From assembly GCA_037893245.1 (NCBI GenBank), contig JBAIAA010000415.1, forward strand, positions 186,001-250,000: 64,000 nt of DNA. Direction: 5' to 3'. The stretch comes from Crossaster papposus. Lineage: Eukaryota; Echinodermata; Asteroidea; Velatida; Solasteridae. Position 1 is the first letter of the stretch. Each line of letters begins with the position of its first letter. The notes under the pieces were generated by a model. It had not been told where the DNA came from and made no database searches. It saw only the letters and a program-made list of their open reading frames with translations. Made by a program: the position numbers and the translations under genes. Of the stretch, positions 1-64,000 are shown one piece after another.

Positions 1-368
1 CACTGTGTGTTTCGATCATATAGTTATAGATATAAACCATAAAACTAACCTGTACAAATTTCATTTCAAAAGGTGGTAGCGATTCTGAGATATTGCCGAA
101 AATCTGGAGCGGTTATGTCTACGCGGGAAGAATAATCTGCATTGGAATACATGATCTGAGAAACGTCACTGCAGTAACGCTTCTCAGATTCAAATTTTTG
201 GGGATAAAAAGTGTTATTTTTTTCCATAACCGCAGTACTTTGAAGTGAAACGTTTGTGAAAATGCATTATACTATCCAAAGCTGCTGTACTTCTTACTAA
301 GTAAGTTTTTATTGACATTAGTTTTTAGAGTAATTACCAAACGTATACGACCCCTTTAAGTTGCTTTC

Positions 369-773
369 TTACATTATTACATTAATGTTTGAGGAGCTAA
401 ACGTTAATGTGGAGTCATAAATAAGTTGCAGTTTAGGTAAACTACATAATGGAATATCACTATAAACAATGAATACAAGTGGACCTAGTATCGACCCCTG
501 CGGAACACCAGTTTTTACGGACAGGACTTTTGATATGGTGCCGCCAATATTCACAGACTGACTACGATCACTTAGGTACGACTTAAACCAATTAATTACA
601 GAAGATGACATGTTCATCCTTTCTAGTTTCCTTAGTAAGATTTCATGATCAACACAATCAAATGCTTTACTGAGATCTATAAACACACTGCCTGTAACTT
701 CTCTATTCTTCATGACCTTGAAAGGCACAATCCCCCACAATATTGACCCTATCTGCCCAACTAAAAAAATCAT
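369..773 (-). pseudogene. LINE reverse-transcriptase fragment
   Basis: The minus strand encodes a piece of a LINE reverse transcriptase. FIDLSKAFDCVDHEILL, SYLSDRSQ and GVPQGSILGPLVF are classic motifs of non-LTR elements of the Jockey, CR1 and L2 type. The catalytic YADD is degenerate (IYDST) and no flanking endonuclease domain is seen, so this is a dead fragment. Confidence 0.85.
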
Positions 774-775
774 GT

Positions 776-3378
776 TTGAACAAAAACAAACACTAAGTTT
801 AATTAGACTACTTACAGATACTATTTCGACGGAAGGGTAGTAACTTGTTAATGCGGGTTTCTTTTAGTTGTTTAACGAGTTCTGGTCAAGCGACGCTCAC
901 TTATTATTGTCAGCCGCAATCCACAAACGCGGTAAACTGTCAAAGAAATTGTAAACACGAAACCCGCTGTTAAAGCAATTTGTTGAAAATGACCACAAAT
1001 ACGGCAAGTCTGGCTAATTCGACACCCCCCCCCCTACACTTGGATACTTTTTGGGTATCATTCGATACACCCACCGTATGACCAACACACCATGCGTGCC
1101 GATCCCAGGCCACGAGCGGGCCCCAGCGCGCCGCATCACGGCCCCACACCCCGATCGTGTTCCACTGCCGTGTGTGACTTTCCCGTGGACTTGGCGGCGA
1201 TGTCATCGATACAACTCGCGTGTCTTGCGACCGTGTTGTATAGACGTAGCAGTGAAACTAATGACGCTTACTATCGGATAGGAGATATAGACAGAAATAA
1301 AAATAATAATTGGAAACCGAAGCCGTGATAGGCGATACTCTCCCGACCTGGTAGAATAATCAACATGTATATGGGAAAACAAGTTTTGCAAAATAAACAA
1401 CATACACCTCACGACTTTTATGTATTTCATAAACTAAATCATACGAAATCGAAAAGAGCATTTAAAAGTAGGATATAAACATCTGCACAATCATCCTTTA
1501 AAAAATGTGCGTTTTTGTGTTATTATTGTGTAGAGTTTCTGAGGTCGTTTTTTTTTACACCCAAAACTCAAGCTTTTTGGGTGTAGTCGCGATTCCATGA
1601 CAACGTACCAACTGCTTTCTGGCAGATATACCTACAGTGGCATGGAACCTCAATACACGAGGCTCCAATACACTGCTGTTTTTCTTGAATGAGAAATTAC
1701 CGCTGCCTGTCTTTTTCAGAGCCCCCCCTTTTATTTCCTCCAAATGCATCGCCCGATCACCTATGTATTGGGGGTTGAGTTGCCCAGCGTTGCACCTTGT
1801 TACCTTGTCAACAATTCTCATTTCAGGTGTCATCAGGACACGACCGACATCTGTAAATATCTGGCGGGCATTTGACAGTCTCCTCCACATTTGGCCTAAT
1901 TGTTTCCACTAATCACGAGAGGGAGATGCTGTAGCCTTGTTTCGTGGGGACACGGGTGTGACAATGATGGGCCCACACAAGACGAGAAAAGACTAAACAT
2001 GGACACCTGTGATTAACGAGGGGTTAGGGTTCCTTGAAGTTAGGGCGTAGCAGAAGTTTTATTATTAACATCATTATGTAGATAACTATTCAATTTTCAA
2101 CAGTTACCAGAAGTCCATAAACTAAGAATTTGTAGGCGTTTCTTTTCATTTTTTTTGGTTTTGGTTTTTTTTTGGGGGGGGATTTTAAATTGTTTTGCCA
2201 AAACCAACTAAACAAAAATACTTGACCAATGCCCATTAGTGAGCTGAACCTCACGTACTATAGGTGGTCAAAATACGATTGGAGCTTGTGATAAATGTAC
2301 ACATCGCAAACTTGGTCTATACAAATATTGCCACACAATAAAACTCAAAATATTGTTCTTTCCCTTTAATATTGAGGCCGCATACAAATTAACGACGTGT
2401 CGTGGTATTCTCTATTTGTTATTACTTACTGTGACAGTAGGTTTCCGTTCAAAGCTCAAAGAAAACATTAAAGTGAACTTATGATTTTGTCGAGTTTTGA
2501 TGTCATTGTAAGGCATTGTTTCAAACTGGATAACAGCTTTGAAGAAGAAATCAAATAAGTTAAGAGGGCCTAATATTTAGATCTTAACAAGATCTTCTTC
2601 AGAGACTAAATGGCTGTGTACAAGAAACAAACATATATAGGGCAACATACAGCATGATGCTCACCATGAAAGCTGAAGAAACACTTTAAGAACAGATTAC
2701 AATGGAACACACAACAAAAGGAGGATTAGGCTGAGGGATTAAAGGGTGAGGTCAGTGTGGGTAGGATCAAAGGCAGGATAGGAACAAAAGCAGAAGGGGT
2801 AAAACCACAAGGAAGGGGGTCCAGGGTGGAGATCAAAGGGAAGAACTAACAAAGAAGTATGAATAGGAGTAATGTGGAGGGGGGGGGGGGGGGGGTTTAG
2901 TAAAATAGACAGGGAAAACCAGAGGAGTGAAAACAAACAAAAACAAAATTCTGGCAAGGAATGAATCTGAAACAGATGACAAATGGAGAACAAATTATAA
3001 GTTAATCATTTCCTAGTTGGATGTTAAGCCCATGTGGTTGAATAGTCCGAAGACGATTCATCCAAGCTTTGAAGAAGAGAAGAGTTTTGAAGGATAACAT
3101 AAAACAGTATCAACGATTTGTTTTAATAACATCTAAAACTAATCTCTTAAAATGTCAAACTCGTTTACGTGCCGAACTTCACTGAATGACGTTCAGTGAA
3201 ATGTAAACTAATGTCTGTAAACAAACACTGCAACCCGACAAAACGTCCTACGCGCACGTACGTGTGGGCAGCTCTGCGCGATGTAAATAAACAACATTCC
3301 GAAACGCTCCAAATAAAACTCCCCGGTAAATGACAAGTGCTCGGATTGTGAGCTGTGGTCCGCATAAGAAGCAATAAT
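776..3378. other. Region without an assignable gene
   Basis: No exon of the CUB gene and no recognisable protein lies here. A GC-richer patch at about 1060-1240 gives short overlapping ORFs on both strands with no known motif. At 1555-1914 the minus strand is open for about 120 codons beginning near MWRRLSNARQIFTDVGRV; I do not recognise it and cannot tell whether it is a decayed exon or chance. Short simple runs occur at 1025 and 2880. Confidence 0.4.
2545..2605. repeat. Copy of AAGTTAAGAGGGCC repeat
   Basis: The stretch starting near AAATAAGTTAAGAGGGCC and reading through ATCTTAACAAGATCTTC recurs in the palindrome at 15498-15616 and in diverged form at 54232-54292. It is a dispersed short repeat of unknown class. 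Confidence 0.6.
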
Positions 3379-3380
3379 AT

Positions 3381-3520
3381 GGGACGGAGAGACCCCCCCC
3401 CCCCCATCCGTTGTGGTGGCCATTGTGCTTGCGAGATGCTGTGGTTTCTTTTATTGTTGTTAGGGGGGTGCGTTAGGTAACAATAGTCTAGAGAGTGTAT
3501 AGGAGGGACTAAGGGGGAGC
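3381..3520 (+). repeat. Dispersed repeat with GGGACGGAGAGACC head
   Basis: This block runs from GGGACGGAGAGACC and a poly-C tract through GTGCTTGCGAGATGCTGTGG to GGTGCGTTAGGTAACAATAG. Other copies are at 14188-14390 (inverted), 52535-53060 (interrupted) and 61848-62030. The class is not known. Confidence 0.65.
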
Positions 3521-3857
3521 ACTGACCTCTACACCTGGACGGACCATTGTCCATATTCTGCCGTGCTAACGCTTGAAGTCGGCGCGAACGAGAAGTGCAA
3601 CTTGGCAGACCCAAGACGTCACTTCTGTGAGCCAATGAAATGTCCAGGTGTAGAGGTGAGTGGATTTACTCCGTACATTTTTTATTTATAAACATTACGT
3701 CATACATACCGTACCCACTGACCTCTACACCTGAACATTTTATTGGCTCACAGATGTGATGTCTTGGGTTCGCCATGTTGCACTTCTCGAGCGCGCCCAC
3801 TTCAAGCGTTAGCCCATCGGAATGGGCGTTGATCCGTCCAGGTGTAGAGGTCAGTGG
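3520..3857. mobile_element. Inverted pair of 145-base elements with CACTGACCTCTACACC ends
   Basis: Two related units, 3520-3663 and 3715-3857, lie in opposite orientation around about 50 bases of AT-rich spacer. Each unit is bounded by CACTGACCTCTACACCTG and its inverse, and both contain the CTTCAAGCGTTAG type core. They look like short non-autonomous DNA transposons. Transcripts across the pair could fold into a hairpin. A poly-G run follows at 3860-3880. Confidence 0.7.
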
Positions 3858-5479
3858 GGGCGGGGGGGGGGGGGGGGGGTCGTTTCATATCTTGCTAGGT
3901 ATAGTGGTCTGAGTGCTCTGGGCCAAATTTCATAAAGTTGCTAAGCACAACAAAATGCTTAGCATTAAAATTCGTCCTTGGCAAAATCAGGGTTCAAAAC
4001 CAAATTATCAGGTTACGTATTTAGTGTTTGTAAAAACAACTTTTACTTGGCATGAAAAGCACTTGGAGTTCCGGCTGGTAACCTGTTTTTACTGAGCAAG
4101 AGTTTGTTTGTCAGGCTAAGTAAATTGTTGTGCTTAGCAGTATATTTTGTGCGACCTGTAAACTTGAGGTCATCAGTTCCGGGGCCCAGTTAGCTACACT
4201 GCATTAAATTCGAAAGGTCATGGTACGAGAACGCAGTGAGTTTTCTTCACATTAATCTGCAAAGCGCACATTAGACCCCTCCAGCCCCTAATATGGGCGC
4301 TAGGCACGAGCGAGCTAGCATTCGACAGTAAATTCACCCAACTCCATAATTAACTGAAAAACGACACGAGTCTTTATTCATCACAAAAATATTTGATTAA
4401 TTTTATTCATTTTCCATTCATTAAAGGCACAAGTCTAGTACTAAGGCACAATAAACGGCAGAGGGCGCTACATGTGTTATATTAATACAATCGGCAGCAT
4501 GCTGTCCGCGTAAAACAAATCTCCACGTATTTCATTCTCAATTCATTTATAAATCGTTCATTATATCTCTTAGCTATTTATTGTAACAATTAATATTGTA
4601 ATCCTATCAAATCCTAAAAAAATTACGACTGAGACTAAGTTAACTATAAAACTACCAAACTTTGACTAAATTACATGAAGCGACAGAAACATGATACCAT
4701 TCATAAAATTACTTCAAGATTTCAATATGGTAATTTAATTTCTTGAATACATTCTTTTATTAAAGATGAAAGCCTTTTTTTATAGTGAATCTCAAAACAT
4801 TAAAATATACAAACGGGGGAGGAGGTATTTTAGGTTTATAAAATCTGCCCGTTTACAAAGTTTCATCAACGTGTATACAATGTACTGGGATTCGACAAAA
4901 CTTGGGAACATTTTAACGTAATCGTTATCGTACCCAGTATACGAATTCCACCCAACCAGTACAGCGCCCTGAGAATGTGTATAAAGAAATTGTGAAAAAA
5001 AGCACAAGGCGCGCAAAGCATTATGATTAACTTGCTGCCAATAAACGTACATTCAGCGCACACGTGACCCGCACACACGGCTCTATGGTCCATTGAGAAC
5101 TCGAATAAATGACGTCATGCACTCAGCAGAAATGAGTCATTCCCAGCGCGCTGTTTTGGGCGGTACGGGACAAGAGCAATGTTTGAACAGACAAGTTGGG
5201 CATGTGATATGTAAAATCTCGCAGCACTCGCGTTATACAGTGTCTAAACAAAATGCAAACAAAATATAACGGAATGCCACACGTAAAATGGGTAACATTT
5301 ATAGATGATAATACTAATAGGTATGTTTGGAAAGATACACTTAAAATGCGACAAAAAAACCGTCACAATCCGATATTTTGATATAGTAATTTCCCAAACG
5401 AGGTCAAATTAACCATTGGACCAAGATTTCAATTTTAGGTATTGGACAACGAAGGCCTACTTGCTTATATTTGGGTAAT

Positions 5480-5850
5480 TGCCTGGGCCTATAATCATAA
5501 AAACCTGCTAACTTAGCAGCCAACTAGGCCTTAGCAGCCCGCTAAATCCGTAGTTTACTGCTCCGTGGTTACCAACTAATTTTGTATTCATAAAACCTTG
5601 CTAAGAATGTTGTTACCAGTTAGTTGACAGCTAGATATTTTAGGCACGCAGCTGGGACATCAGGCAAGTTGCCACTTAGATACACCCCAGATCAACTCTA
5701 ATGTTAGCAGTTAACTTAGCAACCAACGAAGCTTAGCAAAGTTTTAAGAATATCACTTAGCTTCCAACTAGGCTTAACTGTCAACTAGAGGCCATTTAAG
5801 CAGCCAACTAGGCTTAGCAGGCTTTTAGGAATATCGGCCCTGGCCTATAA
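5480..5850. repeat. Degenerate CTTAGCAGCCAACTAGGC repeat
   Basis: Variants of CTTAGCAGCCAACTAGG recur irregularly here. Related TAAGCACAACAA-type sequence is found at 3920-4140, 36420-36830 and 51312-51912, so this is part of a dispersed family. Confidence 0.5.
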
Positions 5851-6619
5851 GTTTAGCACAAGAATGGGTAGTGCTTAGCCATTGAACATTGATGTTTAAG
5901 AATTTGACACGTGCGTTTAGCTGCTTATCACAAACAGCTGCTTATCACAAACAGCTAGTCCACATTGCTACACTTGCACATCCAAACAAAATCGAAAAAC
6001 TTGGTCCCATGGCCAATTTGACTTCTCTTGGGAAATTACACACAACTCTGTCAAATATTCATCAGATTTTAACGTTTGATGTCTCATTATAAAGAGAAAA
6101 GATGTTGGTTACACATTGTCTATGTTAGACTCGCTGCAGTGTCAATCATACAGGCTGGAAAGAACGATATGTCAATAAAGGATACTTGCAAGATTAAACT
6201 GAATTTCGTAAAGTACGATAATTATATGCAGCAATTCGTTTTTACCAATTTGTGTGAAATATATAAAATACAAATGTGTAATGACTCATTAAAGTTAGTG
6301 CATCTACTCTGAGTATATTGGTTTAAAAAACCCACAAATATCGTTAAACGCAAGATCAAATATTCACTTCAAAACTCTGAGTATCTTATAATTGTACCCT
6401 TCATTTCATCTCGTTATCTGTTATGCATAAACACGACGTATGAATATTTTCTGAATACTTTCTTTGTATTTTACTGCTAACTACTACAATGCTATATATG
6501 CTAATTAGATCTAATAATTCTTTAAAATTCATTTGGAATATTTCTTGGCAATTTGTTTTGTTTTTGTATGTTGCTAGAAAATACAGAAACAGGAAAAATC
6601 TATTATATTTTCTACTTAA

Positions 6620-6947
6620 AAGGTAGGATACACCATTTGCAGATATAGACAATTGTTACTACCGAATTATTAGGAAATATCTTACTTATTTAAAAGTACA
6701 TAATGATTGTAAGGCATCCAGCAAAATGATTGCGCTAGATATTCTGTAATTGTTTCAGAAAAAAAAACCAAACAAGAACAACATTAGAACAACTGCCCGA
6801 CGCCGGTTAAAAAAGGACGCCATTTTTTCTCTCGCTTTTCTCAGCATCCATGATTGTAAAACTTCGGACAAAACAGTTAAACGATATTTACTATAAAATC
6901 CACCCATTCCTGATTATTCAAGAAATTACCAATGGTGTATCCTACCT
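6620..6947. mobile_element. TTAA-flanked short inverted-repeat element, copy 1
   Basis: The element starts AAGGTAGGATACACCATT and ends AATGGTGTATCCTACCT, with TTAA on both outer sides. TTAA duplications are typical of piggyBac-type and Kolobok-type DNA transposons. It has no coding capacity. Further copies are at 12213, 19400, 50553, 51349 and 54448. Confidence 0.85.
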
Positions 6948-7673
6948 TTAACAAGGAATGTTATCGAAATAAGTACTGGATAAGTGAGTAAAAAACTGTT
7001 TTATATATATACACATATATTTTCTGATTTGGTTTGTTTTAGTTTTGGTAAAAATAGGCATTGGTCATCATGGCATGCAGTACTGGATATAGAGTACTAC
7101 TATTTCATTTTCATTTACATCTAAGATATACCAGAGTTTAATAAGGACAGAAACCCAGATATTTCAAATGGAAAACTAGTAAAGTGTCACGAGAAAAAAT
7201 GAAGATGTCGGGTCAACTTTTTGCCCTGTAAACTATAGCAAAACTATAGCAATTACAGGGAATTTCACATGCCGAATGCCTCGTTACATTACGTTAGCAT
7301 GGCCTTAACCGGAATCCGATTTGTAATGCAGAAATATATCTGGATTTCTCTCAAAAGCATATAGATTGGAGGGGACTAAAGATTAAACTCAAATTTAATG
7401 AATCTGCTAGAAAAAAAAGAAAAGAAAAAACATTAGCACAGATATAAATTTGGAATGTTATTTACAAAGAGTTGATATGTGATACAATCACAAGGCGATG
7501 TCGCCCTAGCGAAGATTGCGAGTACCTAGCCTGTTCAGAGTGTGATTTAGAGCAGGAGGAAGTCTGGATGTCATGTGATCAGCTCTCAGCTGTTTCTGTT
7601 TTTGGCCGACAACAGTAATCAGCTTGGCCATGTTCTGTGCTTAGCAGCTCTGTTTTGCCCCCGAGGGTGCCCG

Positions 7674-8040
7674 GTGCCATTGGCCGCCCGAGGCTGCCAT
7701 TGGCCGCCCGAGGCTGCCATTGGCCGCCCGAGGGTGCCATTGGCCGCCCGAGGGTACCATTGGCCGCAAGAGGGTGCCATTGGCCGCCTGAGGGTGCCAT
7801 TGGCCGCCCGAGGGTGCCATTGGCCGCCCGAGGGTGCCATTGGCCGCCAGAGGGTGCCATTGGCCGCCAGAGGGTGCCATTGGCCGCCTGAGGGTGCCAT
7901 TGGCCGCCTGAGGGTGCCATCGGCCGCCTGAGGGTGCCATCGGCCGCCTGAGGGTGCCATTGGCCGCCTGAGGATGCCATTGGCCGCCTGAGGATGCCAT
8001 TGGCCGCCTGAGGGTGCCATTGGCCGCCTGAGGGTGCCAT
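7674..8040. repeat. Minisatellite, 20-base unit, about 18 copies
   Basis: The unit reads TGCCATTGGCCGCCTGAGGG, with point variants (CCCG, CCAG, CAAG) grouped along the array, so neighbouring units are most alike. Because 20 is not a multiple of 3 and the unit has few stops, all frames stay open on both strands and give spurious ORFs. Confidence 0.95.
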
Positions 8041-8471
8041 TTAATACCGACTAGTATTGTCGTTCAGGAACAATAAGAATCTGTCCCGTCTGGATTTTAC
8101 AAACAGCTAGTCATGCTCGATTGACCAGTAGCCGATACCCCTTGCATGATTCCTGGGAGTAGTGCAGTGTTAAAACCGGTTTATACTTCACGTCAAAGTG
8201 AGTGCGATACGAATTGGACGTCACAAAGCCTTCACTGCGAATATTTGCCAAAGTTGAAATGTGTTTGACTTTCGCGAATTCGCAGCACGAAAACTTCCCG
8301 TGATGTCACAAATTCGCGCCAAGTATGAACGGGGGCAATAACCATCAAGCTTAATCCGGCATTTATTCCGTATTTTTTTTGTTTTTTGTTTTTAAGAAAG
8401 CACCCAAATCTCTAAAACACCTAAATTACAGTTAAACCTCTTTTGTTTTTCTTCAAAGTGAACAAAGAAAT

Positions 8472-8545
8472 TGGCAAGGCGGGACTCGAACCTGCGACCT
8501 CCAAGATAGCAGACTAGCGCTCTATCAACTGAGCTATTTTGACCT
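8472..8545 (-). repeat. tRNA-like sequence, probably SINE head
   Basis: On the minus strand TAGCTCAGTTGATAGAGC matches the A box and GGTTCGAGTCCC the B box of a tRNA gene. The acceptor arms (GGTCAAA and TTGCCAA) do not pair properly, so I call it a tRNA-derived SINE head or tRNA pseudogene. Confidence 0.6.
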
Positions 8546-9076
8546 ATGTTGGCAGTCTCTCAAATTGTCAGTATCTTTTTTTAGCAAGCTTGCCTCTTAT
8601 TTAAGCGCGACATTCTTATTTTTTATTATTCCTTATTATTCTTTCTTATAAAACAAAAGAAGAAATAAAAAGGTATATTTAGCCTATTTTGTTGTTACAA
8701 TGATTAGACGATTCTCCGTTTGATCACATAAATCACTCCCACCCAAAAAAGAAAAATCTACTTTTATATATTTATATCAATTTCTTATCATTTTATTGAG
8801 AGCCCTGACAGACCCATTCTTAACGTGTAGATGGGCCCTTCAAAAGATGGTATGGTGTGTACACATTGCTTGGCTATGCATGAAATACACGTCCAATAAT
8901 CAAATATTTACGTCTGGGTAGATATGCATTCCATTTGTAGTCAAGTTGCCATTTTGTTTGTGGAATCTGCAGAATTCGGGGAAATCAAAATGGTTGAGAG
9001 ATTATCTCTTATGTGCAAAAATTGTTACAATTTTTGGGTTGATACAGATTTTTGAATTCCTGTATTTACTACTTTG

Positions 9077-9320
9077 GGTGGGTTGTCAGGGGCACCCGAA
9101 CGATTCGCGAAGGATGCAAATGCCAAAAAAATACTACAATTCGCAAAGTACTACATTCGGAGAAGTTTTTCTCCGAATATATCGCCATTGACGACGCTTC
9201 CAAACCACCGCGCATGTTTGGCGAACGTTTAGAACCTAAAATACGAATGTTGGACTTTGCCATTTTTTCGGCATTTGCATCCTTAGCGAATCGTTCGCGT
9301 GCCCCGTAAAAACCCACCCT
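9077..9320. mobile_element. Palindromic short element
   Basis: The two ends are inverted copies: GGGGCACCCGAACGATTCGC on the left, CGAATCGTTCGCGTGCCCC on the right, bordered by GGGTGGG and CCCACCC. About 240 bases, no coding capacity. Likely a foldback-type DNA element. Confidence 0.7.
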
Positions 9321-9593
9321 TTGGTTCTATAGTTACATGCATTCATGTGAGCCTACCATTTTGTGCAGTTGTCCAGAGTGCACCATACGTTCTAACGCTG
9401 TTGAGTTTGTATCTTCAATTAAATTGTGGACATTGAACAATAGAGGACAAGGGTCAACGATTGACAGAAAGACCGCAATTGAAATTTGTGTGCAAAACCT
9501 ATAGGAGGCCTTTCGAAAAAGTTAAAGTACAAACAAATTAGGGACAATAGGGGGTCCTCGATGGAAGGTGTTTACACACACAGCTTTACCTTA

Positions 9594-10167
9594 CATACGT
9601 ACTGTGGACATTCCTTCGTCTTCGTGTAGTTAAAAACCGTTGACTAAATACTCATTTTGTCTCGCTTCCCCAAAACAAATTTACCCTCAAATTTTGATTC
9701 TGGGCCTCTCAGCTGTTCCTTCTATCTTTTCTATATATAACCCGTTTTACCTCTTGCGCTCTTTTTCGGAAACTGAAAAACGGATTGTGGACCTGGGCAA
9801 GTCCACAAACCGTAACCTCTTTCCGCATCGTGTGGACCTATATTGTTCGGAGGTCCACAGTGCGTATGCAAGACTAACTCACTTGAGTCTGTCTTCTTCT
9901 AGTGTGGGTGTATAAACATTTCATACGTAACATGTACTGTGGACCTCAGAACAATTGACGTCCACAGAATGCAAAGAAGAGTTTTACTGATTGTGGACTT
10001 GCATATGTCCACATTCAGTTTTACCCTTTCTGGAAAAGAAGGGTAAAAATGGATTTTGATTATAGAAAAAATGACGGAGAAACACATGAAGTATTTAGAG
10101 AAAAATGAGTATTTAGCCAACGTTTTCTTAAGTACATCAAGACAAAGGAATGTCCACAGTACATATG
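9594..10167. mobile_element. Short inverted-repeat element with GTCCACAG words
   Basis: The ends are CATACGTACTGTGGACATTC and its inverse near 10145-10167. GTGGAC and GTCCAC words recur inside in mirrored order, along with mirrored AAATACTCATTTT. It is about 570 bases with no gene. Confidence 0.7.
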
Positions 10168-11676
10168 TCAGGTGAAGCTATGCGTGTGTACGGTATACAG
10201 AATAATGAGAAACGGACATGTATTGAAGAAAACTCTCTCAGATCTAAAACAAACACAGAATGTTGCTTACCATTCTCAATGTCTTATCATATTTCTGCGG
10301 GTGAAAGCTCAACTTGTGTACACGGCTCGGAAACCGTTGAACGTGCCGTTGTTCGGCGCGTTTTGGGCGTCCGTCACAAACTGCACATACATCCAGCGAG
10401 TAGAAGCCGATATCACCGCCGGTTGTCTCTGAAAAAGTTTAGGAAAAAGAAAAAAGAAAAAAAAAAGTTTGAATTATAACAAGTGATCCTCGGATCGCGA
10501 GTGTCGCCTTTTTCCCCCACAGGTGATTCCAAATTTGGTTCCTTTTTATCCCTAACTCCCCTATCATGTCGTGTGCAAATGCCTAAATAAATTGAAGGAT
10601 TCAGGACGGTTAGGGTTAATGGATGACCTCAATTGACCCCTAGATGACCATTGACATATTTCAAAAGACTTGCGATGAACCCCCACCCAGGGATCACTTC
10701 ACACACTTTACATGAAAATCCATCAAAAATTATGTAGACAAAGAAATACAATGACCTCTAATGACCCCTACATGACTTTCGACCTCAGCAGTCCGATGAA
10801 GAATTGTGTCTTTCCACCCAAGGGTCACTGCATCCAAGTTTCATAAAAATCCATGAAAGCATGTAGATGTTTTCAAAAACTAAACGTGAAACTTTAATAA
10901 CGTACGGTCAGGCGGTTTACCAAATGTGATGCGATCAAGCAAAATCAGTCTGAAGTAGGCACTGGTAATATTTGGGATTTTTACATATTCTTTTGTAGCG
11001 TACTTCAGGCTCCATTTCAGTGAAAACTCCATGTGAATACGCCCTTTGGTTAAAAAAATTACAACCATTTGAACACCAGCACGTTAAAAATAAAGAAACT
11101 GAGAAAATCTAGTTTTTGTATCACTTCCCTTCTAAATTTGGTTAAAAGAGTATTTTCATGTAAAAGAAAAATATTTTCTCCTTCTGTTTTTGTAAAAAAG
11201 TCAATTTGGACTTTTTCACCCCTACAAACATATTTTGGCCCTATCTCAAAACAAGAATTGCAGAGTTCCGACTCATTTTGCTTGATCGCATCACAAATTT
11301 AGGACTGGTGTCTTCCAAAATGATCCAGTACGATCTTCAGAAATAATCCTATAAACAAATCCGATGGACTACGCACGGTGGGGCGCCCTCATGGCCATTG
11401 AGAGCGGGGAAGGGGGCAGTACAAAATAGCAAGCAATCTTTCGCGATCTCGCCCCGTATATTTATGCACACTTGAGTGAAATTTGTTAATGTTTATGAGA
11501 ATGTATTCATGATAACAAACTATAGATTCGTGGACAGACGTCTGACGTGTCACATGGCTCCCTAGATAATGGAAAGTGCAACATCGCTACGAACAACAAA
11601 AGGGGAAAACAACGAACAACGAAAGGGAAAAAAAAAACGTTGTGAAATTTGTCAATAAGATGATTCTTTCTTATAC

Positions 11677-11918
11677 CGATCCGCAGTATCGTCCAAAGAG
11701 ACTCGAGGAGCTGCTAGGTCCGTCGTACACCTCTAGGTAGTCCTCGTTACAGACCCCTTCCACCCCTTCCACTCCCAGCGTTGTGATCTCCAGAGTTAGC
11801 TGGTCCCCGCCGCTGGGTACCAGGATGGTCCAGCCGCAGTTCAGATTGTTGGCGTACTCGAAGGGATGGGCGGGGCTGGTGAAGCTGCCCTGGCGACCGC
11901 CCAGGGACCCTCCGCAGC
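11677..11918 (-). CDS. CUB domain 17, 5' exon (last exon seen)
   Basis: It encodes CGGSLGGRQGSFTSPAHP, NCGWTILVPSG, CNEDYLEVYDG and GRYCGS. All four cysteine positions lie in this one exon because the internal intron is later than in other domains. The acceptor is TGTCCTAG and the donor GTATAAG. It ends in phase 0. The remaining SD and GF segment must be on another exon, which I could not find between 1 and 11676. Confidence 0.9.
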
Positions 11919-14900
11919 CTAGGACAGTAAAATAAAAGGGGTTCACAGGTCACGGGCGAGGCGTACCACGAGCCAATTTCTTTGAGCCGCTTAACCAGTT
12001 CACGCCGGGTTTATTTGATTACCACTGGCAGGATAAATTTGTTTTGAAAAAAAAGTCGTTGTTTTTAGTCAGTAAAATATTCCTGTTTTGATAAATGCAA
12101 CTACTACAAGATGCCAACACTTATTTTATTAGCACCGTTATTTACATGTTTTTGCCAACATTCTGTTGCCTAGGACATTTTTTTCTCATTAGGCATTTTA
12201 CGTTTAAATTAAAGATAGGATACACCATATTGGTAATTGCTTCAATTATCAGGAACTAGTGAATTTGGGGGGTTGTATTTTATAGTAAATACTAATGGCG
12301 TTCATTTTCAACTGGCAGCACGCAGTGGTTCTTATGTTGTTCTTGTTTTTTCAGCCATTGTGAATTTTCTTTTATAAAATTCAATTTTTTCGGGAAAATT
12401 ACAGGATATCTAGACTAGAGCAATCATTTTGCTGGATGCCTTCAATCGTTATTTACTTTCAAATAAGTAAGATATTTCTTAATAATTCGGTAGTAAATTT
12501 TTTTGATATCTGCAAATGGTGTATCCTACCTTTAGAAATATGTGACCTGGCACCACGAAATGGGTGGAAAGTCGCAGAATATAAAATTTGACATTATTAC
12601 ATTTCTAGAAAGGAGAGGTCCAATAGCTTTCAAGTGATGTATTGTGTGTTGCTGTAGCTTATTCCTAGGCGCCGCTATACTCTTTTGAAATTAATGAAGT
12701 CATGCTCCCTTGTTTTGAGAAAACAGAGTTCAAATTCCGTGAACCGTGCCAACTATACTATCACTCGGTGCAATTCAGCCACAACAGAGTTTTAATTGAG
12801 CTATACAATTTTGGGATATGATAAAGAAGGGTTTGTTGTATCTAAAAATGTTAACAACTCGAAATCTACCTCCAACTTGAAAAATGGACGTTTCGGCCAA
12901 TAACTCGTTTTGGCTATGTGCGACTTTCAGCTCATTTCGTGGTGCCAGGTCACATATTTAAAACAAAATTAATTGTTTAATATATTTTTTTTAAGCACAT
13001 CACAAACGGAGGTGGGCAGATTACTTGTCAATTTGTCAAAGCAGAAATCAAGCCCCACTATTATTTGAATGATCCTCTGGAATACTAATGGAAACTGACT
13101 ATTAGATTCCTCTCCCAAAAATAAATTTGGAACACGTACCTGACGAGATAGTGCTGGAGGTGTAAGTCAAGTCAAAGCCCGCGTAGTTGACGGAGGAGTC
13201 GGTGACAAAGTTGAGGTAGACGGTATTTGCAGGGAGGAATACTGGCTCGGGAATGTTATTACCACAGAGCGTGACCAACACCGGGGCACTATTAGAGCCA
13301 TTATAGACCTGCAGAGGAATATCAACCCCAAAATTGAGTCTCGTTCTATGCCACTTTAGTATCTGAATCAACAATTTGAACATGATTGTTGTTGAAATGT
13401 TCCTCAAAGTGTTCTTTGCTAACACAATCTTCAATTCATTAATACCCGAGACAGTTTACCAATTCCTAATGGTCAAGAACCAGTCACGTGGCAGGTTTTA
13501 AACCGCTGGTTAAACACCGCTGCATTCTGTGCCTCGTTGCGCGCTATGTGCCACGTGCACGGCAGTGCGAGAAACGTACAATAGACATAAGCAAAAGTAA
13601 AATTGTTGATTGAAATTGTTAGAAATAAATATGTGCTTGCCTCTTAGCCGGTTTTAAACACGTAAATTTAAAAACTGGCTAAACCTGGACATTTGCATTT
13701 TTAAGTTTTTTCTTTTTCGGAGCACAAACAAGACAGATTTGAATTTATACATTTATTCGTCAAATGCAAATTTTTAATGTAAAATCACGACTTCAAGATA
13801 AAACCGCTTGGTTCTCGACGCTAACGGTCAGTTTACATCACCTCGACGCAAATTCCATCTTGAAAATAGTTTCTTTGCGATACCCGCTGCTATATCCGAT
13901 TCAAACCAGCCGCAGCCAACCCTGGCCAGCTCGATGGTCGAGTGGTAAGACGTCTCTGCACTACAAAACAGGAGGTCTTGGGTTTGAGTCACTCGGGGGC
14001 AACACCGAGTATACAGTGTTTATAACAAGGCGGTTCTCGAACCACGCGTCTCGCCTGTTTTTGCGATTATCCCAGAAGATCACCTCAGTATGTGGCCTTT
14101 ATTATCACCATCACATGCAAGTTCTTATATTGCATCTATGACCCAAGTTGGATTGCAATTGAACTTTAAGTTCTCAAATTATACCCAGCAGGGACCTAGA
14201 GACCTAGGGACTCCCACCTTAGTACCCCATACCTCTACACTCTCTAGACTATTGTTACCTAACGCACCCCCCTTCCCCGCCCCTCCATCCCCTAAAAACC
14301 TAAAAGAAAATCCAGATAAACCACAACATTCCGCAAGCACAATGACCACCACAAAGGAGTGGTGGTTCACTCCGTCTTATTATACGCTTCAAATGAAACA
14401 TACGCTTCAAATGAAACCAATTTTACAATTCCAGCCTGTTACAACTTGACCTCAAGTGACCTTTTACATTACCATCATATAAAAGATACAATATTGCATT
14501 TATGACCCAAGCTTGATTGAATTGAACTTCAACTTCGACTTTGCATATAAGCCAAATTTTTCGAAACTTTAACCAAATTGTAACATACATTCGAACATGT
14601 ATGTTTGTTTATGGTGTAAATCGAGGAGTTTCTTTTGTTCCTCTCGATAATTTCCTTTGTTTGTACTCTAACTTTTTCCGACAGTTCTCATTGGTTTTGT
14701 ACACGAATCTCAATCGAGGTAGTCCTCGATTCTAACCCTAACCCCAATTCACCTTCGTGTCGCCAGGAATGTGTCCTCCATTTACACCATAAACAAACGC
14801 GGAAGCACAGACGGACAGACAGACTATGTACACACTACATACAGAGTTAATGATAGCATAGTCTCTTTTACTGAACGTCGTTCAGGCGAGACAAACAACT

Positions 14901-17900
14901 TTCGGCGAAGAGGGAAAACCCAATCTGGAACTTACAGTCAAGCTGTCGTACTGGCAATTGGGGTGATACTCAATGCTGAGTTCAGTGAAGTACAACGTCA
15001 GGTAACTGCCTGCTGGCGACGTTATCCAGATGTCGCAGTTGTACTGATTGTGGTACAGCTGGGGATAGCCTGGGCTGGTCACGCGACCGTTGGTCCCGTT
15101 GTAGTTCTTGTTGCAATCTGACAAAATAGATAAACAAGGTTTAATTATGGTTGAAAAAAAAAGGCAGTAACAAAAAAAACAAGCAGGCCTCAACCTTTAC
15201 AGCGGCCATTGCTGCAATGCCCCAGCGAAATGCCGTGAAGCCTGTTAAGTTAAGTTGCCATTGGTGCCCCTTTCTTTTTTTGGAGCCTTTGAGGCCAAGT
15301 GACCTTGACCCTCTGAAGCCTAAGGTTGAGGCCTGGACAAGGTTTTAATGTACAAAGGATTTTGTTTTTCAAAACTGGGTTTTCAATGTTAGAACCAAAC
15401 GACCCTCAAATTTCGATCTTGTTCTATCTAAACTTTTTAGAATAAGATTAAAACTGCTGCAAACTGCTTACTGGCTGGAATGACCTGAAATATACAAATC
15501 AAATAAGTTAAGAGGGCCTAATATTTCGATCTTAACAAGATCTTCTTCAGAGATCTTGTTATGTCTCTGACAAAAATCTTGTTAAGATCGAAATATTAGG
15601 CCCTCTTAACTTATTAGGAACCTTTTAGAGAGAGTGAGTGTGTGTCCAAAGTTTGGGACTAAATCAGACTAATTTAAAATTGCACAAAAAGGTAAATGAT
15701 GTAAATGTTTTGAAATTTTTTTTTATTTTTTTTTATTCAGGGCATTTAACCGCTTATTCACCGGATTATACGCATGACTGCACAGCAGCCTTTGTCCAGT
15801 AGCTGCACTGCACAATAGACTCGAGCGTGCAGCTGTGACACAGGCTGCACTTCACGGCATAGCACTGCTGACAACAACGTTCTGAATGGATTAGCATGCC
15901 GTGGCCATAGTCGCTCCCCGGCGTCAAGGGTTTAAGGAATGGTTTTGAAGTTCCTTCACTTTTGATTTTACTGGCTCCAAATTGTATATCTGATATTTAC
16001 AGATATTTTAGGGTTCTGTGTATTCCTTTTTCTTCAAGCGCTTACCAGCGATGGCGTACGTGAGTGAGAAGCCAGCTGCATTAGACGATGAGTCAGTCTG
16101 GAAGTAGATCTGAGCCGTCGTGCCGGCTGAGTCAAACACTGGAGGAATGGAGGTCCCGCAATATCTCAGCGCTTGGCCATCAGTCTAAATACAAAATATA
16201 GAAAAAACAAATAAATACTAAACCCAAACCCTACTGATCTATTCACTTGTACATAAAGATTCTTCACTTGGAATATTGAAAATATTGAAATATTGAAAAA
16301 ATTGCTTAGTAGTTGGTTTGTAATCCACGAAAGGTGCGCGTAAGCATTGGAGTGACGCGCGTAAGCATTGGAGTGACGCGCGTAAGCATTGGAGTGACGC
16401 GCGTAAGCATTGGAGTGACGCGCGTAAGCATTGGAGTGACGCGCAGGCATTTGAGTGACGCGCCGGCATTGGAGTGACGCGCCGGCATTGGAGTGGCGCG
16501 CCGGCATTGGAGTGACGCGCAAGCATCGTAGTGACGCGCAGGCATCGGAGTGACGCGCAGGCATCGGAGTGACGCGCAGGCATCGGAGTGACGCGCAGGC
16601 ATTGGAGTGACGCGCAGGCATTGGAATAAAACTTGTACAGACAAACATCGCCCTCTAAACTCCTCTACACGACCTTTGACCTCAGTACACGAATGAAGAA
16701 TTGTGTCTTCCCACCCAAAATCCATTAAGCAAATCTATCCAGTCATCCAGAATTTAGAACGAGTTAGTGCCCAAAAAAATTCATTCAGGCGACACAAAAA
16801 TGTACAACTGGCAATGGCCTACTATAGCTTAAAGTTGTTTTCACTCACAACGGGGAAGTCGCGAAACTCCAGGTAGTCGTACAGACAGTTGCTATGGTCC
16901 TCCACCTCCAAGGCATTGACTGTGATCCGGACGTGGTCGTGGGTGTCCTCGGGAGCACCAATGTACCAGGTACAGCGGGTGTTGTGGGGGTAGCTGTTGG
17001 GGTAGTTGGGCGAAATGATGGTCTGTGGGGTGGTGGTAGCATTGAAGGTACCACCGCAGACGGCTGCCAGGAGTAAGTCAGTAAAAGTAAAATAAAAAAG
17101 GGTTGGTTTCTAATATGTGACCTGCTCCCACAAAACCAGACATAAGTGGTTTTTGTTTTAAAGTGAGATATTGTTATTTCCATTTAGTACACATCTTCAA
17201 CTTTCATTTGGTACCAAAACCACCTTTATACCATACATACTTCCAATTTTATGAGAATTTATTTTTATGTATTTGGGAGATAAATTACCACTTTTAGGAC
17301 ACAGTTTGCCTCAATAAATGCATGATTTTTGTACTTTCTCATCAATAAAGTTGATTTTGTTTATGGTTAAAGTAGGCCTATACATATTAAAGAATACAAA
17401 AATAACGAAAAACAAAAATCGATGTCCACCAGATTTTTCACCCCATTTCAACTTTGACGATCTGTATCTCGAAATAGCCTGTGTGACTTATGTCGGGTTT
17501 CGTAGGAGCGGGTCACATATTGGAAACAAGGGAAAGAGTTTCATGCATGTTCTTATTCACTACATCTCCCCCCCCCCCCCCACCCCAAAATAAATCCAAA
17601 AAAAATCATCCTTTCCCAGAGGACCTCAGTTTTGGCAAACCTTATAGACTTGTATTGACTTTAATACAGGATGATAATGTGAAATGATTTGGTTTAGATG
17701 GCGAATAAGTGGTGCGTTAAGTGGTTTCCGTGTATGGAACTCGATCCGAAACAGGAACAAAAAGTCTTGGTTTCCTTACAAGTTTGTTATTATGCTGATA
17801 ACTATTATGAATGCATTCTTGTTTTTGCAAAAAGTAAGGTATTGTAATGAAAAATACAGTGGAACGCCGCTATACCCAACATCACCGAGCCGAGGGGCGG

Positions 17901-20900
17901 GATTATTTTTAACGAAACTCGATCCGAAGCGGGTTCAGGCCAATAGTGCAGGGAAGCACACCCACGCATTTCCGGCCTTGCTCGCTGCTGACAGACATTT
18001 CCGAACTTGAACTTGGCGTGTTTATGCATCATCCGTTTTGAATTTGGGGAAAACTTTGCGTTTATATACGTCATCTGGCGCGAACTGGTTAAAGAGTGAT
18101 GGGTGACTACTGGATTGGACACCGTTTTGAAAAATGGGCACTTGATGGACTGGCGGCTGAAAATCGCTGAAATTCGCGATACGGAACGATCGATAAACTG
18201 AAGAAAAACATGTGGATCCTATGATGTTCGTTATAGCGGCATTCCACTGTAGTTCATACAGGAATTGGAACTTACTTCCTAAATTTGCTTATCCTTAAAA
18301 AAATATAAAAATAATAAGAATATTGCACAATTACTAATGATATCTGTAGAACTCCTTGCTCAGGAGACTCCTTTTCACAAGATTCAAAACGGATGACCCA
18401 TAAACACACGTCACGTGCAAGGCCGGAAATGTTTGTCAGCAGCGACCAAGGCCAGAAATACGTGGGTGTGATTCCCGGTACCATTGGCTTGAACCCGCCT
18501 CGGATCGAGTTTCGTTTAGAAGTAATCCCGCACCTCGACTCGGTGATGTGAAAATAATCCCGGCGCGAACTGGTTAAAGCCGGTTTAAACTTCATGCAAA
18601 TGTGAATGCGAATTTTATGTCACTTAGCATTTGCTGCGAAATTAAACATCACAAAAAACTTGAACATGGAGTGTGGGAATGGAAAGGTGTACACACTGTT
18701 GCATTGCGACGTGTATGCTGGGCTGGGCTAAATGACGCCGGATTGCCGATTTAACAATAATTTAACAATCTATGGACAAGAGTGACTCACGATCCACTGA
18801 GGTGTAATTGAAGGAGAAGCCAGACCTGTTGACAGACGAATCGGTGTAGAAGCGGAAGAAAGCTTGATTAGTGGAGAGGGTGATGGGTGAAGGTACGGTG
18901 GAGCCGCAGTAGAAGCCTACCAGAGGGGCCAAGCTGCCGTAACCATCACGAATCTGAAAGCAGAAGAAACAAAACAAACAAACAAATGGTAAGGTTTGGA
19001 CTAGTGCTGGGCGAGTAGTGATTTTTCCAACTAGAGTACTCGCAAAGAAATTACTCGCGAGTAATCAAGTACTTGCGAGTAGTTGTCAAAGTTTTCGCAA
19101 GAAATAACAAAAAAATAATTTAATTTATATATGTGACCGGCTCTACAAAAAGGTGTATTAACCAGTTCGCGCCGGGATTATTTTAACATCGCCGAGCCGA
19201 CGGACGGGATTATTTTTAACGAAACTCGATCCGAAGCGTGTTCAGGCTGATAGTGCCGGGAAGCACACCCACGCATTTCCGGCCTTGCGCGCTGCTGACA
19301 TACATTTCCGAACTTGAACTTGGCGTGTTTATGCGTCATCCGTTTTGAATTTGGGGGAATTTTTGCGTTTATATACGTCATCCCGCGCGAACTGGTTAAA
19401 GGTAGTATACACCATTTGCAGATATCGAAAATATTTACTACTGAATTATTAATAATAATAATAATAGCAGGTTCTTATATAGCGCATTTCAGATCCACCG
19501 GATCTCTCAATGCGTTTAACAGTCAATATTAATGCAAAATAAAATGGTGAACAAAACAAAAAAATAGCTGTGTGTCAGTTGGTTGATAACAGTCACTGGA
19601 AAGCCAATTTAAACAAATGGGTCTTAAGATGTTTCTTGAAAAGTTGCAGTTCAGTTTCGTATCGGAGAGATTGTGGAAGAGAGTTCCAGAGCCGTGGGCC
19701 TGCAATTGAAAATGTCTTTTCTCCATAGGTTTTGGTCCTGCCTGAACCGATGGTGAGGAGCTGCTGTGTGGATGACCTGAGGGATCTTGATGGCGTATAA
19801 GGGATAACAAGTTGGGAGATGAAATCTGGGCACAGACCGTGGATGCCTTTGAAAATGATGAGCATAACTTTGTAATGAATTCTAGATTGAACTGGTAACC
19901 AGTGTAGGCTCTTTAGGACGGGTGTTATGTTGTTCCTCTTCTTGGACCGCGATACCAGTCGTGCAGCTGAATTCTGTACCCGTTGGAGCTTGGCAATGTT
20001 GGAGCTTGGCAATGTTGGAGCTTGGCAATTAAGAAATACCTTACTCAATTTAAAGTAAATAATGATTCTAGGCATTCAGCAAAAGGATTGCGCTAGATAT
20101 CCTGTAATTATTCAAAAAAATTGAATTTTATAAAAAACAAATTCGCTCTCGCCGGACGGCGAGAGCGAAAAAACAAAGATAACATAAGAATAACTGCTCG
20201 ACCCCGGTTGAAAACAAACGATGTTTTTTTGTGCTTTTCTCGGCATCCATGATTGTAAAACTTTGGAAACGTCAGTTAAACGATATTTACTATGAAATAC
20301 AACCCCCCAAATCTACCCATTCATGATAATTCAAGCAATTACCAATGGTGTATACTACCTTTAAGTCGCGCTGTGCATTATCATGTAATGGCCCGCTCAA
20401 CATTGAGAGGGTAAACATTTCATCAAAATGTGATTTTTTTTTTTTGTCATGAATGAAATCTTTAATACCTACAGTTTCAGGTTTCATTCAAAGAAATGTT
20501 GATTTTGATGAATAAAGTGAAAACAAATCCCATTTTGTGTGCATTATTCTGTTGTAGTACAACAGAGCCGACTTTTTCAAAGCCTGTTTTCTCAGTTATG
20601 TAATTTGAACTCCAAGGAAGTAATCAATATGTAAATACGGCATAGCTCTATTATATACCAAATGAAAGCTTACGTTGTGGGCTTTCTAACCATGTATATA
20701 ACTCAATTTCTTTTTTTGCGACTTAATACACCTTTTTGTAGAGCCGGTCGCATATATATATATATATATATATATATTTTTTAAAACTTATTATATTTAC
20801 CTTTATCGCTCAAGTTCTAATTTACAAACATCTAAGGTAAAAATCTGTTCCGTATTTTAAGTCAACTCTATGTTGTCTGATTACGTTGTGTGGAAAGAAA

Positions 20901-23900
20901 CTATATAACTGACTGAACTCGCTACTGAACTAATTTACAATCCCACTGACCGAAACCTGGAAAGTTTTGAAACCTGATATCTGCAGGAGAGGTATTTGCT
21001 TCCATTGTATAAACTCTGCGGTCAGGAACATCTGCGGTCAGAAACATCTGCAGTGGGCAATTGTTGCTACATTTTGTGTCGGCTCACTCAAATGATTTAG
21101 TTCCGTTGAACCTTATTTATTTTGGAAAAAGACGCACCATTGTTGGCGTGCAATTATGGGGAGCGGCAAGTCGATTCATTTCGTGTCGTTACATCTTATG
21201 ACCACAACTTAATCGGTAGTGTCAAGAATCCTCGCTCGCTAACAATCACTACTCGCGAGTACTTACTGGGGCTGGCGCGAGTACTTACTGGGGCTGGCAC
21301 GAGTACTCGAATAGTTGAAAAAACTGCGAGTAGTTTAACCTAATCACGAGTAGTGACATAGTCGAGTTACTCGCCCATCTCTAGTTTGGACCAACAGCTT
21401 TATAGACGTGACAAGGCAACTGCAAGAGCCGTGTCCTCATTGGACTTTTTTTTCCGTGGCCTCGCAAAAACTTACTGCCTAATCCTACCGTGCATTCCCA
21501 CTGGGACCCACTGGAACGTTTATTCGCCTTGTGAGCCTGGCAGAATGTCACATATTGCTGGCGCTAATAGCTACGCGGAAATCGTCCGCAAACACTTTAG
21601 GCCTTTCGTCAAATCTTCATGTGCCCATGTGCAGTTGGAATACCGAACTGGCTTATTAGTACTATGCGTTCACTGTCTTCTGTGGTTGTGCAAAAACTAC
21701 TATGCTGCTTTCTCTCTCTGTGCTTAACTGTATTAACGATTGGTTTTTGTTAACCCCTCCACCTAGCTTTTCCAAAACAATCACTCTCACCTCCAGATAA
21801 TCATAGGGGCAGCTCCCAGGTTGACTGCCCTCGATGTCGAAGGTACCCGTAAACGTGATCTGGACCACCTTGTTGGTTGCCACTGAGACGAAGTAGGCGC
21901 AATTCAGGTTGCTTTCGTAGTTGCTGCCGGTCAGAGAGACACTGGAGATGGTTCCAGACGGAGAGTTAAAGTTGCCTCCACAGCCCAGCGACGGCCCTGT
22001 CAACAGAAAGACAGAAAGCAGAAGCTGAGTTTCAGAAGAGTAGAAGCTAGTCAACTAAAACCGGGTTCACACAGGCATTTCAGAGTCGCACCGAACCAAG
22101 TCAGTGATGCTGCTCTCACACTGTGGCGAATATTCTTGCGAATATGAATATTTGAATTTCGCGGTGAATTCACCCAAAAATTGCGATTTGATAGTGAATA
22201 TTTTCATCTCGTTCACCCGCCGGTCGTCTTCAGACGTCCCTCGACCTATCCTTAAATATCTTACAAATATATTACGAATGCTTACCAACGCTTGCCAACG
22301 CTTGCCAATGCCTTACGAATAGCTAACGAACGTTGCCAACGCTTACGCACGCTTTACCAACGTTACCAATGGCTTACCAATGTCTTACCAATGCTTACGA
22401 AAATCGACGGCGAATGACCATCTTCACAACATTCGCTGAAATTTAGGAAGCACTTCCTAAATTGACCGATCTTTGTAAAGAGGTGGAGAATGACTTGTGA
22501 ACATTCCGAATTTGTTACCAACGCTTACGAAGACACGGCGAATGTTGCTAAGTTTGAGCGATTGTCAAATTTTTTCCATTCGTAAGCACATCCGCTAGCA
22601 AATTTGCCACAGTGTGAGAGCAGCATAAGATAAGTCTGTCAAAAATCTGACGTATGAAACAATTAGGAGCAACGAGGTACACCGGATGGCTCGGGAGCGA
22701 CGTGATTTTAAATTGGTTCGGCACGACTCTGAAATCCCTGTCTGAACCGATGGAAGTGAAATTATAAAGAGTCTTCTTATGGGCTCTATGCAAACTGAAT
22801 TAAATAGAATAGAAAAAAATCCTACATTTCAAGACTTTTTTTTCAAGAAAATGCAAGACATTGAGGATGTGATCAACCTTGAGTACGACACGTCTGAATT
22901 CACGGTGCGCCAGTTCACATCTCCATTCATATTGTACTTCCCACCTCACAATTAGGGGTGTGCATTTACGGGTAGTTTGGGAACCGGGACCCAAATAAAA
23001 TAAACATGGCTACCCAATATTAAGAAACCAATCCCCAAGATGTAAATCTCAGAAGTTGCTGCTCAACTTGTTCATAAAGTTTTGGGAGCTTCATATATTT
23101 ATGTGACCTGGCACCATGAAATGGGCGGAAAAATCACACATTGCCAAAACGAGTTATTGACCGAAACGTCAATTTTTCAAGTGCGTTTTGGGCGTTTTGG
23201 AGTTGTTAACATTTTTACATACAGAAAAGCCTTCTTTATCATATCCCAAAATTGTATAGCTCAATTAAAACTCTAAAGTGTGTTTTTTGGTGGCTGAATT
23301 GCACTGTTTTGTAGTATAGTTGGCACGGTTCACAGACTTTGAACTCAAAACAAGGGAGCATGACTTCAGCTGTTTCAAAAGAGTATAGCGGCGGCTAGGA
23401 ATAAGCTACAGCAACACACATTACATCATTTGAAAGCTAAGGACTTCTTCGTTCTAGGAATTTAATAATGTCAACTTTTTAATTTTGCGACTTTCCACCC
23501 ATTTCGTGGTGCCAGGTCACATATTTTTTTTCCCTATGTAGCCTTGTTTTAATTTAGAACCGATTCCTGACATCAATGGTTGGGTACTCAGGTACCCGGT
23601 TCCGATGAACAGCCTTACTCACAAATACCTTACAAAATCCTGACTGTCTAACTCACCGATAACCTCTTGATAAGCAGCCTTGAAACCTTCACCAGACATG
23701 GAGAAGTCAGAGACGAAGCGAACCAGCATGGTGTTACCAGTGCTGATGATGGCGTCAGGCGGCAGCACCGTACCACAGAGACGATTGACCAGCGACGGTG
23801 CGGAGTCATCCAGACCGTCGTAGATCTCAATGTAGTCAAAGATGCAGGATGGGTGAGGCTCAATGTCCATGGAGGAAAACCTGACACGAAGAATATACAC

Positions 23901-26900
23901 CCGAGTCTTGGTTTACTACCTCTGGCTAACTTCTGAGAAAATATTCAAATATTTGATGACCAGAGACCAATTTCAAGGCGCAGTTTAAATCCATGATTTT
24001 CTGCTAACAGACCCTTTGTAAGAGGCCGTAAGCAATAAAGCACAGCAAAAAGCACACTTAGATTCCGGTTTGTACTCCTTGTGAATGCAAATTTAAGAGT
24101 GGTTAGTGCCCCAAAATCCCCCCACCCCCCAACAAAAGTGTGTATAGGGTCTACGAATGAATACTTTACCTGTAGAGCAATATAATATGCATATTTTCCT
24201 AGAATGGCAGGTTTACTGCTAAGAATTTACACAATAGCACCCTCATGTAGCGCCAGCTCATTGAGAAAGGCCTGTCATGAGGAGGGATTGCATGACAGTA
24301 CCCAGCACATCAGGTAAAGTTCCTGCGGAGCCGGGTGAAGGAGACCCCAGCTAGGCTTAAACAGAATGTCTGCTCTGTGCGGAAGAACCACTTGCCGTTG
24401 AACCAAGAGTCTGGTCGGTCTTGGAAACCACGGCTTGAGAGGCCAGAATGGAGCTATGAGGAAGACCTTGCAGTCCTCCTGCTCTAGTTTGGTCAGCACT
24501 GAAGTGATGAAGAAGAACGGGGAAAGGCAAAGGCGAACAGCCCGTACCACAGAATCGTCAGGCATCCTGTCTGCCACGTGCAGGGGTCGGGGCCCCCTCG
24601 CACAGTATACCAATAAATGGCGATTGATCCGTGAGGCAAACAGTCTGACATATGGATGGTCGATCAGCGGGAAAAGTGACTGAATGACTCGTGGACGCAG
24701 TGTCCACTCTGTCTGGAGGATCCATCCACTGGAGAGGGCGTCGGAGAGGTGGGACTGATAAAGGCATGACATCATGGCACATAAACCAATGGAGGGAGGA
24801 GCCTCCATGTGAGCCCACATAGCTGGGCAGACCGCATGCCACCCCTGGTGGTTGATGTAAGCCACTACAGTGGCATTGTCACATCGAATCAGGACCGCCT
24901 GACCCGTCACTGATATAAAATAATTGTGTTGGAGACTGCCAACATCTCAAGCACATTTGTGACCTGCTCCCACAAAACCAGACATAAGTGGTTTTCTTTT
25001 TAAGTGAGATATTGTTATTTCCATTTAGTACACACCTTCAGCTTTCATTTGGTACCAAAACCACCTTTACACCATACATACTTCCAATTTTATGAGGTTT
25101 TTAAGACTGAGTGTACACGCGATTCTATGGGAATCAAATAAATTATCACTCATGATTGCCTCAATAAATGCATGATTTTTTTACTTTCTCCTCAAAAAAG
25201 TTGATTTTGTTTAACTGAGGGTTAAAGTATACAAATTAAAGAATAAAAAAATAACGAAAAACTGAAATCGATGTCTGCCAGATTGTTCACCCCATTTCAA
25301 CGAGCTGTATCTCGAAAAAGCCTGTGCGACTTATGTCGGGTTTCATAGGAGCGGGTCACATTTATGTGACTTGAGCGGAGTTCGGGGTCACATCGACCTG
25401 CCACTTGGCGAGAGTGGAGGATGGCCCCCAGCCAGAAAGTGACCTGCCTGTCATGATGGTCAATGACGGCTGGGATCTGCGAAATGCATTGCCTCCGGTA
25501 AGGCTGGCAATGTCGAACCACCATGGCGTGGTCAGCACCACAATGACTTGATCTCAGGACCTTTGTTGGAAGTATATTTTTTTGTAAATCGCCTCAACAC
25601 AGAGGAATTTCTTTGAGGGAACTCACAAGGTGATTCATCAAATTTGCTTGCAACTTACTTGAGTGAGACAGAGCGCTGGTCGGCCACAGTAATCATCCAG
25701 GTGCAGTTCTGGTTGTGACTGTAGGTGTCCAGGTGTTGGGGAGTCTGGACGTCACCAGAAGACCCTGTGAATGTTCCTCCACAACCTGGCAAGATAAGCA
25801 GAGTAAAAAAGCCGGATTAGAACTACAGTCATCATGGCCAGGGGTGTTAGGACTACAGTCATCATGGCCAGGGGCGTTATGCCTACAGTCATGGCCAGGG
25901 GTGTTAGGACTACAGTCAAAACTTTAATAATCTTTTCTCAGTTTTTAACTCTTTGACGTATTGATGTGTTGATGTCACAGCAGCACCAATGGTTTTTATA
26001 ATTACATGTACACAACACGCGCATGCAAAATTATTCAAACCCGGACCTAAAACAGGCATTTCTATTTAACACCATCAAGAGAAAATGGTTCCATATTTTT
26101 TTCAAATCTGATTTTAGATTTCCAAAGGAGTTTGATATTTTTCAATTCCAACCAAGTTTGGTTAAGGTTAGGTATAGATCGAGGAGGCCTATGGTCGGTA
26201 TCGGCAAATCCGACGAGATAATCTATCCCCTTTTCAAAATGCTAGACCAGGGAGATCAATTGTTGAGACACCTGTCTTCAACTCCCAGTTCACTGGGTGA
26301 GCAGAGGCCAACTTGAACCGCGGACCTTGCGATCCTCGGTCAGATGCTCTACCGACTGAGCTAAACCTTCCACAACCAAAGTTGGGTCACAATCGAAGGA
26401 GAGAAAAGTATTTAAAGAGCTTCGCAAAATAATTGTCCCAATCCCATATTTCACACACAGCGTCACCATTAAATCCACGGTCACAAACTCGGAAACAAAC
26501 TCGGAAACATTCGGGTCTATCAAAGGGGCTTATTATTTCGTAATCCTAAAAGTAGTGAGTTAGTGAGTGAGTTTAGGGTTTAACGCCGTGCCGGCATCCG
26601 TGGCCATATATTTACGACGGGAATGTGTACAAATATAAGACAATAGGTAGTAATAAAAACAATCGAGTGAACTGTGGAGAATATAAAAACTTGAAGTCGG
26701 AAAGAACAATTATCACAAAGGAAAAGAACGAGAACGTTTCAAAAGAATGAAAGAACTATTGTATAGAAGTGTAATGATAGATTGATTCTAGGCAGTTTTC
26801 CAGGAGAATCCCGTGGAAGGCGGGCCACGAAGGATCCCCCAGACACACGGCACCCTGTCTGAATGGGTCCCGCAAGGCCGGCCGTTTCCCTTGCAGTTTA

Positions 26901-29900
26901 AGGGCCCGGGCCCTGCGTGTCTGGTCAATTTCCTAAAAGTAAGCATTGGTCAATTCAATCATTACCATCAATACGTTTTATAGGGTTCTACACACTCGTC
27001 TTCACATTTTGTTTCGTACAGATATCCGACGAGCTTCAACTCACCCGGCTCAAAGTCCAGCCCGAACCCCACGTCGTTGATACTGCTGTCTGTCTGGAAC
27101 CTGACGAACACCGAGCCCATCCACAGGATGTTGGTGGGTGTCTGGTCACCACAGAAGTTGCCGATCACGGTGCCGGTGTCGTCAGTACCCGACCAGATCT
27201 TCAGACTGTCAAAGTTGCAGTTGGACGAAACTGAATAAAAAACAAAAAACATAAAAAAAGAGTTGGAAAACATTACTTTAATAGGTCAAGTGTAAGCCTG
27301 CAACGGTTACACGGTTACACGGTTAACCGACCGTTCAAACGGTTACACGGTTACATTTTTCCTGTTTGGTTAACCTTTGCGTGGGTTTCGTTGGAGCAGG
27401 TCACAAATAGTACAATTTAATAATTTTTTGATGGACATTTCTGATAGCTTATCTAACATATAGCCAGTCGGCCTATAAAATTTGATGTAGATAATTAGCA
27501 ATCGCAGAACTGCGATTATCAACACGTACTACGCGCACACTCCGCGCTAATAAGATATGCAATGCAGGCCCATGCATTACATTTTTTAATTATTTTTTTT
27601 TTATTATTATTATTAAATGTTGGTTACGGTTAACCGTAACCGGAAAATAACGGTTACAAGGTTAATTTAATAACCGCAAACTTGCAGCCTTAGTCAAGTG
27701 GAATGCTTAAATGTAGAACTCCATTCACCGAGGCCCCCACCAATGGCCAAAGCATGTTAGCTGTTGTAGCACCATTAAATGGAGCCTCTGTGAATGTAAA
27801 TTGATAATGAAGCCTGATAGTTTATCCTGGTGAAACACTTCTGGAGTCCTTGAATGGAAAAACAACCACTTCACGTTGGATGACGTGTATGCATGCAAAG
27901 GTTTTGCAGTATTCAGAACGGATAAACACGCAACTAGGGAGGCCAGAAATTTCGGTCAGCGACCCGCTCGCAGCGAGCAAGGCCGGAAATATCAGGGTGT
28001 GGTACCCACAGTTACATTTTTGGGTATATTAGTTTTCAAAGAAAATCATACCCGAAAAAATTCCTTTGTGACATTTTTACATCAATGTATGAAAACTGAG
28101 AAATCACCCGAAGTGAAAGAGAAATAACGTGCCAAAAATTGACCTCTTATTTCCAAAAATACAAACTCGTAAAACTTGGTGACTCGTACATTGAAAACAA
28201 AAAAAAGTTCAAAGACACCTTTAACAGATGATTTTTCAACAAGAGTTTTAACGTGGCCACACTGCCAATGCGCTTGGATTGGAGACTGGTGATATTTCGA
28301 TTGAAACCTGATCACAATCTCTGATCAAGATGGCGGCATCATTCAAACTTTAAAACACCTACCTTCGACCGCGAAGGGATCGCTGAACATCAGGGCAAGG
28401 CTCTGTAGCGGGTCCCAGTTGATGATGTACTCACAAGCCAGGCTGTTGGGATAGTTACGGCTGGGGTATCCCGGCGACACAATGCGACCGGTGGTCACGC
28501 TGGTGTACGTGGCTCCACAGCCTGCGCACAAACAAAAACAAAATATTTAATGCAGACATTTAATATTAGATTCTTGGCCCTTCACCGACATTTGTGACCT
28601 GCTCTGCAAAAATGAGTTGTATGCCGCATAATACCATTTCAAGTACAAGTCATTTATTGTCTCAGAGGCGATTTTTCTTTTTAAGGCTTTTGGGTTTCTG
28701 TGATATCTATAATTTCAGACCTGATTGATTAAAAATGTTATTTTGATCCTCAAAGCAGAATAAATAATGGTATTTGTCATCAGCTTCACATATTGTGATA
28801 TGGCATTTAAATGTTGAATCCCCGTTTCTGTGCAAAGACTTTTTTTAAACTGAGAAATCGCACATTTCCGAAAATTTCCGAAAAGACCAACTCATTACAC
28901 TTCAGAGTTGTGCCATATCAGAAAGTTATTTTTTGCTCTTTCTCACCAACTGAAAAAAATCAAAAAATATTTTTGCAGAGCAGGTCACATATGCACTCTT
29001 TACTGAAAAGAGCTCCTGCTTTCTAGTGCAGCAGCCGATTTCACAAAAAAGTGCGTAGCAATTGCGTCATTTTCAAAAGTGGCGTAAGGCTTACGCAACA
29101 AAAAGTTGCGTAGCTGCACCATTTCCTTACGGACCATTTCACAAAACTTGTCGTAGCTGCGCAACGTTTTAAACACCGTTTACAACAACTGTTTGCGTAT
29201 ATATCGGTGTTCTTTCACAAAAACGTTGTTGTATCACCTTCGCCCGCCGTTTTGAAAATAGTTTTGCCCGACTTCTGCGGAATCGTGTGGCAATGTTAAA
29301 AAATGATGTCACGGGTAAAATAGTAATTCCTTTACTTTAATCATAAAATTGAGTGTCTTTCATCAAGCTTAATAAGTTTAGCAATGTCGTCAATTACAAT
29401 TTGCTGGTAAAATAGTTTTTTTTCAGTCGCTAGGCCACATCTTACGCCACCTAAATTGACTACGCAAGCTACGCCATAATTTGTTGCGTAAGGCGCAAAC
29501 ATTTGGAACTGTCAAACTTTTGTGAATCTGTCGTAAGCAAAATATTGCGCAGCGAACAAAAGTGGCGCAGCTTATGCAATATTTGTTGGCGTAAGGGGGT
29601 CTGCGCCATTGCATAAGGTTTCGTGAAATCGGCTGCAGATGTTTCACCACTCAACCACCGAGCTAGCCGAGGTCGGCTGGCTGGTTTGAATCTGATTAGC
29701 AGCGGGTACCACAACCCCAAAAAGATGGAATTGTTGTCGGAATTGTACTCTGAAAAACTACTTGAGTATTACTGCAGTATGCAGTACTCATACTACACTG
29801 GCCTATGAGAATTGTGTAGTATTTTTTAGTACTGTGTACTGTACCCCCAAATTAATGCTTAGGACCTTAGGGTTAACCCCGAGCCTCTCCCTCCAATCCT

Positions 29901-32900
29901 GTAAACAATATAATATAATATCTTCAAGAATTTGAGTTCAAATGAACCAGAAGAGAAACTGACTAGGTACGCTTGGAGTGATCCCCGTTTGCTATTCCCC
30001 AGGTCAATGCAACATTGCTAATGTTGCTAGTATCGTGACTTTGGGCGTGACCCCTGGCCACATGGAAATTTTGAGTTTGTGGCTTCTAGCTAGCGCCAAC
30101 CGAACAAGAATATAGACTAATTTGGAGAACCACCAACACTAGGCTGGATAGCTCAGTTGGTGGAGTACTGTATTGGCATTCTGAAGGTTGATGGTTCAAG
30201 CTTCGCTCCAGTCGACTTCTTTGTTCAATCTTAAGGATTTCGACAGAGTGAGTGAGTGAGTGAGTGAGTTTAGGGTTTAACGCCGTGCCGGCATCAGTGG
30301 CCATATTCACGGCGGGAATGTGTACAAATATAAGACAATAGGTAGTAATAAAAAACAATCAAGTGAACTGTGGAGAATATAAAAACTTGGAGTCGGAAGG
30401 AACAATTATCACAAAGGAAAAGAATGAGAACGTTTCAGAAGAATGAAAGAACTATTGCATAGAAGTGTTATAGACTGATTCTAGGCAGTTTTCCAGGAGA
30501 ATCTCGTGGAAGGCGGGCCATGAATGATCAGACACACGGCACCCTGTCTAAATGGGTCCCGCAAGGCCGGCCGTTTCCCTTGCAGTTTAAGGGCCCGGGC
30601 CCTGCTGGTATTTTCACAGGTCCACATACCTCGGGGTGATGAGCGGACAAATGCACCGAGTGTCTGGTCAATCCTCCGTGACCATTCCCCATAGGGCCCC
30701 CTGTTTAACTGTCCAGTTAATTATAATATATAAATTGTGTCAATAAAATATATAGGTGTATGAATTATGTCTGGATTTATTTTATGAAACCCATCTCAAG
30801 GGCAGAGGATTTTGACAGAACTCTCTATTCTTCTCTACTCACCGACAGACCAGTCTGCCTGAAAGCCGGTGCCTTGATTGCTGCCGTCGCTACGGAACTT
30901 GACCCCGATGACACCAAGCGAAGAGCGGACGGGTGTTGGCGCTGTGGTCCCAGAGTAAGTACCTAGGACCGTGTCTGAGTCGCTGGCTCCGTCGTAAACC
31001 TGACCACCATAAACCAATTTACAAAGATTGAATTTTGGCACTGATAGACGAGCAAGGGTCACGTTGTCCTTGCTGCTGGTTGTACAAAATAATTACTTAG
31101 CAAAATCTAGATGTCATGCAATAAGCACTGTAGGGTAATTTTGGTTGATCTCCATTGAAATTGGTCTTACTGGTCAACTGATTGGTCAACTGATTGGTCA
31201 ACTGATTGGTCAACTGATTGGTCAACTGATTGGTCAACTGATTGGTCAACTGATTGGTCAACTGATTGGTCAACTGATTGGTCAACTGATTGGTCAACTG
31301 ATTGGTCAACTGATTGGTCAACTGATTGGTCAACTGATTGGTCAACTGATTGGTCAACTGATTGGTCAACTGATTGGTCAACTGATTGGTCAACTGATTG
31401 GTCAACTGATTGGTCAACTGATATTGAAACTTTTTCTGAAATGTTTCTGAAACATGATGATCAGGAAAGAACGACGTGATTTCGTTTGAAAGTTTATCAG
31501 ATGCCAGGCTTTCATGCAGACCCAGAAAAAAATGTAGGAGAAAAGTACGATTCAAATAAAAATCAGGATAAAAGTATGACTATGGAGGACAAAAACAAGA
31601 TAAAAGTAGGACTGTCGAGGACAAAAACAGGATAAAAGTAGGACTTTGGAGGACAAAAAACCAGGATAAAAGTAGGACTTTGTGGACAAAATCAGAATAA
31701 ATGTAGGACTTTGGAAGACAAAAACAGGATAAAAGTAGGACTTTGGAAGACAAAAACAGGATAAAAGTAGGACTTTGGAAGACAAAAACAGGATAAAAGT
31801 TGAACTTTGGTGGGCAATATCAGGATAAAAGTAGGACTTTGGAAAACAAAACCAGGATAAAAATAGGACTTTTGCAGGCTTTCAGCGTCTTTACCGTGAC
31901 GGTGTCGCCAGACGGCACGTTGAAGCTGTTGAATGTGACTAGGACATTGTAGCCGGTCTCTACCATCAAGACCCAGAGGCATTCCTCGTTGGCTTTGTAG
32001 GCATTAGGGTAGTTGGTCGTCTGGAAGGAACCAGTGTTTCCATGGAAGGTGCCGCCACAGCCTTAAAAGACAATATTTAAAAAAAATAATCACTTCTGTT
32101 CCTCAGCAGATTACAATTGAATTGGGTTACATTTGGAATTTGAAGTGTCACAGGGTCAAAAGGGGTCAAAGGTCATCTTAGGACGGGGCCGGGAGCGCAC
32201 GCTCACATACCGCCGCCTTAAGGGAGGAGACTCCGAACGGTCAGAGGTGGATAGTGAGGTAGACAACGCGCAATAACGCGTACGGTTTCACGGGACTCGG
32301 AGGCTAATCCCCAGCCAAGCGTAGCCATCTGCACAGCACTGCCTTACCATAGCGCACATTGCGAGGCTACGAATGTAGAAATAGGAGGCTCAAGACCAGT
32401 ATAGTTACATTAGAGTTCGATGAGGGGTTCATCGTATGATGTTTCTATGTTAATAAATTGATCAGAAATTGAGGTTACTGAATCGTTGTGTAGTTAATTG
32501 TCCCTCCCTGTCCATCTTAGAGGTTGAAAAGCGCGGGTGAGTGTGGCCACGCGTATAGGGCGGTATATTTCCATCCAAACGTGCCTGCATTCCGGCTGCT
32601 GGGGTACTAATCCTAAGCTAGAGGATTGTCCGGGAAAGGGACTACAGATCGGGTAACATTCTTACCACAATATCGTAAGTTTGTACATTTTAAGTGACAA
32701 AATGCCTATACAGCTTAATACAAGCCCACGAGGTATTATCTGAAATTTTGCTAGGACTTGCATCAACTTTTTGACACTGATTTTGGTTCAGCGTTTGTGC
32801 GCGAATGTGTAAAAATGTTTCTAGTAATACGAATTTGACATGTTTATGGTCACGGTTACGAAAATGGCAAATATTATTACACTGACTTGTTTGAAGGTTT

Positions 32901-35900
32901 TGATTCATAGATACTAAACAAAAACACCAAAAACGATCATGTTCTTGTACTCTCGTTTCCTGATCCCACTTAAGATGAAACAGAAAAATGTATAAACATC
33001 AGAGAATTGTAAGGTCAGGAAATCAGCCTAGCTAGCTTGTTCCCATTCATATTGATTAAAAACAAAAATGCGGATTAACTAAATATGGTAAATTGGTGGT
33101 AGCATTTCCAAAAGCTAAAAAAATACCACTTTTCTTGGAAATGACTGCACACCAGCGCGGTGCCATAATTTCACATAATGCTTTAGACTGTCATTCACCC
33201 ACAGTCAGTAAGGTCTTTCATCATAATTTAGTAGTTTTGTTTTTTGATGTTTGCAAATGTTGCATATTCCCTTTTATCTTCGGGGATCAGAAAAACGACC
33301 TTAACGAGTTTGCCTAACTCTCTCTCATTGTCAATGGAGAGTAGATGCTTGAGCATGACGTCTAAGAAGAAGTTAGGACACGAAATCCTTCAGATGAATT
33401 GTATATTTGCCACGGAAAGTTTGAAGGGTGTAATGCAGAGCCTACCTCTGTTATCAGAGGTCCATTCCATGCGGAACCCTCCGGCCGAAGCGCTAGCATC
33501 CGTCATGAAGATGACCAGGACCTCATTGCTTGATGTGGTGATAGCAGGAGGGGCGGTGTTACCGCACCATGGGTTCTCCCCAGAGATCTGGGGGGCGTCA
33601 AAGGTACCCCCGTTGAGCACAGAGAGGTAGTCAAACCGGCACTTTGGGTGGTCCTCAATGTCGAATGCGGTAAAGGTCAGCTGTTTGGTGTCAAGATGAA
33701 GAAAACAAAATTATATCAATCTTTTAAAAAAAAAATTCATAAGCACATGTTTATTATGATCTTTCTGCATGCAAATCAGATGAAGTGATTGCTTGCTAAT
33801 TTATGTAACGGAGACACCATTTTGGTGTTGAGAAACACATCTAAATTCATATTAACCAGTTCGCGTCGGGATTATTTAAACAGTACCGAGCCGACGCGCG
33901 GGATTATTTTTAACGAAACTCGATCCGAAGCAGGTTCAGGCCGGGAAGCACACCCACGCATTTCCGGTCTTGTTCGCTGCTGACAGACATTTCCAGGCTT
34001 GCAAGTAGCGTGTTTATGCGTCATCCGTTTTGAATCCGGGAAAAACTTTGCATTTATATACGTAATCTGGCACGAACTGGTTAATGATTTGCGTACGTAC
34101 TCACTCAGCCATCCCCGCCCCATCGGATTTGCGAAGTAAAGTAAAGAAAAACATAAACAGGAAGTAAACAGAATGATCAAGGCTCAACAGACGAAGTCAA
34201 GAGACGATGAGGAGAAATAAAGAGAACTTTTAAAGTATTGCAAAAAGTAGTGTCTGTATATAGGAATTTTTCTTTTAGATTAAAAGAAAGGCAGATTTAC
34301 ACGTACCGTGACAGTGGTCCCTGTAGGTCCCTGTATGAGCCAAGCGCAGTGATCGCTGTGATCGTACTGAGCAGGGAAGTTAGGACTGGTGATGACGCCG
34401 TTAGTACCACTTAGGATGCCTCCGCACGCTGCCAATGGAACAAAACTCATAGTAAATTTAAAAATTAAAGCAAAAAATAGAACCACAGCAGGTCAGTTTT
34501 AACCTATTTTGTGACGGAACATCTCAGAATTAGAAAAAAAAAAAATAATACATTTATTATCTACAAGATTTTCAAGTTGGTGCGTCGGAAACATGTTTCT
34601 ACTTTGGTCATTGGCTGAGCGTTTTTTGTTTGAAAATTTTGTGAAAAAGTGTGAAAAAGATTTCTTACTTGTGTGAAATAGTGCGAAAATTATGTGAACT
34701 TATTAATTAAGTGACAAGTAATAAATAGTCTATACAGCTTACACGCCCACGAGGTATTATCCAGAATTTAGCCAGGACTGGCCGCAACATTTTGACACTG
34801 ATTTTGGTTCAGCGTTTGTGCGCGTGTGTGTAAACATGTTTATGGTAATACCAATTTGATGTCACAACCAAGTGAGTGAGTGAGTTTAAGGTTTAACGTC
34901 GTAGTAAAAACTCATAGTAAAATTAAAAATTAAAGCAAAAAATAGTTTTAACCTATTTTGTGACGGAACATCTGAGAATTAGAGAAAAAAAAACAATCAT
35001 ACATTTATTCTCTACAAGATTTTCAAGTTGGTGGTCGGTGCTTCGTCAAGTTTTTATTTCTGAACGAATCCTGAAGAAATATAATGTACTCAAATAAATT
35101 TGCTTGATTGCATGGACAGGACTTTTTGACATGTTCCACACCCCCTTCCTCTCTAAAACCCAACCGCCAAAGCCCCGGACAGACTTCACACATACCAGAC
35201 ACCGAGTACATGATCCTGAATCCTCCCCCAATCTGGCTGCCGTCCGTAGTGAAACGCACAAAGGCAGAGGGTTGGGGAATGATGATCGGGTCAGGCTGCG
35301 TGGGCCCACAGAAGGTCCCGACAAACGGAGCGCTGGTGTCGACTCCTTCAAGGCAAACAAACGTTGGGAACAATATGTAAAAGGTCACCGGAAACAGGAC
35401 ATCTTCGTTTGAATTTAAATTTTCCACCTTCCTTCCTTCCATATAAGTGCAAACTTCAACGATTTGAAGATCAACGCACTGCCAGGAACACCGGGGCAAA
35501 CCCCTTCTCTTAGCGATAAGTGTTACTGGGATCTTTTACGTGCATTATAATGATTATTATTATACAATACACGGGACCTACAGCTTTACGTCTCATCCGA
35601 AAGACGAAGCAATAGTGGTTTCAGTGCCTTGCTTAAGGACACAGGTGTCGAGGCCGAGATTCGAACCCACGCTCTGCGGAACAGAAAACCGGGTTCTTAA
35701 CCGCTCGACCACGACACTCCACTTGGAACTTGGAACGAGACTGAATGCTAATTTTATAAAACCTGTTGTCACCGTTTTCATGAAGGGGCGAATTTCATAA
35801 AAAATCGTCTATTTATCAAGAATTTTGTTTTTTTATGAAATCGATTAAATATTGCAATTTCTACAACCCGGTGAAGTTATACATCTAAAAAGTCATTAAA

Positions 35901-38900
35901 ATAATAATTAATCTAATTAACGAATGGGCGAATTGGTCCTCAAGTGCCCTTTTGCGTTTTCACAAAGAGGCGAATTCGAAATAGCGTCGACTTTAACGTG
36001 TTTATGAAGGGGCACTTTGGTGACTTTATTGTTTTCACGAAGAGGCGAATTGGGCAGGTACTGGCTTTTAGCGTTTTCACGAAGAGGCAAATTTGGGGCG
36101 CAGTGGGAAAATGAATACATTCTGACTCTCACAGCCACGGGCGAATTTGCTAATGTATCGTTTTTTCGTTTTAACGAAGAGGCAATTCTATTAATTGATT
36201 AATTCTGCAAAACTAATCACCTATTTTTCTTAACGTTTTCTATATTTAAGAAGATTGAAATCTCTTCTTTCCCATGATACCTTAATTTTGTATATTCTAT
36301 GGATATTTATGTTTCAAACTGCCAAACAAAAAAAGGAAGAACTTTACAAGCGATTTTCTTGAAAGTTTGTTCAGACCGTGAAAGGCTCAATTCGCCTCTT
36401 CGTGAAAACGGTGACGATGTAAGCTAAGAAATTTGCTTAGCACAACAAAAATCTTGCTCAGTTAAAAAAAACAGGTTATCAGCCAAAACTTCATGTGCTT
36501 TTCTTGCTAAAGAAAAACCAGCTGAATACCAGTCACAAACAATAAACAACACCTGAACATTTGGTTTGTAAGCCCTGGGCCCAATTTCATGGCTCTGCTT
36601 ACCACAGTATTCGGCGCTGACAATCACTGTTTTGCGTTAATAGCGCTAGCAAAACAAATTATGTGCTAATCCTGTAAGCACAGAATCCTTAGTTACAGGA
36701 TGTATGCATATGCACAAGCCATAATTCCCTGCTAAGCACAAGTTTCCTGCTACAGTAAAGCAGGGATTTGTTGGTAACGATAAGCAGAGCCTTAAAATTG
36801 TGCCCGGATCTTTGCCAACAAATCTCAAATTTCAGTAACTTTGTTAACTTTGATAGGCTAGCAAACCTAATCTTTTGCTAATTAAAATGGCATCACTTTT
36901 TTGTTGCTTACAAATGGACAGTTCCATAGTGTCGGGTGTACAATTCAACAGTGTGCATAATAACAGTTATTATCATAAAGTTGACTAACCAAGATGTTAG
37001 TGTCTATTATTAAGCTTGATAAGTTGATGACAAGCAATGACAGGCTTTAAAGTAATCACAATTTACTGGTAAAATAGTACATTTTCAGTCGCTACGCCAC
37101 ATCTCCTGTCACCAAAATTGAGCGTACGAGTTATGCCCAAAAATAATGCACAAGTCGCGGACTTACTCAGTATCAAAATTCACACGAAATCATTATAATG
37201 CTAAATGTACCCTTAAGGAGACAGTTTGAAAGAGAAATATTTTTACTGTCGAAACAGTCTAGATTGATAGAGTCCAAAATGTATAAAATCCAAATTTTGT
37301 GGAAAAAAAAAACAAGGGAAAAAAGGGTTACGTTACAGTAAAGTAAAAAAATTGTGTGCACACGTCTATAGAGATGTCTCCCAAATGATCCATCGAAGGT
37401 AATTATTATAACTGAAATTGTGAGAGAGCACATTTTTGTTAAATGTATTACAATTCCTTTTACCTGCGTAGATTTCCAGAGCATCGTAGCGACAGGTGGT
37501 TCCGCCAGCCTCAATGTCGAAACCCACGTCAAAGCTCATATAGAGGGAGGTGTTGACCGTGACCTGGTTGGTTAACAGCCACTGGCAGTTCAGGTTGTTG
37601 GTGTAGTTGAGGGCGCTATAACCGATACTGGAGAACGAGCCTGCGCTGCCGGGGTTGAGGTTGATGAGGGCTCCGCAGACTGGGAGGGAGTGAGAGAGGG
37701 AGGGAGTGAGGGAGGGAGGGAGGGGTTTATTTAAATAAAACAAATACAATTTAGTTCGGATATCAGAGGACAATAAATAGTGATGTTTATTTCTGTTAGG
37801 ATCTAGGCCCTTATAATATGTGACCCGTTCCATCGAAACAGGAATAAGTCTCGAAATGACTTTTTGAGATATCCACCTGGTGAGAAAGGAAATTTCATAA
37901 GCTTTCTAATGATACCCATCATAGGTGTTAACGAGATAGTTAGGTTAACAAGATATGGTCTGATGAAGATGACAGGTGTATATTTATTTGCCGAATCCAC
38001 ATTCCGAGAAAAAAAGGTTTGAAATAAACAAAATTGACCAAAATCTTACGGACAGCGCACACAAATCCTCTCCATTTTCATCTTTATTGATCGTTTTTAC
38101 ATACAAGACATTTATGACAATAATCTGTGATAACTACAATTCCTAAAAATACAATGTTCATAAAAACGACTTAGTCACGATTTTTACCCATGCGTTCACT
38201 TCAACGACCGATTGCGTAAAACGGCCCCAGCAACTTATTCCTGATTACAATTGAGCAGGTCACATATATCACAGGGACATCACAAGTCATGTCACTAGTA
38301 AATTACTGATCCATTATGATTATGAGGAAGAAAAAATGCTGTCATCGCAATTTTGTTGACTTGTGGCAGCTCTGCGACGGCCCCTGCGACGGCCCCCGCG
38401 ACGGCCCCAGATTTGTAAATCATCCCCAATGAACAAGTTGTATCTTCAGCATTGTTGGATCCAGTTTATTTCTACATTGACCGGACCACGGCACGGGAGT
38501 GTTTTTCACAAACCTCGATCCGAGACGGGTTCAGGCCGGCATCTGTGGGTAGCACACCCTTATAGTGGGGCGGCTTAGCTCCAAAAAAAAGGTCGATTGT
38601 GCACTTTCCCTTAAAAGCATGAAACTTGGCACATAGTTAGAGTAACACAATACAAGGATTTTTAGTCCAGGGGCCACCGGAAATTGCACCCCGTATGGCG
38701 GCCATCTTGGATTTCAAAATGGCCGCCATTGTGGATCTGTTTTGTTGAATATTTCCTTAACTGGTAGAGATATCGAGACAGTTGAAACGCCTATACCCAC
38801 ATTTTAGGGGTCTAGGAAACCATTGGTGACATAAAAGTTTGACAATTTTGGCCGCCATCTTGAATTCCAAGATGGCCACCATCCACGAGCTATTTTGCTC

Positions 38901-41900
38901 AATATCTCATGATTTTAAAATTTTAGAAATGAGATGGCACTATCCCATTAATGCCTGGATTACATTTGCCCCGGGCGCCGTACGATAAATTAGTCTACGA
39001 TTATTCGTAGACATCGTAGGAGGCTACGGGCTACGATGTTTGTGTTTACATTATCTACGAGCATCGTGCCATTTATTGTATTGGCCCTCGGGGGCAGGCC
39101 GGGGCAAATCCGTACAGAGGCTGCTCGGAGATTGTACGGAAATCGTGCAATTTGAATGCAGTAGCCGTGGAGTCTTCGCAGCCTCCGCACGGAAATCGTA
39201 CGGAGCCCGTGCAGCTTCCGTGCAAAGGTTGCCGCGGGATGACTGCTCCATATCACGGATACTGCACGGGCAGCGAGCAGCAACCTTGCGATAGCTGTGC
39301 AATGGCCGTGCGAATGCCCCATGAGTCTACAATCTCTGTACGATTTTGTTTGCCCCCATGTTCACCGAAAAATCGTACGTTTGCTGCACAATCAGTGCGA
39401 GGGCTCCGGGCGATGCCCGTGCGGGAATTGTGCAATGCCACCTACGACATGTATACGGGCTACGGGCTTACGATTTTTTCAAAATTGTTTAACTTCTCGC
39501 GAAACAAAATCGTAAAGGCTGCGGAGCCCGTGAATCCGTACGAAAATCTCACGGCCGCCTCCTGCCTCCGCACAGAGGCCGCACGGAAAAGGGGATACGG
39601 GCAGGATACGGGCTCCGTAGACTAATCGCAGGCCAAATGTAATCCAGGCTTTAGTGACACTCCCTTTCTCTTGACTTGTTTTGGCTTAAAATTGGTTTTA
39701 AGCATGACTTAGTCTTTGCCGGTTATGTCCAAATTAAAATGTATATTGGGTGGACATAAGAGATTGAGTGACTTTAGTTGGTTGGATAATCAGATGTGAT
39801 TAGAGGTGCGAGCAGAGGATTATGTTTACAAATCCTCTTGATAGCAATAGCATGCTTTCGTGCCTTGCTGTAGCACTCGTCAGTTGCAAATGGGTGATTC
39901 AAAAAGAATCGAAGCTGACTCGCAGAGAGGTTGTGGTTGGGATTGGGTATATTCCAATCATGTAAGTTTGGATTGAGCCATATGTTTGTTAGTCGGTTTC
40001 AGATTGTTTCTCCAGTAAGGAGAGCAATATGTTGAGGGTTTCGTCTGGTTCAGTAGGTTGTTCGAAAAAGCCAGAGTCTGTTGGGAGTGGTTCGAGCTTT
40101 TGCTTTTGATTTTAGAAATGAGATGGCACCATCCCACCCAGCGACACTCCCCCTCTCCCGACCCGTTCCGGCCCAAAATGGACCCCAAGCATGACCCAGT
40201 CTTCGCCGGCTACGTCCAAACCAAAATGCACATTGGGCGGACACAAGAGACTGAGCGACTCCAGCCGGTTGGACAACCAGATGTGACTAGAGGTGCGAGC
40301 AGAGGACCACGTTTACAAACACCCCCGACAGCAACAGCATGCTTTCGCGCCCCGCTGCAGCACTCGTCAGCTGCAAATGGGTGACCCAAAAAGAATCGAA
40401 GCTGACTCGCAGAGAGGTTGCGGCTGGGACCGGGCACACTCCAATCATGCAAGCTTGGACCGAGCCACACGTCCGCCAGCCGGCTTCAGACCGCCCCCCC
40501 CCCCCCCCAGCAAGGAGAGCAACATGTTGAAGGCCTCGTCCGGCTCAGCAGGCTGCTCGAAAAAGCCAGAGTCTGCCGGGAGCGGCTCGAGCCCCCGCCC
40601 CCGCTGTGGCAGCTCAGCTTTCACCAACCTCTCCCGAATGCTCTGGGCCCCCTCGAAGGCAACAAATGGAGGCCTCGTAAAAAGCTTTGAGAGCACCCGA
40701 CTGCCCTCGATCAAGCTCCAGTGCCTGCCCACCGCTCGACACATGTCACCGCGATCCATGGCTGAGCTGCAGGTGGCTGCGAAGACAAGCGGAGCCCGTC
40801 CTGCTCCCTCTCCATCCCCTGCGCCGTGCACCAGTCTCGATCGGTCGGCACGTGAGACCCCGGCTGCTGCCGCTCCGACTTCACCTGAAGTACAGCCTCC
40901 CGTGGTTAGCCTCTCCGAGAACACCTTGACTCCGCTGCGGAAACCATCCGCGCTGCCGGCGCCCCCAGCGCAGCGGAGCGCCTCCCCGCACATGAACGCC
41001 TTGAAAATACGGGGCGGGCGGGATGATGCCCCACGGAGATACTGGAAGGCCTCCGCCGGCCCCGTGCAGACCCCGGCGTCCAGGACTCCTGCCCCATGGA
41101 AACGGTCTCCTTCAAATATGGTCAAGTCAAGGTAGCCGATTGATGATTCAGAGGCCCCGCATGCAAACCTTAGAGTTGGGCGCATACCGCACACCTCCGC
41201 GACGAGACTCCGGATCTTGTTCAGAGCTCCGTTGCAGATGACCAACATGTCGCCTCCACAGCGCCACCATGCAAAGATGCCACCCGCCCCCTGGACCACT
41301 TTGCCCTCGAAGCCGTGCAGGGCGACGTCACAAATTTCAGGGCCTGATGCGGAGCCTACCGCACAACCAACCCTCCGGAGAAAGAACCCACTCCCGAAAC
41401 GGAAGCAGCCGCGACCGAGGATGAGTTCCAGAAGCCCCCGGATGCAAATTGAAGGTGGTTCCGCGACTGGGCGGCAACGGCCTGCGCCCTCGAGGGAACC
41501 GCAAACACATTGGACCACCCCGCCCGTCGGACACCGGTGCACATAGAAACAACATCCATACTCGCGACCAGGACATCCCGCGAAAAAATGTCCCTCCTCC
41601 AGCCCGCGCAAAACGTCCGCCGTATCGCGGACACATGTGGGCCGCGCGGCCACTATGGGAAGAAGGAAGCAGTCTATGCACTCTGAAACCCCCGCCGGAG
41701 AGCCAGTACAACCACCCACAATTGGACGTCCAACAAAAGGCTCCCCCGGTGGCGGTGCCCCGCGCACCTTGGGGAGAAAACACATGGCCGGACACTGACA
41801 GCTCCGCAGAAGTGGGCCGAGGCACCTCGAGAGCATCGCTGCCGATGCGCCTGCCGCCTCTCACCTCCACGAGTGTGCCGCGAACCATCGCAACAGTTTG

Positions 41901-44900
41901 CGGGGCAACACCCCGGTCCAGCTGGGCACAGCGATGGGACTCAAGGCAGCGGCAACCCACCCGTAGATAATCCGAGCGGCCCACAATGCAAATGCCCCCG
42001 CCCCGCCACACGGCTCGACCACGATGTCAGGACCGTTCCCGAGTCCACCCATGGCGGACAAATCCCGCGCGGTTACGTCCGCCCGCCGACTCCCCAGCCC
42101 GACACGGGCCAGCTCGAACCCAGCGGCCTCCAAGCACTCTTCCAGCGTTGCACCAGGGGACGACTCACGTCGCCAGCCCGATGGCGGCCCGAAAGGATGG
42201 CCCCTGGAGCGCCCATCACGCACCAAGAATGCAACTCCCAGCCTTCGACTGAAGGCACTCACGCCACCTACAAGCACCCCGCGGCCCGGCCCAGCAGGAG
42301 CAGGCACGAAACCTAAACCCCTTCCCAAAGCAACTGCTTCGGTCCGCGACAGTGCCGCCCCGGATAGGCCTGCCACGAAGGACCGGCACCGCTCCGCCAG
42401 CAAGCGCAAATGACTGGAGCCGGCTCGCCCGGCTCTCGATCTGCACCCGCCCGAGAAACGGCCAGACCTCGACCGACCAAGCGATCCCTCAGCTTTCCCG
42501 TCGAGTTCTTCTCCCGCCACGGCAGCCAATACACCAATGGCCCGGATACAACAAACAATGCAAGATGGGCTACATTCCAGTTCATTTATTACAGCCACCA
42601 TACAATAATAAGGGCAAGATGACGGACCCACCTCCCCCGAGAAGGCGTGGCAGCCCCGAAAAGGACTGCTCGGCCACGCAGTGGTCAGAGATCGGCTCAG
42701 GGCTGTCGCCCCCTCCCGACGCCCCCGTTGGGCCGACAGGGTCCCGTGAAGAAGCTCAAGAGCCTCCGAGTGGCAGATGGTCCCGACCCTGGAAACCCCC
42801 AGCAAGCCCTTCCTGCGCCTAGCGTCCGGCGCCGGCGAGCCGGTCCCCGGCGACTGGCAGCCGGTGCGTGCACCCCTCCAGCGAGATTCCCGCGAACAGC
42901 AACGATGCTCCCCTCTGGAGACCGCTACAACGATCCCGGAACGAACCCTGAAACTTCAGAGATCGGCGCAGATGCGGCGGCCGCACGTCCACCGTGATAC
43001 AAGGTGGCGGCGTGCCAGCCTCGACCGACCGGGAAAGGAGCCGCACCTGGCGGGCGATGCGCTCCCCGGCAGCCATCAAAGCGCTGACGCCTTCCGCCAG
43101 GAACCTCACTCGTTTGAACCCCTCCTCGGACAGTCCGCGCGAGAACGCGGCCGGCCCGGTTGCCGATGCAGATGGGCCCAAGTCCAGCTCGCAGGAGAGG
43201 AGAAGACCCCTAAAACGTGGGTATAGGTGTTAAAAATGTATTGATATCTTTACTACTTCATGAGATATTGAGCAAAATAGCTCGTGGATGGTGGCCATCT
43301 TGGAATTCAAGATGGCGGCCACAATTTTCAAACTTTTATGTCACCAATGGATTCCTAGACCCCTAAAATGTGGGTATAGGCGTTTCAACTGTCTCGATAT
43401 CTCTACCAGTTAAGGAGATATTCAACAAGACAGATCCACAATGGCGGCCATTTTGAAATCCAAGATGGCCGCCATACGGGGTGCAATTTCCGGTGGCCCC
43501 TGGACTAAAAATCTTTGTATTGTGTTACTCTAACCATGTGCCAAGTTTCATGCTTTTAAGGGAAAGTGCACAATTGATCAGCTAAGCCGCCCCACTATTA
43601 TATTTCTGGCCTCACTCGCTGCGAGCCGCTCGCTCACAGATATTTCCGGCCTTCCTCACGACATATTTATCTGCCATCCGTTTTGAATCCTGGATAAACT
43701 TTGTGTGTATACACGTCATCCGACGCGAACCGGTTAAACAATTAGAGACTATTGCATACATATTTCATACATTATTGCACAAACATATCTATTTCCATAT
43801 CAATTCTCTTTGAACATTTTATGTCCCAATAATGTAAAGAACAACTAGCCACTCCAATGATAGGTTTGTTAATATTAAGTGTTTTAAGTACTGCCTGAAT
43901 CTCTTTTCATTTGACAGAATAAAACAAATGCTACAATGTTGCGTCAATGATTTTCAACTTGTCGTAGGCAAAATACTGAAAGCGTGTATACACGCAATTT
44001 TTTTTAACGGAATTCAAAAACAGATGACGAATAAACACGTCACAAACAAGGTCCGGAAATATCTGTCAGTGAAAAATCAGTGTGTGCTACCCACAGGTGT
44101 CAACCTGAACTCATCTCGGATCGAGGTTCAGGAAAAAAAAATCTCGCGCCGGGGCCCGATCAATTTCACAATAATTCCGGCACGAATTTGTTTAGAATCA
44201 CTCTGATCACGATTCTTACCGGCAGGATCCTGGGAGTCGTACCGTGCCGAGAAGCCTCTGAATGCCACGCTGCCATCAGAGTAGAACACCACGCGCATGG
44301 TATTGGTGGTGGAGACCAAACCCTGGGGGGGAATGTTGCCGCAGTGACGACCCAGGCTGGGGGCGTCAGACGTCAAACCATTGAACACCTGAGGAAATTA
44401 GTAGATTTAAAGATATTACATGTAGTTGAGAAAAAAACTTAATAATTGTGACTCGGCAAATGTTTTGGTAGTATACACCATTAGCTTTTGATGTAAATAT
44501 TGTGACGCTGACATATTCATAGATGCTGGGAAAAACTAAAAAATGTAATGCAGATTTTGTAGTCTTGTACTTCCTTCAGACAAAACAGAGCAAAATATAG
44601 ACGTCCGGAAACTATCAGGTTAGGAAACCAGACTAGATGTCTGGCACCCATTAACAGATGTGTAACAATATTGCAAATAAACTAAATTTAATGAATAAGC
44701 CATTTGCGAGTTAACATCAAATAACATCTGGTACACTGCTTAAAATGCTTGGTGCGTTTTAACTTTGAATTCCCCAGACTAAAGACACTGTTGCTATATC
44801 ACATGATTCGGGGCAAGCTCTTGCATAGTTACGTAAGAGACGCTTGGCACCAATACATTGTTCACAATGATTGAGAATTTTACAAAGACACCAGACCATT

Positions 44901-47900
44901 CCAGAGCCGGGGGTTGCTAGCGTAAGGCTTGCCCCGAATCACGTGATATAATAACAGTCTCTTTAGTCTAGAGATTTCAAAGTTAAAATGTGCCAAGCAT
45001 GTTGAGCAAGTCAGTGTAACTGATGTTATTTAAATTTAACTTGCAAATGGCTTATTGAGGGAACAGTGTTTGAAAGTGTTCAGGTTTTCCCAATGACTGC
45101 CAGCCGATAATATTTGAAATTAATACAAAATTCAATTTTTTTTGAAAATCACAGCACTCCGGATGCTTTGATTTCACAGGATGCTTGAGACTGTTTATCA
45201 CTTAAAGTCAAAAAAGGTGTTTCATAACAATTCAGTAGTTTTGTTTTTTGATGTTTGTAATTGGTACATACTACCTTTAAAATATTATTTCTCAGAACAT
45301 ACAATATGAGCTAATTAAAACTTCATACAGAATTGAGGACTTGTAAGTGTCTCCCAAAACTTTGTGAACAAAACTTTGTAGTGGTTTTTACCTCGACGTA
45401 GTCATACAGGCATGACGGGCTGCTGCCTTCCAGCTCAAAGTCGTCAAAGGACAGCGTCACAATTTGCCCGACAGCGACGGTAATGCGCCACTCGCATACC
45501 CGCGAGTGTGAGTACTGCTGTGGGTATTCTGGGGTGGTGAAGGTGCCGGTTGCCGTTGCCAAGTCGCCACCACAAACTAAAATTAATATCGGAATAAAAA
45601 AAGGCACTATCAAACGTAGAACATGAAATATAATTCTGCATCTTAAACCTAAAAGGAAAGTCAGGTTGGCGTAGCGGTTCTTTCCTCGCCTTTTTACCGC
45701 TGTGACCCAGGTTCGAATCCTGCCTGGGCCAGTATGTGGATTGGGTTTTTAGCCCGACTGTTGGTTTTCCTCAGAGTATTCTTCTGGGGTGTTCCTCCCA
45801 CCTCTAAAACTGCACTTTCTTCTCATTGTCTTCTCTCTGCAGGTTTTGGGGGGTTTGTGAGCTAAAGTGCCTAAAAAAAACTTTTGAGGAATCCACGGTT
45901 TCATTACCAGAAATAATATTAACTGAAAAATATTCAATGAGTTTGTAGTTTTGGAGTTGTAGGACAAAAAAAAGTAGGAAACAATAGAAATAAACAAATA
46001 TAGGTACGAGCAGGGTGAAACAAAAATAGGAAAACACGGGAATACTTGAGAGCCTGTAACTATTCCGTCCCAGCTTTGAAGGCGTTGCCAATCTTTGCCT
46101 ACTTCAATAGCGACGCATACTTTCTACTACCTAGATAAAGACCGATTCACAAGGGTTGGCGAGAGCGGGCCCTATATTTAACTACAAATATGGGAATACT
46201 AAGTGAAAAAAGTGGAGAACTAGTTCTATTGCTTCTCCTTTGTTTTATTGATTGGGGAAAGGGGGGTGGGGGCTGGGCTAATCTTTTGAAGCTGAAAAGA
46301 TAAATTGAGAAAAATGCAGCTACAATGTGATGGCATGTAGACGAAATTCAAAAATCTGACCACAGAGCACAGCCAGAGATCGATTGAATTTTGCTTACAA
46401 TTTACCTAGACCACTTTTTCAGCAAATCGAGATCAGCGCAGTTTGGTCTCTACCTTTATAGGAACCCATTTATACTCCTGGGCGAAAAGAGGCAATTGCA
46501 GTAAAGTGACAAGCCCAAGAACGCAAACACCAGGTTCCTGTCAGGGTTTGAACCCGCGTACCGTTGCACACGAGTCCAACACCGTAACCATTGGACCACA
46601 GCAACCCCCACACATCTTACCGGTTGAACTGGATTGGAATCTTAAACTGAAGCCTGCGGCGACTGTGGCAGCATCCGTGGTGAAGTGGATCAAGGCGTCG
46701 TTGCTAGACGTGTCAAAGCTTGGTGGGGCCACACTACCACAGGCCCTGGCAAGCTCAAAGGCTGCAATGTCAAAGCGGAGAGAGAGAAAAAATGTAAATT
46801 TGTAATTGTAAAATTTGTAACAAAAAAAATGTAAATTTTACAGAGACCTTTTGCTGTTAAAATAGCCGAGTCTGGTTGTGGTGCAAGTCCTTACCTGAGA
46901 ACAATGGAACACCCAAAATATTTATATGCCAGGTTTTCCACTGACTTGTAAAACAAACTTGATTACTTCACACCCGCTTCTCTCTCGAGGTTTCTTCTAG
47001 CTCGTGAGACGTTCTACGAAAGCTCTTCCTAAACCTTGCTTGCATTACGAAACAAGGATGGTTCTCGAACCACGTGTCTCACCTACTTTTGAAATTACTG
47101 TGTGCTATCAGCTGTTCTGTAAGCTGTATCCGCACAATTTTCACCTCCACACTATTGACGATAGTAAACTGTAGTGGAGCAGCGAATTAGCAGACGATCA
47201 GCTGTTTTGAGCGTGCGTGAAGTTGAGTTCATTTCGTTTGCGTTGTAAATGAATATTAACTTTAACGTTTCATATCTTCAGTCTTTATAATGTCTGCTGA
47301 GCTTTAAGACGGAGGTATAACTATCGTTGACTGCTGTGATTTTAACACCCGAGGGACACATAGCACCCTCGGCTTTCGCCTCGGGTGTCTATAGCCGTGT
47401 TCGCACTGGACTTTTTTTTTGAAAGGTTTTACTGAGACTATGGTAAAACACAAAATGGTCAAATGTTACCACTGTTCGCACTTGGACTTTCGATACGGGA
47501 AAATTTTACCTGTCATTAAAATGACTCATGAGGGCGCTTTGCGTGACCTTTCTGCATTGACCCCGGTGTACCCAATTCGCGTGCGCTTTTTGTCCGATCG
47601 ATCATTGACACAATCGACGACACTAGTAGTAATACAACTTCTCCACGCTCTTCTTGTTCTTTTTGCAGAACCACATGCGAATGTGCATGCATGCAACACG
47701 TAAACAATGCAAAAAGCGCAAGCGCGGTGTCTTGTGTAGCATGAAATTGCTCTAGGGGGCCGGATGTACGTTTTCCCGAGCCGCTTTTCCGACTCGCACT
47801 GTTCGCACTAGACTTATCGTTTTGGGGAAAGTTACTTGGATAGGTTACCCGGGCAGCAGTTGGCCGGAAAAATTAACCACTGGACTCGGGAAAAGTAATT

Positions 47901-50900
47901 GAGAGGGAAAACGTCCTAGGCTGTCCGCACTGGACTTAAAATGGGAAAAGTACCCATCGTCTCGGTAAGTTTTATCAAAAAAAGTCCAGTGCGAGCAGGG
48001 CTTATGCATCCCTCAGGTGTTCAAATTGTCATATCCCATAATAACAGCAGTCAAAAATTGTATAATGGCCCACTCAACGTCGAGAGGGTGAATATTTCAT
48101 AAAAATGAGATTTTCATTTTTTGTCATGAATGACATCTTTAATACCTACAGTTCCAGTTTTCATTCACAAAAAAATTGTTTTCTCAGTTGTGTAATTTGA
48201 ACTTTGAAGTAATCAATATGCAAACATGTCATATCTCCAAAACAGGAGGGGCTATGGAGCTCTATTATATACCTATTATTTAAAGCTTACATTGTGGACT
48301 TTCGAACTATGTAAATAACTCAATTTTGTGACATAATATTCTTTTTGTGGAGTGGGTCACCAATGACATACTACGTAAATATGAATTACATACAGAAGTA
48401 GTGATTGCACCCCAAAATTATCTTCTCTATCTATAAAATGTCGCAAGGAGAGGGGCAACTTACTTGAAGAGTTCCTGCCATCGTTGACTACCAGTATGTC
48501 ACCGGTGCCCGAGCAATCGGCGGCATTATTGTCAATGTTGAAGTTGCTGTCGAATGTGAAGGTGATGTAATGACCATCTGGAACACGTACTGTCCAGGTG
48601 CAGTCCAGGTTGTTGCCGTAGTTGCTAGGGTATCCTGGTGAGGTGACCACACCACTGGTACCGGAGATGGTGCCTCCGCAAGACGCTAAGAGACAAATCA
48701 AGACATCACCGAGTTATTGGGAGTAAACTGGAACAAAATGTGACCTGTTCCAACAAAACCCGGACAAAGTCGCACAATGTGTTTTGTCACAATGTACTCC
48801 TGAAGTCATTTCTGGATGGATTTACCATTTTGAGGTTTTAGGTTTTCCTAAGTCACTCACTATTAATCTACAATCTCCTCAAATTTGAAAAAAATCCGTC
48901 TACCAGAAGTGTGTTTTTTTGTCAATTTTGTGAAACATTTGTGTATAGATAAAGCTGTTTATCTCATGATTAGGTTGTCAGGGTTTTATCACTAAATCCA
49001 GACCCCAGGGAAGATAGGGTGGGGGTACATATGTAAACGATACATCATTTTAAAGCTGAGAACCTAGAGAATTTGAAAAAAACAAAATCTGAAAAACTAA
49101 AAAGTCGACTTTGTCTGGGTTTCGTTGGAACAGGTCACAAATGATGTACAGGATCAACTAGGTTCTTTAACCAGTTTGCGCCGAGATTATTGTAACATTC
49201 CCGAGCCGAGGCGCAAGATTATTTTTTAAACAAAACTCAATCCGAGACGGGTTCAGGCTGATGGTACCGGGAAGCACACCCACGCATTTTCGGCCTTGCT
49301 CGCTGCTGACAGACATTTTCGGCCTTGCTTGCGACAAGTTATGCGTCATCTGTTTGGAACCTCGGGAAAATGTTGCGTGTATATACCTCCTCCGGCACAA
49401 ACTGGTTAATAATAAAAATCATCAACATAAAAATTGTGAGAAATTCTGACAAATTAAGACAGAACTGGGCAGATGTCGAAATGAGGGTTTGCGGATGTTA
49501 GGAAAGAGAATAAAATTCTCCTTACAGTACTGTTTGTTGCACTTTAATCAAACATTCCGTTGACGAGTTATGCCTGTTTATTAGTTTGTATTTACAGAAA
49601 GGTCAAAAACCTGAGAAAAAGGCCCACAAAATTCAAAAACCAATTTCGAGAAAATGAAAGATGCCATAGGTTTTTTATTAGCACAACGTAAGCTCAGCAG
49701 TAGTTTAAACGTCGAACTTTATTGCGTGTGAAGTACAGTCCAACTTGAATGATGGTGACTTCCAGACCCTCCCTTTTTTAGCCAGTGAGGGGTACTTATG
49801 CATGGAAAGCATGACGAAGAAAACCAATTTTGTCTGTTGGTTTTCTTTACTTGCTGTGAGCATGCGCATCTTTCATTATAAATGAGTCAGGACCAACTTC
49901 GAATTGGAATTGTATTCAACACGGCAGAAGCACAACGGTCTCAAACCACGCCGTGCTTCTGCCGTGCCAAATTGATAAGTACAGCAGACCCTGTCGAGCT
50001 TAATTCTTCTGCCGAGCCAGAATCAATTTGCCGAGCCAAATTGGTTCTAGACATCATGCTTGTGCCGTGTCAAATACAAAAATTTAAAGTTTAATTGTAT
50101 TTGACATGGCATTAGCGCGACGTTTGAAACTGACTTGTTTAAAGGTTTGTGTTCGTAAATGCTGGGAAAACCAAGAAAAACAATCATGTTCTTGTAGTCC
50201 GTTTCCCTGACTGCACTTAAGATAAAACATTGAGGAATTGTACGGTCGGGGAAACAGTCTAGCTGGCTTGTACCTGTTCATATATCGATTGCTAACAGAA
50301 TGCAGACTAACTAAATGATAGTAAATTGGGGATAGTATTTGAAAGAAGCCAGTTTTTTTCAAACGCTGGTTGGCCGACCAATGTTGAAAATTGATATAAA
50401 AATACCACTTTTCGTAAAAATAACTGCACACCAGGTGCCATAATTGTACAGGATGCTTTCGACAGCCATTCAACAAAAGTCCAGTAAGGTATTTCAGAAA
50501 GAAATGTGTAGTTGTGTTTTTGATTTTCGCAAATGTTGTATATTTCCTTTAAAGGTACGATACACCATTTGCAGATATCAAAAAAATTTACTACCAAATT
50601 ATTAAGAAATATCTTACTCATTTGAAAGTAAATAATGATTCTAGGCATCCAGCAAAATGATTGCGCTAGATATACTGTAATTATTCCGCTACGGCGATCG
50701 CGAAAAAACAAAGATAACATAAGAATAACTGCTCGACGCCGGTTGAAAACAAACATGATAATTTGAGCAATTACCAATGGTGTATCCTACCTTTAAGTCA
50801 TTGTTTCCTTTAACCCTAACTCCCTACACAACAAAGGAAGTTGGAGGATTTTGAAGGAATTGTATTGTTTAATAACAATGGTGAGGGAGTTAGGGTTAAT

Positions 50901-53900
50901 ATGCAAAAACAAACAATCTCAAGAGGATTTTGTTCAAAATTTGGATTCGCTAAAATTGATAATTAACAAATCTTCAGACATCCTGTAACATAGTAAAATA
51001 AATTACGGGAAATATTGTCTGCTGTTAAAACAAACAAAATTGACGCACCTATCTGAGCAGCCACCTTGAAGCCGATGTGCACTGAGCTAGAGTCGGACCG
51101 GAAGCGTAGATAGCCCGCATTGCCTGTCGTGGTTATCGGTGAGGGCGCAGTGTTACCGCAGAACCGACCAAACAGATTTCCTGACTGAGAGGACCCATCA
51201 ATGACCTCCAAGAAGTCATAGTTACAGCTGAGAAATCGAGGGAAATATTAATAAAGTCAACAACAAAATGCAGAATGAACCAACAGACGGGTGGCAGATA
51301 GACATCTGGGGCCAGTTTCAGAGCTGCTAAGCACAACAATTTGCTTAAAGGTAGTATACACCATTTGCAGATATCGAAAATATTTACTACTGAATTATTA
51401 AGAAATACCTTACTCAATTGAAAGTAAATAATGATTCTAGGCATTCAGCAAAAGGATTGCGCTAGATATCCTGTAATTATTTTTAAAAAAATGAATTTTA
51501 TAAAGAAAAATTCGCTCTCGCCGGACGGCGAGAGCGAAAAAACAAAGATAACATAAGAATAACGGCTCGACCCCGGTTGAAAACAAACGCTGTTTTTCGT
51601 GCTTTTCTCGGCATCCATGATTGTAAAACTTCGGAAAAGTCAGTTAAACGATATTTACTATGAAATACAACCCCCCAAATCTACCCATTCATGATAATTC
51701 AAGCAATTACCAATGGTGTATAATACCTTTAATCACAACAACAATCTTGCTCAGTAAAAACAGGTTACCAGCCAAAACTACATGTGCTTTACATGCTATT
51801 AAGCAAAAACCAGCTGAATATTAGTCAAAAACAATAGACTGTGGTCTGCAACCCTGTTTTTGCCAAGGAAGAATTTTCATGCTAAGCAAATTTGTGTGCT
51901 TAGCAGCTCCATGTAACTGGCTGCTTTAAAACCCCGCTGAAGCCCTTCCATGCAAATATACAGAAATTCACCTATTAAAAACGGAATGACATTTTTTCTC
52001 AAAATTAGGCTTTGCGCTTTACTGACGTATTTTTACAAACACTGTATACTCAATATAGCAAATATTTGAAAACAAAAGAAATCACTTGGGTTGGACTCGA
52101 ACCCACGACCTCCTGCTTTCTACGGTGCAAACGTCTTGCCACTCGACCACTGAGCTAGCATGGGTCGGCTGGCTGGTTCAAATCAGACTAGCAGTTGGTA
52201 ACCCAACATAATGTTTCGCAAGAAGGAATTTGCACCTGGATGATGTAAATTCAATATTGGGTTTTTGAATTCAATATTCTGAATTTTTATTGAACTTTTT
52301 CTGCAATAAAACTAAAACCCGAGTCAATACTTTGCTTACAACCCATCACATGACTGAAAAATGCCAAGTTTCTCTTGGCATCGATCACTTCAAAACATGA
52401 CACATTCAGCAAAATTCAATAGTTCAACTAGCAAAGGCGTTCAGGACTAGTATTTTTGGCATATACACCACCCACGTCCACAGCATCATAAGCCTCATTG
52501 GTCTGATTTGCCATATGAAGCAACCTATAAGACGAAGTGATCCCCCCCCCCCCTCCTTTGTGATGGTCATTGCCAGGGTTCTAGCCACGGTGGGCGGCGC
52601 CGGGCGGTACCGCCCGGCACTGCAAATTTTTTCTCGGCACTTGGGTTCAAATTGGCTGTGCCGCCCGGAACAATATTTTGTTTTAATTTTTGTTTAATCA
52701 AATTATGGGCATAAAAGAAAGAGAGGAGATACAAAGTCACGTTAATCATGTTCATTTAGTAATTTATTTTATTAACTTAGCTAGACTTTCACAGAAACTT
52801 GCAAAAATGAACTGGATCCCCGGCCGTGAGGCGCGAGAGCTCCACTCGCTGCGCTCGCAACGCTTCGCAATCTGATAATTTACCAGGCACTAAAAAGGTC
52901 CTAGCTAGAACCCTGGTCATTGTGCTTGCGAAATGCTGTGGTTTCTCAGGAATTCTTCTTTGGTTTTAAGGGGGGGGGGGGGGGGGGGGGTGCGTTAGGT
53001 AACAATAGTCTATTGAGTGTATAGGTATGGGGTACTAAGGGGAGACTCTCTCGGTCTCATATCGTGCTGGGTATAAGATTTGCACTCACATCGACATCCT
53101 CTATAAGCTCTTGGAAGTACAGTTGCAGTACTCCTTCGACCAAACTCTTCATTGTGTGATTTACATTATGACAGTGTGTAACAAACCTATTACAATTATT
53201 CAATGAGGTTTTATTTTTTTCAGAGTTGTGGGAGGAGGAAAAAAGAAGGGAATAGTAGGAAATAGTAAATAAACAACTATGGAAAAGTAAGAATTAAAGT
53301 AGGAATTCTTGAAATTACCTGGAGTGAGGCTCGATCTCGAACTGCTGGTCAAAAGTCATGAGTATGGACTTCCCCGCGGGCGCATTGACGATCCAGATGC
53401 ACTCAATGTTCTGTGGGTAGTTGGAGGGATAGTTGGGCGACATGATGTCGGTACTCGGCACAGTGTCAGTTAGGGAGATGGTCCCACCGCAGCCTAACCA
53501 GATCAGAGAGTAAACCAAATCATGAATTAAGTGATCCCAACTTTGGTCAGGGGAAGCGAGGCCTATAGCAGGTGAAGGTTTTTGACTTGTAATTAGAAGG
53601 TAGGGGTTCGAATCCAGCAGCTAGCTGTGTGTTTCGCCCAGGGACAACGTGTGGCCTTGCAGGGTTTGTGACTCATGAGCGAGTGTCAAGAATTGGAATC
53701 CATCTACTGAGCCTACACTGTGCCCCTAGGCAGGCCACTTTACCCCAACTTGCATCTCTCCATTCAAGATTAACCAGTTCGCGCCGTAAATGTTTGGACA
53801 TTGACCGGGCCCAAGCGCGGGATTGTTTTTCACGAATTTCGATCCCAGACAGGTTTAGGCCAGCATCTTTGGGTAGCACAACCTGATATTTCCGGCCTCG

Positions 53901-56900
53901 CTCATTGCGAGCCAGTCGCTGACATATTTCCGGCCTTGCTTTTTTAAATTTTAAATTCTGAACAAACTTTGCATGTATACACGTCATCTGACGTGAACTA
54001 GTTAAAGTAACCGACATTTTAAGTAGTGGAAACAAAATAAACAAATAAAACCGAGATGAGCTACCAGTATACTGATTTGAGACCTCATCACTTTTACTTT
54101 ACCAGACATCAATACGGACAATTTAAATGTTAGTATAAACACACTCGGCAAATTTATGAAGGGTGTGGGAATTAATTTGAGTAAGAAATGACAGGAGGAA
54201 AGAAATATCAATCTGACATAATCCATTACGAATCAAATAAATTAAGAGAGCCTGATATTTCGTTCGTAAAACAAGATCTTCTTCAGAGGCAAAATGACAG
54301 TGGCACAAGAAACAAACAAGGGGGGGGGGGGGGAACACAAGCATGCATGGTTGGGAAGAAAAAGGCAAAGATGGAAATGAAAAGTTTTTAAAGTCCGTCT
54401 GCTTTTAGAAATTTAGAAAATTGCTCAGAAAGCAACAACCTTATTAAAGGTAGGATACACCATTGGTAATTGTTTGAATTATCATGAATGGGTGGATTTG
54501 GGGGGTTGTATTTTATAGTAAATATCGTTTAACTGACCTGTCCGAAGTTTTACAATCATGGATGCCGTTTTCAACCGGCATCGAGCAGTTATTCTTATGT
54601 AATTTGTGTTTTTTCGCGATCGCCGTCCGACGATCGCAAATTTTTGTTTTATAAAATTCTATTTTACAGAAAAATTACAGGATATCTAGCGCAATAATTT
54701 TGCTGGATGCCTAGAATCATTATTCACTTTTAGACGAGTAGAATATTTCTGACTAATTCGGTAGTAAATATTTTCGATATCTGCAAAAGGTGTATCCTAC
54801 CTTTAAACTGGACTGGGCTTTTTCTTGCTGAAACCAAATCGGCAGCCAATATTTCCATGCGACATAAGCCGTGTACGAATCTCTTGTCTAGGGCTATTGT
54901 CTTGGTGTTCGCTCATTACAATTGCACATGAGCAGGCTGACAATAGACGTAGCCATAGCTCTAGAAGCCCGTTTCGGACATGGCCTAATTCCCCGACTGA
55001 CTGACTGAGAATAAGACTAGACAAGCCTAGGCCACTTTCCAAACCCAAGATTCGTCTCCGTCTTTGGCTTCATTCGATGCAGTTTGGCAATGGTGATGGA
55101 GCCGGACATGGAGCCTAAGCTAGGGTTTGGAAAACGGCCCTAGTCCCCATTTTACCTTGTTGCAGTGCCTGGAATGTCAGACTGAAGCCGCTGGCCACGC
55201 CGGAAGCATCGCTTTGGAACTTGACTCGCAGCAAGTTGCCGCTGGTCTCCATCAGATCAGGGGCTGCGGTGCCGCAGTAGCGACCCGTGGTTGAGCTTCC
55301 GAGGGGAGGGGATGTCTCCACACCACCGTTATAGAGCTGGGGGACAAGAGAAAGAGAGAGAGAAAGGTCATTCCATGAAATTGGAACCCGGCACGATGTG
55401 GCGTCCAATTATGTCCAGAACCTGTTGTGAGGCAACTTTAGTACTTCTGCATATGTGACTGGCTCTACAAAAGACGTATTAAGTCGCGCTGTGCACTATC
55501 ATGTAATGGCCTACTCAATGTTGAGAGGGTAAACATTTCATCAAAATGGGATTTTTATTTTTTGTCATGAATGACATCTTCAATACCTACAGTTTCAGGT
55601 TTCATTCAAAGAAATGTTGTACTACAACAGAGCCGGCTATTTCAAAGCCTTTTTTCTCAGTTGTGTAATTTGAACTCCAAGGAAGTAATCAATATGTAAA
55701 CATGTCATATCTCATATATCGTCATATAATTACAGGATATGTGAAGTGCTGCATGCAAATGCAATGCCCTGCAAATAACTGGGTATAATCTGCAATATTC
55801 TGTGAGCACCAACAACCAAATAAAATATAACCATAATTTTGGTGTCAAATTAAAACTGAACATGACCTCTTTCCAAAAACTCTATTTCACAAAAATATGA
55901 CTTGTTTCTGTTTTGTTGTTGTGGGCACAGGTCACTAATACTAACCTGGACGTAATCATTGTTACAGTTACTACTGGTGGCGATGTTGAAACTCGTCAGG
56001 AATGTAACCTGTATGGTGGAGCCAGTTGAGGCTTGCACCACCCAGGAACAATCCTGATTGTTGGGATAGTTGGAGGGGTACAGTGGGCTGGTGATGGTTC
56101 CAAGCTCAGAGATGATGGTACCACCACAATCTGAAAAGAGGATTGGTTAGAGGTATGTTGGAAAGGGATGTAGTCAAGTCGACCACAGTGGAGTGCCGTG
56201 GTTTCATGGTCTGGAGCATCGCATTTGTAATCTGTAGGTACAGCTACAGGTTGTGGGTTCGAGTCCTGCCTAGGACTATGGTGCGTGTGCCCTTGGGCAA
56301 GGCACTTTGTCACTCATTGCTTCTCTCCACCCAGGAGTAAATGGGCACCTGTGAGGGCAGAGATGGTTATTGTGATTGATTTAGCTGCTTTGCGCCGAAA
56401 TGGCAGCATCAAGCTTTATACTCCCCAGGGAGCTGAGATGGTATTTGTAATGTTTCATGGGCCCAATGACCAGGGTAATAATGTTAAGCGCTTTGAGACT
56501 TTGGTGATAAAGCGCTATATAAGTACCGCACATTATGTCAGTCGCGAGTCAGTCGCGAGTCAGTCGCGAGTCAGTCGCGAGTCAGTCGCGAGTCAGTCGC
56601 GAGTCAGTCGCGAGTCAGTCGCGAGTCAGTCGCGAGTCAGTCGCGAGTCAGTCGCGAGTCAGTCGCGAGTCAGTCGCGAGTCAGTCGCGAGTCAGTCGCG
56701 AGTCAGTCGCGAGTCAGTCGCGAGTCAGTCGCGAGTCAGTCGCGAGTCAGTCGCGAGTCAGTCGCGAGTCAGTCGCGAGTCAGTCGCGAGTCAGTCGCGA
56801 GTCAGTCGCGAGTCAGTCGCGAGTCAGTCGCGAGTCAGTCGCGAGTCAGTCGCGAGTCAGTCGCGAGTCAGTCGCGAGTCAGTTGCCAGAGTCAGTCGCG

Positions 56901-59900
56901 AGTCAGTTGCCAGAGTCAGTTGCCAGAGTGTCGCCAGAGAGTGGCCAGTCTGTCGCTAAAGAGTTGCCAGTCTGTCGCTAGAGAGTTGCCAGTCTGTCGC
57001 TAGAGAGTTGCCAGTCTGTCGCTAGAGAGTTGCCAGTCTGTCGCCAGAGTGTCACCAGTCCGTCCAACTTACAGGATTGGTACGATGCTTGGAAGCCAGT
57101 GCCGTTGATCGAACCATCCGAGTGCAAGACCGCGTACATGGTGTTAGACGTGGAGAAGAATGGGGCGGGTAGGGGGTCCAAACGACCGCAGTAGTTGACA
57201 GTTGGGGGGGAAGGGTCTAGAACAGCTAAAAATTTAACAACAATTTAAAATGGTCAGTAAAATAATTACCAGTATAAGACTTGAAGGTTTCATTGCGAAA
57301 AAGGTAATAAGATAAGATAAGTAGTTTGCGATAACATTATGTTGTAATTCTCTTTAGTGAGATTGTGTGGTTCTGAAAAGATCCAAAGGGAACTCAATGT
57401 TTCAAACAGTATACTCTGCCCGTCGTCAGAAAACAGAGCATACTGTCTGAAACATTGAATTCCCTCCGTTTTTTTTCTGCCGAACCACACATCTCACTAA
57501 AGAGCGAGTGAGTTTTGGGTTTAAAGCCGTGACGGCATCAGGGACCATATTCACGGCGTGAATGTGTACAAATATAAGACAATAGTTAGTACTAAAAAAC
57601 AATCAAGTGAACTGTAGAGAATATAAAAACTTGAAGTCAGAAGGAACAATTATCACACAGGAAAAGAATGAGAACGTTTCAAAGTATAACGATACACTGA
57701 TTCTAGGCAGTTTTCCAGGAAAATCCAGTGGGAGGCGGGCTACGGAGGATCCCCCAGACACACGACACCCTGTCTAAATGTGTCCCGCAAGGTCTCACTA
57801 AAGAGAATTACCACATGGTGTTAATGCAAACTACTTATCTTATTGCCTGTTTTCTTGTTTACACATAAGAAGTGAGTGAGTTTAAGGTTTAACACCGAAC
57901 CGGCATCAGTGGCCATATTCACGATGGGAATGTGTACAAAAATAAGACAATAGATAGTAATAACAAACAATCAAGTGAACTGTGAAGAATATATAAAACT
58001 TGGAGTCAGAAGGAACAATTATCACACAGGAAAAGAATGAGAACTTTTTAAAAGAATGAAAGAACCATTGTATAGAAGTTTAACGATAAACTAATTCTAG
58101 GCAGTTTTTCAGGAGAATCCTGTGGGAGGCGGGCCACGGAGGATCCTCCAGACACACGGCACCCTGTCTAATTGGGTTCCGCAAGGCCGGCCGTTTCCCT
58201 TGCAGTTTAAGGGCCCGGGCCTTCGGGCAATGAGGGGACAATTGCACCGAGTGTCTGGTCAATCCTCCACGACCAGTCCTCCAGGACTAATAGGGCCCCC
58301 TGTTTAACTGTCTAGTAAATTTACACATAAGAATGTATACATTTCTGAACTCACTGTTGTACAACCTGATGTAGTCATAGCTACAGGTGACATGAGCCTC
58401 CAGATTAACGTCGGTGAGTTCCAGTCGGACCGTCCGGCCTGGGTCGGCCTCAATCGTCCACATGCAGTCAAGGTTGGGGGCGTAGCCGTTGGGGTAGTTG
58501 GGGGAGGAGAACATCTGAGCCGTGTCTATGGCCGTCAGTACCCCACCGCACTCTGGGGTGTGGGAGTTGTAAAAGAGCTTGCATTTTAGCACCCAGTTTT
58601 AAGATATTTAAGAGATTTAAATCTGTCTGCATTCTTACTCTAGTACATCCCCGAGTTGGATAAATTAATCCCTTCCTACATATTTTGTTGACTTGGCTCT
58701 CCCCACAACCCGATTGTTTGTTCAATTGTGTGGAAATCACTAAAGCATGACAAAAAGGTCTACAAGTTGAAAACTCCTTTTTTTTTTCGAACCCAAATTT
58801 TCACTGCCAAAGAGTGCAAAGTTTATTACTTTACTCTTTTTATTTGCCATTTTGACCAAATGGCACACCATACAGTAAATTGTGTGAATGTGACGTGGAT
58901 ACTTCTAAAGCACTTTTCTAATTTGTTGTACGGTAATTATAATGCTGTGCCACTACTACCGTTAGGCATAAAATAAAAAAATGTTATGTTGGCGTAACGG
59001 GCCAAAAAAAATAGGGTAGGTAGGTCGGGCTTTTTTTTTTTTTTTTTTTTTTTTTTTTCCTTCCTCCAGCAATGAAAATGATGTTTTCTAATTGTTTAAG
59101 CCGGTAGTGATACACGATAGCGTGTCCAGGTTCAATATTTTCACAATCCACACACACAACAATGAGAAACGGTCAGAAATGGTTTCAAACGTATTTATAA
59201 CTAGATTTATATAGATTTTAATCATTAAATTTCGTCCCTTGAAAATAAAATATCCAGGGTCGGCCATATTTTTAGGGTCGGTCGGGTTACGCCAACATAA
59301 CATATTTTTTTGTTATGCCTTAGAATGATCCGAAAAACCACTCTTTCAACTGGTATGTGGGTGATGTATGGGCATCAAAACACACCAACATACCAGCCTC
59401 CTAAAGGCAGCGAATAAAATCTGTGTTGAGGGTGTTCTGTGCTTCCTGGTCGACTAAAGTCGCCTGTGGTATTGGCAGTAAATATTTGTATAACATGCGG
59501 CTCTTCAGAATTTGGGCCATAAAAGAGAAATGAGTATAAAGAGCGAGTTTCAGAGAGTAACCACTTACGGTTGGGTGGTAGGGTTGGTGGGACACCTGTG
59601 AATGCGCCGGTGACCGAGACCCAATCAAGAAGAAAGCCGGAGCCGGATACCGAACCATCGGTGCGGAACTTCAGAGTAGCCACGCTGCCGGTTGTCTCGA
59701 CAGGATTCGGAAGGCTGGTGTCACAATAGGTCTGGATGAGTGAGGATTGGGTGTCGGGTCCGTCGAAGAACTAGGAGAGAGGTAGAATGGAAGACCGTTC
59801 ACAAACAAGAAAGGAGCATGTTAGTAGTTAATATTAAATTATTACTGTCAAATTATTAGCTACGAGACAACAGCTCCCATTTATAAATAAACTACAGGTT

Positions 59901-62900
59901 CATTCACAAGTAATAGTGGATAAATAATAACATAGGAATGCCTTTGTCAAGCTTTGAATAGCTTGTTAGTTGAATTTGGTCTGTAGAACTCGACTACATC
60001 CCTGCACACAAAAGAAAGCATATTATGTGGTCTGCTCACAACAACAAACATATATTATTTTTTTAAATAAAATTCACGAAAGGATTTGACCCTATACCTC
60101 TAAGGCATCGTAACTACAGAGGGGGGCTCCGATCTCCAGCTCGAATGCGGTGAACGTGATGCGGACCCGCTGACCGGATGGAACGTAGATGTTCCAGGTG
60201 ACGTCCAGATTGATAGGGTAGTTTCTAGGGTACAGAGGCGAGGCAATCTGGCCGGATGGTGCAATCAGGGTTCCACCAAAAACTAGACACAACAAAAATA
60301 AAGTTTTCTGCAGTTCAAGCGTGCTGTCGATTCTATTTTGTGTTCCTAAAAAAACCAAAAAAACCTAGATGATCTTGGAAATTTTCCAATTTTAGAAGAG
60401 TTGTGGTGAACCCCTTTCAAAAATCCCTCCACCCAAGTTGCATTAAAATCCATCAAATTCTGTACACAAAGAAACATTTAAAGCATATTTGAACAAAAAT
60501 AATAATAAATGTTGCGCAGATACCATAAAATGTTCTAATGCACATTACAAGCTCTAAAAATTACCTCTAATGACCCCTACATAACCTTTAAACTCAGTAA
60601 TCTTAAAAAGAATTCACACCCACGGGTTAATGCATCCAAGTTTCATTGAAATCCATGAAATTAATTGACAGTATACTGAGTAAATAAAATGAAATCCATA
60701 TTAAGCAAAATGTTCAGCGCTTCCAATTTATTAATATAAAATCCCAAATTTCAAACAACAAGTAGCTTTGCAAGATAACAGACTCTTTCTTTGTACTTGT
60801 GAGCCTCCGAAAGCACCACTGTCTGCTTAGTTTCCGATCTTACAAAATATATGGACTGTAAGACTCTCACCTTTTTCAAAGCTAGCCAGGAACCCAATGC
60901 CAGTCCCGCTGGTATCAGAGTGAAACTTGAGCCACATGGCACCTGTGGAAGTCAGGTTGGCAGGCCGGCGAGTGCCACAGAAGCGACCAATAAGAGGTCC
61001 GTTCTCGTCGCCAACCCTGGCCTCTAGATAGTCATTGGTGCAGATAACCTCCAGACGGAACATGCTACGGATGGGAAATTATTGTCAACAAAGTCAATTA
61101 GATAACAAACAAAGGTTAAAACTCGAACTACGTCTGGTCGAGGAACAGAACATAAGGCTTTTTCGCATTAATTCTTTTGAAAAAAATACATTCTAGCCAG
61201 ACTAACATCGTTGAAACTTAAAGTTCATATCATTTTTCACTTTCAAATTATAAGACACTTCCGGTTTGGACCGGAAGGAAGGGTCAGGTGATTTCACTTC
61301 ATCAAATGAAGATCCTGAATTATTTTATCAATTGCCACAAACCCCGGTCTTTTGCGGTTGATTTTTTATTGATTTTTAAAGATTAATTCAATTACACCTT
61401 TAATATGACGTCACTTGACCCCCTGATGATGTCATAATGGCGTTTGTCCGCGAGACACAAGTTCACTATAGGGCCTTCCCCTAGGTTAAGTTTTCTGCAA
61501 ATACGACTTTGTTTTTTATTAAAAGTGACGTGCACAAAAAACGGGTACAAAGTCTACGGGGTTTAGGTTACTAAAAGAAAAAGAAAAAAGAAAAAAGAGG
61601 GGGAAAAAAACAGAACAAAAACAAAGACTTTTTCACAACTTGCGAAAAAGCCAATAAAATGAGAACACAAAACTTGGGACACTTTAAAACAAAAATCCTA
61701 GTTTGAATCTGCATTTTTCAATTTATGTGCATTTATAATGCGCACGTATCCGCCAACACTCTCGACGCCATACAATTGTTACCCTGTAATAATCAAAGGT
61801 GACCCTCAAAGGTATCCATTTATACTCCTGGGTGCATATATAATATATGGGACGGAGAGAACCCCCCCCCCCCCTTTCCCCCCTCATTTGTGTTGGTCAT
61901 TGTGCTTGCGGAATGTTGTGATTTCTTTTGAGGTTTTTAGGAGGGGTGCGTTAGGTAACAATAGTCTAGGGAGTGTATAGGTATGGGGGACTAAGGGGGG
62001 AGTCGCTAGGTTCCACATGTTGCTGGGTATACCTGGGTGGGGAGAGGCAATTGTAGTCAAGTGTCTTGCCTAAGGGCACAAACACCATGTTTTTGCCAGG
62101 GTTCGAACCCACACACCATCACACATAACAACTGAGTCATGGCATTCTACGTTCTACAGTTCTACAATTATAACACACTAGCAGTCTTTATTCGCGGATA
62201 TTAATGTTGGTTTGTCTGTGCTTTTTCTAAATGTATAATTTCTTTTCCGAACGAATTTTGGAACAATATAATTGATGTCTCATTTGAAAACTCATAACAA
62301 ATACATGAAATTATCAATTCAATTTGAAAATCTATTTATCTGGGTGCCACACCCAAAAAGCACGGACACACCAACTTTAAACTTCCTTTCATGACACCAG
62401 TACTACCTATAGACGTTAATGAGACTGCGTAAAGATTTACATTTTTAGCACAAGGCGGCAAAAACTCAGTAGTGTTTGTTTTTAGTAAATAAAGATAGCC
62501 GACATCTTTTACTTTTAAAAGACAAACAAAAATCTTAGTGTAGGATCCCGTTGAAAAGCTCTTTCTCTGCTCTATCCGATGACATTAGTATCTTAAAGCT
62601 GGAAAAGAATCGATCAAATTGATTTTGTTTTATATCAATGACTATCTGTTGTGACCCACCTGAAGGAAACTTGGACCTGGTTACCAGGTGATGTTTGGAT
62701 GGTCCAGACACACTCCGTGTCTGCTGGGTAGTTGGCTGGGTAGCCAGGGCTGGAGAACGCACCGCTCTGGGAGGTGAAATCACCGCCGCAAACTGTCAAA
62801 TATTTGGATGAAATAGAAAACAACAAGAAATTAGAATTTTAAAGTAACGCAGGGTCATAGGACGCAAAACCATTTGATTTAGACTTTTTCCAGTTAACCA

Positions 62901-63709
62901 GTTCGCGCCGGAGGACGTATATACACGCAAAGTTTTCCCAAGAATCAAAACGGATGATGCATAAATACGTCACGAGCAAGGCCGAAAATATCTGTCAGCG
63001 GCGAGCAAGGCTGGAAATGTGTGGGTGTGCTTCCCGGTACCATCAACCTGAACCCGCCTAGGATCGAGTTTCGTTCAAAATAGTCCCACGTCTCGGCTCG
63101 GTTATGTTAAAATAATCCCGGCACAAACTGGCTAACACTTCACCCGAAAGCGAACAAATTTGAGGTCACAGATCATTTGTTTGCGGTAGCATCATGTGGT
63201 ATCATTCTCTTTATGAGTTGTGTGGTTCGGTAAAGAACCGAAGGGAACTCAACATTTCGGAGAGTATGCTCTGCCCGTCGTCAGGAGAGCATTCGTTGTG
63301 AAAATTCGCCGGAGTTGAAGCGTGTTCAACTTTTGCGAATTCACTGCACTAAAATTGTGTGTTCGCATTCGCTGAACCGGGCTTCATACTGGAGTCATAA
63401 CTATTACTTATAACAATGTTTTTTTAACAGGTAAACCGCCGAATGAAACTGAATTTCACAACTCACCCGACAGCGACGTGGAGTACGTTAATCGGAAACC
63501 AGTCAACTGAATGGAGCTGTCCGACACAAACGTCAAGGTTAGCGCGGCACCGAACGACGTGATAGGCGTGGGCACGGTGGTCCCACACAGCTCGCTAATC
63601 AGCGGTCCATTCTCGTCATTTCCCTCGAACACGCTGAGCGCGTCATGCTCGCAGCTGGTGGTTGACTGCTCAATGTCCATGTGGGTGAAGGTCAGGGTTA
63701 CGCGATCTC
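11677..63709 (-). CDS. Cubilin-like multi-CUB gene, partial, 32 exons
   Basis: Thirty-two exons join into one open frame of 1934 codons. They encode the end of one CUB domain, 15 complete CUB domains and the start of a further one. CUB domains are extracellular beta-sandwich modules of about 110 residues that often bind ligands through calcium; most here keep the acidic calcium-site residues (the D of YD and the D of SD). All domain-boundary introns are phase 1, so domains could be duplicated without frame damage. Long tandem CUB arrays without other modules are typical of cubilin, the endocytic receptor, which has 27 CUB domains in vertebrates. The diagnostic N-terminal EGF repeats lie outside the window, so cubilin orthology is inferred. 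Domains are numbered here in order of translation within the window only. Both gene ends are missing. Confidence 0.85.
12213..12531. mobile_element. TTAA-flanked short element, copy 2 (inverted)
   Basis: Same family as 6620-6947 but in the opposite orientation: it begins AGATAGGATACACCAT and ends GGTGTATCCTACCT. The left duplication is TTAA and the right has decayed to TTAG. Confidence 0.8.
12538..12957. mobile_element. TGTGACC-ended element, CACGAAATGGGTGG subfamily
   Basis: It begins ATATGTGACCTGGCACCACG and ends CGTGGTGCCAGGTCACATAT. A near twin lies at 23100-23524. About 420 bases, non-coding. It directly follows the TTAA element at 12213-12531. Confidence 0.8.
13140..13308 (-). CDS. CUB domain 16, 3' exon
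   Basis: It encodes VYNGSNSAPVLVTLCGNN, FVTDSS and YAGFDLTYTSSTISS. The acceptor is CCTCTGCAG and the donor GTACGT. It starts in phase 0 and ends in phase 1. Confidence 0.92.
13929..14100 (+). repeat. tRNA-derived SINE
   Basis: GATGGTCGAGTGGTAAGACG resembles the A-box region and GGGTTTGAGTCAC the B-box region of a Leu or Ser type tRNA head, followed by a non-tRNA body. Similar heads are found at 52090-52205 and 29638-29720 on the other strand. Confidence 0.6.
14188..14390 (-). repeat. Inverted copy of GGGACGGAG dispersed repeat
   Basis: It matches the block at 3381-3520 in reverse orientation (CTATTGTTACCTAACGCACC, then CATTCCGCAAGCAC). Confidence 0.6.
14936..15117 (-). CDS. CUB domain 16, 5' exon
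   Basis: It encodes CNKNYNGTNGRVTSPGYP, CDIWITSPAG and NCQYDSLT. The usual CGG start is CNK here. The acceptor is TTTTGTCAG and the donor GTAAGT. It starts with two bases of a split codon and ends in phase 0, joining to VYNG. Confidence 0.92.
15498..15616. repeat. Near-perfect palindrome
   Basis: AAATAAGTTAAGAGGGCC at the left end is mirrored by GGCCCTCTTAACTTATT at the right end with only a short centre, so a single-strand copy would fold into a long hairpin. It shares sequence with 2545-2605. Confidence 0.8.
16046..16184 (-). CDS. CUB domain 15, 3' exon
   Basis: A short exon encoding TDGQALRYCGTSIPPVF, FQTDSS and AAGFSLTYAIA. The acceptor is TTGTATTTAG and the donor GTAAGC. It starts in phase 0 and ends in phase 1. 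It lacks an internal Met, so ORF scans miss it. A 19-21 base minisatellite lies in the intron just upstream. Confidence 0.9.
16335..16626. repeat. Minisatellite, 19-21 base unit
   Basis: Units such as GCGCGTAAGCATTGGAGTGAC (21 bases) change to the 19-base form GCGCAGGCATCGGAGTGAC along the array. It lies in the intron between the two exons of CUB domain 15 and gives spurious ORFs in several frames. Confidence 0.95.
16849..17063 (-). CDS. CUB domain 15, 5' exon
   Basis: It encodes VCGGTFNATTTPQTIISPNY, CTWYIGAPED and NCLYDYLEFRDFPV. The longest ORF over this stretch is in a wrong frame; the correct frame is set by the CGG and C-x-W motifs and by phase agreement on both sides. The acceptor is TCCTGGCAG and the donor GTGAGT. 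It ends in phase 0. Confidence 0.9.
17113..17520. mobile_element. TGTGACC-ended element, CTCCCACAAAACCAG subfamily
   Basis: The ends are ATATGTGACCTGCTCCCAC and GGAGCGGGTCACATAT. The copy at 24955-25363 is clearly the same subfamily. Non-coding. Confidence 0.8.
17866..18094. mobile_element. CAGTTCGCGCC repeat, copy 1
   Basis: The body contains GAAACTCGATCCGAAGCGGG, CACACCCACGCATTTCCGG and CATCCGTTTTGAAT, and ends GGCGCGAACTGGTTAA. Full copies elsewhere show TTAACCAGTTCGCGCC at one end and its inverse at the other. About 240 bases, non-coding. It is one of the commonest repeats in this gene. Confidence 0.75.
18366..18580. mobile_element. CAGTTCGCGCC repeat, copy 2 (inverted)
   Basis: Same family as 17866-18094 in opposite orientation: CAAAACGGATGACCCATAAA at the left, CCGGCGCGAACTGGTTAA at the right. 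Confidence 0.75.
18791..18953 (-). CDS. CUB domain 14, 3' exon
   Basis: It encodes IRDGYGSLAPLVGFYCGS, FYTDSS and RSGFSFNYTSVD. The acceptor is GCTTTCAG and the donor GTGAGT. It starts in phase 0 and ends in phase 1. Confidence 0.92.
19158..19399. mobile_element. CAGTTCGCGCC repeat, copy 3
   Basis: It is bounded by TTAACCAGTTCGCGCCGG and CGCGCGAACTGGTTAA, so both inverted ends are visible. It is inserted in the TGTGACC-ended element at 19131-20757, and its terminal TTAA was then used as the target by the next element. Confidence 0.8.
19400..20360. mobile_element. TTAA-flanked short element, copy 3, split by LINE
   Basis: It starts AGGTAGTATACACCATTTGC and ends AATGGTGTATACTACCT with TTAA on both sides. 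Comparison with 51349-51728 shows the sequence is interrupted after CTGAATTATT (19450) and resumes at AAGAAATACC (about 20030). Confidence 0.85.
19451..20029 (-). mobile_element. 5'-truncated LINE 3' end (CR1/L2 type)
   Basis: The minus strand encodes the tail of a LINE reverse-transcriptase protein: KLQRVQNSAARLV, LKSLHWLPVQSRI, SLRSSTQQ and FSIAGPRLWNSLPQ. After the stop the 3' end carries GCGCTATATAAGAACC and an ATT microsatellite tail, as in CR1/L2-like elements. It is inserted in the TTAA element. Confidence 0.88.
21791..21996 (-). CDS. CUB domain 14, 5' exon
   Basis: It begins with a short linker PSLG, then CGGNFNSPSGTISSVS, NCAYFVSV and SCPYDYLE. Tyr stands where Trp is usual. The acceptor is TGTTGACAG and the donor GTGAGA. 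It starts with two bases of a split codon and ends in phase 0. Confidence 0.9.
22063..22749. mobile_element. Inverted-repeat element with GTTCACACAGGC ends
   Basis: The left end GGGTTCACACAGGCATTTC and the right end GAAATCCCTGTCTGAACC are inverted copies, followed inward by CAGAGTCG, GAACCAA and CTGCTCTCACACTGTGG pairs. The centre (22262-22400) is a degenerate array of ACCAACGCTT and TTACCAATG words. Non-coding. Confidence 0.75.
23100..23524. mobile_element. TGTGACC-ended element, second ATGAAATGGGCGG copy
   Basis: The ends ATGTGACCTGGCACCATG and CGTGGTGCCAGGTCACAT mark it as a twin of 12538-12957. Confidence 0.8.
23657..23880 (-). CDS. CUB domain 13, 3' exon
   Basis: It encodes FSSMDIEPHPSCIFDYIE, IYDGLDDSAPS, NRLCGTVLPP, FVSDFS and EGFKAAYQEVI. 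The acceptor is TTCGTGTCAG and the donor GTGAGT. It starts in phase 2 and ends in phase 1. All family landmarks for the second half are present. Confidence 0.93.
24250..25560 (-). pseudogene. DIRS-like retrotransposon fragment
   Basis: The minus strand encodes IRCDNATVVAYINHQGWHA, the RNase H segment of DIRS-type elements, then LFPLIDHPYVRLFASRINR and DCKVFLIAPFWPLKPWFP, typical of the region after it. Upstream, at about 25375-25550, the strand encodes SLTGGNAFRRSQPSLTIMT, which fits the preceding part of the same polyprotein. The two parts are separated by a TGTGACC-ended element at 24955-25363. No recombinase is seen. Confidence 0.75.
24955..25363. mobile_element. TGTGACC-ended element inside the DIRS fragment
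   Basis: The ends are ATTTGTGACCTGCTCCCAC and GGAGCGGGTCACATTT. It splits the DIRS-like coding region and is therefore younger than it. Confidence 0.8.
25659..25785 (-). CDS. CUB domain 13, 5' exon
   Basis: It encodes CGGTFTGSSGDVQTP, QHLDTYSHNQNCTWMITV and ends SVSL plus two bases. The usual YP turn motif is replaced by HLDTY. The acceptor is TTGCCAG and the donor GTAAGT. It ends in phase 2. No long ORF marks it, but both borders and the phase fit exactly. Confidence 0.88.
25824..25920. repeat. Short tandem repeat, about 30-base unit, three copies
   Basis: GGACTACAGTCATCATGGCC plus AGGGGTGTTA repeats three times, the last unit three bases shorter. It lies directly after the acceptor side of the CUB domain 13 5' exon. 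Confidence 0.85.
26300..26370 (-). repeat. tRNA-derived SINE head
   Basis: The minus strand reads TTTAGCTCAGTCGGTAGAGC (A box) and GCGGTTCAAGTTGG (B box). Acceptor pairing is poor. Confidence 0.6.
26556..26940. repeat. GTTTAACGCCGTGCCGGCATC repeat, copy 1
   Basis: The block begins GTGAGTGAGTTTAGGGTTTA and contains GGGAATGTGTACAAATATAA and GAACTGTGGAGAATATAAAA. Similar blocks are at 30246-30718, 57506-57794 and 57870-58320. The class is unknown; it is non-coding. Confidence 0.75.
27045..27230 (-). CDS. CUB domain 12, 3' exon
   Basis: It encodes SSNCNFDSLKIWSG, IGNFCGDQTP, FQTDSS and VGFGLDFEP. The acceptor is TTTATTCAG and the donor GTGAGT. It starts in phase 1 (Val completed by the G of the previous exon) and ends in phase 1. 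Confidence 0.92.
27293..27692. mobile_element. hAT-type short element with TAAGxCTGCAA ends
   Basis: The left end TAAGCCTGCAACGGTTA and right end TAACCGCAAACTTGCAGCCTTA (inverted) are flanked by an 8-base direct duplication GTCAAGTG at 27285-27292 and 27693-27700. This fits hAT non-autonomous elements. It contains part of a TGTGACC-ended element. Confidence 0.88.
28363..28521 (-). CDS. CUB domain 12, 5' exon
   Basis: It encodes CGATYTSVTTGRIVSPGYP, ACEYIINWDP and MFSDPFAVE. Tyr replaces the usual Trp after the second cysteine. The acceptor is TGCGCAG and the donor GTAGGT. It ends in phase 1, ahead of the third cysteine. Confidence 0.9.
28589..28991. mobile_element. TGTGACC-ended element
   Basis: The ends ATTTGTGACCTGCTCTGCAA and TTGCAGAGCAGGTCACAT are inverted copies. 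Non-coding, about 400 bases. Confidence 0.75.
29028..29637. mobile_element. Inverted-repeat element with GCAGCCGATTTCAC ends
   Basis: GCAGCCGATTTCAC at the left and GTGAAATCGGCTGC at the right bound about 610 bases rich in GCGTAAG and CTTACGC words. Related sequence is seen at about 37030-37150. Confidence 0.8.
30143..30240 (+). repeat. tRNA-derived SINE head
   Basis: GGATAGCTCAGTTGGTGGAG (A-box type) and GATGGTTCAAGCTTC (B-box type) lie about 35 bases apart. Confidence 0.55.
30246..30718. repeat. GTTTAACGCCGTGCCGGCATC repeat, copy 2
   Basis: Longer copy of the block at 26556-26940, beginning with GTGAG repeats and running through GGCCCGGGCCCTGC to CCCCCTGTTTAACTGTC. Confidence 0.75.
30843..30999 (-). 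CDS. CUB domain 11, 3' exon (cysteine 4 lost)
   Basis: It encodes VYDGASDSDTVLGTYSGTT, FRSDGS and GTGFQADWSV. The expected YCG is YSG, so the fourth cysteine is Ser, matching the loss of its partner on the previous exon. The acceptor is GGTGGTCAG and the donor GTGAGT. It starts in phase 0 and ends in phase 1. Confidence 0.88.
31171..31422. repeat. Tandem array, 12-base unit, 21 copies
   Basis: TGGTCAACTGAT is repeated 21 times with no variants that I can see, which suggests recent expansion. A 12-base unit keeps open frames on both strands and produces TNQL or LIGQ polymers that are not a protein. It lies in the intron that splits CUB domain 11. Confidence 0.97.
31560..31870. repeat. Tandem array, about 32-base unit
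   Basis: AGGATAAAAGTAGGACTTTG plus GAAGACAAAAAC recurs about nine or ten times with substitutions and length changes. With the 12-base array it makes up more than half of the 895-base intron inside domain 11 and ends about 25 bases from the donor of the 5' exon. Confidence 0.9.
31895..32061 (-). CDS. CUB domain 11, 5' exon (cysteine 3 lost)
   Basis: It encodes CGGTFHGNTGSFQTTNYP, CLWVLMVETG and VTFNSFNVPSGDTVT. Cysteines 1 and 2 are present. Where other domains read C-x-YD-x-LE, this one reads PSGDTVT, so Cys becomes Pro and Tyr becomes Gly while the Asp is kept. The acceptor is TCTTTTAAG and the donor GTAAAG. It ends in phase 0. No methionine begins this exon, so simple ORF calling misses it. 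Confidence 0.88.
33446..33680 (-). CDS. CUB domain 10, 3' exon
   Basis: It begins LTFTAFDIEDHPKCRFDY and continues with LSVLNGG, ENPWCGNTAP, FMTDAS and GGFRMEWTSDN. The acceptor is CCAAACAG and the donor GTAGGC. It starts in phase 0 and ends in phase 1. The loop before the fourth cysteine is a few residues longer than in neighbouring domains. Confidence 0.92.
33850..34084. mobile_element. CAGTTCGCGCC repeat, copy 4
   Basis: It is bounded by TTAACCAGTTCGCGTCGG and GGCACGAACTGGTTAA, with the shared body ACGAAACTCGATCCGAAGC. Confidence 0.8.
34307..34428 (-). CDS. CUB domain 10, 5' exon
   Basis: A short exon encoding CGGILSGTNGVITSPNFP, CAWLIQGPTG and ending TTVT. The acceptor is TTGGCAG and the donor GTACGT. 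It ends in phase 0 earlier in the domain than most internal introns, before the LTFTAF strand. Confidence 0.9.
35196..35345 (-). CDS. CUB domain 9, 3' exon
   Basis: It encodes VDTSAPFVGTFCGPTQPDP, FTTDGS and GGGFRIMYSVS. The acceptor is GCCTTGAAG and the donor GTATGT. It starts in phase 1, completing Gly, and ends in phase 1. Confidence 0.9.
35470..35722 (-). repeat. tRNA-derived SINE
   Basis: The minus strand begins with a tRNA-like head (GTGGTCGAGCGGTTAAG, then GGTTCGAATCTC) and continues with CCTTAAGCAAGGCACT, TTTCGGATGAGACGTAAA and GCACGTAAAAGATCCCA. These are recurring modules of invertebrate SINEs. Confidence 0.85.
35925..36190. repeat. Degenerate GAAGAGGCGAATT repeat
   Basis: Variants of GCGTTTTCACGAAGAGGCGA recur about six times at irregular spacing. 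A related single site is at about 36395. Unknown class. Confidence 0.6.
37464..37679 (-). CDS. CUB domain 9, 5' exon
   Basis: It encodes CGALINLNPGSAGSFSSIGY, CQWLLTNQV and TTCRYDALEIYA. Ala replaces the second Gly of the usual CGG. The acceptor is CTCCCAG, inside a GAGGGA-type simple repeat, and the donor is GTAAAA. It ends in phase 1. Confidence 0.9.
37816..38267. mobile_element. TGTGACC-ended element
   Basis: The ends AATATGTGACCCGTTCC and TTGAGCAGGTCACATAT are inverted. Non-coding. Confidence 0.65.
38459..38562. mobile_element. Left half of a CAGTTCGCGCC repeat
   Basis: The body from CATTGACCGGACCACG to GGGTAGCACACCCTTA matches the copy at 53770-54005 and stops at the insertion point of the 5 kb element. 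The other half resumes at 43598. Confidence 0.8.
38911..40107 (-). repeat. Unmutated duplicate of the retroelement 3' end
   Basis: Apart from a smaller inserted element, this matches 40107-40607 base for base except at positions that are T here and C there. On the minus strand it contains the C-terminal codons of the reverse-transcriptase protein and the stop TAA at 39989-39991. It serves as the internal reference for the conversion seen in the neighbouring copy. Confidence 0.85.
38950..39650. mobile_element. Short inverted-repeat element with GCCTGGATTACATTTG ends
   Basis: GCCTGGATTACATTTG at the left and CAAATGTAATCCAGGC at the right bound about 690 bases rich in CGTACG, GTACGG and CCGTGC words. 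TTA occurs on both outer sides. It interrupts the duplicate of the retroelement end, since the neighbouring copy reads across the site. Confidence 0.8.
40109..43205 (-). pseudogene. A-to-G hypermutated reverse-transcriptase retroelement
   Basis: One minus-strand frame is open from 42805 to 40445 (about 787 codons) apart from a single TGA at 41861-41863. The N-terminal part has GLGFVPAPAG, HPFGPPSGW and IVVEPCGGAGAF, which fit the conserved region ahead of the polymerase in Penelope-like and related GIY-YIG-class elements. The polymerase core is near 41240-41270 (WWRCGGDMLVI, where the family has Y-x-DD), followed by MRPTLRF, GYLDLTIFEGDRF and SRPPRIFKAFMCGEALR. Deviations from the family are Tyr to Cys, Asp to Gly, Thr to Ala and Lys to Arg, all explained by A to G on the coding strand. 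The plus strand is T-poor throughout: line 42241-42300 has 5 T in 60. A second frame at 42819-43181 carries more of the N-terminus. The family assignment is probable, not certain. Confidence 0.75.
43598..43738. mobile_element. Right half of a CAGTTCGCGCC repeat
   Basis: It resumes with TTATATTTCTGGCCTC and ends GACGCGAACCGGTTAA, completing the repeat interrupted at 38562. Confidence 0.8.
44005..44200. mobile_element. CAGTTCGCGCC repeat, diverged inverted copy
   Basis: CAGATGACGAATAAACACG through ATCTCGGATCGAGGTTC to CCGGCACGAATTTG matches the family in reverse orientation with many substitutions. It ends about 20 bases from the donor of the CUB domain 8 3' exon. Confidence 0.65.
44220..44388 (-). 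CDS. CUB domain 8, 3' exon
   Basis: It encodes VFNGLTSDAPSLGRHCGN, FYSDGS and RGFSARYDSQDPA. The acceptor is TTTCCTCAG and the donor GTAAGA. It starts in phase 0 and ends in phase 1. The intron that follows is the longest fully contained one (about 6.5 kb) and carries the hypermutated retroelement. Confidence 0.92.
44468..45281. mobile_element. Possible diverged relative of the TTAA elements
   Basis: It starts GGTAGTATACACCATTAGC and ends AATTGGTACATACTACCT, similar to the ends of the TTAA family but with a different, longer interior. TTAA follows at the right side. Confidence 0.45.
45392..45576 (-). CDS. CUB domain 8, 5' exon
   Basis: It encodes CGGDLATATGTFTTPEYP, CEWRITVAVG and SCLYDYVE. 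The acceptor is TTTTAG and the donor GTAAAA. It ends in phase 0 at the LE|V position shared with domains 3, 5, 11, 14 and 16. Confidence 0.92.
45662..45900 (+). repeat. tRNA-derived SINE
   Basis: GGTTGGCGTAGCGGTTC and CAGGTTCGAATCCTGCCTGG give a tRNA-like head, followed by a body with GTATGTGGATTGGG and GTGTTCCTCCCACCTC. Confidence 0.65.
46455..46613 (-). repeat. tRNA-derived SINE adjoining an exon
   Basis: The minus strand reads GTGGTCCAATGGTTACGG and GGGTTCAAACCCTGACAGG, a tRNA-like head, then a body seen again at 62030-62145. The head starts within about ten bases of the splice donor of the exon at 46621-46761. Confidence 0.75.
46621..46761 (-). CDS. CUB domain 7, 3' exon
   Basis: It encodes FELARACGSVAPPSF, the FTTDAA motif and AAGFSLRFQSSS. 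The acceptor is ACATTGCAG and the donor GTAAGA. It starts and ends in phase 1. A SINE sits only a few bases beyond the donor in the following intron. Confidence 0.88.
47391..48006. mobile_element. Inverted-repeat element with GTTCGCACTGGACTTTT ends
   Basis: ATAGCCGTGTTCGCACTGG at the left and CCAGTGCGAGCAGGGCTTAT at the right are inverted copies. GCACTGGACTT-type words recur inside. About 615 bases, non-coding. Confidence 0.75.
48464..48685 (-). CDS. CUB domain 7, 5' exon
   Basis: It encodes SCGGTISGTSGVVTSPGYP, CTWTVRVPDG and DCSGTGDILVVNDGRNSS. The usual C-x-YD motif is replaced by CSGTGD, so the tyrosine is absent but an acidic residue remains. The acceptor is CTCTTAG and the donor GTAAGT. 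It ends in phase 1. Confidence 0.9.
48737..49142. mobile_element. TGTGACC-ended element
   Basis: The ends AATGTGACCTGTTCCAAC and GTTGGAACAGGTCACAAAT are inverted copies. A partial relative precedes it at about 48060-48360. Confidence 0.75.
49169..49409. mobile_element. CAGTTCGCGCC repeat, copy 5
   Basis: It is bounded by TTAACCAGTTTGCGCCG and GGCACAAACTGGTTAA. The body matches 33850-34084. Confidence 0.8.
50553..50792. mobile_element. TTAA-flanked short element, copy 4, deleted inside
   Basis: It starts AGGTACGATACACCATTTGC and ends AATGGTGTATCCTACCT with TTAA on both sides. It is about 140 bases shorter than the copy at 51349-51728. Confidence 0.85.
51049..51227 (-). CDS. CUB domain 6, 3' exon
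   Basis: It encodes CNYDFLEVIDGSSQSG, GRFCGNTAP, FRSDSS and IGFKVAAQI. The acceptor is TTTCTCAG and the donor GTGCGT. It starts in phase 2, completing Ser with the AG of the exon at 53319-53493, and ends in phase 1. Confidence 0.92.
51349..51728. mobile_element. TTAA-flanked short element, copy 5
   Basis: It starts AGGTAGTATACACCATTTGC and ends AATGGTGTATAATACCT with TTAA on both sides. It is inserted in a TAAGCACAACAA-type repeat (51312-51912). The interior carries the palindrome CTCGCCGGACGGCGAG. This is the best intact reference for the family here. Confidence 0.88.
52090..52205 (-). repeat. tRNA-derived SINE
   Basis: The minus strand reads GCTCAGTGGTCGAGTGGCAA and GTGGGTTCGAGTCCAACC, a tRNA-like head. 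Same family as 29638-29720. Confidence 0.6.
52535..53060 (+). repeat. GGGACGGAG-type dispersed repeat, interrupted
   Basis: Both halves match 61848-62030. It is split by the element at 52573-52914. Confidence 0.6.
52573..52914. mobile_element. Element with CCAGGGTTCTAGC ends
   Basis: CCAGGGTTCTAGC at the left and GCTAGAACCCTGG (with a short variant) at the right bound about 340 bases. TCATTG directly flanks both sides and appears once in the uninterrupted repeat, so it is a 6-base target duplication. The interior has GGGCGGCGCCGGGCGG and its near-inverse. Confidence 0.8.
53319..53319 (-). other. Exon border note: domain 6 donor
   Basis: The exon ends here in phase 2 one codon before the third cysteine. 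The donor reads AG|GTAATT. Confidence 0.85.
53319..53493 (-). CDS. CUB domain 6, 5' exon
   Basis: It encodes CGGTISLTD, IMSPNYPSNYP, CIWIVNAPAG and ends FEIEPHS. The acceptor is TGGTTAG and the donor GTAATT. It ends in phase 2, one codon before the third cysteine, which lies on the next exon. Confidence 0.9.
53770..54005. mobile_element. CAGTTCGCGCC repeat, copy 6 (empty-site reference)
   Basis: It is bounded by TTAACCAGTTCGCGCCG and GACGTGAACTAGTTAA. It reads uninterrupted through GGTAGCACAACCTGATATTTC, the site where the 5 kb element sits in the copy at 38459-43738. Confidence 0.8.
54448..54802. mobile_element. TTAA-flanked short element, copy 6 (inverted)
   Basis: It starts AGGTAGGATACACCATTGG and ends AAAGGTGTATCCTACCT with TTAA on both sides, in opposite orientation to 51349-51728. 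Confidence 0.85.
55156..55336 (-). CDS. CUB domain 5, 3' exon
   Basis: It encodes LYNGGVETSPP, GRYCGTAAPD, FQSDAS and SGFSLTFQALQQ. The acceptor is GTCCCCCAG and the donor GTAAAA. It starts in phase 0 and ends in phase 1. Cysteine 4 and the SD residue are present. Confidence 0.92.
55946..56130 (-). CDS. CUB domain 5, 5' exon
   Basis: It encodes CGGTIISELGTITSPLYP, DCSWVVQ and SNCNNDYVQ. The acceptor is CTTTTCAG and the donor GTTAGT. It ends in phase 0 directly before the LYNGG of the next exon. This is the same intron position as in domains 3, 8, 11, 14 and 16. Confidence 0.92.
56175..56535 (+). repeat. tRNA-derived SINE with LINE-like tail
   Basis: It has a tRNA-like B box (GTGGGTTCGAGTCCTGCC), the modules GGGCAAGGCACTTTGTCACTC and CACCCAGGAGTAAATGGG, and a 3' end AAAGCGCTATATAAGTACC. 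The last matches the GCGCTATATAAGAACC end of the LINE at 19451-20029, as expected if that LINE type mobilises it. Confidence 0.8.
56541..56881. repeat. Minisatellite, 11-base unit, 31 copies
   Basis: GTCGCGAGTCA is repeated 31 times with no variation I can see. It starts a few bases after the 3' end of the SINE at 56175-56535. It gives spurious SRESVASQ-type ORFs. Confidence 0.97.
56882..57062. repeat. Degenerate tandem repeat next to exon
   Basis: Units around GTTGCCAGTCTGTCGCTAGA (22 bases) and GTTGCCAGAGTCA continue from the 11-base array up to about ten bases from the splice donor of the exon at 57073-57225. Confidence 0.9.
57073..57225 (-). CDS. CUB domain 4, 3' exon
   Basis: It encodes VLDPSPPTVNYCGRLDP, the HSDGS acidic motif and GTGFQASYQS. 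The acceptor is TTTTTAG and the donor GTAAGT. It starts in phase 1, matching the exon at 58355-58552, and ends in phase 1. A large minisatellite reaches to within about ten bases of the donor on its 3' side. Confidence 0.9.
57344..57500. repeat. Palindromic element with TCTCTTTAGTGAG ends
   Basis: TCTCTTTAGTGAGATTGTGTGG is mirrored by the CCACACATCTCACTAAAGAG end, with CAATGTTTCAAACAGTATAC and its near-inverse inside. Half of a related element is at 63200-63290. Confidence 0.75.
57506..58320. repeat. GTTTAACGCCGTGCCGGCATC repeat, copies 3 and 4
   Basis: Two direct copies (57506-57794 and 57870-58320) of the block described at 26556-26940 lie next to each other; the second is longer and ends GGGCCCCCTGTTTAACTG. 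Confidence 0.75.
58355..58552 (-). CDS. CUB domain 4, 5' exon
   Basis: It encodes CGGVLTAIDTAQMFSSPNYP, CMWTIEADPG and CSYDYIRLYN. The acceptor is CACCCCAG and the donor GTGAGT. It ends in phase 1 inside the YNT codon run, and the next exon completes the codon as Thr. All of cysteines 1 to 3 are present. Confidence 0.92.
58962..59322. mobile_element. Inverted-repeat element with TTATGTTGGCGTAAC ends
   Basis: The left end AAAAAAATGTTATGTTGGCG and the right end CGCCAACATAACATATTTTT are inverted copies that extend outward to AGGCATAA and TTATGCCT. A poly-T run sits near 59032-59058. Non-coding. Confidence 0.8.
59569..59770 (-). CDS. CUB domain 3, 3' exon with proline-rich linker
   Basis: It begins FFDGPDTQSS and includes QTYCDTSLP, FRTDGS and GSGFLLDW, then a linker TGAFTGVPPTLPPN not seen after the other domains. 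The fourth cysteine is followed by Asp instead of the usual Gly. The acceptor is CTCTCCTAG and the donor GTAAGT. It starts in phase 0 and ends in phase 1. The linker may act as a hinge between domains 3 and 4. Confidence 0.9.
60098..60282 (-). CDS. CUB domain 3, 5' exon (cysteines 1 and 2 lost)
   Basis: The exon reads FGGTLIAPSGQIASPLYP and then LDVTWNIYV, ending CSYDALE. The family normally has CGG at the start and C-x-W in the second strand; here the first cysteine is Phe and the second is Val, so the first disulfide is absent as a pair. The rest of the fold signature is intact. The acceptor is GTGTCTAG and the donor GTATAG. It starts with two bases of a split codon and ends in phase 0. Confidence 0.9.
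60871..61064 (-). CDS. CUB domain 2, 3' exon
   Basis: It encodes MFRLEVICTNDYLEARVGD, the RFCGTRRP segment, FHSDTS and GIGFLASFEK. The acceptor is CCGTAG and the donor GTGAGA. It starts in phase 2, matching the exon at 62660-62792, and ends in phase 1. Cysteines 3 and 4 and the SD acidic residue are present. Confidence 0.92.
61848..62030 (+). repeat. GGGACGGAG-type dispersed repeat, full copy
   Basis: It reads ATATGGGACGGAGAGAACC, a poly-C tract, GTGCTTGCGGAATGTTGTG, then GGGGTGCGTTAGGTAACAAT. Confidence 0.65.
62030..62145 (-). repeat. tRNA-derived SINE
   Basis: The minus strand has GGGTTCGAACCCTGGCAAAA and a body CTTAGGCAAGACACTTGAC, similar to 46455-46613. Confidence 0.65.
62660..62792 (-). 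CDS. CUB domain 2, 5' exon
   Basis: The exon encodes the VCGGDF start, FSSPGYPANYP and the CVWTI strand, ending at QVQVSF. The acceptor is TTTGACAG and the donor GTGGGT. It ends in phase 2 (two bases AG), and the next exon begins with C to complete a serine codon, so the join is exact. Confidence 0.92.
62895..63137. mobile_element. CAGTTCGCGCC repeat, copy 7 (inverted)
   Basis: It begins TTAACCAGTTCGCGCCGGAG and ends CCCGGCACAAACTGGCTAA, with CGGGAAGC-type body reversed. It lies in the intron between domains 1 and 2. Confidence 0.8.
63467..63709 (-). CDS. CUB domain 1, 3' exon
   Basis: This exon carries most of a CUB domain, from GDRVTLTF to RLTYSTSLSG. It includes SCEHDALSVFEG, the LCGTTVP cysteine segment, FVSDSS and GFRLTY. 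The acceptor reads TTTTTTGCAG and the donor GTGAGT. It starts with two bases of a split codon (phase 1) and ends in phase 1. The exon holding the first two cysteines must lie upstream of the window. It shares the word DENGPLI with domain 2, suggesting a close duplicate. Confidence 0.9.
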
Positions 63710-63839
63710 CTGCAAAAAATAAATAAATTGAGGGAAAACTGGTAATTGTTGAAATTAAACCTTTGCAGTTCTACCGGTACACCTAGTGTGTATTTGCCTC
63801 TGTAACATTTCAATATCCATATCGGGACCAGTAGAGACC

Positions 63840-64000
63840 AAATATGTGACATTAAAAAGGTGCATTATGTCGCTAAAAATCGAGTTATATACATGGTTGA
63901 AAAGCCCACAATGTAAGCTTTCATTTGGTATACAATAGAGCTCCTTATCCCCTTCCATTCTGGAGATATAACGTGTTTACATATTGATTACTTTCTTGGA
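63840..64000. mobile_element. Start of a TGTGAC-ended element, cut by window end
   Basis: AATATGTGACATTAAAAAGG and the following ATTATGTCGCTAAAAATCGA, then AGCCCACAATGTAAGCTTTC, match the GCTCTACAAAA subfamily interior at 20580-20757 in inverse. Confidence 0.6.

Follow-up and report, generated by a model that had tools for sequence, protein, structure and literature searches.

A retroelement with a probable ADAR-type A-to-G scar, carried and multiplied by a DNA transposon in the genome of Crossaster papposus

Introduction

Hyperediting of repeat RNA by ADAR has been described across Metazoa. The edited sites reported there form A>G clusters, depletion of G at the 5' neighbour is common to the animals examined, and Penelope elements are among the targets, RNA hyperediting of one such element being reported from a lizard (PMC5625713). 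The clusters described in that survey are found in RNA, read against an unedited genome. Clustered deamination of a single type in genomic copies is described for APOBEC 'DNA editing' of retrotransposons, where a cytidine deaminase acts on cDNA and leaves G>A changes (PMC2873906). Among Penelope-like elements (PLEs), Pen2_Av of Adineta vaga combines a longer copy with a 5'-truncated copy in a partial tandem, and in the same account the choice between a sense and an antisense template is discussed and left open (PMC3846280). Finally, terminal-inverted-repeat (TIR) DNA transposons with 3-bp target duplications are present in genomes as many near-identical copies.

Here we describe a locus in a window of 64,000 nucleotides (the whole stretch of DNA analysed) from Crossaster papposus. 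Its A>G clusters show the same 5' G depletion as hyperedited RNA, but in inherited genomic DNA. It resembles APOBEC-edited retrotransposons in carrying clustered changes of one type, whereas the changes are sense-strand A>G in an ADAR-like context. It repeats the partial tandem of Pen2_Av, but with a longer copy that is hyperedited and without the catalytic motif, and with both copies housed in a DNA transposon. That carrier is like other TIR transposons in its inverted repeats, target duplications and copy number, but its cargo is an edited retroelement. Very probably, the scar arose when ADAR hyperedited a single sense PLE RNA that was subsequently copied into DNA; the pair was multiplied within the TIR transposon.

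Results

Layout of the locus and its unedited relatives

The features of the locus are collected in Table 1.

Table 1. Features of the carrier transposon and its retroelement cargo (positions in the window)
Feature	Position	Strand	Remarks
Carrier TIR transposon	38563-43597		encloses the edited and unedited PLE pair
Left terminal inverted repeat of carrier	38563-38912	no strand	starts TAGTGGGG; unedited; flanking 3-bp target duplication TTA
Extreme 3' end of unedited partial PLE copy, severed by inserted repeat	38913-38947	minus	first few bases may be the carrier's
Inserted repeat, roughly 700 bp, 26-bp inverted ends	38948-39652 (boundaries approximate)	no strand	outside the edited element
Unedited 5'-truncated PLE copy: ORF end, stop TAA (39989-39991), 3' UTR	39653-40107	minus	91.7% identity to array copy
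Hyperedited, 5'-truncated PLE	40108-43203	minus
Former stop codon TAA, now TGG	40476-40478	minus	TAA kept at 39989-39991 in unedited duplicate
Former polymerase YRDD motif, now CGGD (TGT GGA GGC GAC)	41249-41260	minus	by comparison with unedited copy
Right terminal inverted repeat region of carrier	43204-43597	no strand	ends CCCCACTA; unedited

The initial annotation had placed an unedited duplicate of the mutated element at 38911-40107. The duplicate is indeed unedited: compared with an array copy of the family, only 6 of its 156 A sites read G, and G>A changes number 6. It is not a continuous span, however, being interrupted by the inserted repeat (about 38948-39652), so that the duplicate proper comprises about 38918-38947 and 39653-40107; 30 bases from about 38920 are identical to the 3' end of the array copy L058.

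Elsewhere in the genome the unedited family forms tandem arrays, with a spacing of about 4256 bp on C1227. The protein of the unedited copy on C1227 (461 amino acids searched) matches Pfam RVT_1 at 3.7e-10 and carries the motif YRDD (RYRDD). We take the element to be a PLE rather than a member of another reverse transcriptase group, an assignment founded on motifs and not on a tree. No Pfam match to a GIY-YIG endonuclease was found in three scanned pieces; the PLE unit was read except for about 1 kb. A search against solved structures gave a best E value of 0.00093, for a 44-residue stretch of CpcN, an unrelated chain, with no single stretch passing alone; in a further search of this kind the best match was a retron reverse transcriptase (E 0.21).

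Substitution spectrum and direction of change

The edited element differs from an unedited array copy of the same genome by 834 substitutions, comprising 683 A>G, 13 G>A and 138 others on the sense strand; A is retained at 382 sites, C>T occurs 44 times, T>C 31 times, and the remaining types 1 to 15 times each. About 64% of sense-strand A sites are now G, against changes at 13 of 404 G sites (G>A), 31 of 647 T sites (T>C) and 44 of 805 C sites (C>T), and the clustered A>G is confined to this one strand. Within the window, the edited element and the adjoining unedited partial copy give 96 A>G, no G>A and 4 other differences with the ragged edge removed (100, 2 and 8 with it included). The density of A>G is uniform along the 3 kb and adjacent sites are uncorrelated. 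Editing sets in close to the 5' break of the element, and the last ~20 nt at its 3' end are free of it, with six consecutive A sites retained (p about 5e-4, given the editing rate of each context, for an end chosen once the data had been seen). A scan of the whole stretch for A>G-like composition in 300-bp windows has its top at 42201, within the edited element (score 0.293). The next-best window, at 14201 (score 0.287), is G-poor rather than T-poor.

Strand-specific A-to-G hypermutation, as proposed in the initial annotation, is therefore borne out in both comparisons, far beyond chance, and the alignment with the unedited copy from elsewhere in the genome reveals no mixture of substitution types. 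Its two coding consequences are likewise present: the stop codon TAA has become TGG, and within the polymerase YxDD motif Tyr has become Cys and Asp has become Gly, the Tyr-Arg-Asp-Asp of the unedited copy reading Cys-Gly-Gly-Asp. The annotation was also right that APOBEC could not account for the direction; the G>A changes expected of an APOBEC-edited retroelement are absent as an excess, and we rejected this candidate. Through editing, the frequency of TAA falls from 19.7 to 2.3 per kb. Because editing deletes stop codons, the long open frames of the element, the longest of 928 codons, are a side effect of it by which gene finders can be misled; although open, they match no Pfam family.

The pairwise comparison within the window gives no direction by itself, and the same differences could be written as C/G-to-T/A deamination or mutation bias acting on AT-rich copies that descend from a GC-rich ancestor. 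Read as G>A, the changes even depend on the 3' side (46/157 before A, 132/200 before T, 210/300 before C and 291/401 before G), although these neighbours are themselves edited letters. The 5' dependence, on the other hand, is sharp when the changes are read as A>G (0.83 to 0.26) and nearly flat when they are read as G>A (0.60 to 0.69). Since the unedited protein has RVT_1 and YRDD while the GC-rich copy has CGGD and no Pfam match, the comparison points to the GC-rich state as the derived one, and we assign its being ancestral a vanishingly small probability. Neither of the two outcomes named in the initial annotation as refuting was encountered.

Adenine-specific change in a product that adjoins an unchanged copy also recalls diversity-generating retroelements, in which the reverse transcriptase shows adenine-specific infidelity. 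A mutagenic reverse transcriptase is nevertheless an extremely improbable source here: changed A sites have become almost exclusively G (A>C 11 and A>T 15 among 709), the change covers the reverse transcriptase gene itself, and a single event is seen.

Neighbour preference

The 5' preference of ADARs follows the order T>A>C>G. The edited fraction of A sites in the element follows the same order, being 0.83 after T (115/139), 0.76 after A (292/386), 0.55 after C (149/269) and 0.26 after G (37/144), with 5' G disfavoured as in the ADAR pattern. The 3' neighbour has a weak effect (C 0.71, G 0.63, A 0.61, T 0.57; p 0.015), with C highest; the A that invertebrate and amphibian ADARs are published to prefer on this side (PMC5625713) does not clearly stand out. 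The host genome codes for ADAR deaminase domains, with 16 matches to PF02137 on 6 contigs, all above the cut-off.

Two mechanisms had been put forward in the initial annotation, ADAR editing of the element RNA and an adenine-directed mutator acting on cDNA. The neighbour order speaks for the first. The second, if directed at first-strand cDNA, would leave an excess of T>C in the sense strand; since T>C (31/647) is no higher than C>T (44/805), it is disfavoured, and RNA editing fits the substitution data better. More broadly, an adenine-directed process could have acted on DNA while the element was being reverse transcribed or later, the sense strand of second-strand cDNA being one possible target; the final DNA pattern would be the same if the sense DNA strand alone were deaminated. 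We consider such a process quite improbable, given a neighbour order that fits ADAR editing of RNA and given that the adjoining unedited copy and the inverted repeats are untouched.

Carrier transposon and origin of the copies

The mutated retroelement is real but not a lone copy, and it was overlooked at first that the edited copy is carried and multiplied by a DNA transposon. In a protein search, 63 of 92 rows are of edited type, with identities of 73-100%. All 40 fetched regions have the carrier structure and contain the partial tandem of edited and unedited copy. The inverted repeats and the fixed-length target duplications, which match in 34 of 36 scorable copies, identify the carrier as a TIR DNA transposon. 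A reading of the inverted repeats as PLE pseudo-LTRs was rejected by these 3-bp duplications and by the lack of any match to L058 or L059, a comparison that covers all but about 1 kb of this unit. The window copy is 5035 bp long, compared with 3630-4551 bp in 35 other aligned copies.

The edited sites are common to the 36 aligned copies: 529 of 683 read G in every copy with data, and 661 of 683 in at least 90% of copies. Later mutations in the edited part are ordinary (G>A 183, C>T 160 and A>G 10 alignment columns), and the aligned copies therefore have a single origin, in one editing event that was amplified; the carrier's transposition multiplied the scar after it had formed. Were the carrier copies instead edited independently, by repeated or ongoing editing, variation such as their differing identity to the duplicate (72-80% in the main rows) might be expected, and G is found in at least 10% of copies at 9 of the 382 retained A sites. 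The variation in identity, however, tracks aligned length and internal deletions in this part, later changes of the A>G type are among the least frequent, and 22 copies are identical across a 35-bp stretch holding 14 A sites, which makes independent editing very unlikely. A 35-bp test site has 259 matches in the genome, of which 44 are of edited type, each at a known place of the family, and 215 do not fit the edited-type pattern; no second editing event was seen at this single site. As only one event was found, either such events are rare or their products disappear.

Discussion

What is observed comprises the direction and extent of the change, the strand it affects, its neighbour preference, the common origin of the aligned copies, the carrier transposon and the ADAR domains of the genome. 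The sequence of events behind them would begin with a sense PLE RNA pairing with antisense RNA into long double-stranded RNA, in which a host enzyme, presumably ADAR, would have deaminated about 64% of the A sites to inosine. During reverse transcription, for which the element's own enzyme is the most likely candidate, each inosine would have been read as G. The resulting DNA would have inserted, 5'-truncated, next to a truncated unedited copy of the same 3' end, on its immediate upstream side. A template switch during a single insertion may explain the partial tandem, as may two separate insertions. The pair lies inside a TIR DNA transposon, and subsequent transposition has spread the scar.

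A search of the open-access literature by title and start of abstract, with subscription papers and preprints mostly outside its range, turned up no recognisable report of a comparable ADAR scar in genomic DNA. Genomic scars left by APOBEC are well known. The scar described here is of ADAR type, comprises 683 sites and has kept its neighbour rule. It is conceivable, though on balance doubtful, that animal germline genomes regularly take up DNA copies of retrotransposon RNAs hyperedited by ADAR, as an APOBEC3-like hypermutating defence, the edited strand marking the PLE template strand (here sense).

The locus shows how a DNA transposon can bring an edited sequence to high copy number even when that sequence has no functional catalytic motif. 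It provides a signature by which such scars can be searched for in any animal genome. For PLEs, the scar records which strand served as template, here apparently the sense strand, and it indicates that reverse transcription of retroelement RNA containing inosine can yield heritable DNA.

Substitution pattern and identity of the edited copy

Comparison of the GC-rich copy of the element with the adjoining AT-rich partial duplicate on the minus (coding) strand yields 96 A>G changes, no G>A and 4 of other types, with 60 A kept, when the ragged edge is dropped, and 100 A>G, 2 G>A and 8 other, with 62 A kept, when it is included. The one-way A-to-G change described in the initial annotation is therefore borne out, and the TAA stop of the duplicate is indeed TGG at the matching site of the edited copy. 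Summed over 36 element copies (the window's among them), edited copy and duplicate differ by 3209 A>G changes, 9 G>A and 188 of other types, the rows behind this sum being related copies and not independent events.

With the protein of the edited frame as query, a search of this animal's genome (1841 contigs, 1.02 Gb) returned 92 matches. Of these, 63 are of edited type (73-100% identity); the other 29 stand at 49-55%, mostly with long open frames and in several cases in tandem arrays. From one array copy on contig C1227, 3271 bases served as the unedited reference. Against it the edited copy has, at A sites, 683 A>G, 382 A>A, 11 A>C and 15 A>T, and elsewhere C>T 44/805, G>A 13/404 and T>C 31/647, with the remaining types at 1 to 11; the adjoining duplicate has 6 A>G and 6 G>A. 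Edited sites are spread evenly over about 3 kb, with 24 to 44 in each of 19 full 150-column blocks, and the longest stretch differing by A/G alone spans 125 bases (28 of 51 A edited). Editing starts near the 5' break at 43203 and is absent from the last ~20 nt before the 3' end, where the six A in the final 19 bases are unedited (p ~5e-4 from context rates, for an end picked after being seen).

The protein of the array copy matches Pfam RVT_1 (3.7e-10, residues 73-229 of 461) and carries the motif WWRYRDD; the edited frame, likewise open, has WWRCGGD at this site and matched no Pfam family. Putative assignment to the Penelope-like elements (PLEs) rests on the motifs KIHKTPPP and YLH..SSHPP, together with the tandem arrays and with partial tandems similar to those described in PMC3846280 and PMC11167929.

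Location of features in the window and elsewhere in the genome
Feature	Location	Strand	Details
Carrier transposon	window 38563-43597
Edited copy	window 40108-43203	minus
TAA stop of duplicate	window 39989-39991	minus
TGG at matching site	window 40476-40478	minus
Long open frame	window 40445-42805	minus
Repeat with 26-bp inverted ends	window 38948-39652 (approximate)		~700 bp, inside 3' UTR of unedited duplicate
GC-rich stretch	window 7501-8000		64% GC, surroundings AT-rich
Tandem arrays among 49-55% matches	C1227; C653; C48; C297		C1227 spacing 4256
Another PLE-type family, near 50% identity	C630:2351611, 2355653, 2359698		707-codon frames, tandem array, spacing ~4045
Matches to ADAR deaminase domain start	C979:267053-348180		five, near-identical, short
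Two carriers head to tail	L032 (C130:205300-215299), 927-8305		right end of first meets left end of second (CCCCACTAGTGGGG)
Carrier pair	L037 (C152:1381200); L040 (C152:1283900)		~97 kb apart, printed flanks identical
Carrier inverted repeats without adjoining edited-element match	C1000:267988; C380:120272; C164:614388; C14:113297; C520:603462

Neighbour preference and proposed mechanism

ADAR prefers 5' neighbours in the order T>A>C>G. Counted over 938 A sites whose neighbours are clean, of which 593 are edited, editing follows the 5' base in this order: T 115/139, A 292/386, C 149/269 and G 37/144 (chi-square 143, p ~1e-30), so the disfavoured 5' G proposed earlier as a test for ADAR is present. 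The order is unchanged in the window pair by itself (T 22/25, A 47/64, C 23/45, G 7/26). The 3' effect is weak (p 0.015, C highest), and editing at one site is uncorrelated with editing at the next (lag-1 r 0.02). Read in reverse, as G>A changes, the data show an almost flat 5' side and an uneven 3' side (46/157 before A vs 0.66-0.73 for the others), these 3' neighbours being themselves edited letters. PMC5625713 describes massive RNA editing of a lizard Penelope element, upstream G depletion in both animal groups examined and a downstream preference for A in invertebrates; the G depletion is shared here, whereas the downstream A preference is not clearly present. TGA stays in edited copies, as expected if 5' G is disfavoured, while the removal of TAA and TAG by editing accounts for open frames of 700-928 codons in 12 of 40 carrier copies, including that of the window.

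In the simplest chain of events, sense PLE RNA would pair with antisense RNA and be edited by ADAR on the sense strand, reverse transcriptase would take inosine for G, and the product would insert with 5' truncation. Editing of first-strand cDNA instead of RNA is disfavoured, because its trace would be sense-strand T>C, the class seen at 31 of 647 sites. ADAR deaminase domains are encoded on 6 contigs of the genome; the five matches on C979 are perhaps one multiplied exon. The 3' end of the edited copy directly abuts the 5'-truncated unedited copy, and over the compared part the two have 4 differences of other types. This fits a single insertion during which the enzyme would start on an unedited RNA, copy a portion of it and switch to the 3' end of an edited one; a tandem from two successive insertions fits as well. 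Both ADAR editing and deaminase scars are known, and their combination in heritable DNA at this size is unreported as far as we searched: titles and abstract openings in the open-access literature revealed no published ADAR-type scar in genomic retroelement DNA.

Probable single editing event and spread by a carrier transposon

A 35-base test pattern, with each of 14 A set to A or G and at most two mismatches allowed, has 259 genome matches, 100 of them listed. The 59 without mismatch comprise 36 wholly unedited, 22 with the exact edited form of the window and one, on C499 (region L048), of edited type but with A at one TA site. Demanding G at four TA sites left 44 matches, all at already known edited-family places, 22 of which proved identical letter for letter. 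No second editing event was seen in this PLE family at this one site, with the divergent C361 match left out; copies edited at other sites would escape the pattern.

The 40 fetched regions are built alike, with the duplicate followed by the edited copy between two inverted repeats; internal deletions or degenerate ends occur in some. Edited-type matches beyond these regions are assumed to have the same carrier structure. The carrier ends are TAGTGGGG and CCCCACTA, and equal flanks of 3 bp occur in 34 of 36 scorable copies (2 bp in 7/36, 4 bp in 0/36). The carrier repeats on both sides match neither L058, the C1227 reference copy, nor L059, and the ~700-bp repeat of the window was not seen in the other aligned carrier copies. 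Five regions (L022, L024, L026, L028, L030) form a carrier subfamily with one common internal deletion of ~235 bp of the edited part. The identical flanks of L037 and L040 suggest a segmental duplication, and the inverted-repeat matches on C1000, C380, C164, C14 and C520 are perhaps carriers with other cargo or none.

Across 36 aligned copies the edited part diverges by ~1% from the commonest base. Its 683 edited sites have G in every copy with data at 529, in at least 90% at 661 and in fewer than half at one; its 382 retained A sites have A in every copy at 348 and G in at least 10% at 9. Later changes in this part, counted in columns, are G>A 183/1162, C>T 160/850 and A>G 10/404. Since the sites are common to the copies and later A>G is rare, editing came before the amplification of the aligned copies and is not active in them. 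The edited element no longer has its catalytic motif. Its spread is best ascribed to the carrier.
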